37,452 nt of DNA from the NCBI GenBank assembly GCA_020072565.1, contig JAIQGI010000053.1, positions 1-37,452 of the forward strand. The letters are read 5' to 3'. The notes beneath the pieces are model-generated. The model searched no databases, was not told the DNA's origin, and was given only the letters and a program-made list of their open reading frames with translations. Each line of letters begins with the position of its first letter. The stretch's first letter is position 1. Shown piece after piece: positions 1-37,452 of the stretch. Made by a program: the position numbers and the translations under genes. The DNA comes from Terriglobia bacterium. GTDB taxonomy: Bacteria; Acidobacteriota; UBA6911.

Positions 1-158
1 AGGCAGAGAACAGGAGGGAGCAGCCTGTCTTCAATGCATATTGTCGTGTCAATGGGTACAAAACAGTGCGGCGAAAATGACCAGTGGCTGAGAGAAATAA
101 CGGCAGCCGCGGTCATGCTTAATCCTCGCTTGTTTTGGGGCTAGTGCAGTCTTAGGGC

Positions 159-443
159 TTACTCCAGGCCCCACGCCGCCCAGTTTTTCACCTGCGATAC
201 CTGATGAAGCCTGAGCGTATCTCCCCAGAATGCCTCGTCCCCAAAGGTATCAAAACGAAAGATCTGCCTGCCCCTTTCCATCATCTGGTTCGAATTGCTG
301 GTTATGGCCGCATCGAAACTGGAAGGCGCTGCTTTTGCGCCGGACGGCGGTTGCCCCTGATTGTTACGCTGGCCCCAGGCGCCATAGCTGATCGTCGTGA
401 GCGCCAGAATGAGAAGCATACTCAATACGGAACAGGGCAGCAC
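159..443 (-). pseudogene. truncated cytochrome-like secreted protein, N-terminal fragment
   Basis: The reading frame starts with a hydrophobic signal peptide (LLILALTTISYGAWGQ) and then has the motif MMERGRQIFRFDTFGDEAFW followed by GDTLRLHQ. From memory this matches the start of the mature part of a family of large (about 500 aa) c-type cytochrome-like proteins in Acidobacteriota. After LRLHQ the similarity stops and the frame closes within about 13 residues, before any CxxCH heme motif, so at most a fifth of the gene remains. The start is taken as GTG at 443, preceded by AGGGAAG; ATG at 419 and GTG at 461 are alternatives. It follows the vapC stop directly on the same strand. It could instead be a short secreted protein; the abrupt loss of family similarity favours a relic. 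Confidence 0.5.
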
Positions 444-461
444 GGCATCTTCCCTAAACAC

Positions 462-893
462 TTATTCCGCCGGGTCGATGACGGTAAGACGCTCCTTGCC
501 TGCGGCCGTAACAAGTCGTTCATCGGAAACCCAGAATTCGACGGGCTCACGCAATTGTTCTTGAAGCCATAAGGCCGCGGACAGATGGATCGCATCAGAT
601 CCTCGCAATACGTGCCGGAGCACAAGGTGGCGGACGTGGGCCGAGGTCGCGCGATCAAAAAGGATCTGATCATAGGCGGACCATTCGGATTCGAATGCGT
701 CGCCGGCGGCGCGGAGTTGCGCGGCAGAGATGCCTCCGTCGCGGCGTTTCCGTGCGAAGGCGGCATGCACCTCGGCATAGGCCACTCGCGAGGTAAACAC
801 TCGGTCGGACCGAGCCCAGCATTCAGTTACGCGCTGACTGCCGGGTTCCTGGTAGTACCGTTTTACAATGACGCTGGAATCCGCGTAAATCAA
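462..893 (-). CDS. vapC: PIN-domain ribonuclease toxin (VapC family)
   Basis: 143 aa, the normal size of a single PIN domain. Acidic residues sit at the positions expected for the Mg2+-binding site of this RNase fold: D5 in the opening MIYADSS, E41 in YAEVHAAF, D100 in GSDAIHL and D124 in WVSDERL. PIN toxins of this class cleave RNA and are held inactive by a partner antitoxin. Its start overlaps the stop of the upstream Phd/YefM-like gene by 4 bp (ATGA), the usual arrangement of a type II toxin-antitoxin operon. All four acidic residues are present, so the toxin looks intact. The target RNA cannot be told from sequence. Confidence 0.88.
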   Translation of the reverse strand: MIYADSSVIVKRYYQEPGSQRVTECWARSDRVFTSRVAYAEVHAAFARKRRDGGISAAQLRAAGDAFESEWSAYDQILFDRATSAHVRHLVLRHVLRGSDAIHLSAALWLQEQLREPVEFWVSDERLVTAAGKERLTVIDPAE

Positions 894-1171
894 CGCCGTC
901 CCTCGCTGACGAGATCCGACGGGAGACGGCCCCGGCCTTTCACCAATGGCGGGCGAGTCAGGAACTGCTTCCCGGCAGGCGCTATGTGCTCACTCGACAG
1001 CAATGCCCTGAGCCGCTCCGCTCGCTCTGATCGGCTATCCTCTTTGTAGGGCGTCAGCATGGCTACGGGCTGTCCCCGATCTGTGATGGTGATCCTGGCT
1101 CCACGCCGTACCTGTCCCAGGTGCCGAGTCAACTCGTCCCGGAGCTTGCGGATGCCCACCCTTCTTTCCAT
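890..1171 (-). CDS. Phd/YefM-family antitoxin
   Basis: 93 aa from ATG at 1171, chosen because GGAGG lies 5 nt upstream; a longer frame to 1195 or 1351 lacks a ribosome binding site. The N-terminal part (VGIRKLRDELTRHL, then RRGARITITDRGQPVAML) is the typical Phd/YefM DNA-binding fold that dimerises and binds its own operator. The C-terminal third is basic and Pro-rich and should wrap the toxin. It is cotranscribed with vapC through an ATGA overlap. In such systems the antitoxin, with the toxin as co-repressor, represses the operon; no operator palindrome is evident upstream. Confidence 0.85.
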   Translation of the reverse strand: MERRVGIRKLRDELTRHLGQVRRGARITITDRGQPVAMLTPYKEDSRSERAERLRALLSSEHIAPAGKQFLTRPPLVKGRGRLPSDLVSEGRR

Positions 1172-1378
1172 CGTATCCTCCGTGGTCACAACCATGTGGT
1201 CATGATAGGTGCGACCTGAGGCATTGTCAATGCGCTCCTGCGGACAGTTTCTGACCTCCAAACCGGTCCAGATTTCGGTGGCGGCTGCCCCCCCGGGAAA
1301 ATCGGTTCGACCGTTCCTCTCAGCCGGCAAGAGGACCCTATCGGAAACCATTCATTCGACCACAAGAAATTCAGTACG
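1172..1378. other. intergenic region upstream of the toxin-antitoxin operon
   Basis: No convincing gene. It should contain the minus-strand promoter of the vapBC-like operon, but no clear -35/-10 pair or operator is visible. Confidence 0.4.
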
Positions 1379-1585
1379 GTGAGCGAGGGCGAGGCGCACG
1401 GGCAAATAACGCGAACCGACGAAATCATTGATGAGCTTCACAGGCTCGCCAAAGGGGCGCGACCCGCGCAATGGTTCCGATTTCCGTACGGCTGCGCCGG
1501 TGCCAAAGGAAAACAGGATGTCTTGTTTGCGCTTGGATACTGGAATCCGTTTACACGAACGCTTCCCTGCTCAACCTCGCGCTGA
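1379..1585 (+). pseudogene. relic of a polysaccharide deacetylase (NodB-like) gene
   Basis: The frame reads ITRTDEIIDELHRLAKGARP then AQWFRFPYG. This resembles the segment between the zinc-binding histidine motif and the FRxPYG motif of NodB-homology carbohydrate esterases, where an Ei.T...I..l.G..p..fR.PyG pattern is usual. Both flanks are missing: no TFDDG motif or HTxxH upstream, and the similarity fades after YGCAGAKGKQDVLFALGYWN. Fragment of about 60 residues, surely non-functional. The family call is from motif memory and rests on one block. Confidence 0.4.
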
Positions 1586-1807
1586 AAAAGGAAACGAAAC
1601 AATAAAGGGACGACTGTGACTGTTGATGGCATGGGACGAGACGACCACACCATTCCCCTGGTGGATGACCGGCAGGAGCACACGGCCGAAGTAAGAATCC
1701 ACATCGCACCAAGCCAAAGAACCGCCACATTGGAGCACCAACGACGCTGGGTTAGACTCCGCTCCGGTAATCAAAAAAGGCATAGGCCACAGCGCTGTTG
1801 TCCCTTA
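1586..1807. other. intergenic region with no recognisable gene
   Basis: Short overlapping frames on both strands, none resembling a known family and none with a convincing ribosome binding site. Together with the deacetylase relic this leaves about 640 bp of apparently decayed DNA before the next promoter. Confidence 0.4.
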
Positions 1808-1817
1808 TTGACGGGGA

Positions 1818-1882
1818 TGAGCAATGTTGACCACCTGTGTGAGCCATACTGAACTGACACATGGATTGCCGACGGGTATAAA
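1818..1882 (+). promoter_or_regulatory. shared stress-type promoter module, copy A
   Basis: Blocks TGAGCAAT, TTGACCA, GTGTGAGC, TAC and GAACTGACAC follow each other with 1, 3, 2 and 1 variable bases between them (1818-1860). The last block contains a -35 element CTGACA (1854-1859), followed after 17 bp by -10 TATAAA (1877-1882). An extra TTGAC lies at 1808-1812. The same arrangement is found at 2974, 8736 and, on the minus strand, 8684. It predicts a transcript start near 1889 and a leader of about 60 nt before the small membrane protein gene. Confidence 0.8.
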
Positions 1883-1947
1883 GGGTGTGACTCTATTCCT
1901 GCCAACCATAATCTTATGGGAAGCGGGGGCCGGAGAGGAGGATCAGC

Positions 1948-2100
1948 ATGATCTGGACGATTTTTGTGGCTCTGCTCGCCTTGTGGTTATTGGGACTTGT
2001 CACTGCTTACACTTTAGGTGGATTCATCCACATCCTGTTGGTGGTGGCCATCGTCATGGTCTTGATTCGGTTGATTCAAGGCCGAAGAGGGATCGCCTGA
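1948..2100 (+). CDS. small membrane protein, lmo0937 family (DUF5670-like)
   Basis: 50 aa, starting MIWTIFVALLALWLLGLV and continuing TAYTLGGFIHILLVVAIVMV to a basic end QGRRGIA. This is almost the standard sequence of the lmo0937-type membrane proteins: two hydrophobic segments joined at a GG, positive residues at the C-terminus. The ATG has GGAGG 7 nt upstream. It sits behind promoter copy A. The family is widespread and often found beside stress genes, but its molecular role is unknown; placement in the inner membrane is from hydrophobicity. The next gene begins 36 nt downstream and may be cotranscribed. Confidence 0.85.
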   Translation: MIWTIFVALLALWLLGLVTAYTLGGFIHILLVVAIVMVLIRLIQGRRGIA

Positions 2101-2136
2101 TAACGAGATAAAACAAATGGAACCAGCTAATCAAGG

Positions 2137-2925
2137 ATGCCACCCGTGAATGCAAAGCCGGTCGCACTGTTCGTCGTCATCGCCGCGCTGTTCTGGTCGT
2201 GCGCCGTTGAAGCTGCGCCGATTCGTGTCCGGCTGATCGAGGGAAACGGTCGAGGTTTCCTCGTGCTACGATCGCTGAACGGCGCAGCGATCGCTTACGG
2301 CGAGGTGAGCCAGAAGCCCACGGGCAACCTGGTCGAGTGCCGCACGATCCTGAGATTCAAGGATGGTTCGCTATACGATGAATCGGCGACATTCTCGCAG
2401 AAGGGCGTTTTTAGGCTTGAGGGCTACCGTCTCGTGCAGCACGGCCCATCCTACCCGACATTGGAGGTATCGTTCGATCGCAAGAGCGGGCAATACAAGG
2501 CCCGAGGTCAGGCGGAGAAGGACGGCAAACAAAAGGAGGCCAGCGGGAAGTTCGAGATGCCGGCCGACCTGTACAACGGCATGGCGCTGATGCTGTTGAA
2601 AAACCTTCCAGGGGGTGCCGGTGCGACGGTGCACATGGCTGTCTTCACGCCGGAGCCGCGCCTGATCGAGATGGAGTGGAGCTGGGAGGGAGAGGATGAG
2701 GCGCTACTGGGCGGTAGAGCCATGAAGACTATGCGCTCGCTGGTGAAGCTGAAGATCGGTGGACTCACCGGCGTGATCGCCTCGTTGATCGGAAAAAGTC
2801 CGCCTGACCTGCGCTACTGGCTCGTCACAGGGGATGTTCCTGCGTTCGTGAGAGTCGAAGGCGCCATGTTCTTGAATGGTCCGGTATGGCGGCTCGAGAT
2901 GGCCACGGTAGAGTGGCCCAAGTAA
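2137..2925 (+). CDS. secreted protein of unknown function
   Basis: 262 aa with an N-terminal signal peptide (ALFVVIAALFWSC, then AVEAAP), so probably exported. The mature part is rich in beta-type sequence (IRVRLIEGNGRGFLVLRSLN, LRFKDGSLYDESATF, FRLEGYRLVQHGPSYPTLEV) and looks like a compact beta protein; I do not recognise a named family. ATG at 2137 lies directly on AAGGA, which is too close to serve it; the in-frame GTG at 2146, 8 nt after AAGGA, is the better start and gives MNAKPVALF and 259 aa. It may be cotranscribed with the lmo0937-type gene from promoter copy A. Promoter copy B lies 48 nt after its stop. Confidence 0.7.
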   Translation: MPPVNAKPVALFVVIAALFWSCAVEAAPIRVRLIEGNGRGFLVLRSLNGAAIAYGEVSQKPTGNLVECRTILRFKDGSLYDESATFSQKGVFRLEGYRLVQHGPSYPTLEVSFDRKSGQYKARGQAEKDGKQKEASGKFEMPADLYNGMALMLLKNLPGGAGATVHMAVFTPEPRLIEMEWSWEGEDEALLGGRAMKTMRSLVKLKIGGLTGVIASLIGKSPPDLRYWLVTGDVPAFVRVEGAMFLNGPVWRLEMATVEWPK

Positions 2926-2973
2926 CTCACCGTCTCGTCGGGATATTAATGGTTGGAACTATCCCAGCCGTGA

Positions 2974-3038
2974 TGAGCAATTTTGACCAGAGGTGTGAGC
3001 TGTACGGAACTGACACGAGAAGCAGCCAAAGGTATAAA
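2974..3038 (+). promoter_or_regulatory. shared stress-type promoter module, copy B
   Basis: The same five blocks as copy A with identical spacing (2974-3016); -35 CTGACA at 3010-3015, 17 bp spacer, -10 TATAAA at 3033-3038. Transcription would start near 3045, only about 15 nt before the ATG at 3060, so the leader is little more than the ribosome binding site AAGGAG (3047-3052). This also rules out the upstream in-frame ATGs at 2886 and 3039 as starts. Confidence 0.82.
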
Positions 3039-3059
3039 ATGTTTGCAAGGAGAAATATT

Positions 3060-4976
3060 ATGAAAGAGATCCGCAAGAATGTTCCGGCACTGCTTGTGCT
3101 TCTGCTGATATTGGGGGCTGCCCAAGGGGCTTTGGCGCAGGCTGATCCACCAGAACGGGTCGCACGGCTCAACTTCATTGTAGGCGCCGTGTCCTATCTC
3201 CCGTCTGGGGGAAATGAAAATGACTGGGTTACCGTAGACATGAACCGACCGCTGACTACGGGAGATCGGCTTTGGGCGGATGCCAACAGCCGCGGTGAGC
3301 TACACATAGGCTCGACGGCTGTCCGCATGAACAGCAACACGGGATTTTCATTCTTGAATCTGGATGACACCTCGGTTCAGATCGGGCTTTCCGAAGGTTC
3401 CATCATTCTGCGGCTGCGCCATCTGGATCCGGGCGATACTTACGAGGTGGACACTCCGAATCTGGCGTTCGCCATCAAGCGTGCGGGAGATTACCTCATT
3501 GAGGCGAATCCGGACAACAACACCAGCATCATCACTGTGCGTCAAGGTGAAGGCGAAGTCATCGGGGGCGGCCGTTCGTGGCAAGTCATTTCCGATCAGC
3601 AGGCAATATTTGCCGGTACGGATACGCTCAACTATGACTTGAGGGATGCCGGATCTCAGCCGCTCAGTGAATTTGACCGATGGGCTCGGAGCCGCGATCA
3701 GAGCGAAGATCGCGCCGCAGCCCCGCGGTACGTTTCCACAGAGATGACCGGCTACGAGGATCTGGATGCCTACGGCTCATGGACCCAGGTGCCGGAGTAC
3801 GGCTGGTCCTGGAGGCCTTCGCAGGTCCCGGCCGGTTGGGCACCCTACAGGTTCGGCCATTGGGTCTGGATCGCACCGTGGGGTTGGACCTGGGTGGAAG
3901 ACGAACCCTGGGGCTTCGCGCCGTTTCATTACGGACGCTGGGCCAATTATCGCAGCAACTGGATCTGGGTGCCCGGTCCGATGGTAAGGCGGCCAGTGTA
4001 TGCTCCGGCACTCGTCGCCTGGGTGGGTGGAGGCGGGTTTGGTCTCTCGATCACACTCGGCGGGAGAGCAGGTATCGGCTGGTTCCCGCTTGGCCCACGC
4101 GAAGTTTTTGTGCCCGGTTATCGGGTCAGCGAGAGATACGTCACCAACATCAACGTGACCAACACGGTCGTGAACCGCACGAATGTCGTCAATATCTTCA
4201 ACAATCGGAATGCGGCTCCCATTACTTATATGAATCGGGCTGCGCCCAACGGAGTGACCGTGGTTCCCCAGGATACGTTCGTGAATGCACGTCCGGTCGC
4301 ACGCAATGTCATGAATGTGCCCGAGCGCGAACTGGCTTCAGCGCCGGTTACTCGAGGAATCCAGATAGCCCCGGAGCGGACGAGCGTATATGGCGCCGGC
4401 AACCACAACGCACCTCATCCTCAGGAACGGGCGATGAGTCGCCCGGTGGTGATAAAAAAGACTCCGCCCCCTGCGCCGAATCACTTCGAGCAACCGCAAA
4501 TCACGCGCCCGGACAGGCCTGCGAATCGAACGATACCTCAGCAGACACCGCCTCAGCAGGCGCAACCTCCACAAAAGCCGCCTCAACAGGTGCAGCCTCC
4601 GCAAAGGCCGCCTCAACAGGTGCAGCCTCCGCAAAAGCCGCCTCAACAGGTGCAGCCTCCGCAAAGGCCGCCTCAACAGGTGCAGCCTCCGCAACAGGTG
4701 CAGCCTCCGCAAAGGCCGCCTCAACAGGTGCAGCCTCCACAGGTAATTAAAAGGGGGCCCGAGACAGCGCCGACGCGACCCAATCAGAGTGCTGTGAGAC
4801 CCCAACAGCAGTCTCAGCCGACTCAACCTCTGGTGAGACCTGCGCCGCCGGTCCGTCCGCCGACGCCAAGGGAGCTTGCCGACACGCAGGCTAAACAGAA
4901 AGCCTGGGAAGATGCGCACCAGCGCAATACCAAGGATCAGAATCAGAAGGATAAAAAGGCCCCGATTAAGAAATAA
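3060..4976 (+). CDS. FecR-domain / DUF6600 secreted protein with Pro-Gln repeat tail
   Basis: 638 aa from ATG 3060 (AAGGAG, 7 nt spacing). Order of parts: signal peptide ending near ALAQ (residue 26); a FecR-like beta domain (about 36-170, with GDRLWADANSRGELHI and YEVDTPNLAFAI); a Trp-rich DUF6600 block (about 225-330, repeated W-W patterns such as GHWVWIAPWGWTWVE and WANYRSNWIWVPGP); an Asn/Val-rich stretch (NINVTNTVV, NIFNN); a Pro/Gln repeat tail (about 495-565); and a Lys-rich end. The FecR domain in this context is usually an extracytoplasmic carbohydrate- or surface-associated module rather than iron sensing. Probably periplasmic or surface located; partner unknown. Expression is predicted from promoter copy B. 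Confidence 0.8.
   Translation: MKEIRKNVPALLVLLLILGAAQGALAQADPPERVARLNFIVGAVSYLPSGGNENDWVTVDMNRPLTTGDRLWADANSRGELHIGSTAVRMNSNTGFSFLNLDDTSVQIGLSEGSIILRLRHLDPGDTYEVDTPNLAFAIKRAGDYLIEANPDNNTSIITVRQGEGEVIGGGRSWQVISDQQAIFAGTDTLNYDLRDAGSQPLSEFDRWARSRDQSEDRAAAPRYVSTEMTGYEDLDAYGSWTQVPEYGWSWRPSQVPAGWAPYRFGHWVWIAPWGWTWVEDEPWGFAPFHYGRWANYRSNWIWVPGPMVRRPVYAPALVAWVGGGGFGLSITLGGRAGIGWFPLGPREVFVPGYRVSERYVTNINVTNTVVNRTNVVNIFNNRNAAPITYMNRAAPNGVTVVPQDTFVNARPVARNVMNVPERELASAPVTRGIQIAPERTSVYGAGNHNAPHPQERAMSRPVVIKKTPPPAPNHFEQPQITRPDRPANRTIPQQTPPQQAQPPQKPPQQVQPPQRPPQQVQPPQKPPQQVQPPQRPPQQVQPPQQVQPPQRPPQQVQPPQVIKRGPETAPTRPNQSAVRPQQQSQPTQPLVRPAPPVRPPTPRELADTQAKQKAWEDAHQRNTKDQNQKDKKAPIKK
4561..4740 (+). repeat. 30-bp tandem repeats coding the Pro-Gln tail
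   Basis: Near-identical 30-bp units (CCTCAACAGGTGCAGCCTCC plus ten more bases) encode PPQQVQPPQ followed by R or K and P, about six times, with one 15-bp partial unit near 4690. Units alternate AAAGG and AAAAG at one point. A typical substrate for slipped-strand length variation; the reading frame is kept because units are multiples of three. Confidence 0.85.
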
Positions 4977-4986
4977 TGACTCTAAG

Positions 4987-5260
4987 GTTGCCATTCCAAG
5001 AGGGTCGCGCGTGGATCTGATTGTGAGGGAACTCTCCCATAACGATCTGGCGCTCGATCTCGAATCGCTCACCGTAAACGGGCGGCGGTAGGCCGTAGCA
5101 ACGGATTCGGTTGTTACAGGTAGTGGACAGAAGGACGGCATCGGAAAAAATAAGCGGACCGCCGAGCATGTCGGCGGAGGGGCGCGTTGCTGGGTACGAT
5201 CATTGGCGCCATTGCCGGCGGCGGGGAGCCGGCGGGCACCGCACAGGGGGAGGTATGCTT
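4987..5260 (+). pseudogene. broken glycine-zipper protein gene
   Basis: Reading from 4987 gives VAIPRGSRVDLIVRELS, then LDLESLTVNGRR, an in-frame TAG at 5089-5091 where the family normally has a tyrosine, then VATDSV, KDGIGKNKRTAEHVGGGA. At about 5185 the frame must shift to continue LLGTIIGAIAGGG, the glycine-zipper segment, after which it runs out (EPAGTAQGEVCLR, stop). Both the stop and the shift separate pieces that are contiguous in intact homologues, and there is no start codon or ribosome binding site. It directly follows the FecR/DUF6600 gene. Sequencing error could explain one lesion but hardly both plus the lost ends. Confidence 0.65.
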
Positions 5261-5293
5261 GCGTTAGCGCCTGAAACGGGCCGGAGCGGTTGT

Positions 5294-5953
5294 ATGGCAA
5301 GTAGGAAAAGCCGGCTTATCGATTGGGAAACATTGCTCGCTGGAATTTCTCGCAGGAAAAGCCCTGTAGAATACAGCGCCAACTGCGAGATCTTTCAGCA
5401 AGGACAACCCGCAGATTCACTGCTGTACCTTCGACGAGGTAAGGTCAAGCTTACGGTCATTTCCAAACATGGCAAGGAAGCTGTCGTTGCCCTACTGAGT
5501 GCCGGCGAGTTTTTCGGCGAGGGATGCCTCGCAGGTCAACAGTTGCGAATGGCAACGGCGACTGCGATGACGGCTTGCACTCTCGACAATCTCGAGAAGC
5601 TTCTGGTGATGCGCTTGCTCCACGAGCGGCACGAGATCTCAGAACTGTTCGTCGCACATCTGCTTTCCCGCAACATCCGGTATGAAGGGGATCTTGTGAA
5701 CCAGTTTTTCAATTCAAGCGAGAACCGTCTGGCGCGGATTCTCTTGCTGCTTTCTCATTTCGGCAAGGAAAGCAGAGCCGAACCCGTGCTTCCGGAAGTC
5801 AGTCAGGATAACCTGGCCCAAATGATCGGTACAACCCGGTCGCGAGTCAGTCATTTCATGGACAAGTTCCGGAAGCTAGGCTTTATCAATTACAGCGATA
5901 ACGACGGGTTGACGGTTCATAGTGGCCTCCTCAGCGTGGTCCTGCACGATTAG
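5294..5953 (+). CDS. Crp/Fnr-family transcriptional regulator
   Basis: 219 aa from ATG 5294 (CGGAG, 7 nt upstream; ATG 5255 behind GGGGGAGG is an alternative). N-terminal cyclic-nucleotide-binding-like beta barrel (about 20-140: IFQQGQPADSLLYLRRGKVK, then GEFFGEGCLAGQ), a dimerisation helix, and a C-terminal winged helix (about 165-215, VSQDNLAQMIGTTRSRVSHF). The recognition helix TTRSRVSHF differs from both CRP (RETVGR) and FNR (VETISR). The barrel lacks the full cAMP phosphate-binding signature, so the ligand is unknown. The ending LLSVVLHD is typical of a group common in Acidobacteriota. It lies near promoter copy B and is one candidate for the factor acting on that module, without direct evidence. 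Confidence 0.85.
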   Translation: MASRKSRLIDWETLLAGISRRKSPVEYSANCEIFQQGQPADSLLYLRRGKVKLTVISKHGKEAVVALLSAGEFFGEGCLAGQQLRMATATAMTACTLDNLEKLLVMRLLHERHEISELFVAHLLSRNIRYEGDLVNQFFNSSENRLARILLLLSHFGKESRAEPVLPEVSQDNLAQMIGTTRSRVSHFMDKFRKLGFINYSDNDGLTVHSGLLSVVLHD

Positions 5954-5979
5954 TGGCTGTAACCGTGGCAATGGAGACC

Positions 5980-6117
5980 TTTAACGCGGATTATTCATGA
6001 ATATGCGACCAAAATGCAGTTTTGGACGCGGAAAAACGCTAACAGACGCTGACCGTTCGGTTTTGGTCGGCGTGCATGAGCTTTTGCCGCGCCGCAGGAC
6101 GGCAGGAGCTCCTGCCT
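5980..6117 (+). repeat. dispersed intergenic repeat, copy 1
   Basis: This stretch between two convergent genes matches, in inverted orientation, the segment 29764-29889. Shared parts include TTCATGAATATGCGA, TTTTGGACGCGG, the run CAGACGCTGACCGTTCGG followed by TTTTGGTCGGCG, and the perfect palindrome GGCAGGAGCTCCTGCC (6101-6116). Copy 1 carries about 20 extra bases before the palindrome. There is no open frame in it; it behaves like a small mobile or REP-type element. Confidence 0.7.
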
Positions 6118-6263
6118 GTTGCGCCGCAGTTTGATCGGGGGATTCAGAAACTTCCCGCATCATCCTCGTTTGATGCCACTCGTCGTCGTGTCGCCCCTGC
6201 GTGCTTAGCCGGACTCCTAAGCACACCACTTTCGCGCGCCACGCAAATCGCCGCCGCCACCGG

Positions 6264-7709
6264 TCAGGGGTTGGCATTGGTGTTCGGCTTTGTGGGGCTG
6301 TTCGCCAATCCGTTCCTGGGAGTCATATCGTACCTATTGCCCTGTTGACACTTGAAGTCCGCGTATGCCTTGCATTCCACAAGGCTGTTTCTCCGGATCG
6401 AAAGATTGCCCACAAAGCTGATCAGCGGCGCGCGGCGTTGCAACACGCTGCTGCACATCCTCCTCAGAATCCGGGGCATGGAATAGAAGTTCCGGTTACA
6501 GGAGATCATTTCTTGGATGATGCCGTCCAGCGACAGATGCTTATACCGGGCCACCGGGTAGGTTAGGGTGTAGTATTTCCAGTCTTCCGGGAAGGCATTG
6601 AGCGCGATGCGGCCCTCCACTTTCATCTGATCCCACATTTGGGTGCCGGGCAAGGGTGTCAGATACAGCAAGTTGAGATTGTCTACGCCGTACTGGCTTG
6701 CCACGTCGGCGATACGTCTGCCGATGCCAGGTTCGTCTACGTCCAACCCGACGATAAAGGAACCCACAACCAGAATGTTGTGCCGCTGTATGCGCCGCAC
6801 GGAGGCGCGGAAGTCGCGTCCCCTCAAAAGGTTGAATTTCTTGCCCAGCTCTCGAAGCCCTTCCGGTGTGGGGGATTCAAAGCCGATGAAGACGCCGCTG
6901 CACCCAGCCTTCGCGGCCAGCGCCAGGAGTTCTTCGTCATCGGCGAAGTTAATGGTGGCTTGGGCGACCCATTCTTTTCGCAGGTTCGCCTGTGCCATGG
7001 CACGGAACAGGTCCTTGGCGCGTGCGATGTGTTCAGGGCGCGTGCCGACGAGGTTGTCGTCCACCACCAGGACATATTTCTCTCGGATCGACTGGAATTC
7101 CTTCACGACATCCGAAATGGGCCGCTGCCGGTAACGGGCCCCATTGAAGGCCGTCACGCTGCAAAAGGTGCAATTCAACGGACAACCCCGTGTGGTCTGA
7201 ATCGCCCCGAAGGCATATCCCGTAGCCAGCAAATCATGACGGGCGAACGGGACAGCGGATATCTCGGCCAGCCCTCCGTCATAGCGGCGCTTCAGGCTGC
7301 CATGCAGGGCATCCTCAAGGACCTGGGCCCAGACGCCCTCGGCCTCCCCCGTAACGACCGAGTCTACCCGCTCCATGACCTCGTCCAGGCACATGGTGGC
7401 GTGAATGCCGCCCATGATGACGGGCACACCCAGATGACGGAAGTAACTGGCTACTTCATAGGCGCGGTTGGCCTGCGAGGTGAAAGCGGTAATGCCCACC
7501 AGGTCTGGCCGCGGCATGGCCGGGTAGTCTGGCGCTCCAAGATTCTCGTCCACGATCGAGATTGCCCACTCCCTTGGTGTCAGGCCCGCGAGAACCATAA
7601 GGCTGAGCGGTTTCCACACGCGGTAACGGTTCCAGCGGCTCTGCCTGATTTTGACCATGCTGACAAGCGGGTTGGAGGGGTTGATCAGATATAATCGCAT
7701 GGCGTGCAT
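6264..7709 (-). CDS. cobalamin-type (B12-binding-like) radical SAM protein
   Basis: 481 aa. Residues 1-140 form a Rossmann-like domain (LVGITAFTSQANRAYEVASY, GVPVIMGGIHATM) as in the B12-binding half of BchE/HpnP-type enzymes, though the classical DxHxxG cobalamin ligand motif is not visible. Residues 170-400 are the radical SAM barrel; C176, C180 and C183 in RGCPLNCTFC bind the [4Fe-4S] cluster that cleaves S-adenosylmethionine. Conserved barrel elements follow: VVDDNLVG, FIGFESPTPEG, GSFIVGLD and LTPLPGTQMW. The substrate is unknown; relatives methylate or rearrange lipids, antibiotics and tetrapyrroles. Start is ATG 7709 or the ATG three codons on at 7700; neither has a strong ribosome binding site. 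No neighbour suggests a pathway. Confidence 0.85.
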   Translation of the reverse strand: MHAMRLYLINPSNPLVSMVKIRQSRWNRYRVWKPLSLMVLAGLTPREWAISIVDENLGAPDYPAMPRPDLVGITAFTSQANRAYEVASYFRHLGVPVIMGGIHATMCLDEVMERVDSVVTGEAEGVWAQVLEDALHGSLKRRYDGGLAEISAVPFARHDLLATGYAFGAIQTTRGCPLNCTFCSVTAFNGARYRQRPISDVVKEFQSIREKYVLVVDDNLVGTRPEHIARAKDLFRAMAQANLRKEWVAQATINFADDEELLALAAKAGCSGVFIGFESPTPEGLRELGKKFNLLRGRDFRASVRRIQRHNILVVGSFIVGLDVDEPGIGRRIADVASQYGVDNLNLLYLTPLPGTQMWDQMKVEGRIALNAFPEDWKYYTLTYPVARYKHLSLDGIIQEMISCNRNFYSMPRILRRMCSSVLQRRAPLISFVGNLSIRRNSLVECKAYADFKCQQGNRYDMTPRNGLANSPTKPNTNANP

Positions 7710-8055
7710 TCACTCACGAATAGGGATTTGCTTTTTCTCCTTTTCCCCCCGCATGATGATCTAATAGATGGAAAGTCACAACTACAATTTTGTTGGCCTA
7801 TCGGCCGAACTCAGCGGTTTGCCCGCGGCCACAGCCGCACCTGGTTAGGTGGCGCCATCTCGATCTTGTTGCCGGACTCTATTTTGGACAGTACTGTCGG
7901 ACTTTCGCCGTAATCTGACGACCGGTCATCTGTACATCAGGCGCACCTGCGCATTAGCATTTTAAGCCTTCTGAGATGAGTGGATGCGCCATTGGATTTT
8001 TCCCACCCACGTGTATCTCCCAGCCATGCGAGTGAGGATATACGCGGGTAACATT
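7710..8055. other. intergenic region without a recognisable gene
   Basis: Holds the upstream region of the minus-strand radical SAM gene. No ORF with family resemblance and no clear promoter. A short minus-strand reading (TVLSKIESG) recalls an XRE helix but is too short to call. Confidence 0.35.
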
Positions 8056-8096
8056 AAACGAGACAACCCGGGCAGCAAGCCCTGGTTGCCTCGTTT
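8056..8096 (-). terminator. hairpin terminator after hsp20
   Basis: Long interrupted stem: AAACGAG pairs with CTCGTTT, CAACC with GGTTG and GGGC with GCCC around an AGCAA loop. It begins 22 bp beyond the hsp20 stop codon and is followed by TTT on the minus strand after the stem (8057-8055). No long U-tract, so it may act as an mRNA 3' end stabiliser as well. Confidence 0.6.
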
Positions 8097-8118
8097 ATAA
8101 GCCTGACGATTTAACGGG

Positions 8119-8466
8119 TCATAAGGCTTTTTCGGCTATTTTGGCCTTGGTGTCCACGCCACTTGCTTTGATGGCAACTTTCACAGCATCTTCCATCGGA
8201 TCTTTGAAGGGCACCTCAATTCGGAGCAGGCCGTGCTCGTAAGTCGCTTCGGCTTTGACAGGTTTCACCGGCCAACCCAACGCCAGTGCTGAAACATACT
8301 CGACGTCCCGTGCCGGCGCTGTCAGGTGGATGCTGTCTTCCAGGATCTTCACATCGATAGTATCTGTTGGCGCCCCCGGGATGGCGAACTCTACTACCAG
8401 CTTGTGTCTCTCGGCGTCCGCATACGCTACTGTATTGGGCGCAACCTTGATTCGATATTCCGACAT
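8119..8466 (-). CDS. small heat-shock protein, Hsp20/alpha-crystallin family
   Basis: 115 aa consisting almost entirely of an alpha-crystallin-like beta sandwich: KLVVEFAIPGAPTDTIDVKI, LEDSIHLTAPA, then YEHGLLRIEVPFKDP, whose GLLRIEVP matches the usual GvL.I..P signature near the end of the fold. Short N- and C-terminal arms mean that oligomerisation may be reduced compared with typical 140-150 aa members. Such proteins hold unfolding clients in the cytoplasm without using ATP. Ribosome binding site GGAGGG 7 nt before ATG. It is divergent from the Thivi_2564-type gene; both are preceded by copies of the same promoter module, and a hairpin follows the stop. Confidence 0.85.
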   Translation of the reverse strand: MSEYRIKVAPNTVAYADAERHKLVVEFAIPGAPTDTIDVKILEDSIHLTAPARDVEYVSALALGWPVKPVKAEATYEHGLLRIEVPFKDPMEDAVKVAIKASGVDTKAKIAEKAL

Positions 8467-8618
8467 CCTGATACCCTCCTTTTTTTCACCAAGTTGTTGA
8501 TTTCATTAAAACAGTCATGGTGGATGCTCTGAAACGATCCCCCGCAAGATGAGTTATCCGGTCTTTCGAAGACGCTCCACGATGCCGGCTCCGCTTGCCA
8601 CCTGATCCTGGAAGCACT

Positions 8619-8684
8619 TTTATACCATCGTGGCAATCCGGTTGTCAGTTCACTACTGATCACAAGCATGATCAAAACAGCTCA
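8619..8684 (-). promoter_or_regulatory. shared stress-type promoter module, copy D (hsp20 promoter)
   Basis: Read on the minus strand from 8684: TGAGCTGT, TTGATCA, TTGTGATC, TAG, GAACTGACAA with exactly the same spacing and total length (43 bp, 8684-8642) as copies A-C, of whose 36 common bases it keeps 29. -35 CTGACA is at 8648-8643, spacer 18 bp, -10 TATAAA at 8624-8619. The leader to the hsp20 ATG would be about 145 nt. The outermost bases of the inner inverted repeat changed together: G and C in A-C, T and A here. Confidence 0.75.
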
Positions 8685-8735
8685 CGGACCTTCTTACTGC
8701 ATTTCCATAGTGCAGTTGTCTTGCCTTGACCGGGG

Positions 8736-8801
8736 TGAGCAATCTTGACCAGACGTGTGAGCAGTACTGAACTGACACGCGACTCATCTCCAAGGTATAA
8801 G
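8736..8801 (+). promoter_or_regulatory. shared stress-type promoter module, copy C
   Basis: The five conserved blocks of copies A and B recur at 8736-8778; -35 CTGACA 8772-8777, spacer 18 bp, -10 TATAAG 8796-8801. As in copy A, an extra TTGAC lies upstream (8726-8730). It starts only 52 bp from the divergent copy D. Leader to the next gene about 95 nt. Confidence 0.82.
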
Positions 8802-8904
8802 AAGCGTGCCTCTAGTTCTCGGCCGCTAACTGGTCGGAGGCCGATGCCAGAAGGGGTGGCTCTCCAGGACTGCTCCGAAAACAGAGTATTTAGGGAGGTG
8901 TATC

Positions 8905-9096
8905 ATACCTTTGATTCAACTTGTGGTGATCCTGATCGTGATTGGGGTTCTTCTTTGGCTGGTTAACAACTACATACCCATGCAGGGGTCCATTAAAAGG
9001 ATCCTGAATGGGGTCGTGGTTATCGCCGTGGTTTTGTGGCTTGTGAACGTTTTTGGCCTTCTCAGCTATTTCTCCAATTTCCGTGTGGGAAAGTAG
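8905..9096 (+). CDS. small membrane protein, Thivi_2564 family
   Basis: 63 aa if begun at 8905, 61 aa if begun at TTG 8911. Two hydrophobic helices (LIQLVVILIVIGVLLWLV and ILNGVVVIAVVLWLVNVF) flank a short loop with NNYIPMQGSIKR, the hallmark of this family of inner-membrane proteins of unknown function. Relatives usually start MPLIQL. Here the codon at the Met position is ATA, and GGAGG (8894-8898) is 6 nt before it, whereas it is 12 nt before the TTG. Translation may thus start at an unusual AUA codon. Driven by promoter copy C. Function unknown; its co-regulation with hsp20 and the lmo0937-type gene points to stress or envelope maintenance. Confidence 0.75.
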   Translation: MPLIQLVVILIVIGVLLWLVNNYIPMQGSIKRILNGVVVIAVVLWLVNVFGLLSYFSNFRVGK

Positions 9097-9372
9097 CTGC
9101 CTCGGTTCAGGGTGGAGTGCTAAATGCCACCCACGGCGAAGATCGCCGCGACTTCGAATTGAATGCTCGCGAGCATAAGTCGAATTCGATCTGCGTGTCG
9201 CCTTGGCCGGGGGGGATGCGGAATCAGTAGAGCCACGATCACTTTGATCGTCCTTGCTGATTTCCAGGATGGAAGCTGTTCACAATTGCACCCAACGCTG
9301 TTCACTATTGCTCGCAGCGGCTGTCAGAGCAGGCGTAAGCTTTACTGCGGCAGCGACGGGAGCAGCCCCTGC

Positions 9373-11502
9373 ATGGAAAAACGAGATAAGAGCCTAGAGA
9401 GCTTCTGGGACAAGCCGCTGGCTGACCTGCTTCAGCTGCTGCAGGCAACACCGGCCGGGCTGACTGCCGCGGAAACGAGACGGCGGTTGCGTCTTTATGG
9501 CCCAAACAGCATGGCGCAGGAGTCGCGCTTCGCAGGCTTGCTCACCTTCCTTCGCTACTTTGCCAATCCACTCGTCGTCATCCTTCTCGTGGCCAGCGGC
9601 ATATCCCTGGGACTTGGGGACCAGGTTGGCGGGCTGATCATCATCGCCATAGTCCTCCTCAGCGTTCTTCTGAACTTTTTCATGGAATTCCAGGCTAGAC
9701 ACGCGGTAGAGGAGATTCAGAAGCAGGTTGCTACAACGGCCGCCGTGATGCGCGATGGGCTGGAACAGGAGCTGCCGATAGCGGAATTAGTCCCGGGGGA
9801 TATCATCCGGCTCAATGCGGGTGACCTGGTGCCGGCGGACACACGACTGCTGGAAGTAAAGGATTTGCAGGTGCGCGAGTCGGCGCTGACCGGGGAGTCG
9901 CTGCCCGTCGAGAAGTCCGCGCTCGATTTGTCAGAGGGGAAGCACGGTGTTGCCGACGCGACCAACAGTGTATTCCTGGGCACTGCGGTCCAGACAGGGT
10001 TTGGCACCGCGGTTATTGTCCGCACAGGCCGAAATACCGCACTCGGGGTGATCGCGCAGCGTTTGGCTACCCGGCCGCCGGAGACCGAGTTCGGCCGCGG
10101 CATACGCCACTTTGGGCTGATGATTACCCGGGTAATCATGCTGCTCGTGCTTTTCGTTCTTCTGGTAAACCTCTATTTCCACCGCCCGCTGCTGGAGTCC
10201 TTCCTCTTCGCAGTTGCCCTGGCGGTAGGGATGACCCCTGAGATGATGCCCATGATCATCACGGTCACCCTAGCTCAGGGTGCGAGGCGGATGACCAGGA
10301 AGAAGGTCCTGGTCAAGCAACTTGCGGCCATCGAGGATTTCGGCAGCGTGACGATCCTCTGCAGCGATAAGACCGGCACCCTGACCGAAGGGGAGATCGT
10401 GCTTGACCGGCACGTGGATATCCTGGGGAAGGCGGATGACAACGTTCTGCGGCTCATCTACCTGAACAGCTACTTCGAAGCGGGCATCAAGAGCCCCCTG
10501 GATGATGCCGTCTTGAAGCACGAGCATCCTAAAATTGTGGAGTATGTCAAGGTGGACGAGATCCCCTTCGACTTCAACCGCAAGCGTCTTTCGGTAGTGG
10601 TGCAACATGGTGACGAGCACCTCCTCATTACCAAGGGCGAGGCAGAGGGTATCTTTGGCATCTGCCAAAGCGTGAGCATCGATGGGTCACCCCAGCCGTT
10701 CACCGAAAGCCGGCGCGCTGCGGCGGAGGAGACTTAGAGGAAGTTGAGCGCCGACGGTTACCGGACCCTTGGGGTAGCGGTGCTGAAAGTGGACAAGCGG
10801 GACGTCTACACCCCGGCGGATGAGCGGGATATGACGCTGGCCGGGTTTGCGGCATTCCTGGACCCGCCCAAGGAAGGGATTCATGCCGTTCTGGAGGCAC
10901 TGAAACAGAATGGCATCTCCGTGGTCATCATGACCGGCGACAACCAATATGTGACCCAAAAGATCGCCCGCGACGTTGGGCTGGCATCGGACCGCATTCT
11001 CGCCGGGAACCAGGTCGATACCATGGATAATGCCGCCCTGGCCTACCAGGCCGAGAACGGCGCCATCTTCGCCCGCGTGTCTCCGGAGGAGAAGAACCGG
11101 GTCATCATCGCTCTCAAGGCACGCGGGCACGTCGTCGCGTACGGGGGTGACGGCATCAATGACGCACCTTCGCTGCACACCGCGGATGTAGGCATTTCAG
11201 TCATGAATGGCGTGGACGTGGCCAAGGATGCTGCGAAGATTATCCTGCTGGAAAAGGATCTGGCGGTTTTGAACGACGGGGTAATCGAGGGGCGGCGCTG
11301 CTTCGCCAACATCATGAAGTACATCATCATGGGCACCAGCTCGAATTTCGGTAATATGTTCAGCATGACCGCGGCCTCGCTCTTCCTGCCCTTCCTGCCT
11401 ATGTTGCCGACGCAGATCCTGCTGAACAACTTTCTGTGTGACCTTTCACCATCATTTGCCGGAGGCCACCGTAGCCGGGACTGCAACACTGACGAGAGGT
11501 GA
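9373..11502 (+). pseudogene. mgtA: magnesium-translocating P-type ATPase, interrupted and truncated
   Basis: The frame from ATG 9373 encodes a P3B-type ATPase: N-terminal cytoplasmic segment (SFWDKPLADLL), transmembrane helices, TGES actuator loop near residue 172, AVGMTPEMMPMI in the ion-binding helix, DKTGTLT with the phosphorylated Asp near 332, and TGDN and GDGINDAPSL of the hinge. Two lesions: an in-frame TAG at 10735-10737 (codon 455, in the nucleotide-binding domain, sequence continues in the same frame as RKLSADGYRTLGVAVLK), and loss of the C-terminus after LLNNFLCDLS, where about 150-190 residues with the last transmembrane helices should follow. The frame after that is unrelated and ends at 11502. 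TTG 10744 could restart translation. The active-site motifs remain perfect, so decay seems recent. Confidence 0.8.
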
Positions 11503-11525
11503 ACAGAATGTCTAAGGAGAAATCT

Positions 11526-11948
11526 ATGAAAAGAGAAGTGGGTATTTGGATTGACCACCGGAAGGCGGTCATCGTGAGTGTCACTGACAAGGGAGAAGAG
11601 ACAAGCCTGATCAGATCAGACATCGAGAAACAGGTCCGGTATTCCGGTGCCGCACAGGAGGACTCGGCAGAGGACCAGCGAGACAAGCGCTTCACCGGCC
11701 ATCTCAACAAATACTATGATCATGTAATATCGTGTATTCGTGATGCCGAATCCATCCTGATATTTGGTCCCGGCGAGGCAAAGATCGAACTCGAGAGACG
11801 TCTTGAGAGTGAGGCGCTCAGCGGGCGGGTAGTGGGTATTGAAACCGTTGACAAGATGACGGATCGGCAGATTGCGGCAAGAGTCCGACAGCACTTCCCA
11901 AAACGAAGTCGAAAAAAAACGCCCAAGTTTTTGTCGGTGACGTTATGA
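11526..11948 (+). CDS. small conserved protein of unknown function (eRF1-domain-like)
   Basis: 140 aa from ATG 11526 with AAGGAG 6 nt upstream. It begins KREVGIWIDHRKAVIVSV and has HLNKYYDHVISCIRDAESIL, IFGPGEAKIELERRL and VGIETVDKMTDRQIAARVRQ. This pattern is that of a common soluble family seen beside stress genes in many bacteria; the alternating beta strands and GPGEAK loop recall the eRF1/archaeal-release-factor-like fold, but that link is from memory and tentative. Function unknown. It sits 23 nt after the broken ATPase frame and probably shared its transcript. Confidence 0.7.
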   Translation: MKREVGIWIDHRKAVIVSVTDKGEETSLIRSDIEKQVRYSGAAQEDSAEDQRDKRFTGHLNKYYDHVISCIRDAESILIFGPGEAKIELERRLESEALSGRVVGIETVDKMTDRQIAARVRQHFPKRSRKKTPKFLSVTL

Positions 11949-12061
11949 CGCAAGCCGATGACAGGCAACACCGGTCTGTCTTTGGATCCCCTTGGCATTC
12001 AAATCAAGTAGCGCAGGACCGCTGGAGCAGCAGCTGATGGCATGCTTGCCTGTTCCCCGAT

Positions 12062-13504
12062 TTAATTAATGCGGGCAACCACCAGCGTCATGTCGTCCTG
12101 CGGCTCGTTATCCTGGATATATGCCCGCACCTGCTTGAGGATTTCGTCCAGGATTTCGGCGGACGGGCGCGCGCAGTTTTCCTGAATTATGCCGCAGAGC
12201 CGTTCCTCTCCGAACTCTTCTTCGGAGGGGCTGGCGGCTTCCACGATGCCATCCGAGTACAGCACGAGAAGGTCGCCGGGCTGAACGGCAACTTCACCCT
12301 GTTGATAGGTGGCCGTCGAGATCATGCCTAGAATCGGGCCTCCTTCTTCCAGCCGGCGGATCGTGCACATGCCGTTGCGCCGCATCAACAGGGGGGGCAG
12401 ATGGCCGGCATTGACATATCGGATGATCCTGGCCTCCCGATCGTAGGAACCCCAAAACAGGCTGGCGAAACGTTCCGGTGCGGTTCGCGAGCTCAGGAGA
12501 TAGTTTAGCTGCCTCCAAGTTATCTCCTGGTCCGCGGGTGTTTCCATCCAGCGCATGGAACGCAAAGCGCCATGAAGCATGCCCATCAAAAGCGCGGCGG
12601 GCAGGCCTTTTCCCGCCACGTCGCCGAGCACAACTGCGACGTTATCTTGATTCGTCGTGAACACGTCGTAAAAGTCTCCCCCGACCTGCCAGGCTGGGAC
12701 GCAGGCAGCCGCAAAGTCGAGCCCCCCAAGAGCGGGATTCGATGGCGGCAGCAAGTCCGCCTGGACTTTGCGCGCCAGCTCCAATTGTTCTTCCAGTTGT
12801 TTTCCCCGGACATACCGGGGAAACTGAACCCAGAATAGGATCATCGCGGCCGCCAACCCCAGGGCAGCCAGGATGCTTACGATCAGATTGCGCCGCAACG
12901 GGCTGAAGGCAGAGGAGGCGCTCTCAAGATATAGCGCGATTTCCAGCAGTCTCGGCCCCTGCGGCGCGCCGGGGGGACGGGCCGCGAAACGTCCACCTTC
13001 CGGACTCGGCGAAGCGGCAGGAGGCCGGGGCCCCGCGCGTGCTCCCTCCGGACCGGGCCGGGATCGCATCAGACGCAGCGGCAGGAGGTAAACCATGACC
13101 CTGCCGTTTGGAGTGTCCCGCAATTCAGGTGTCCTCCCCCTCTCGGTGCGAACCGCGCGGGCATCCCCTGCAGCCAGAGGTGCGCCGGTCGGCTTGCCGG
13201 CCTCGACAACGGCTTTCCCCGTCGCGTCGATAATCCGCATCCAGGCAATCTTGGCGGCATTGTCCTGCAGGATATCTTCCAGCACAATTCGCTGCTGCTC
13301 CGCACTCGAGGCTTCCGACTGGCGTATCCCCCGCTCCGCGGCAAGAACTTGTCGATCCGCCTCTCGCGCCAGCTGATCCGTGACCAACTGCCGGGAGACA
13401 TGGTAATAGGTGTATGCCGATTGAACCAGCAACAGGAAGCTGAGAAACAGGCCCATGGCAAGGAGTCCCTTAAGCCAGAGGTGGTGCGGCTTCCCTAATT
13501 TCAT
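12062..13504 (-). CDS. membrane-bound PP2C-type phosphatase (SpoIIE/RsbU family)
   Basis: 480 aa. Transmembrane helix 1 (about 11-31), an extracytoplasmic sensor region (32-205), transmembrane helix 2 (LIVSILAALGLAAAMILFWV, about 205-227), a linker helix, and a C-terminal SpoIIE serine phosphatase (about 245-480). Metal-binding motifs of the PP2C fold are present: VGGDFYDVF, LGDVAGKGLPAALLMG, YSDGIVEA and DDMTLVVARI. Such enzymes dephosphorylate anti-sigma-factor antagonists and so release a stress sigma factor, but no STAS or anti-sigma gene is in this window. The sensor region carries an unusual Pro/Gly/Arg-rich insert at about 150-187. Start ATG 13504 with GAGGAG 8 nt upstream. Confidence 0.85.
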   Translation of the reverse strand: MKLGKPHHLWLKGLLAMGLFLSFLLLVQSAYTYYHVSRQLVTDQLAREADRQVLAAERGIRQSEASSAEQQRIVLEDILQDNAAKIAWMRIIDATGKAVVEAGKPTGAPLAAGDARAVRTERGRTPELRDTPNGRVMVYLLPLRLMRSRPGPEGARAGPRPPAASPSPEGGRFAARPPGAPQGPRLLEIALYLESASSAFSPLRRNLIVSILAALGLAAAMILFWVQFPRYVRGKQLEEQLELARKVQADLLPPSNPALGGLDFAAACVPAWQVGGDFYDVFTTNQDNVAVVLGDVAGKGLPAALLMGMLHGALRSMRWMETPADQEITWRQLNYLLSSRTAPERFASLFWGSYDREARIIRYVNAGHLPPLLMRRNGMCTIRRLEEGGPILGMISTATYQQGEVAVQPGDLLVLYSDGIVEAASPSEEEFGEERLCGIIQENCARPSAEILDEILKQVRAYIQDNEPQDDMTLVVARIN

Positions 13505-13772
13505 CGTATCTGCTCCTCAACGGTATTGTGGCTAAGCCATATGCAATCGTCTTCTGACTGCCCCATCAGCTTCAGGGAGCGCGCGTCCAGGGCGGCCTTC
13601 ATCTACCTTTGCCGCGATGTTCCGGACCTGTTACCTGGCCTCATCGGGCGGACGGGGCACAACTGCAATCTCAGGCGGCGATTCACATTGTATGATTTCA
13701 CCTGCAGAATAACCATGCCACTCTTTGTGTATTACTACACAACCGGGAGAAACTCGCCACCAGGGTGCGTGG
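13505..13772. other. upstream region of the SpoIIE phosphatase gene
   Basis: No gene recognised. It should hold the minus-strand promoter of the phosphatase, but no copy of the shared promoter module and no clear -35/-10 is visible. Confidence 0.35.
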
Positions 13773-13887
13773 ATGGCACTCAATACGGTTGCACCGGTTC
13801 TGGCCAAAGGCTTCGTGACACTCAAAATCGATGAAGACCGCGTGACAGGCGGGAAGGACCCGTTGAAACACTATTCGTCCAATGGGA
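13773..13887 (+). pseudogene. relic of a thioredoxin-fold protein gene
   Basis: The translation WMALNTVAPVLAKGFVTLKI followed by DEDRVTGGKDPLKHYSSNGN resembles the strand-helix segment that follows the CxxC site in thioredoxin-like proteins (patterns such as V..iLa.dfV.vKID.DR.tGGk.l...y). The upstream part with the CxxC motif and the downstream G-I-P-W part are absent. About 38 residues remain; no start or ribosome binding site. Judged from motif memory, so moderate confidence. Confidence 0.4.
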
Positions 13888-13975
13888 ACGATGCGCTTTC
13901 ATTTTCGTCACAAGCGTCGACCAGACCTGCTATCTGTAACGCGAAATAATATTATCGAATATCAATAAATACTAA

Positions 13976-14004
13976 TTGACAAATGATAATTTGTTGCGGT
14001 AATC
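13976..14004 (+). promoter_or_regulatory. putative promoter with palindromic operator for the DUF2975/XRE pair
   Basis: A consensus -35 TTGACA (13976-13981) lies in an AT-rich stretch unlike its surroundings. The palindrome ACAAAT-GATA-ATTTGT (13979-13994) overlaps it. A -10 element is weak (GTAATC at 13999-14004 with 17 bp spacing). The position suggests repression by the downstream XRE protein. Confidence 0.45.
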
Positions 14005-14058
14005 TCTTCCTCGGATGGGTTGAAATCATCGGCTTTTACTCTATCGAGGGGAGGCATT

Positions 14059-14694
14059 ATGGGAACCGATAAGAGGCGCCTGGAGAATACCTTGCATGAT
14101 TTTCTCGATCTCATCCTTGTGCTTGGCGCGTGCGCATGCGCCATTTGGATCGTGATCCTTCTTTATGGCACCGTCTGGCTTCACGCGACGCCGCACATCT
14201 ATGATCCCCAGGTTTCCTTGACGTTGCCTGACGCTCCGGTGACGGTGACGGCCACTCGCCGCAATACTCAGTTTGTCGCCGTCGACGGTTGGAAGGTGCG
14301 CCTTGCCACCTTCGAAACTGCATCCGTCGGTTCCATTGCGGTGCAACTGGGATGGATTCTCCTTCAACCCGGAATGACGCTCATAATCGTGTGGCTCATT
14401 CGAGGGATGCTGGTCTCGATCGAGGCGGGCGTGCCATTTCATCAGCGCGCCCCAGGTCGTCTGAAGGCGATCGGGTGGCTGATCATCGCCGGGGCCGTAG
14501 GCCGGACCTTGGAAGATTTCCTCGTAGGGCTGTATATCAAGAGTCACTACGCCCCATCCAAAGGGGCGTTCACGGTCTCCTTCGATTACAGCTCCATGCT
14601 GTGGGGTTCTGCAGTGGGGATCATGGTCATCGTTCTGGCCGGCGTATTTCGTTACGGCTACGCGATGCGCCAGGAGCAGGAATTGACGGTATAA
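14059..14694 (+). CDS. DUF2975 membrane protein
   Basis: 211 aa from ATG 14059, with GGGGAGG about 5 nt upstream. Four hydrophobic segments: about 16-36 (LILVLGACACAIWIVILLYG), 95-118 (VQLGWILLQPGMTLIIVWLI), 138-160 (GWLIIAGAVGRTLEDFL) and 182-204 (LWGSAVGIMVIVLAGVFRYG), with a beta-like stretch between the first two. The motif VPFHQRAPGRLKAIGWLIIA matches the family's PF...n...L..ig.l pattern. DUF2975 proteins are typically paired with a small XRE regulator of the YozG type, exactly as here (next gene 9 nt downstream). Function unknown. Confidence 0.8.
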   Translation: MGTDKRRLENTLHDFLDLILVLGACACAIWIVILLYGTVWLHATPHIYDPQVSLTLPDAPVTVTATRRNTQFVAVDGWKVRLATFETASVGSIAVQLGWILLQPGMTLIIVWLIRGMLVSIEAGVPFHQRAPGRLKAIGWLIIAGAVGRTLEDFLVGLYIKSHYAPSKGAFTVSFDYSSMLWGSAVGIMVIVLAGVFRYGYAMRQEQELTV

Positions 14695-14703
14695 GGGGGC
14701 CGC

Positions 14704-14934
14704 ATGGCGATTATCGTTAATCTGGACATGATGCTGGTCCGGAGAAAGGTCTCCCAGGTCGAGCTTTCTGAGCGCATAGGAATCACGCAGGCAAATCTCT
14801 CGATTCTCAAGACCAACAAGGCAAAGGCAATCCGGTTCACGACCCTGGACGCTCTCTGCCGCGAGTTGAACTGCCAGCCCGGCGATCTTCTCGAGCATGT
14901 TCCCGACGGCGCACCGGGAAACTCGATCGAATGA
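14704..14934 (+). CDS. small XRE-family regulator (YozG-like)
   Basis: 76 aa, a lone Cro/C1-type helix-turn-helix: MIAIIV-like start (MAIIVNLDMMLVRRKVSQVE), LSERIGITQANLSILKTNKA as the HTH, and FTTLDALCRELNCQPGDLLE, the usual fifth-helix motif of this family. Ribosome binding site AAGGGGG before the ATG, which is 9 nt after the DUF2975 stop, so the two genes are one operon. It probably represses its own promoter; the palindrome at 13979-13994 is a candidate operator. Confidence 0.85.
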   Translation: MAIIVNLDMMLVRRKVSQVELSERIGITQANLSILKTNKAKAIRFTTLDALCRELNCQPGDLLEHVPDGAPGNSIE

Positions 14935-15047
14935 TTTCGGGGCGCCATAACCTCGAAATCTCTTAACTTGAAAGGGAGTCGGGAATGGTCAAGCGCGTCT
15001 TTGTTCAGGCCGGACGCGTTACCAATCTTATGTTCGAGCGACGTTAA

Positions 15048-16655
15048 TCACATTTCTTCCGACATCCTGTCCCGACGAACCATTCCTAGGGATTCCTCGG
15101 CAGTGGCAGCACCGACCGTTACGGTCTCCGGGCGTGCCGGCCGTTCGAGCAGTCTGCGCAGCACCAGGCGTGCGATGGTGTGCGCATTGGATGCCAGCAA
15201 TCGGACCCATGACCAGGGAGTCGACTGGGGAAAGTAGATGCCTCGAAACAGCAGACGTGCGACCAGGAAAGCAACCTGGTGGTCGAATGGCTTGCGATTG
15301 TCCACCAGCCACCGCTGCGTGCGCGCAAAAGAGCGGGATCCATAACCCAGGCGCCAGGATTCGTTCACCTCGTCTTCGCTCTGGGTGGGGGACAGGTGGT
15401 TGGGCTGAAATGTCAGCCGGAAGGGCTTGAAATCCAGCCAGTGCTCCGGCCGGAGCAGTCTCCCCTGCTTCTGGAGCCGGTCGTACAACGGAGTGCCCGG
15501 ATAGGGGGTCAGTAATCCGAAAACCGGCAGCACGGGCGGCCAGGTATTGATTTCCGAGCTGATGGAGGACGCCACACCGGGGCGGTCATCCTCCATTCCC
15601 ACGATAAACGAAGTAATGGCATATACGCCGCGCCTTGCCAGGCCCTGCAGTACCCCCGAGTATTCTTCCGGCCGGTTGAACTGCTTGTGCGCGCTCCGGA
15701 GGCTCGCGGGGCTTATAGACTCGAGACCCATGAATATGAAACGGCCGCCGCTGGCGGCAATCAGATCAACGAGTTCCTCATCCTTCAACAGGTTTGCGGT
15801 GATTTGAGCGACCCAGGGGAGGCATGCGTCCCGTCGGATCATTTCCCGGAGCAGAGACTTCGTGCGTTCGCGCCGGATGGCGAAGTTATCGTCGATAAAA
15901 AAGACATTTACCAGAGCTCGATTGCGCGCGGCGACGCGCTTGAGCGTGAGGAGCTCGGCAATGACGCTTTCATTCGAACGAAAGCGGAGGCGGCTGCCGA
16001 AGAACCCGGTGACGGTGCAGAATTCACAGCCGTAGGGACATCCTCGACCCGATTCAACCGGGATCACATAGGCCTTTTCGTAAGGAACCTTCATCTTCTT
16101 AAGGAGGCGGCGGATGCTCTCCGGCAACAGACGCATGAGGTCGAACAGACTCAAGTCGACGTTTTCCCAGTCGATCGCCTGGTAACCTTCGAGAGAGGGC
16201 TTCGAATTTCCATCCACCGCTTCCCTGGAGCCGTAGGTTTCTTTCAGCCTGTTTCGCTCCGCGTCTTCCACAACAACAGGCCAGATGTCGTCCGCTTCGC
16301 CGAGCACGACCGAGTCGGCACATCGCTTCCGGCCGTTCCAGCCCAGTGATTCCCCGGGGACTTCCGTGACATGGGGGCCGCCGAGCACGACCGGCACACC
16401 AGACTCCTTCCGGATTGTCGCCGCCGTGGCATACGCTTTCTGAGCCGTGCGGGTCATGAAACCCATGCCCACGAGGTCCACGCCGTTGGCGGTTATGAAT
16501 CGGGCCAACTCCTGCTCGCTCAAACGCATGGCGTTTCCGTCAATGATAGTCACCCGGTGCGGCGCTGGAGTGAGCTGGCGCAGGAGAAAAGGCCAGAGCT
16601 GTGGCAAGAAGTTTCGAGTAACGTGATTGTCAGGTACGTAGAGAAGAATATGCAT
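15048..16655 (-). CDS. second cobalamin-type radical SAM protein
   Basis: 535 aa from ATG 16655 (GAAGGGG about 5 nt upstream; the frame extends to 16700 without a ribosome binding site). Rossmann-type N-terminal domain (VDLVGMGFMTRTAQKAYATA, GVPVVLGGPHVTEVP, VVLGEADDIWP), then the radical SAM barrel with C206, C210 and C213 in RGCPYGCEFCTVTGFFG. Further barrel motifs: FIDDNFA, FMGLESIS, SFIVGMEDDRPG and TPYPGTPLYDRL. A C-terminal extension of about 120 residues (from WLDFKPF) is helical and of unknown role. It differs clearly from the gene at 6264-7709, so the two are not a recent duplication. The substrate is unknown; no pathway genes lie beside it. Confidence 0.85.
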   Translation of the reverse strand: MHILLYVPDNHVTRNFLPQLWPFLLRQLTPAPHRVTIIDGNAMRLSEQELARFITANGVDLVGMGFMTRTAQKAYATAATIRKESGVPVVLGGPHVTEVPGESLGWNGRKRCADSVVLGEADDIWPVVVEDAERNRLKETYGSREAVDGNSKPSLEGYQAIDWENVDLSLFDLMRLLPESIRRLLKKMKVPYEKAYVIPVESGRGCPYGCEFCTVTGFFGSRLRFRSNESVIAELLTLKRVAARNRALVNVFFIDDNFAIRRERTKSLLREMIRRDACLPWVAQITANLLKDEELVDLIAASGGRFIFMGLESISPASLRSAHKQFNRPEEYSGVLQGLARRGVYAITSFIVGMEDDRPGVASSISSEINTWPPVLPVFGLLTPYPGTPLYDRLQKQGRLLRPEHWLDFKPFRLTFQPNHLSPTQSEDEVNESWRLGYGSRSFARTQRWLVDNRKPFDHQVAFLVARLLFRGIYFPQSTPWSWVRLLASNAHTIARLVLRRLLERPARPETVTVGAATAEESLGMVRRDRMSEEM

Positions 16656-16946
16656 CCGAACCCCTTCGGCAAATGGATTGAACCAGGATGGCGCGCACAT
16701 GATGCGGCCACTGCAGTGGAATTCGCTCCGAAATTCCCTTCCTTAGCAATTGCAACTCGAATAGTCCGGAAATCTCAATGCACGATCACCCGGTACTTAA
16801 CACATTAACTGGCGAAAATCCAAATTTCACAGGAAATGGCTTGTGATATCGGCAGTGACCGTAGCACGCGATTCAAAAGCAAGGTTGATAGATAGCCGTG
16901 CCATTGCCTGCACGGCCTGTTCGCGCCCTGGTCTCCGCCCGAGGGC
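16656..16946. other. intergenic region before the radical SAM gene
   Basis: Follows the end of the glgC operon on the same strand. AT-richer than its surroundings in 16730-16850, fitting a promoter for the radical SAM gene, but no convincing promoter elements or terminator hairpin were found. Confidence 0.3.
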
Positions 16947-17294
16947 TCAAGGGGCCGGTTGGTTGGGTTGCGTCTCCTGCCTTACACCGAGCGAAAAACG
17001 CTCAGACTCACCGTCCGTAACCATAACTGGTATCTCGGAATCGGGAGAGTAAGCAGAGAGCTTTTCAATGAGAAGGTCCCCGTTACCAAGGCCTTCCGGG
17101 CCGGCATGTGCGTGCTGATGTTTCAGCGCGTCGAGTGTTAAATAAGAAAGATGTACCATCCCCGTCTTGGTCAATTTGACCAGGACCAGTCCGCGACCCT
17201 TGGTCTTGTGTCCGTTCTTCGCCGATCTGACGATCGAATGCTTGTGCTTGCGAAGAACTCTTTTCCGCATCTTTTCAAAAATCTCGCCTGCCAT
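16947..17294 (-). CDS. small basic protein of unknown function, last gene of glgC operon
   Basis: 115 aa from ATG 17294, chosen for AGGAGG about 4 nt upstream. N-terminal third is strongly basic (KMRKRVLRKHKHSIVRSAKN), followed by GRGLVLVKLTKTGMVHLSYL, with a predicted beta strand, and a Gly/Ser-rich, acidic second half. The basic start could bind nucleic acid or polyanions; that is speculation. I know no family for it. It starts 31 nt after the preceding gene and so ends the operon. Confidence 0.6.
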   Translation of the reverse strand: MAGEIFEKMRKRVLRKHKHSIVRSAKNGHKTKGRGLVLVKLTKTGMVHLSYLTLDALKHQHAHAGPEGLGNGDLLIEKLSAYSPDSEIPVMVTDGESERFSLGVRQETQPNQPAP

Positions 17295-17325
17295 AGATCC
17301 TCCTGGGCCACCGAGGGGCCCGGCT

Positions 17326-17724
17326 TCACTTCGGGTTAATGGAGATCCCTCCGCCAACCGGAGTGCTGCTGTGTCCGGAAAACTGCTCTCTTCGACTCAC
17401 TCCAGATCTTGCCGCGCCGGTCTCATGGTCCTCGACCTGCGCAACTCTCGCTTCGATCTCATGCAACTTATGCTCGACTTTGGTAAGATCCGTATGCGCA
17501 ACGACACGCCTTTCATCTCCAATCTCAGAACGCGCCTCGAGACGCTTGATTCTTCGCTCCAGCGCGGCGCGATCCACCATCCACCAAACAAAGACAATGA
17601 GCGGAGGAACGAGCGCCATCAAGAGCAGCCATGCCACGGTCGATCCGTGGACAATGCCGCCGTAGAGCGCGCAGAGCGCGATCACACCCCAGAGGCAAGC
17701 CAGGTAAATCCTGGGTGCTGTCAT
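17326..17724 (-). CDS. small membrane protein with coiled coil, unknown function
   Basis: 132 aa. Two N-terminal hydrophobic segments (YLACLWGVIALCALYGGIV and STVAWLLLMALVPPLIVFVW) followed by a charged heptad-like region (RRIKRLEARSEI to KVEHKLHEIEARVAQVED) that should form a cytoplasmic coiled coil, and a short disordered tail. The ATG overlaps the glgC stop by 4 bp (ATGA), so it is translated together with glgC. No family recognised. Its small size and coiled coil suggest a scaffold or assembly partner. Confidence 0.65.
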   Translation of the reverse strand: MTAPRIYLACLWGVIALCALYGGIVHGSTVAWLLLMALVPPLIVFVWWMVDRAALERRIKRLEARSEIGDERRVVAHTDLTKVEHKLHEIEARVAQVEDHETGAARSGVSRREQFSGHSSTPVGGGISINPK

Positions 17725-18995
17725 CGTGCCCCCTGATGGCCCAGTGCCGCTTGTTGCATATCAGCTTCCTCACCGATCCGCGCGCCTTTGGGGATCACCA
17801 CCACTCCCGATTCGGTCACGGTAAAGCGCTTCGCATCCTCTTCAAGGTCGTAGCCGACCGAAAAGCCTGGAGGGATCATAACCGCCTTGTCGATGATGGC
17901 CCGTCGGATCCTGGCACGCCGCCCCACCTCCACACGGTCGAAGAGGATCGAATCTTCCACAAGCGAGTAGGAATTAATGCGCACGTCCGGAGAGAGGATC
18001 GAACGCTCCACCCGGCCTCCGCTGATAATGCAGCCATTGCAGAGAAGCGAATCCAGGGCGACCCCCTTGCGGTTCGTTTCTCCGCCGGCGAAGACCATCT
18101 TTGCGGGAGGACGCGGCCGGGTGGAAGAGTGGATGGGGAAAGAGGTGTCATAGAGGTTGAATTCCGGATCGACCTTCAGCAAATCCATGCTGGCCTCGTA
18201 ATAAGAATCCAGCGTGCCGATGTCGCGCCAGTAATTTCCCTTCTCATCATCGCGAAAAGGATAGGCGAAAACCGGTTTGCTCTGGACGAGGTGAGGCAGA
18301 ATGTCCCGGCCAAAATCCTCAAGGCTGTCGCCGCAGCTGTCTCCGGAAGTCCCTTTAATTAACACATCGGTTTCGAACAAGTACACGCCCATGTTGACCA
18401 AGGTGAAGCCGGGCCGGCCGGGGATGGGTTTTGGATTGTCCGGCTTTTCCTCGAAGGCCAGGATGCGATTCTGTTCGTCGATCTCCAGCACACCCAGCCG
18501 GCGCGCCGAGGCGAGGTCGCACTCCGCCGCGGCAATCGTGACTGCGGCCCCCGTGCGTACGTGGGCAGCAATCATCTCGCTGTAGTCCATCTTGTAAATG
18601 TGATCGCCCGAGAGGATGAGAACGCGGCTTGGGAGCCGCTCCCGCAGAATGTAGAGGTTCTGGAACACAGCATCCGCTGTTCCCTGGTACCACGAACTTC
18701 CCGTCCTGAGCTGGGGAGGGACCGAGAACAGAAACTCGTCGAACGCGCTGGCGAAAATGTTCCAGCCTAGCCTGAGATGATCATCCAGCGATTGGCTCTT
18801 GTACTGAGTGAGAACGTAGATGCGCTTGAGTCCTGAGTTGATGCAGTTCGACAGGGTGAAGTCGATGATCCGATAATGCCCGGCGAAAGGAACGGACGGC
18901 TTCGCTCGATCTCTGGTCAATGGATAGAGCCGCTCCCCCTGCCCTCCAGCCAGGATTATGGTCAGGGTCTCTTTGAGCACCTTTGCGACGTTCAA
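17721..18995 (-). CDS. glgC: glucose-1-phosphate adenylyltransferase (ADP-glucose pyrophosphorylase)
   Basis: 424 aa, full length for bacterial GlgC. It makes ADP-glucose from ATP and glucose-1-phosphate, the committed step of glycogen synthesis. Nucleotide-binding loop LAGGQGERLYPLTRDRAKPS (about residues 15-34), FAGHYRIIDFTLSNC, the WYQGTADAV motif, SGDHIYKMDYS with the metal-binding Asp, FEEKP, and NMGVYLFE; a C-terminal left-handed beta-helix follows (GCIISGGRVERSILSP). The start is TTG at 18995 behind GGGAGGAGG, overlapping the upstream stop (TTGA); GTG at 18980 is an alternative. The other glycogen genes are not in this window, and an XRE protein heads the operon. Confidence 0.92.
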   Translation of the reverse strand: MNVAKVLKETLTIILAGGQGERLYPLTRDRAKPSVPFAGHYRIIDFTLSNCINSGLKRIYVLTQYKSQSLDDHLRLGWNIFASAFDEFLFSVPPQLRTGSSWYQGTADAVFQNLYILRERLPSRVLILSGDHIYKMDYSEMIAAHVRTGAAVTIAAAECDLASARRLGVLEIDEQNRILAFEEKPDNPKPIPGRPGFTLVNMGVYLFETDVLIKGTSGDSCGDSLEDFGRDILPHLVQSKPVFAYPFRDDEKGNYWRDIGTLDSYYEASMDLLKVDPEFNLYDTSFPIHSSTRPRPPAKMVFAGGETNRKGVALDSLLCNGCIISGGRVERSILSPDVRINSYSLVEDSILFDRVEVGRRARIRRAIIDKAVMIPPGFSVGYDLEEDAKRFTVTESGVVVIPKGARIGEEADMQQAALGHQGAR

Positions 18996-19231
18996 GGCCT
19001 CCTCCCGACCAATTTCAGTTTGTTGGCACTCTTCCGCGGATTGGCGCTGGAGTCCATTTGGGTCGCATTCTGCAGCACGTTTGCATCGTCCCCGCTCTCT
19101 CCCACGATTTTGTGGTCTGCCCAGTTTTCACCGCACAATGCCATCATCTTGATGAAGCGTTCGACAGCTTCTTGATTCTCAAAAGGGCCTACATGTTCCC
19201 CGCCCGCATCGACCAGATAGATCATGGTCAT
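18992..19231 (-). CDS. small protein of unknown function in glgC operon
   Basis: 79 aa; starts at ATG 19231 overlapping the upstream stop (ATGA), though ATG 19225, 8 nt after GGAG, may be the true start. Opening IYLVDAGGEHVGPFENQEAV followed by ERFIKMMALCGENW suggests a compact alpha-beta domain; the second half is polar and ends in KLKLVGRRP. No family recognised. Tight overlaps on both sides show that it is cotranslated with the XRE regulator and glgC. Confidence 0.6.
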   Translation of the reverse strand: MTMIYLVDAGGEHVGPFENQEAVERFIKMMALCGENWADHKIVGESGDDANVLQNATQMDSSANPRKSANKLKLVGRRP

Positions 19232-20109
19232 GGCTCCGCGTTGCGTTCGGGTCGCGCGAAGCGAAAATGCAACGGATCTCTGAGGTTTTGGAGTTCGCGG
19301 TAGTAATAGAGGGGAGTCGGCCGTTTACCCTTAAACCTCAGAGTTCTCAGGAAACCAATTTCTTCCTGCGTCGCATCCTCGCTGAGGGAGGCGTTTCCCA
19401 GGAATTCCCTGAGCCCAGGCTCTTCGTTGAATTCCGGTTCCGGTTCTCTTTCCACAAACTCGAATCTGTGAGGGTGCCCCAGGCCCGCTCTTTGGTCCAG
19501 GCGGATTTCAATGGCAAAAGTCGCAAGGTCGATGTCCCAGGATTCAATCAGCGGATCCAGGAAAGCAACACAGTTTTCGATCGACACGTGGAAGACATCG
19601 GTATCCAAAAACTCGAGGATGGCAACCCTCATCTCTTCTTGGCTCCGGTTGCTGAGCCCGGCAACGAGGCGGAGCCAGCTCTCACTCTGCAATTCTTTTT
19701 TGGCAACATTCTTGATCACGTTAAGAAGGATCTGGGTTACCAGACGTTCGAGTTCGCCGAAGGCCTGTTTCTCGAAAATGGCACGCATCTGTCTCTGTTT
19801 GTCCGGGTTGCACTTGCGCAGAACCGACTCCCGAACCTCCTTGAACAGCGGCACCGGCGGGTCTGCCAGCTTTCTCTTCAATTCTTCCAGGCGCTGCTGG
19901 TCGGCAAGCTTCGCAAGCTCGCCGCTCGGCAGCTTCAGGAATTGTTCCATTTTGTCGTAAATGCCTGTGCGGTCGGTGGCAGGCGGCGTCTTTTTCCGGG
20001 TCAGCAACTGGGATATGTATGACTCCGTGACTTGCGCGGCACTCGCCAGATCTCTCTGCTCAAGCCCTAAGTGTTCGAGCCGGCGCCGTATTACCAAAGA
20101 AAGATCCAC
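19228..20109 (-). CDS. XRE-family regulator heading the glgC operon
   Basis: 293 aa from GTG 20109, chosen because AAAGGAG lies 5 nt upstream; ATG 20133 extends it by eight residues but has only AGG touching it. Residues 3-55 are a Cro/C1 helix-turn-helix (VIRRRLEHLGLEQRDLASAA, QVTESYISQLLTRKKTP). The remaining 240 residues are helical and acidic (EELKRKLADP, RAIFEKQAFGELERLVTQIL, LEFLDTDVF) with a charged C-terminal part; no known ligand domain. Much longer than a plain repressor, so it may sense a metabolite or partner. Two inverted repeats TTAACC-N5/6-GGTTWA (20126, 20196) flank its promoter region and could be its operators. Divergent from the DNA glycosylase gene. Confidence 0.75.
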   Translation of the reverse strand: MDLSLVIRRRLEHLGLEQRDLASAAQVTESYISQLLTRKKTPPATDRTGIYDKMEQFLKLPSGELAKLADQQRLEELKRKLADPPVPLFKEVRESVLRKCNPDKQRQMRAIFEKQAFGELERLVTQILLNVIKNVAKKELQSESWLRLVAGLSNRSQEEMRVAILEFLDTDVFHVSIENCVAFLDPLIESWDIDLATFAIEIRLDQRAGLGHPHRFEFVEREPEPEFNEEPGLREFLGNASLSEDATQEEIGFLRTLRFKGKRPTPLYYYRELQNLRDPLHFRFARPERNAEP

Positions 20110-20125
20110 CGAGGCTCCTTTTGAA

Positions 20126-20142
20126 TTAACCATCCTGGTTTA
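20126..20142. promoter_or_regulatory. operator-like inverted repeat O1
   Basis: TTAACC-ATCCT-GGTTTA, one mismatch in the arms. It lies just upstream of the ribosome binding site of the XRE gene, where bound repressor would block transcription. Confidence 0.45.
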
Positions 20143-20195
20143 TTGCTTGGCACGTGCTTACTTATATCACATCGTGCATTACCGAAACATGTTAA

Positions 20196-20213
20196 TTAAC
20201 CATGGCCGGTTAA
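20196..20213. promoter_or_regulatory. operator-like inverted repeat O2
   Basis: Perfect arms TTAACC-ATGGCC-GGTTAA; the neighbouring GTTAATTAAC (20191-20200) is itself a perfect palindrome. Its centre is 70 bp from O1, about seven helical turns, on the same face of the DNA. A -10-like TATAAG (minus strand, near 20165) lies between the two sites. Confidence 0.5.
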
Positions 20214-20329
20214 TTTCCTGAGGACCTGGGACGCTCCCTGGATTACCTTAGGGCTGGCACACGAGCGGCTCCGCACCAGACCTTGCGCGCATAACACCCA
20301 CCCCCCGCATCTGCCATAATTACGTAACC

Positions 20330-21250
20330 ATGCCTGAACTCCCGGATATTGTGATTTATCTCGAGCAGCTCGAAACGCGCGTGGTCGGCCAGCGCCTGGC
20401 AACGGTTCGGGTGTCGAGTCCGTTTCTCGTGCGTACCTATGACCCTCCGCTCGAAGCCGCATGCGGAAAACGTGTCGTGGGTCTGCGGCGCATGGGGAAG
20501 CGCATGGTCTTCTGCCTCGAAGACGACCTTTTCCTCGTGCTTCATCTGATGATTGCCGGCCGGTTGCACTGGAAGCCGGCTGGCGCGAAGATCCCTGGGA
20601 AGATCGGCATGGCTTCATTTTCCTTCGCCACGGGAACCCTGCTTCTGACCGAGGCGGGCAGCAAGAGACGTGCTTCGCTGTGCCTTGTTCGGGGCGAAGC
20701 CGGGCTCATGCAGCATAGCGCCGACGGTCTCGAAGTGCTGAGCGCAGGCCTCGATTCATTCCAGGACTCGCTCTTGAGTGAAACTCACACGCTCAAGCGC
20801 TCGCTGACGGACCCTCACATCTTCAGCGGCATCGGCAACGCCTATTCGGACGAAATCCTGCACCGGGCCCGTCTTTCGCCTCTGAAGCGCACGGACCAGC
20901 TCAGCGCTGAGGAAATCGCCGCGCTCTATCGGGCCGCGCGGGACACGTTGCGCCTGTGGATAGAACGGTTGCGCCACGAAACGGGGTTCGGCTTTCCCGA
21001 GAAGGTGACTGCTTTTCGTGAGGGGATGGCAGTCCACGGTCGCTATGGGAAGCCGTGCCCGGATTGCGGCGCACCGGTGCAGAGGATCGTTTACGCCGAA
21101 AACGAGACGAACTACTGCCCCAACTGTCAGACAGGGGGCAAGCTGCTTGCCGATCGCGCGCTCTCCAGGCTGCTGAGACAGGACTGGCCGCGCAGCCTCG
21201 CCGATCTCGAGGAACTCAAGAACAAAGCTCGGGAACGCGGGCATCGTTGA
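20330..21250 (+). CDS. mutM: Fpg/Nei-family DNA glycosylase
   Basis: 306 aa. Excises oxidised bases such as 8-oxoguanine and cleaves the abasic site. N-terminus PELPDI gives the catalytic Pro2 and Glu3 after Met removal; K57 in GKRMVF matches the conserved Lys of Fpg; HLMIAGRL is the usual HLGMTGRL block; SGIGNAYSDEILHRARLSPL is the helix-two-turn-helix. The C-terminal zinc finger is complete (CPDC and CPNC), but the usual Arg just before its second CxxC, which fills the helix gap in DNA, appears to be replaced in ENETNYCPNC. It is also about 35 residues longer than typical Fpg. It is therefore better described as an Fpg/Nei-like subgroup; lesion preference is uncertain. Confidence 0.85.
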   Translation: MPELPDIVIYLEQLETRVVGQRLATVRVSSPFLVRTYDPPLEAACGKRVVGLRRMGKRMVFCLEDDLFLVLHLMIAGRLHWKPAGAKIPGKIGMASFSFATGTLLLTEAGSKRRASLCLVRGEAGLMQHSADGLEVLSAGLDSFQDSLLSETHTLKRSLTDPHIFSGIGNAYSDEILHRARLSPLKRTDQLSAEEIAALYRAARDTLRLWIERLRHETGFGFPEKVTAFREGMAVHGRYGKPCPDCGAPVQRIVYAENETNYCPNCQTGGKLLADRALSRLLRQDWPRSLADLEELKNKARERGHR

Positions 21251-21384
21251 TTCGTGCTTTTTCCGCGTGCCTTAGGTCTGGGGATATAAGCCGGCCACGG
21301 TTCAAAGCGACCGTTCACCACCGAGGTCATTCCGCTTGCGCCTTTTGATGTATGGGCCGCGTGGGTCCGTGATATAAGAGGCGC

Positions 21385-22161
21385 ATGAACGGCTTTGCGA
21401 TCCAGGCGGAAGGATTGTGCTTCAGCTATGACCAGGGCGAAGTCCTGCACGGGTTGACATTTCAGCTGCGAGCCGGAGAGGTCCTGGGCTTGCTGGGCGC
21501 CAACGGCGCCGGGAAAAGCACCACACTGAAAATCCTCGCGGGCATACTTACTTCCGGCAGCGGCAAAATCCGGGTCCAGGATTTCACCCTTCCGGAGGAT
21601 CGGGATCAGGCGAAACACATCCTGGGTTATGTTCCCGAGAATGCCGCGCTGTATGAAAGCCTGAGCGCGAAGGAATTTCTGGAGCTCTGCGGCCGCCTCC
21701 ATGAAATCGAGGAGAAAAAGCTCCAGCGCAAGATCTCGCAGCTGCTCGAAGTGTTCGAACTGAGCAAGGAACGATTCCGCCGTCTCGTCACCTTCTCCAA
21801 GGGAATGCGCCAGAAGGTGCTGATCGCGGCGGCGCTTATTCACGATCCGCAGATTCTGCTGCTCGACGAGCCTCTCTCCGGACTCGACGTCATGAGTTCC
21901 ATGCTGGTCAAGGACCTGCTGGCGGCGCTGGCTCGCGACGGGCGCGCGGTTTTTTACAGCTCGCATGTCCTCGACGTGGTCGAGCGCGTCTGCGACCGCG
22001 TGCTGATCATCCACAAGGGCAGCCTGATCGCGGACGGCACCCCGGAGGAGCTGAAAGCGACCGGAGGCCGCGAAACCCTCGAGGATGCTTTCCGTTCGTT
22101 GACTCAAGCCTCTTCCACCGGGCCCCTGGTCGGAGGCATCCTGGAGGCCATGAAGCTGTGA
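21385..22161 (+). CDS. ABC transporter ATP-binding subunit
   Basis: 258 aa, one nucleotide-binding domain of the ABC-2 exporter type. Walker A GANGAGKST (about 38-46), Q-loop GYVPENAALYE, signature FSKGMRQK in place of LSGGQ, Walker B ILLLDEPLSGLD and H-loop SSH. The degenerate signature (SKGMRQ) is usual in the YhaQ/NatA-like group that exports small molecules, ions or antibiotics. Its stop overlaps the permease start by 4 bp. The substrate is unknown. Confidence 0.9.
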   Translation: MNGFAIQAEGLCFSYDQGEVLHGLTFQLRAGEVLGLLGANGAGKSTTLKILAGILTSGSGKIRVQDFTLPEDRDQAKHILGYVPENAALYESLSAKEFLELCGRLHEIEEKKLQRKISQLLEVFELSKERFRRLVTFSKGMRQKVLIAAALIHDPQILLLDEPLSGLDVMSSMLVKDLLAALARDGRAVFYSSHVLDVVERVCDRVLIIHKGSLIADGTPEELKATGGRETLEDAFRSLTQASSTGPLVGGILEAMKL

Positions 22162-23849
22162 GCGCCATCGCGCAGTTGCGGAATCGCATCCTTGAACACA
22201 CCACGGTGCGCCGGCTGCTGGAACGAGCCGGCATCCAGGCGCGGCAATACTGTCTGCTGATCGATCTGTTCGACACTCTCGCCGGGCGCTACGAACTGAG
22301 AGGCGCGATCACCACCATCGGGTTGGGCATAATGGTCGGCTTCTGCGTGTTCATGAGCCTCTTCCCCTGCCTGATCGTTCTCTCCCACCCTTCTCTCGCC
22401 ACCTACATCCTCTTCCCTATGGGGCTTACGGTGTTTCAGCTTTTTGTGATAGTGATGGGCGACGCCGCCAACAGTCTCTTGAATCCGCAGGAAGCTTCCG
22501 TGCTTGCCCACATGCCGATCGGTGGCTTGACGTACGCTGCGGCGAAGGCCAGCCACCTGATCCTTGTTGTGTTCCTGATCGTCACGGCGAGCAACGCCTT
22601 GCCGGCACTGGCGGGCCTGTTGCTCCCGGGCGCCCGGTGGTTTTTCCCTCTCACCCTCATGCTGGCCTCTTACCTGGCCGGATTTTTCCTCGCCTTCGTC
22701 ATTTGTGGCGGCTATGGATGGCTATATCATTTTGTCGCACCGGAGAGACTGAAAGGGGTTGCCATGGGGATTCAGGTATCCCTGTTCGCCCTCGTGCCGA
22801 TGTTGGGCGGCGCGGCCGGTTCGGCGATATCGACACTAAGAAAGGCGCATTTGCAGCCCGCCCACTGGGCGTGGTTTCCGCCGAACTGGTTTGTCTCGAT
22901 TGCGCTCCTGGGCCACGCCGCGCCTGGCTTTCATATCTGGATGGCAATCCTGGCAGCAGCGGTGACGGGCCTGTTGATCGCGCTCGGGCTGCGTTCCTTC
23001 GGCTTCGAATACCTGGCGCGCGCCACAATGCTCGTACAGGGGCACGCTCGTGCCGCCGACGCGCGACCGCGGACCGGGTGGATCCGGCGCCTGGTCCGGT
23101 CGGCCTCCGGCTCTCCCGCCGGGACCGGTGCCTGCGCTTTCACCGGAATCATGTTGCGACGTGATTGGAACCTCAAACGCCAGGCTCTGCCGATGGTAGT
23201 CACGCCGATCATCGCGATGTGTTTTATCGGTTTCACTCAAATCGGCGTCTCACCCTTTGCGCCGGGCCGGTTCGCGCCGCTTCACGCGTTGCCGCACGCA
23301 CTCGCCTTTATGCTCCTGTATCCGATCGCCCTTCTGTCGCAGACCGACCAGCCTCAAGGTGCCGCCGTGTTTCTCACCCTGCCCTTCCGGAACATGGGGG
23401 CTTTCACCCGGGGCGTCTACTGCTCCCTCTGGCTGCCTTGCATCGGGATTGCGCATCTGCTGCTCATGTTTCCGGCGATCTGGTTCTGGGGGTGGAGAGA
23501 CGCCTTGCTGTTCGTTATTTTCAGCACCGCGATGGCATCACTGTATTTGAGCGCGGAGTTTTTTCTGATGGATGGCCTTCCCTTCGCCAATCCCGTGCGC
23601 GTGTCGGCCCAGGCTGACCTGACGCCGGTGATGCTGATCAGCGCACCCTGCGCTGCGGTCCTGGCGTTCCTGCAGTGGCTGATATTCCGGAGTCACACAG
23701 CCGCCTTCATCGCCACCGTTGCGGTCGCGTTGCTGGCCCTTGTGCTGACACGGTTTTCACTCCGGCACATGGCCAAAGAATTTCGCGCCAATCTCATTGC
23801 GCTCGGCCTCGGCCCGTCGCGCCTCTTCAAACCGCTCGACTCCAATTGA
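22158..23849 (+). CDS. ABC transporter permease, large membrane subunit
   Basis: 563 aa starting at GTG that overlaps the ATPase stop (GTGA). About 12-14 hydrophobic segments in two groups: residues 50-300 and 340-560, with a polar, Arg/Gly-rich linker (ARAADARPRTGWIRR) between. Long segments such as LMLASYLAGFFLAFVI and FIATVAVALLALVLTR are clear. One large permease with one ATPase gene suggests a homodimeric NBD. No family motif seen that points to a substrate. It ends in LGPSRLFKPLDSN. An exporter is likely from the ATPase type. Confidence 0.8.
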   Translation: MSAIAQLRNRILEHTTVRRLLERAGIQARQYCLLIDLFDTLAGRYELRGAITTIGLGIMVGFCVFMSLFPCLIVLSHPSLATYILFPMGLTVFQLFVIVMGDAANSLLNPQEASVLAHMPIGGLTYAAAKASHLILVVFLIVTASNALPALAGLLLPGARWFFPLTLMLASYLAGFFLAFVICGGYGWLYHFVAPERLKGVAMGIQVSLFALVPMLGGAAGSAISTLRKAHLQPAHWAWFPPNWFVSIALLGHAAPGFHIWMAILAAAVTGLLIALGLRSFGFEYLARATMLVQGHARAADARPRTGWIRRLVRSASGSPAGTGACAFTGIMLRRDWNLKRQALPMVVTPIIAMCFIGFTQIGVSPFAPGRFAPLHALPHALAFMLLYPIALLSQTDQPQGAAVFLTLPFRNMGAFTRGVYCSLWLPCIGIAHLLLMFPAIWFWGWRDALLFVIFSTAMASLYLSAEFFLMDGLPFANPVRVSAQADLTPVMLISAPCAAVLAFLQWLIFRSHTAAFIATVAVALLALVLTRFSLRHMAKEFRANLIALGLGPSRLFKPLDSN

Positions 23850-23854
23850 TGAGC

Positions 23855-24040
23855 GACCCACCCTGGGCGGGCATTGGAATGTATGGCATGATCGGTCGGG
23901 ATGTTGGCGTGAATGATCGAAGCGCGCAGGCATCGCATCTTCGTGGCGTCGAGCGCTTCCTTGTAAGAGTCGACGGCCCAGTCAATCCCCTTGTCTCCGA
24001 CGGCGTGCGTGCCGACGGTCCGACCCCACCTGGCCACCTG
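23855..24040 (-). pseudogene. relic of an amidohydrolase (YtcJ-like) gene
   Basis: The minus-strand translation GTHAVGDKGIDWAVDSYKEA then SIIHANIPTDHAI strongly recalls the central part of YtcJ-type metal-dependent amidohydrolases, where tHa.GD.aid..ld.ye and r..ieH......d cover two metal-binding histidines. About 62 residues remain; no start, and both flanks are lost (the upstream side is the GNAT gene on the other strand). Not functional. Confidence 0.55.
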
Positions 24041-24050
24041 GGAGAAAGGC

Positions 24051-24572
24051 ATGATCGCGATCAGAGTCGAAAGGCCGCAAGACGTTTCCCAAGTCCGTAC
24101 GGTCAACGAGCGGGCATTCGGCCAGCCCACGGAGGCTGACATTGTCGACAGACTCCGACAGGCCTGTGGGGACTCCCTGTCGTTGGTGGCGGAGGACAAT
24201 GAGGTCGTGGGCCACATCCTCTTCACGCCGGCGGTAGTCGAGGGGCCGGGGCGCCGCATCGTCGGGATGGGATTGGCGCCGATGGCAGTCATGCCGGAGC
24301 GCCAGCGGCAAGGCATCGGCTCGGCACTGGTGAGGGGCGGACTGGAGATACTCCGCGAGCGCGGCTGTCCGTTCGTGGTCGTGCTCGGTCATCCTGATTA
24401 CTATCCGCGCTTCGGGTTCGAGCGTGGGTCCGCCCATGGCCTCGCATGCCGGTGGCAGGGAGTCCCGGACGAGGCTTTCATGGTGCTCATCCTGGACGCG
24501 GTTGCCATGGAGGGTGTGTCCGGCGTGGTGAAGTGCAGGGATGAGTTCAACAGCAATAATCTGCCAGCATGA
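24051..24572 (+). CDS. GNAT-family N-acetyltransferase (YhbS-like)
   Basis: 173 aa from ATG 24051, with GGAG and AAAGG just upstream. Acetyl-CoA-binding motif LAPMAVMPERQRQGIGSALV, with the R/Q-x-x-G-x-G/A pyrophosphate loop RQGIGS, then EILRERGCPFVVVLGHPDYY and PRFGFE, which is the signature of the YhbS-like group. EAFMVLIL begins the last strand. Substrate unknown (amine of a small molecule or protein). It is preceded by a relic of another gene, suggesting that it moved next to it after decay. Confidence 0.85.
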   Translation: MIAIRVERPQDVSQVRTVNERAFGQPTEADIVDRLRQACGDSLSLVAEDNEVVGHILFTPAVVEGPGRRIVGMGLAPMAVMPERQRQGIGSALVRGGLEILRERGCPFVVVLGHPDYYPRFGFERGSAHGLACRWQGVPDEAFMVLILDAVAMEGVSGVVKCRDEFNSNNLPA

Positions 24573-24678
24573 GGAATCGGAAAACAACCGGCGTGCCAAG
24601 TACTATATCTGCAAATGGTCGCTCCGGGTTTTCCGCTTGGGGCGCCGTCGAGTTGCAGGCGCCTGCGAAGCGATGTCG

Positions 24679-25116
24679 CTATTTATTCCTGAAGATGTCG
24701 TCGAAATTCCAACCGTTTTGGGCGCACATTGCCTTTACGTGGCTCTCCCATGTCGGCTCCTCCGCGGGTCTGCCGCCCACGAAGCAATCCACACTCAAGT
24801 AGCGCAGTGCATGTGAACCCTGGCATTGAACGCGATGAAGAGTATGCGGCGGAATACGCACGACGTCTCCCGGATTCACCGGACATGACTGCAGCAGTTC
24901 GCCAACCTGCAAAACGCCGGCGCCTTCCATTATGTAAAAGATCTGTTCCGTATCATGATGAACGTGCAGGGGCGGGCCTTCGCCAGGTTCGAGCACGACG
25001 AGGAATACCTCGGACGTTTCCGCCTCGGCCCGGTCCATCACCAGATCGTTGACGTGCGTGGGGAAACGATAACGGACAGTTTCTTTCGTACTGAATACGA
25101 ACTTGTTTCTCTGCAT
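24679..25116 (-). CDS. cupin-domain protein
   Basis: 145 aa, a single cupin barrel. Motif 1 LHVHHDTEQIFYIMEGAGVL supplies H51, H53 and E57; motif 2 GDVVRIPPHTLHRV supplies H94. All four metal ligands of the usual cupin site are present, so it probably binds Mn, Fe or Zn. It follows the MFS transporter at 78 nt and is likely in one operon with it; such cupins often act on or sense sugar acids or aromatic acids. The enzyme activity cannot be assigned. AAAGGGG lies 8 nt before the ATG. Confidence 0.8.
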   Translation of the reverse strand: MQRNKFVFSTKETVRYRFPTHVNDLVMDRAEAETSEVFLVVLEPGEGPPLHVHHDTEQIFYIMEGAGVLQVGELLQSCPVNPGDVVRIPPHTLHRVQCQGSHALRYLSVDCFVGGRPAEEPTWESHVKAMCAQNGWNFDDIFRNK

Positions 25117-25194
25117 TTCGCGATACCCCTTTCAGGCGGATCTGGTTTCCACCGTCCGTCATTGTCGCCCACCGTTCCTCTCGCCTCACGTCAA

Positions 25195-26472
25195 TCACCG
25201 GGCGGGCTTTAACCTGCGGATTTCACCCCCGAGGGAGAAAAATACCGCCGTGCCCAGCACAGGAAGCAGACCTGCCGCAATCAGAATGGGGGTATACGAA
25301 TGAAGTCTGTCGACCACCCATCCGGTTGTCAGGGTGAACAGAATTGCTCCAATGCCCGCGCCCACTCCTCCCAGCCCGGCAACGGACGCGACTTCCTGCT
25401 CAGGGAAAAAATCACTCGGCGTGGTCTGTAGATTATTGATCCAACTCTGAAATCCAAATGTCACCACGCTGATGAATGCCAACGCGCTTATGGCGCTTCT
25501 CGAAAGCGCAGCCGGGATACCGGCCAGCATCAGCAGCGCACCTGCTGCCATCACAATCTTCCGCGCCGCGTTTGTGCTGAGTCCCCGACCCATGAGGTAA
25601 CCTGAAGCCCAGCCGCCCAGCAAGCTTCCGGCATCCGCTGCCACATAGGGGAGCCAGGCGAACATCCCGATCTGCTTCAGGCTGAAGCCGCGCACCGTGG
25701 AAAGATAGAGCGGCAGCCATGTGATGTACAACCACCAGACCGGATCGGTCAGAAATCGTGAGATCACGATCGCCCACACCTCGCGGTACGCCAGGAGTTG
25801 CCGCCAGCTCACGGATTGGGATTGGGAGGTCAGAGGCCTGCCTTCCTTGATGAATGCGTACTCTTCACGGGAAATTGCCCGGTGATGCTCCGGCGTGTCA
25901 TAAAAAAGCAGCCACAAAATCAGCCAGCCAAATCCGAGCCCGCCAGTGACTATAAACGTCGTTTGCCATCCAAACTGCAACTGCAGCCAGACAATCAACG
26001 GGGGCGCCAGGATGGAGCCGACAGACACACCGCTGTTGAAGACGCCCATGCCGAGAGCGCGCTGGCGTGCCGGAAACCACTCGGCGATCGCCTTGGCTGC
26101 GCCGGGCCAATTGCCCGCTTCGCCGATCCCGAGAATAAAGCGCAGACAACTCAGGCTGGCCAGGCCACGCACGAATGCGTGGCCCACGGCCGCTGCTGAC
26201 CAGATCAGGATGGAAACGGTAAATCCGCATCGCGTTCCGACGCGGTCGTAGAGCTTGCCTGATAAACCCTGGCTAGCAGTGTAGGCGATCAGAAACCACG
26301 TGCTGATGCTCGCGAACTGGAGATTCGTCAGACCGAGCTGAACCGTAATCACCGGAGCAAGCACAGAGATGGTAAGCCGGTCAACAAAGTTGATCAGCGT
26401 TGCCAGGAATACCAGGCTGATCATCCACCAGCGCAATCCCCGCACAGTCCTCGCAGCTTCCTGAGTCCTCAA
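25195..26472 (-). CDS. MFS transporter, anion:cation symporter (hexuronate/ExuT-like) family
   Basis: 425 aa with 12 hydrophobic segments. First helix contains FLATLINFVDRLTISVLAPV, where NFVDR is the hallmark of the ACS family (ExuT, GudP, sialic acid transporters), and RFILGIGEAGNWPGAAKAIA gives the helix-4 motif typical of sugar acid transport. Substrate is probably an organic acid such as a uronate, exact one unknown. The frame opens with TTG at 26472, which lacks a ribosome binding site; GTG 26445, giving MRGLRWWMISLVF, fits the family start better, so the first nine residues are doubtful. Upstream of the cupin gene on the same strand, probable operon. Confidence 0.85.
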   Translation of the reverse strand: MRTQEAARTVRGLRWWMISLVFLATLINFVDRLTISVLAPVITVQLGLTNLQFASISTWFLIAYTASQGLSGKLYDRVGTRCGFTVSILIWSAAAVGHAFVRGLASLSCLRFILGIGEAGNWPGAAKAIAEWFPARQRALGMGVFNSGVSVGSILAPPLIVWLQLQFGWQTTFIVTGGLGFGWLILWLLFYDTPEHHRAISREEYAFIKEGRPLTSQSQSVSWRQLLAYREVWAIVISRFLTDPVWWLYITWLPLYLSTVRGFSLKQIGMFAWLPYVAADAGSLLGGWASGYLMGRGLSTNAARKIVMAAGALLMLAGIPAALSRSAISALAFISVVTFGFQSWINNLQTTPSDFFPEQEVASVAGLGGVGAGIGAILFTLTTGWVVDRLHSYTPILIAAGLLPVLGTAVFFSLGGEIRRLKPAR

Positions 26473-26509
26473 GTCCGCGTTCTATTGTCAACAAGTCCGC
26501 CGCTTCCCA

Positions 26510-26606
26510 AAACAGGTGAACGGGGACATCCCCCGGCTTTCGAGTGAACACCTTTCGTAAAACCGCAGCTCCGTGAAAACAAGTAAACGGCTGGGACGTC
26601 CCCGGG
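26510..26606. repeat. two direct copies of a GGGGAC-type palindromic repeat
   Basis: AAACAGGTGAACGGGGACAT (26510-26529, continuing CCCCCGG) and AAACAAGTAAACGGCTGGGA (26577-26596, continuing CGTCCCCGGG). Each has the self-complementary core GGGAC-GTCCC or GGGGAC-ATCCCC. The pair sits between two minus-strand genes and could form hairpins. It recalls REP-type repeats that occur in large numbers in environmental genomes. Confidence 0.5.
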
Positions 26607-26610
26607 TTTC

Positions 26611-29580
26611 CTATTGTGGATCCCGCGTCCGGGCGGCGGGCTGAGCGGCGCCGGCGTCGAGGTGGTTCCAGTTCAGGATCGCGTTGAACGCCAGGTTGAA
26701 GCTGCCGTGTGTCTCGTAGCGCCAGAACGGGCGGTTGGCAAACATCACGACGTGGCCCTTGCCGAGCGGCGCATCGATCACCAGTGCGCGGCCGGCGAGC
26801 GCCTGCTGGCCGACGAGGCCGCCGCTGAGCAGCAGGTCGTTCGGATCGTTCGGGAAGCGCAGGATCACGCGCGGCTGCTGCGCCTGATCGCCGCCGCCCG
26901 CGCCACCCCGGCCGCCACCGCCCCCGCCGCGTCCGCCGCCACCAGGTGCGCCGGGCACACCGCCGCGAGCCCCGGTTTGCGCCGGTGGAGGGCCGTCGAG
27001 CGTCGTCAACGTCGGCTGGACCGCATTCGGATTCAGATTCATGCCGACGCCGGGAATCTGGCTGCCGCCGCGCCCGCCACCACCACCAAATCCGCCACCG
27101 AATCCGCCACCGCCCGCGTTCAGCACGGGTCCCGAGCTGAAGTAGACCGCAAGGTTGTCGCTATCGTAGCCGTAGGCGATCGGGCTGTTCCTGTCCACGA
27201 ACTGCGATTTCATCACGACACCGCGCGCAAAGAGGCCTGTCGGCTCTTCGATGGTGACTCCGCTGACGAGGTGGTAGTCGGGGAAAATGGTCGCAGTCGA
27301 GCCCTCGGTGATAAGCAGGCCACCCTCTTGAACAAACTTCATCAAATTGATGAGCCCTTCGAAGCCCATGCCTCCGCGGATGTCATCGGCCGAATCCTGG
27401 ACGCCCAGGTTCGGTGTCAGATCCGTTTTCTTGTATGGGATCGGTTCGGCGCCCTGCACGCCGTTCACCTGCGATTCGGCCGTGCCGCCGACGTGAGGGA
27501 AGATGATCACGTCGTACCTCTGCCGCAGGTTCGGCTCGCGCAATTTCGTGTCACCGAAAAAAGTGTAGGGAATCTTCATCTTATCGAACGTCATCCGCAC
27601 CCAGCCCTCGTTCTGGGTATTCGACCAGGAGTGCACGTAGCCGATCCTCGGCGTCACCATCTCATGCATCTTCACGGCCGGCGCCGATTCGACCGCATAG
27701 GCGGCTAGACCATACTCCTTGATCGACGCTTCCAGCGCAGCCCTGTCGGCATTCGGGATGATAATCGCGCCGGCAATGAACTTGCGGCCGGCGGCCTCGA
27801 ACGCCTCTTCGGCCGCCTGCATCTTGACGTCCCTGTTCGCGAAACGGAACGGCGCGAGGCTGGTGTCCCCATTGTGGTCGACGATGATCACGCTGCCAGA
27901 ACCGGTGATCGTCCCCGGTACCTTTGCGTCTGCCGCGAGCAGGGTCATCGGCTGGCTGAGCACCGTCTTGTCCTCGATCTTCGCCACCTTCACGTTGCGC
28001 AGCAGCGGGAGCGACCAGCCGGTGTCGTCGTACGGGCTCGGGTTGGCCGGCGAGAAGAACTGGGTGTCGAGGAAGTTGACGGCGCAGCGGCTGTAAGGCT
28101 GATCCATCCGGACGACATAGTCGCCCGCGGCCACCTGCACGTTGCCGGCGGTGAAGCCGCTGTTGGCGGTATGCACCTCGATGCCTTCCTGCCGGAGCAG
28201 GTTCACCAGGCTGGCGGCCTCGCCGCGGCGGCGCTGGCCGGCTGGGATCACCCAGGCGTACAGGGGGCCGTCCTTGCCCAGGGCGACTGCGCGCTTGTTC
28301 TTCAAATAATAGTTCTCGAGGAGCATCTCGTGGTTTTTGGCCGTAAACTGCAGCGCCAGGAGCAGCCCCGACTGTTGGATGTTCACGTTGTTGCGCGGGC
28401 CCCAGTTGATGCGCGGCAGCGGCGGGTTCGGCCGGTACCACTCCTTGCTGCTCGAGGTGGCCACCTCGCGGTTCGCCGGGCCGTAGCTCTCGGTTTCGTA
28501 GAACCGGCCGATCGAGTTGTGCAGGTTGGCGATCCAGAAGAGGTAGTTGGGCACCCAGCCGTCGTAGAACGAACCGGTCCATACACCCGGCACGCCGCGC
28601 TTGGTCATTTCGGCGACCTCGTATTCCGAGATCTGCCACCACTCGTTGGTCAGCACGGGGTCGACCGCCGTGTTGTAGGGCCCGGCGCCCGTCGACGCGT
28701 ACAGGTAATCCTGAGATTCGTGCAGGTCGTGCATTACCGTGGGATGCCATTCGAGGTAGGTGCGGAGCACGTTCTGAGTCAGCTTCAGTCCCAGCCCCAG
28801 ACCGTCGCGGTTGTTGTCGTGGGCAACATACTGCCCCCACCAGAGGAGCGGCATGCGTTTGCCGGTCTTTTTCTGGTAGTACAGGTTGTCCACGACCTTC
28901 TCGCGGCCGTCCACTTCAACTACTGGGGTGAGGAAAACGATCGTGTTGGTGCGGATGTTCTGGATAAACGGCGTCTCTTCGACGATCAGCCGATAGGCAA
29001 GTTCCATCTGCATCTCGGCGCTCCCCGTCTCACCCGAGTGCAGGTTGCCGGTCGCCCAGTAAATAGGCTTGCCGGTCGCAATGAGTTGCTGTGCCTGCGC
29101 ATCGGTCAATTTCCGTGGATCGGTAAGGTCGGCCAGGATCCTTTTGTAGTTGTCGAGCGTTTTGATCGTCGCCTCATCGGCGATGGCCATGACGATCATG
29201 TCGCGGCCTTCCTCGCTCTTGCCGATTGTGAAGAGTCTTGAGCGGCCGGGCGCCGCCTTGGCAAGGGTCTCGAAATAAGCCTTGATGTCTTTGTAGTAGG
29301 TGAGCTCGTCCGGCGTGCCGGGGATGCGACCGAGGGCCTTGAGCGGCGTGGGCACGGTGGCAGACGCGGGCAGGTGATCCACGAGCTCCGTCAGGATGCG
29401 CGGGTCCCGCGTGTACTCCTTGATCTTCGCGGTGTACTCCTCGTCCACCTTCTGAACAGCTTCGGGTTTCACCGCGGCTTTCTGGTTCTGGGCAATCATG
29501 CTGCCGCCCGACGACAGCACAACCAGGCATGCAAAAACAGCACAGCGGATGGCGATTCTTCTCATCCAACTGATTGTCAT
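26611..29580 (-). CDS. large secreted M14-family zinc carboxypeptidase
   Basis: 989 aa. Signal peptide (AVFACLVVLSSGGSMIA, cleaved near residue 30). Zinc carboxypeptidase domain at about 90-400: H181 and E184 in HSGETGS are two metal ligands, N257-R258 in HDNNRDG matches the Asn-Arg pair that holds the substrate carboxylate, and H284 or H287 in VMHDLHESQD supplies the third ligand. The rest, about 430-830 and 905-980, holds glutamine-amidotransferase-like folds (GGLLITEG, GRALVIDAPLGKGHVVMFAN). A Gly-rich, low-complexity stretch (about 840-905) splits the last domain. Probably periplasmic and used in peptide scavenging. Start ATG 29580 with AAGGAGGG about 5 nt upstream. Related proteins are typical of Acidobacteriota and Gemmatimonadota (recalled, not searched). 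Confidence 0.88.
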   Translation of the reverse strand: MTISWMRRIAIRCAVFACLVVLSSGGSMIAQNQKAAVKPEAVQKVDEEYTAKIKEYTRDPRILTELVDHLPASATVPTPLKALGRIPGTPDELTYYKDIKAYFETLAKAAPGRSRLFTIGKSEEGRDMIVMAIADEATIKTLDNYKRILADLTDPRKLTDAQAQQLIATGKPIYWATGNLHSGETGSAEMQMELAYRLIVEETPFIQNIRTNTIVFLTPVVEVDGREKVVDNLYYQKKTGKRMPLLWWGQYVAHDNNRDGLGLGLKLTQNVLRTYLEWHPTVMHDLHESQDYLYASTGAGPYNTAVDPVLTNEWWQISEYEVAEMTKRGVPGVWTGSFYDGWVPNYLFWIANLHNSIGRFYETESYGPANREVATSSSKEWYRPNPPLPRINWGPRNNVNIQQSGLLLALQFTAKNHEMLLENYYLKNKRAVALGKDGPLYAWVIPAGQRRRGEAASLVNLLRQEGIEVHTANSGFTAGNVQVAAGDYVVRMDQPYSRCAVNFLDTQFFSPANPSPYDDTGWSLPLLRNVKVAKIEDKTVLSQPMTLLAADAKVPGTITGSGSVIIVDHNGDTSLAPFRFANRDVKMQAAEEAFEAAGRKFIAGAIIIPNADRAALEASIKEYGLAAYAVESAPAVKMHEMVTPRIGYVHSWSNTQNEGWVRMTFDKMKIPYTFFGDTKLREPNLRQRYDVIIFPHVGGTAESQVNGVQGAEPIPYKKTDLTPNLGVQDSADDIRGGMGFEGLINLMKFVQEGGLLITEGSTATIFPDYHLVSGVTIEEPTGLFARGVVMKSQFVDRNSPIAYGYDSDNLAVYFSSGPVLNAGGGGFGGGFGGGGGRGGSQIPGVGMNLNPNAVQPTLTTLDGPPPAQTGARGGVPGAPGGGGRGGGGGGRGGAGGGDQAQQPRVILRFPNDPNDLLLSGGLVGQQALAGRALVIDAPLGKGHVVMFANRPFWRYETHGSFNLAFNAILNWNHLDAGAAQPAARTRDPQ

Positions 29581-29763
29581 GGTTCCCTCCTTCGTTAGGA
29601 CCGCCGGGCGCGCCGGCCACGGCTGGGCCCTCGCATGGATACGGTTGCGCGCATCTTAAAGGTTCTTTCGGCAGGGCGACAAGGGGAAACTGCAGATCTG
29701 GTGTCAGGCCTTAGCCTGAAACATTCATGAAGCAGAACCGCACCTCGGCAAAAAGCAACAAAA

Positions 29764-29889
29764 TTGGACGCGGATGAACGGCAGGAGCTCCTGCCCGCCG
29801 ACCAAAACCGAACGGTCAGCGTCTGTCAGCGTTCCCCCGCGTCCAAAACGGCCTTTTGATCGCATATTCATGAATGATCTGCGTTAGAG
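29764..29889 (-). repeat. dispersed intergenic repeat, copy 2 (inverted relative to copy 1)
   Basis: Reverse complement matches 5980-6117: TTCATGAATATGCGAT, GTTTTGGACGCGG, ACGCTGACAGACGCTGACCG followed by TTCGGTTTTGGTCGGCG, and the palindrome GGCAGGAGCTCCTGCC (29780-29795). It lies between two divergent genes; the two copies are inverted and about 23.7 kb apart. Confidence 0.7.
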
Positions 29890-30193
29890 CAGGGCGCTTC
29901 TGGTGGCCGGCCGGGCGAAAACACCTTCGCTTGCAACCAAGTGGCAACAAAAGGCGTTCGCGGCATGTCGGGCACCGCAGCCGGACAAAACCACAGCGAA
30001 GATGTTTGCATTCCCGCTTCGCGTGTTTTAGGCTTTTGTGGAAACTCGTCCCAACTAACCATTTGAATGCAATCATGGGCAGTGATAGTTGTGAGGATAC
30101 GACTCCCTCAAATATCGCGAACACCGCGAGCCCCGGCGCAGCTGGGCATCGCCAGAGAGCGAATCATGTTTTCCCGATCAGGAGGAGAGTGTA
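29890..30193. other. intergenic leader region of the secreted paralog pair
   Basis: No gene recognised. It should hold the promoter of the operon at 30194, but no copy of the shared module and no clear -35/-10 pair was found. A strong ribosome binding site (AGGAGGAGA) precedes the ATG. Confidence 0.35.
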
Positions 30194-32140
30194 ATGGCAA
30201 GGCTGATTATGTGGCGTCCGAATAGGATGTTCCTACTTGCGGCCGTCTGGTGCGGAGTTGCCGCCTTTGGCTTTCTTCTGCGGCCGGGCACCTGTTCGGC
30301 ACAGGATTCATCCCGATCTTCAGGTTGGGTTGTAATTCCGGTGGATGAATACAAAAGACTCCGAGCCCTGGCATTTCCGACCGAGCGCGATTCAGACGTG
30401 TTGCCCGTCGAAGCCACCCTGACTCGGGTGGATTATGATCTGCACGTCAACGGCGAACTCGCCACTGGACAAGCCAGCCTTACCGTTGACGTCATTAAAG
30501 ACGGTTGGGTGCGCGTCCCGATTCCCTCCGGTCTCTATGTCCGCGAGGCCAAACTTGACGGCAAGCTACTTTCCCTGGTATCCGGCGGAGGGGAAAAAGG
30601 CGCCGGCCCCTTGTCTGTGATTCTGCCACGCCCGGGCCGCTATATGCTTATTCTTGACGTGGCGGTTCCGGTCGCATCCAATGCCGGCAATGAAAGCATA
30701 GCTCTTCCCAGCACCATGTCCGGCGTCACACGGGCATTGGTGCAGCTCTCGCGCCAGGGAATGGACGTCAAGCTGAGCGGCGGCGTGCTGGTTGAGGCGT
30801 CCGAGTCGGCGACGGAAAGCAGGTGGCTCGCATACGGGAACGGAATTCAGCCGCTCACGTTTGCCTGGCGCCGGAAGACCGACGATCACCGCAACAGCCA
30901 ACCCTTGCGCATGCGCGGATCTCTCACAGAGGTGGTGGGTCTCGGCGAAGACTCGACGTCGGTCAACGCTGAGGTGAATGTGGAAATCATCCAGGGTGCC
31001 ACAGCCGAAATCAGGGTGACGATTCCGGAGAAGGTCGACATCAACCAGGTCTCCGGGGCGATGGTTGCGGACTGGGAAATGAAGGGGAGCGAACTCGCCA
31101 TTACCTTCCTCGAACCCGTCGAGCAAAACGCCCGTTTTGTTGTTAACGGCGAAACCCGCAGCCCGCGTGACGGCCAAATCGAGATTCCGATCCTCCGGCT
31201 GGCAAATACCGAACGGGAAACGGGCGGAATCGCAGTCGAAGTCCTGGGCGCCGGCGAAATCAAGGATAGAAGGTTGCAGGGTCTTGAAAACGCCGATGCC
31301 TCCGACCTGGGTGAGATGGTATCCAGCCGCCAGTCTCCTTCGCTCCTTGCGTTCCGTTTTCGCAGCGTCGATCCGAAAGCAGGGAGGATGCTCAACATAA
31401 ATGTAGTCCGGTATGCCCAGCAGGCTGTGCTGATGGCCAATGTCGAAGAAGCCCGCTATGAAGTTCTCATGACGAACGAGGGCAAGACACTGGTGCAAGG
31501 CCGGTTCGCGGTACGCAACAACCAAAGGAACTTCCTCAAGATCACACTGCCGGCGGGTGCGCGGCTGTGGAGCGCCACCTTGTCTGGAACGGCGGTCCGG
31601 CCGGGCCAGGCATCGGATGGAGGCCTGCTGCTCCCCCTCGAAAAGGCGCGCGGCGGCGAGGAGGCGTCCGGCTTTGCCGTTGAGATCTTGTATGTCTGGG
31701 CAGGCAAGCCATGGGACGAAAGAGGCAAGGTCCTTGTCCCTCTGCCGAAACTGGATCTGCCGGTTTCGCGGACTGGACTGCGATTGCAGTATCCGCCCCT
31801 GTTCAGAATATCGACTGAACCCGGATCGTTCCATGCCGAATCCTATGTGGATCCCTCTTCCTCGGTTCTGGCAAAAAAGCTGGAGCGCTCTTCGTTACCG
31901 GAAAGCAAACCGCCGTCTCAGCTGGCGCCCGACGCAAGAAACGATGCCATGCAAGCCCTGGTGGATCGTTTTAAGATTGAAGCTCAAACCGGCAGGGGCG
32001 CAGGCATTCTTCCGATCAAAATCTCTTTTCCTGTTGTCGGCTCATCCATTTTCCTGATGTCCGAACTGACAGGTGAAAACCAGACGCCCACCGTGGAATT
32101 GAGCTATCAGCGGACCGGCAAGAAGGGAGGGATGAAATGA
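30194..32140 (+). CDS. secreted protein of unknown function, paralog 1
   Basis: 648 aa with an N-terminal signal peptide (MFLLAAVWCGVAAFGFLL, cleaved near TCSAQ). The mature protein starts WVVIPVDEYKRLRALAF and is mainly beta, a chain of Ig-like domains (DLHVNGELATGQASLTVDV, VNVEIIQGATAEIRVTIPEK, NFLKITLPAGARLWSATL, VLVPLPKLDLPVSRTGL). It ends GILPIKISFPVVGSSIFLM and LSYQR. I know no named family. The next gene encodes a homologue sharing the N-terminal VPxDEYxRL motif, the FLKxxLPxGA block and the C-terminal domain; the two overlap by ATGA. Probably surface or periplasmic. The operon has no partner of known function. Confidence 0.75.
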   Translation: MARLIMWRPNRMFLLAAVWCGVAAFGFLLRPGTCSAQDSSRSSGWVVIPVDEYKRLRALAFPTERDSDVLPVEATLTRVDYDLHVNGELATGQASLTVDVIKDGWVRVPIPSGLYVREAKLDGKLLSLVSGGGEKGAGPLSVILPRPGRYMLILDVAVPVASNAGNESIALPSTMSGVTRALVQLSRQGMDVKLSGGVLVEASESATESRWLAYGNGIQPLTFAWRRKTDDHRNSQPLRMRGSLTEVVGLGEDSTSVNAEVNVEIIQGATAEIRVTIPEKVDINQVSGAMVADWEMKGSELAITFLEPVEQNARFVVNGETRSPRDGQIEIPILRLANTERETGGIAVEVLGAGEIKDRRLQGLENADASDLGEMVSSRQSPSLLAFRFRSVDPKAGRMLNINVVRYAQQAVLMANVEEARYEVLMTNEGKTLVQGRFAVRNNQRNFLKITLPAGARLWSATLSGTAVRPGQASDGGLLLPLEKARGGEEASGFAVEILYVWAGKPWDERGKVLVPLPKLDLPVSRTGLRLQYPPLFRISTEPGSFHAESYVDPSSSVLAKKLERSSLPESKPPSQLAPDARNDAMQALVDRFKIEAQTGRGAGILPIKISFPVVGSSIFLMSELTGENQTPTVELSYQRTGKKGGMK

Positions 32141-34338
32141 AAAGCAGCACGCTCTCAATCGTTCTGGTCGCAACTGTTACCATGTCCGCCGCCATTCTCG
32201 CACAGGAGAAAACCGCTCCCCCGATCCCGCCTGCGGGCAATGTCACGATGCCTCTGGACGAGTTCAATCGACTGGTGGAGCTGGCCGGCAAACCTCCCAC
32301 TAAGCCCAATCCGCCCCCCATCCGGCATGCGATCAAACGCGCTGAATTGCAACTGCGGGCGACCAACGAACTGGTACGCGGAACGGTTCAGCTTGAAGGC
32401 GAAATCTTCGAAAAGGGCACAGTCAAGGTGCCTCTGATAAGCGGAATGACCATCATGGATGCGCGTCTCGAAACAAGAGCCTTGCCTCTTCAACAACAAG
32501 GGGGAACTCAGTTTGCCGTGCTCGCCGGCCCCGGCGAATTTTCCGTGGCGCTGGAGGCGGCGCTGGCAATGACCATCGAGGCTGGGCGCGCATCGTTCGT
32601 CTTGCCCGTGCCTTCTGCAGGAACGGCACACCTCGTACTGGAAATCCCCGGCGACCACACCAACGTAAGGATCAATCCCGGGCTGATTACCAACCGAACA
32701 TCGAACAACAACCGGACGGTCGTGGACGCAACCCTCGTACCGGGGCAGCCCGCAAGCATATGGTGGGCAACGCGGGAAATCGCGGCAGTCGCTGCTCCGC
32801 GGGAGATACGTTTTCTGTCCGATGTGAAGACTCTCGTTTCAGTGGGAGAAGCCGAAATCAGATTGGCGGCGCTGTCCGACATCACCGTTCTACAGGGCGA
32901 ACCTTCCCAATTTGAGATCGAGGTGCCTGCAGGTTATGAAATCACGGGAGTCACAGGCGCCTCGCTGCAATCGAGTGAGACGAAATCAGGGTACCTGATC
33001 CTGAACGTAAACGGCACCGCGCGCCACCAGGTGCTAATTTCCATGGAAAAATCGATGGCCGGTTCCCAGGTCGAGGTCCCGATTATCAGCTTCAAAGGGA
33101 CCCAGCGGGAAACCGGGGAAGTCCTGATCGAGGCCACCGGAACCATCGAACTCGACGCAAAGGAAGGTGGCGGTCTGCGGCGCATGGATCTGAAGGAAGT
33201 CAATGCCTTCCTGCGCTCACTCGCACGGAATCCCCTGCAAGGCGCGTTTCGGTATCACCGGCGGCCGAACGAAGTTCCGAGTCTGGCGCTCCAATGGAAT
33301 CGCTTTCCGGACAGCAGCGTGCTGGCCGCCGTCGCAGAACGAGCCGAAGTCACTACGCTGGTGACATCCGAGGGGAAATCGCTCACGGAAATAAAGCTGA
33401 GACTGAAAAACCACGCCCAGCCGTTCTTGAAAGTCGCCTTGCCACCCGGGGCGGTGATCGTGTCCGCCGATGTCGGCGGCGAGAGCGTCAAGCCGGTCGA
33501 AGGTTCCGACGGCAGTCGCGTTCCCCTGCTGCGTACCGGGTTCCGCCCGGCCGATGCCTACGATGTCTCTTTCGTCTTCATGCACTCGGGCGCCCCGTTC
33601 GCCAAAAAGGGGGATGCGGAGCTGACCCTGCCTGGATTGGACGTGCCGATCAGCGTGCTGCGTTGGGAGGTCTTTCTGCCCGGGCGCTACGCGGTGAAAG
33701 ACTTCGGCGGAAATGTGCTCTCCGCTGGTCTGTTGATACCGGATGCTCGACTCGCAGCCGAAGATGAAGCGGCCGCGGCGGATGCCCGCACCTCTGCGAT
33801 CGCAGGCTTTTATAGCGGGGCGATGCTTCCCGGCCAGTTGGGGGGAACGATTGTGGATCCGTCGGGCGGCGTGATCCCAGGGGCGACCGTGAACATCCTC
33901 CACCTGGATAGCGGCGCCACAACCAGAACCGTCACCGACGAGGCGGGCCGTTGGGTTGCCTCAAACCTGCCTTCGGGCCGCATTCGAATCACTGCCGACA
34001 TGCCGGGTTTCAAAAACAGCGTCCGCGAAATTGCCTACGATGCCAGCCGCCCAGCGAATTACAATATCGCGCTTCAAGTGGGAGGTACGATGGAGACTGT
34101 TACCGTCACATCGGCTAACGCGGCAATGGAATCCCAGAGGATCGCCAACGACCTTAAGAAGAATGCCCAGCAGGCGGTGAACGTCGCTTCAGCCAATGTC
34201 ACCAATCTGCAGCGGCGCGTCGCCGGGGTGTTGCCGGTGCGGGTGGATGTGCCGCGTGCCGGCACTTCGTTCCGGTTCGTTCGGCCGCTTGTGCTGGACG
34301 AAGAGACCAAGGTGACTTTCAGATACAGGGGGAGGTAG
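32137..34338 (+). CDS. secreted protein of unknown function, paralog 2, with inserted carboxypeptidase-regulatory-like domain
   Basis: 733 aa. Signal peptide (MKSSTLSIVLVATVTMSAAI, cleaved near LAQ). Homologous to the preceding gene: TMPLDEFNRLVEL answers IPVDEYKRLRAL, FLKVALPPGAVIVSADVGGE answers FLKITLPAGARLWSATLSG, and the end GVLPVRVDVPRAGTSFRF answers GILPIKISFPVVGSSIFL. Between these ends, about residues 568-655, sits a CarboxypepD_reg-type beta domain (GTIVDPSGGVIPGATVNIL, DEAGRWVASNLPSGRIRITA, then GGTMETVTVTSA). In Acidobacteriota this domain, down to the ETVTVT ending, normally opens TonB-dependent receptors, but no barrel follows here. Start ATG overlaps the previous stop and lies behind GGGAGG. 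Function unknown. Confidence 0.78.
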   Translation: MKSSTLSIVLVATVTMSAAILAQEKTAPPIPPAGNVTMPLDEFNRLVELAGKPPTKPNPPPIRHAIKRAELQLRATNELVRGTVQLEGEIFEKGTVKVPLISGMTIMDARLETRALPLQQQGGTQFAVLAGPGEFSVALEAALAMTIEAGRASFVLPVPSAGTAHLVLEIPGDHTNVRINPGLITNRTSNNNRTVVDATLVPGQPASIWWATREIAAVAAPREIRFLSDVKTLVSVGEAEIRLAALSDITVLQGEPSQFEIEVPAGYEITGVTGASLQSSETKSGYLILNVNGTARHQVLISMEKSMAGSQVEVPIISFKGTQRETGEVLIEATGTIELDAKEGGGLRRMDLKEVNAFLRSLARNPLQGAFRYHRRPNEVPSLALQWNRFPDSSVLAAVAERAEVTTLVTSEGKSLTEIKLRLKNHAQPFLKVALPPGAVIVSADVGGESVKPVEGSDGSRVPLLRTGFRPADAYDVSFVFMHSGAPFAKKGDAELTLPGLDVPISVLRWEVFLPGRYAVKDFGGNVLSAGLLIPDARLAAEDEAAAADARTSAIAGFYSGAMLPGQLGGTIVDPSGGVIPGATVNILHLDSGATTRTVTDEAGRWVASNLPSGRIRITADMPGFKNSVREIAYDASRPANYNIALQVGGTMETVTVTSANAAMESQRIANDLKKNAQQAVNVASANVTNLQRRVAGVLPVRVDVPRAGTSFRFVRPLVLDEETKVTFRYRGR

Positions 34339-34358
34339 ACAGCCGACAGCGCACTTGA

Positions 34359-34374
34359 ACAAGTCCGGTCTTGT
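34359..34374. promoter_or_regulatory. inverted repeat upstream of the FNR/CRP-type regulator
   Basis: ACAAG-TCCGGT-CTTGT, arms perfect, with -35-like TTGAAC (34355-34360) overlapping and a -10-like TATGCT a suitable distance on (34377-34382). No T-tract, so it is more likely an operator than a terminator. It does not match the site expected for the regulator itself. Confidence 0.35.
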
Positions 34375-34512
34375 ACTATGCTAATACTAGGCGTGATCTC
34401 AGGGCGGTGCAGCAGATCAGTTCTTCTTCCGCTTCCGGCCGAATCGAGGAGTTCCCACCCAGCCCCGGAGATCCCATAAGGTGGTCGTGACGGGTAACGA
34501 TTGCAGGTGTCC

Positions 34513-35250
34513 ATGCTGGAACATCGCGTCCCCTACAATGTGAGTGTCGTCGAAAGCTGCTCCAGCTGTGCAATGCGTGAGAAGGGGCCGTTCTGCCGGC
34601 TCCCTCAGGGAACCGTGGCCGCGTTGAACTCGCTGCGACAATCTTCTCTGTATCCGCGCGGGGCAGTGCTGTTTGTCGAGGGAGAAGCGCCGCGCGGGCT
34701 GTTCATTCTCTGCTCCGGCCAGGCTAAATTGAGCGTCGGCTCTTCAACAGGACACGTAGTCAGCCTGCGCATCGTGGAGCGTGGTGAATCTCTGGGGCTC
34801 AGCAGCATCGTTGCCAATGAACCCTATGCCATGAGGGCCGAGACTCTGTCTCACTGCCAGGTGAGCTTCATTCCGAGGCTGCAGTTTCTTCAGCTTCTTC
34901 GTGCGCACCCCGACTTGTCTCTCAATGTCTCCAGGCACCTCAGCATGGAGCTTCACAAGGCTTATGATCAAACACGACTGTTGGCCCTGGCCCCGGGCAC
35001 TCAGGTCAAGGTGGCGCAGTTTCTCCTGGCCTGGGCAGAGCAGCACGGCGAGCTGGTGGAGGAAGGCATGCGCCTGGCCGTCCACATGACCCACGAGGAA
35101 ATCGGGGAAAGCATCGGTGCTGCGCGCGAAACAGTCAGTCGCGTCCTGGGAGACTTCAAACGCAAACAACTGATACGAGTCAGGGGCGGCACGATTGTCA
35201 TCTTGCAGCCTCAGCAACTTCGCGGTTTGACTTCTTATAAATACTTCTGA
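34513..35250 (+). CDS. Crp/Fnr-family regulator with FNR-like cysteine cluster
   Basis: 245 aa from ATG 34513 (TTG 34501 is an in-frame alternative adding four residues). N-terminal segment CSSCAMREKGPFC holds C16, C19 and C28; C67 and C115 lie in the beta barrel. E. coli FNR uses C20, C23, C29 and C122 for its oxygen-sensing [4Fe-4S] cluster, so the pattern is similar. The barrel (about 40-140) contains LYPRGAVLFVEGEAPRGLFI. The winged helix reads MTHEEIGESIGAARETVSRV; its RETVSR matches the DNA-contacting RETVGR of CRP rather than VETISR of FNR. It should thus recognise TGTGA half-sites. Such a site is found ahead of the next gene. Probably a redox-responsive activator or repressor. Confidence 0.85.
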   Translation: MLEHRVPYNVSVVESCSSCAMREKGPFCRLPQGTVAALNSLRQSSLYPRGAVLFVEGEAPRGLFILCSGQAKLSVGSSTGHVVSLRIVERGESLGLSSIVANEPYAMRAETLSHCQVSFIPRLQFLQLLRAHPDLSLNVSRHLSMELHKAYDQTRLLALAPGTQVKVAQFLLAWAEQHGELVEEGMRLAVHMTHEEIGESIGAARETVSRVLGDFKRKQLIRVRGGTIVILQPQQLRGLTSYKYF

Positions 35251-35362
35251 CTGCCTTTCCTGCAATTGTCGTAATTCAGCATCTGTGAAGGCATGATCTA
35301 TCCCAGCGAAACTTCTGCCATCCTGCGCCCTCACACAGGCCCGCCTGCCCGATCCGCGGCAC

Positions 35363-35377
35363 TGTGACGGCCGTCAC
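35363..35377. promoter_or_regulatory. CRP-type binding site before the cytochrome-porin gene
   Basis: TGTGA-CGGCCG-TCAC, within the perfect 14-bp palindrome GTGACGGCCGTCAC (35364-35377). This is the CRP consensus TGTGA-N6-TCACA except for its last base. It lies 74 bp before the ATG, immediately downstream of a regulator gene with a CRP-type recognition helix. A second inverted repeat ACGGG-TGCG-CCCGT lies at 35383-35396. Confidence 0.6.
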
Positions 35378-35450
35378 GCTCAACGGGTGCGCCCGTCACT
35401 GAACAGCGGGGGGGCCCCAAGGGATCCTGATCTGCAAGGAGACAACCGCC

Positions 35451-36884
35451 ATGCCCCTTAGTAAAAAAGCTTATGCGGCGTCCACGCTTTTTGCGTTTCT
35501 GTTTGCCGGCTTTGCTTACCTGTTCCTGCTGGGAACACCGAGCGCGCTGGCCATTCCTTACTTCTCCCGCAAATACGGAACTTCCTGCACGACTTGTCAC
35601 AACGATTTCCCGGAGCTCAATGATTTCGGATGGGCCTTCAAAAAAAATGGTCTCAAATTTCCTAAGGACGACGAAACCTTCGTCAAGGAACCTCCCGTTT
35701 TGCTGGGAGCCAAGGCTCAGCGCGAGGTATTTCCCAAGGCGGTGTTCCCCGGTGAAATTCCCGGCACCATACCGGTCGCTCTCAGGTACTCCGGCTTCTT
35801 CAATTACAACAACAAGCAGCCGCTGGCCCTGGGATTCCAGCCCAGGACGGACCTGTTCTCACCCAATACCTTCACGGCCATAACGGCCGGAAGTTTTGGG
35901 CAAAGACTCTCCTGGTGGATCGACGACGACATTTCCGCGGGAGGTTCAGGAGCCGACGGCGGGCTCGGTGACGGTTACTTGAAGGCCAATGACATTGGCC
36001 ACTACCTGGGCCTGCCCAAAGATGCACTGAACGTGCGCTTCGGGCAGTTTGAATTGGATCTGCCCTTCACACAGGCGCGCACCATCAATCTCAGCGACTA
36101 CGATATTTACGATCAGACGTCAGTCGCCGGGGTGCTCGGCACTACGAACAACCCATTCACGCTGGGCGTACCGCAGCGCGGTTTCGAATTCGGCGGTTAT
36201 CCAAACGATGGAAATTTCAACTGGTCGGTCGCCCTCGTGAACGGAAGCAACGACAGCACCCCCGCCAACAACAGTAAGAGCGTATATGCTCACGTTTTCC
36301 AGCAGTTCAATCTCGAGCGTGACCGCGCAGCGCGCAGAGAGGTGCAGGCGGCCGGGGCGACCGGTCCCCATGATCACACCTCACTGCGAATCGGCGCTTT
36401 CTACGGCTACGGGCGCAACGTGCTCAACACCGACCGCCAGTTGTTTCCTGGTTTCGCGGATATCAATGAGCCCTACTATCGTGTCGGGGGATACTTCCGT
36501 TTCCGATTCCGCAGCGATTTCGAAATGTACGGGCTCGGAATGTTCGGCCATGATTCCAACCTGGTCCCGGATCCTGCCACCTTCACTCTGGATCATGGTC
36601 CCGCAGTGAACTTCAGCGGCGGGTTCGTCCAAACGCAATACTGGCTCTATCCCTGGGCGATTGCGCTCATGCGCTATGACGTGGTGAACTCGCCGGCGGA
36701 TTTCTTCAACGGCGCATCGCAACGGTTTTCCCGCAATCGATTCAGCCCGGGCCTTCAGATCCTGATTCGCGCCAACATCAAGTTCGGTTTGGAATATCAG
36801 TATCGCTGGAGAAAACCGGTCCCCGGGACGAACCTGTTATTCCGCCCGAGCGGGTTCGTGGCCGGACTCGATTTCGTCATGTGA
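35451..36884 (+). CDS. monoheme c-type cytochrome fused to outer-membrane porin (Cyc2-like architecture)
   Basis: 477 aa. Signal peptide (residues 1-34, ending SALA), then IPYFSRKYGTSCTTCHNDFP and ELNDFGWAFKKNGLK: C46, C49 and H50 form one CxxCH heme site in the pattern YgtsCxxCH..fP.LN.FG seen in cytochrome-porin fusions. The remaining 400 residues have alternating aromatic strands and turns of an outer-membrane barrel (SWWIDDDISA, NVRFGQFELDLPF, YRVGGYFRFRFRSDFEMYGL, FGLEYQYRWRKP) and end in DFVM. This order is that of Cyc2, the Fe(II) oxidase that passes electrons through the outer membrane, but many proteins of this layout have untested roles. Ribosome binding site AAGGAG. The upstream regulator suggests redox control. 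Confidence 0.75.
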   Translation: MPLSKKAYAASTLFAFLFAGFAYLFLLGTPSALAIPYFSRKYGTSCTTCHNDFPELNDFGWAFKKNGLKFPKDDETFVKEPPVLLGAKAQREVFPKAVFPGEIPGTIPVALRYSGFFNYNNKQPLALGFQPRTDLFSPNTFTAITAGSFGQRLSWWIDDDISAGGSGADGGLGDGYLKANDIGHYLGLPKDALNVRFGQFELDLPFTQARTINLSDYDIYDQTSVAGVLGTTNNPFTLGVPQRGFEFGGYPNDGNFNWSVALVNGSNDSTPANNSKSVYAHVFQQFNLERDRAARREVQAAGATGPHDHTSLRIGAFYGYGRNVLNTDRQLFPGFADINEPYYRVGGYFRFRFRSDFEMYGLGMFGHDSNLVPDPATFTLDHGPAVNFSGGFVQTQYWLYPWAIALMRYDVVNSPADFFNGASQRFSRNRFSPGLQILIRANIKFGLEYQYRWRKPVPGTNLLFRPSGFVAGLDFVM

Positions 36885-36902
36885 TCGTGTTTGAAGCGTT
36901 TC

Positions 36903-36919
36903 CCTGTTTCGAAAACAGG
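36903..36919 (+). terminator. possible hairpin after the cytochrome-porin gene
   Basis: CCTGTTT-CGA-AAACAGG, perfect 7-bp arms, 19 nt after the stop codon. The bases after it (CGGAGCCTTTGG) form no clear U-tract, so termination is uncertain. Confidence 0.4.
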
Positions 36920-37030
36920 CGGAGCCTTTGGAGTGTGGCGGCATGACCTGAACCTTGTACGGATCTCATCCTCTATGCGCGCCCTGGCTCCAATGGGCAT
37001 GGGAATGAGATTCCAAATGGTGGACGACAT

Positions 37031-37120
37031 GTAAGTGCCGGCCCTTCGGGCCTCGACCATTGGCTGTGCTAACCCCGCGCTTACGCGCGGGGCTACGCAC
37101 TGCCGGCGCTTCGCGCCTGA
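37031..37120. repeat. cluster of three GC-rich hairpins, REP-like
   Basis: Hairpins GGCCC-TTC-GGGCC (37040-37052), CCCCGCGC-TTAC-GCGCGGGG (37073-37092) and GGCGC-TTC-GCGCC (37105-37117) follow one another, joined by TGCCGGC-type sequence. This layout is typical of REP-type repeats mobilised by RAYT transposases, none of which is seen here. Confidence 0.6.
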
Positions 37121-37155
37121 TTTGGGGAATGCAATGGAGCCTGAAGATCTTACGA

Positions 37156-37323
37156 GAAAGCCCGAAGTGCCGGCAGTGAATGGGGCCAGTCGTAGGAGGC
37201 TGTCCAACGGTTGATATTCTGGCCGTGAGGAGGCCCGAAGAAAGCCCGAAGTGCCGGCAGTGAATGGGGCCAGTCGTAGGAGGCTGTCCAACGGTTGATA
37301 TTCTGGCCGTGAGGAGGCCCGAA
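37156..37323. repeat. perfect 84-bp tandem duplication
   Basis: Two adjacent units (37156-37239 and 37240-37323), read as identical over 84 bp, each beginning GAAAGCCCGAAGTGCCGGCA and ending GAGGAGGCCCGAA. No coding potential consistent with a known family. The unit is divisible by three, so a frame runs through both copies on the minus strand, which is probably spurious. Confidence 0.85.
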
Positions 37324-37367
37324 GACATCTGAGGTAGTCTGTCAAGTATTTTTGATTTCATGATTCT

Positions 37368-37452
37368 CTATGCGGCCTTGTCAATAAAGTCCAAAACCTC
37401 GGACCCTTTATTTCGAAGCGATTGGATATGAATCTCTTCGTTGTACATGACA
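37368..37452 (-). CDS. possible C-terminal end of a gene entering from the right edge
   Basis: The minus strand reads MYNEEIHIQSLRNKGSEVLD then FIDKAA and a stop at 37368-37370, open to the window edge. Its composition looks like a protein end, but only 27-28 residues are visible and no family is recognised; ATG at 37448 could also be an internal Met. The rest of the gene would lie beyond the window. Confidence 0.3.
   Translation of the reverse strand, partial: VMYNEEIHIQSLRNKGSEVLDFIDKAA

Follow-up and report, generated by a model that had tools for sequence, protein, structure and literature searches.

A 43-bp tandem-dyad promoter module associated with a CRP/FNR-family clade and a putative clustered stress regulon in Acidobacteriota

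The 43-bp module found upstream of hsp20 and of other operons in a Terriglobia bacterium is quite probably bound in tandem by dimers of a CRP/FNR-family activator, which would work from the class II position and serve a clustered general stress regulon. In the mechanism we propose, each of two 16-bp dyads (half-site TG-NN-CA) would take one dimer: on the proximal dyad, centered at about −41.5 and abutting or overlapping the −35 element, the activator would touch RNA polymerase beside the sigma subunit, and a second dimer would sit on the distal dyad, two helical turns (22 bp) farther upstream at about −63.5. The core promoter would be of the ordinary sigma-70 type (CTGACA, 17–18 bp, TATAAR), and the predicted activator is one or more of four members of a CRP/FNR clade encoded on the module-bearing contigs, one of them at positions 5294–5953 of the window (i.e., the whole 37,452-nt stretch of DNA analyzed here). 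Such a regulon would comprise hsp20, groESL, genes for small membrane and envelope proteins, a STAS protein gene and a P-type ATPase gene and, in several relatives, the activator's own gene. Binding, activation and the class II contact are all inferred from sequence.

The genome, from a Terriglobia bacterium (Acidobacteriota), comprises 7.46 Mb in 135 contigs, of which the window corresponds to C53; homologous loci bear Acidobacteriota titles. As the first-pass annotation had described, two modules point outward from the region between hsp20 and the Thivi_2564-type gene, one on the minus strand (8684–8642, toward hsp20) and one on the plus strand (8736–8778; Table 1). Its description of the hsp20 copy is also accurate: this copy is exactly 43 bp long, retains 29 of the 36 bases common to window copies 1–3 (which are identical at 36 of 43 positions) and has the same −35 and −10 elements, with CTGACA and TATAAA/TATAAG conserved. 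The spacer between these elements is 18 bp in both divergent promoters and 17 bp in the other two window copies, and CTGACA and TATAAR separated by 17–18 bp point to promoters of the sigma-70 type. With a matrix built solely from sites in other genomes, the hsp20 copy scored 49.2 bits, compared with a best score of 3.2 among 20 shuffled windows.

Table 1. Module copies, promoter elements and associated genes in the window (dyads and promoter elements are predicted)
Feature	Coordinates	Strand	Details
Module copy before lmo0937-type gene	1818–1882	+	Dyads 1818–1833 and 1840–1855; −10 at 1877–1882
lmo0937 family membrane protein (DUF5670)	1948–2100	+	50 aa
Module copy before DUF6600 protein gene	2974–3038	+	Dyads 2974–2989 and 2996–3011; −10 at 3033–3038
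DUF6600 protein	3060–4976	+	638 aa; proline/glutamine-rich repeats
CRP/FNR-family regulator, proposed activator	5294–5953	+	cNMP_binding + HTH_Crp_2
hsp20-type small heat-shock protein	8119–8466	−	115 aa; Pfam HSP20 just below cut-off; NCBIfam Hsp20 E 6.5e-10
hsp20 promoter, −10	8619–8624	−	TATAAA
hsp20 promoter, −35-like	8643–8648	−	CTGACA
hsp20 promoter, proximal dyad	8647–8662	−	TGATCAGTAGTGAACT; center about −42.5; overlaps −35
hsp20 promoter, distal dyad	8669–8684	−	TGAGCTGTTTTGATCA; center about −64.5 (18-bp spacer)
Thivi_2564-type gene promoter, distal dyad	8736–8751	+	TGAGCAATCTTGACCA
Thivi_2564-type gene promoter, proximal dyad	8758–8773	+	TGAGCAGTACTGAACT
Thivi_2564-type gene promoter, −35-like	8772–8777	+	CTGACA
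Thivi_2564-type gene promoter, −10	8796–8801	+	TATAAG
Thivi_2564 family membrane protein	8911–9096	+	61 aa; NCBIfam NF041949, E 2.9e-19
Fifth, diverged tandem pair	9277–9341	+	TGTTCACAATTGCACC (9277–9292) and TGTTCACTATTGCTCG (9299–9314); 22-bp spacing
P-type cation ATPase, N-terminal part	9373–10737	+	Frame breaks near 10740

When 58 distinct sites of this genome and its relatives were compared, the module resolved into two 16-bp dyads, TGAGCAATnTTGACCA and TGAGCAgTACTGAACT, which occupy positions 1–16 and 23–38 and lie 22 bp apart. Both are of the type TGNNCA-N4-TGNNCA, with the variable half-site bases NN being mostly AG, GT or TT, and the conservation peaks are placed as mirror images (G2/C15, C5/G12, G24/C37 and C27/G34) and are invariant or nearly so across these sites. 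Counted from a start predicted from the conserved TATAA box (−10), the dyads are centered at about −63.5 and −41.5, with the proximal center moving to −42.5 where the spacer is 18 bp; in the strong promoters of this genome, the −10 lies at offset 37 or 38 from the start of the site. At class II promoters, CRP/FNR activators classically sit at −41.5, and the predicted −10 completes the class II geometry of a dyad at −41.5 combined with a sigma-70 −10. The earlier proposal that the repeat touches the −35 element was right in outline, as the proximal dyad shares two bases with the −35 of hsp20. Covariation between half-sites within the dyads was weak (3/14: 0.40 vs 0.29 expected, p 0.04; 4/13: p 0.08) and, for that reason, is not used here as proof.

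The first-pass annotation had also read a change from G…C to T…A at positions 20 and 43 of the hsp20 copy as the covariation that a dimer on an inverted repeat would leave. The letters are correct (G20..C43 vs T20..A43), but they do not form a covarying pair, since the C22 copy at 68232, upstream of a glutamine-rich gene, has T20..C43. Across the 58 sites, mutual information between positions 20 and 43 was 0.175 vs 0.12 in shuffles (p ~0.1) and complementarity was 0.54 vs 0.48 expected, with a second count in agreement; substitution at these two bases is thus random rather than paired, which was the outcome named in advance as refuting. The paired change among the four window copies is a coincidence. 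The inner repeat GTGT (20–23)..ACAC (40–43) was accordingly dropped as a candidate binding site, as its arms are not kept and covariation is absent. What survives in outline is the idea of a dimeric protein, for which the conserved dyads at 1–16 and 23–38, rather than the 20/43 repeat, would be the evidence.

Counting the hsp20 module as a fourth copy proved to be an underestimate, as the genome contains 10 strong copies, each located before an operon, and 3 weak ones. A pattern derived from the four window copies retrieved six further matches, all on contig C22, and a 67-position profile added the three weak copies, again on C22, so that all 13 lie on two contigs (C53 and C22); a reversed-pattern control gave no module match in the genome. 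The module also occurs in eight other genomes of the class, and a class-level search added no module-bearing genomes beyond these first relatives. Among them, G031, which belongs to another family, carries the module upstream of hsp20, as anticipated (L064:1907–1957, followed by an lmo0937-type gene and then hsp20). Some copies arose by segment duplication, given that the promoters at window 1704–1858 and C22:84336 are duplicated with their flanks (91.7% identity over ~156 bp). Downstream of the C22:84336 copy, the closest called gene is 422 nt away and encodes GTP cyclohydrolase; owing to the duplicated promoter and this distance, it is not confidently counted as a target. Gene starts are those called by an in-house gene finder of simple design. 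On a contig binned as Methylococcaceae (L173, 53–166), two overlapping divergent modules accompany a regulator fragment, reflecting either inter-phylum transfer or a binning error.

Genes following the modules of this genome include groES-groEL, hsp20 and those for STAS, Ysc84, glutamine-rich secreted, lmo0937-type, Thivi_2564-type and DUF6600 proteins, and putative targets in the relatives include YtxH, CsbD, YflT, Usp, SPFH, superoxide dismutase and peptidoglycan-binding proteins. The natural reading of these targets is a general stress regulon; the suggestion of a stress regulon that includes hsp20 is thus supported in outline, by the kinds of putative targets rather than by covariation. 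The target kinds overlap those of the sigma-B regulon of Bacillus and Listeria: B. subtilis csbD, yflT and ytxH appear among the SigB genes (PMC7824861), and lmo0937 falls in a sigma-B study of Listeria (PMC7690807). However, the sigma-B regulon uses a sigma-B promoter, whereas here a sigma-70-type promoter is combined with tandem CRP/FNR-type sites. There are several HSP20 genes per genome, those listed being encoded outside the module contigs, and the divergently transcribed hsp20 of the window is therefore the only one linked to the module. Close relatives of it lie downstream of the module in G031 (L064) and beside a diverged clade member in G015 (L090). At position 1149 of L090, a near-perfect palindrome, TGTTCATAAGTGAACA, is located between that clade member and an hsp20 88% identical to that of the window.

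Of all proteins that module-bearing contigs share, a CRP/FNR-family regulator was the commonest, with 12 genes across 7 genomes. Among 60 genomes, including this one, 8 had both the module (E ≤ 1e-5) and a clade member (>365 bits), 1 had the module only, none had a clade member only and 51 had neither (hypergeometric estimate p ~3e-9, uncorrected for shared ancestry). The single exception, G004, has one module, and no clade member above 365 bits was found in it. In a tree of 85 homologues, all 21 rows counted as module-bearing fell into one 32-row clade (SH-aLRT 98), and the module label changed 4 times compared with 18.9 times in shuffles, the label itself depending on how far the contig of each homologue extends. 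In G031, G013, L108 and L109, the module is located 20–230 nt before clade-member genes, which suggests autoregulation.

The regulator encoded in the window belongs firmly to the CRP/FNR family by sequence. Specifically, it matches an N-terminal cyclic-nucleotide-binding fold (PF00027, E 4e-18) and a C-terminal Crp-type helix-turn-helix (PF13545, E 2.4e-9), both above cut-off, and the closest solved structures, matched over nearly the full length, come from the CRP/FNR family (best 3h3u, E ~1e-24). NtcA and the Mycobacterium CRP/FNR regulators are among the closest known systems. The closest named family models were NtcA (E 1.7e-15, for a C22 copy) and CRP (E 3.3e-15, for the window copy), with both well short of the curated thresholds (for NtcA, 57 bits against 245). 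The module dyad is also unlike the NtcA box, GTA-N8-TAC. Nine Crp helix-turn-helix matches were found genome-wide, four of which are clade members, all on C53 and C22, and these four paralogues share one altered recognition helix, TTRSRVSHF.

The clade resembles E. coli CRP in its cNMP-binding domain, its Crp helix-turn-helix and a 16-bp dyad centered at −41.5, but differs in its site (TGNNCA-N4-TGNNCA vs TGTGA-N6-TCACA for CRP) and shows ~20% identity. The base contacts of E. coli CRP, Arg180, Glu181 and Arg185, are largely conserved over the family and not strictly defining (PMC12531629). In the homologues, Arg180 is kept in 85 of 85, Glu181 is replaced by Ser in 80 of 85 and Arg185 mostly by His, Phe or Tyr; replacement of the latter two would mark a clade of changed specificity rather than a non-member of the family. 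These helix changes would fit a site in which, of the CRP half-site TGTGA, the outer G is retained but the inner GA is lost. Regarding ligands, the cAMP contacts Glu72 (84/85) and Arg82 (82/85) are kept, the position of Thr127 is taken by Tyr, Ile or Val, and that of Ser83 by Met or a shifted Ser in near homologues; with the contact set (Glu72, Arg82, Ser83 and Thr127) not kept in full, we rejected cAMP-CRP proper. FNR proper was likewise rejected, as the near homologues have only two invariant cysteines, C78 and C95, in place of an N-terminal [4Fe-4S] cysteine cluster. These residues (Cys in 75/85 and 52/85 homologues, respectively) are possibly a lead for redox sensing.

More distant homologues (~50–63% identical) occur in Rokubacteria, Nitrospirota, Rhizobiales and other Acidobacteriota. 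The 43-bp module is almost wholly absent from their loci, other Acidobacteriota included; in those of Rokubacteria, Nitrospirota and Rhizobiales none was found, and only single dyads are present. Specifically, TGNNCA-N4-TGNNCA occurred beside the homologues 10 times vs 0.2 expected in Rokubacteria, 15 vs 0.8 in Nitrospirota, 8 vs 2.8 in Rhizobiales and 30 vs 6.6 in other Acidobacteriota, often directly after the regulator gene. Some of these dyads are perfect palindromes (e.g., TGAGCAATATTGCTCA and TGGTCAATTTTGACCA), and several read TGAGCAATnTTGAACAGACA, a close match to the proximal dyad of the module together with its −35. In the other lineages, a TANNNT −10 was found at offset 37 for 16 of 64 dyads, compared with 6 at the next most frequent offset and a mean of ~1, which places the dyad center at −41.5. 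We infer that the single −41.5 site may be ancestral, with the distal dyad added in the Acidobacteriota clade. Near a Xanthobacteraceae homologue (L172, 9818–9880), three successive dyads are present with 23–24 bp spacing.

A symmetrised half-site matrix run over 127 kb recovered the strong copies and one new pair, at 9277–9314, which scored 28.4, with none above 15 in ten shuffles of the same 127 kb. This fifth tandem pair of the window precedes the P-type ATPase gene and has a −10-like TAAGCT (9336–9341) at the standard offset, and its half-sites are in the opposite order (TT|AG), an arrangement that a dimer would tolerate and a direct-repeat binder would not. The ATPase gene itself (9373–11502) encodes 454 aa and then 252 aa in a different frame, indicating either a frameshift or an assembly error near 10740.

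Half-site order bears on what type of protein reads the module. TGNNCA is its own reverse complement, so a direct repeat accounts for the majority of the conserved bases about as well as a dyad does, and the module could be a direct-repeat box (TGANC at steps of 10, 12 and 10 bp) for an OmpR/PhoB-type response regulator, with TGA-C present at positions 1, 11, 23 and 33 and A13 equal to A3 in the direct, not the inverted, reading. We consider this very unlikely: the reversed half-sites of the ATPase pair and the perfect palindromes near homologous crp genes speak against it, and none of the 16 OmpR-type regulators in the genome is encoded on the two module contigs. On the contigs fetched, the only DNA-binding response regulator shared near modules is of the LuxR type; this candidate (C22:51088, with a large kinase) was rejected, as it was found in only 2 of 8 genomes. 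An extended promoter read by a special sigma factor, with no separate activator, would account for the near-invariant −10 and −35 and their fixed spacing, but the conserved sequence, in two 16-bp units, extends ~71 bp upstream from the predicted start, beyond sigma contacts, the −10 and −35 are of the sigma-70 type, and no sigma gene was found to recur alongside the module in the shared gene clusters, which makes this reading highly improbable.

Granting a CRP-clade protein, it could instead repress: the −35 and −10 lie close to consensus and might suffice for transcription without help; a core promoter on by default might then be blocked, until a signal arrives, by dimers at −41.5 and −63.5, the proximal dyad overlapping the −35 by two bases. 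Repressor sites need no fixed phase, however, whereas the −41.5 spacing recurs exactly in different phyla, as class II activation expects; repression is therefore unlikely, though the most credible of the alternatives. The 91.7% identity between window 1818 and C22:84336 would fit copies that are a spread MITE-like repeat with no regulatory role, but this seems barely credible: the other copies have only 43 bp and the −10 in common, and most copies lie upstream of genes in the correct orientation and at promoter distance in many genomes. Class II activation by tandem CRP/FNR-family dimers is the reading we favor.

A broader reading, which we regard as evenly balanced between right and wrong, is that a CRP/FNR clade of Acidobacteriota, Rokubacteria, Nitrospirota and Rhizobiales uses a remodeled recognition helix to read an undescribed code, TGNNCAAT-ATTGNNCA (NN = AG, GT or TT). 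Some Acidobacteriota would then rely on this clade as the master activator of a general stress regulon, clustered and patchy in its distribution, that fills the role of sigma-B or RpoS elsewhere, with an added dimer site at −63.5 and possibly cysteine sensing (C78 and C95). A literature search returned no paper matching any of six site sequences searched literally or on Crp/Fnr in Acidobacteria and, to our knowledge, how these dominant, hard-to-grow soil bacteria switch general stress genes is poorly known. The analysis provides a candidate activator, its predicted site, a promoter geometry and a target list for the stress genes of Acidobacteriota, and the departure of the clade helix from residues largely conserved in the CRP/FNR family offers a concrete case for a change in DNA specificity. 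Given that the motif also lies beside homologues in other phyla, the prediction is testable in culturable bacteria.

The window contains two further repeats: an 84-bp tandem duplication without mismatches, close to the end of the contig (37155–37322), and a 111-bp inverted repeat (5979–6089 and 29779–29889), the arms of which are 87% complementary and 23.7 kb apart.
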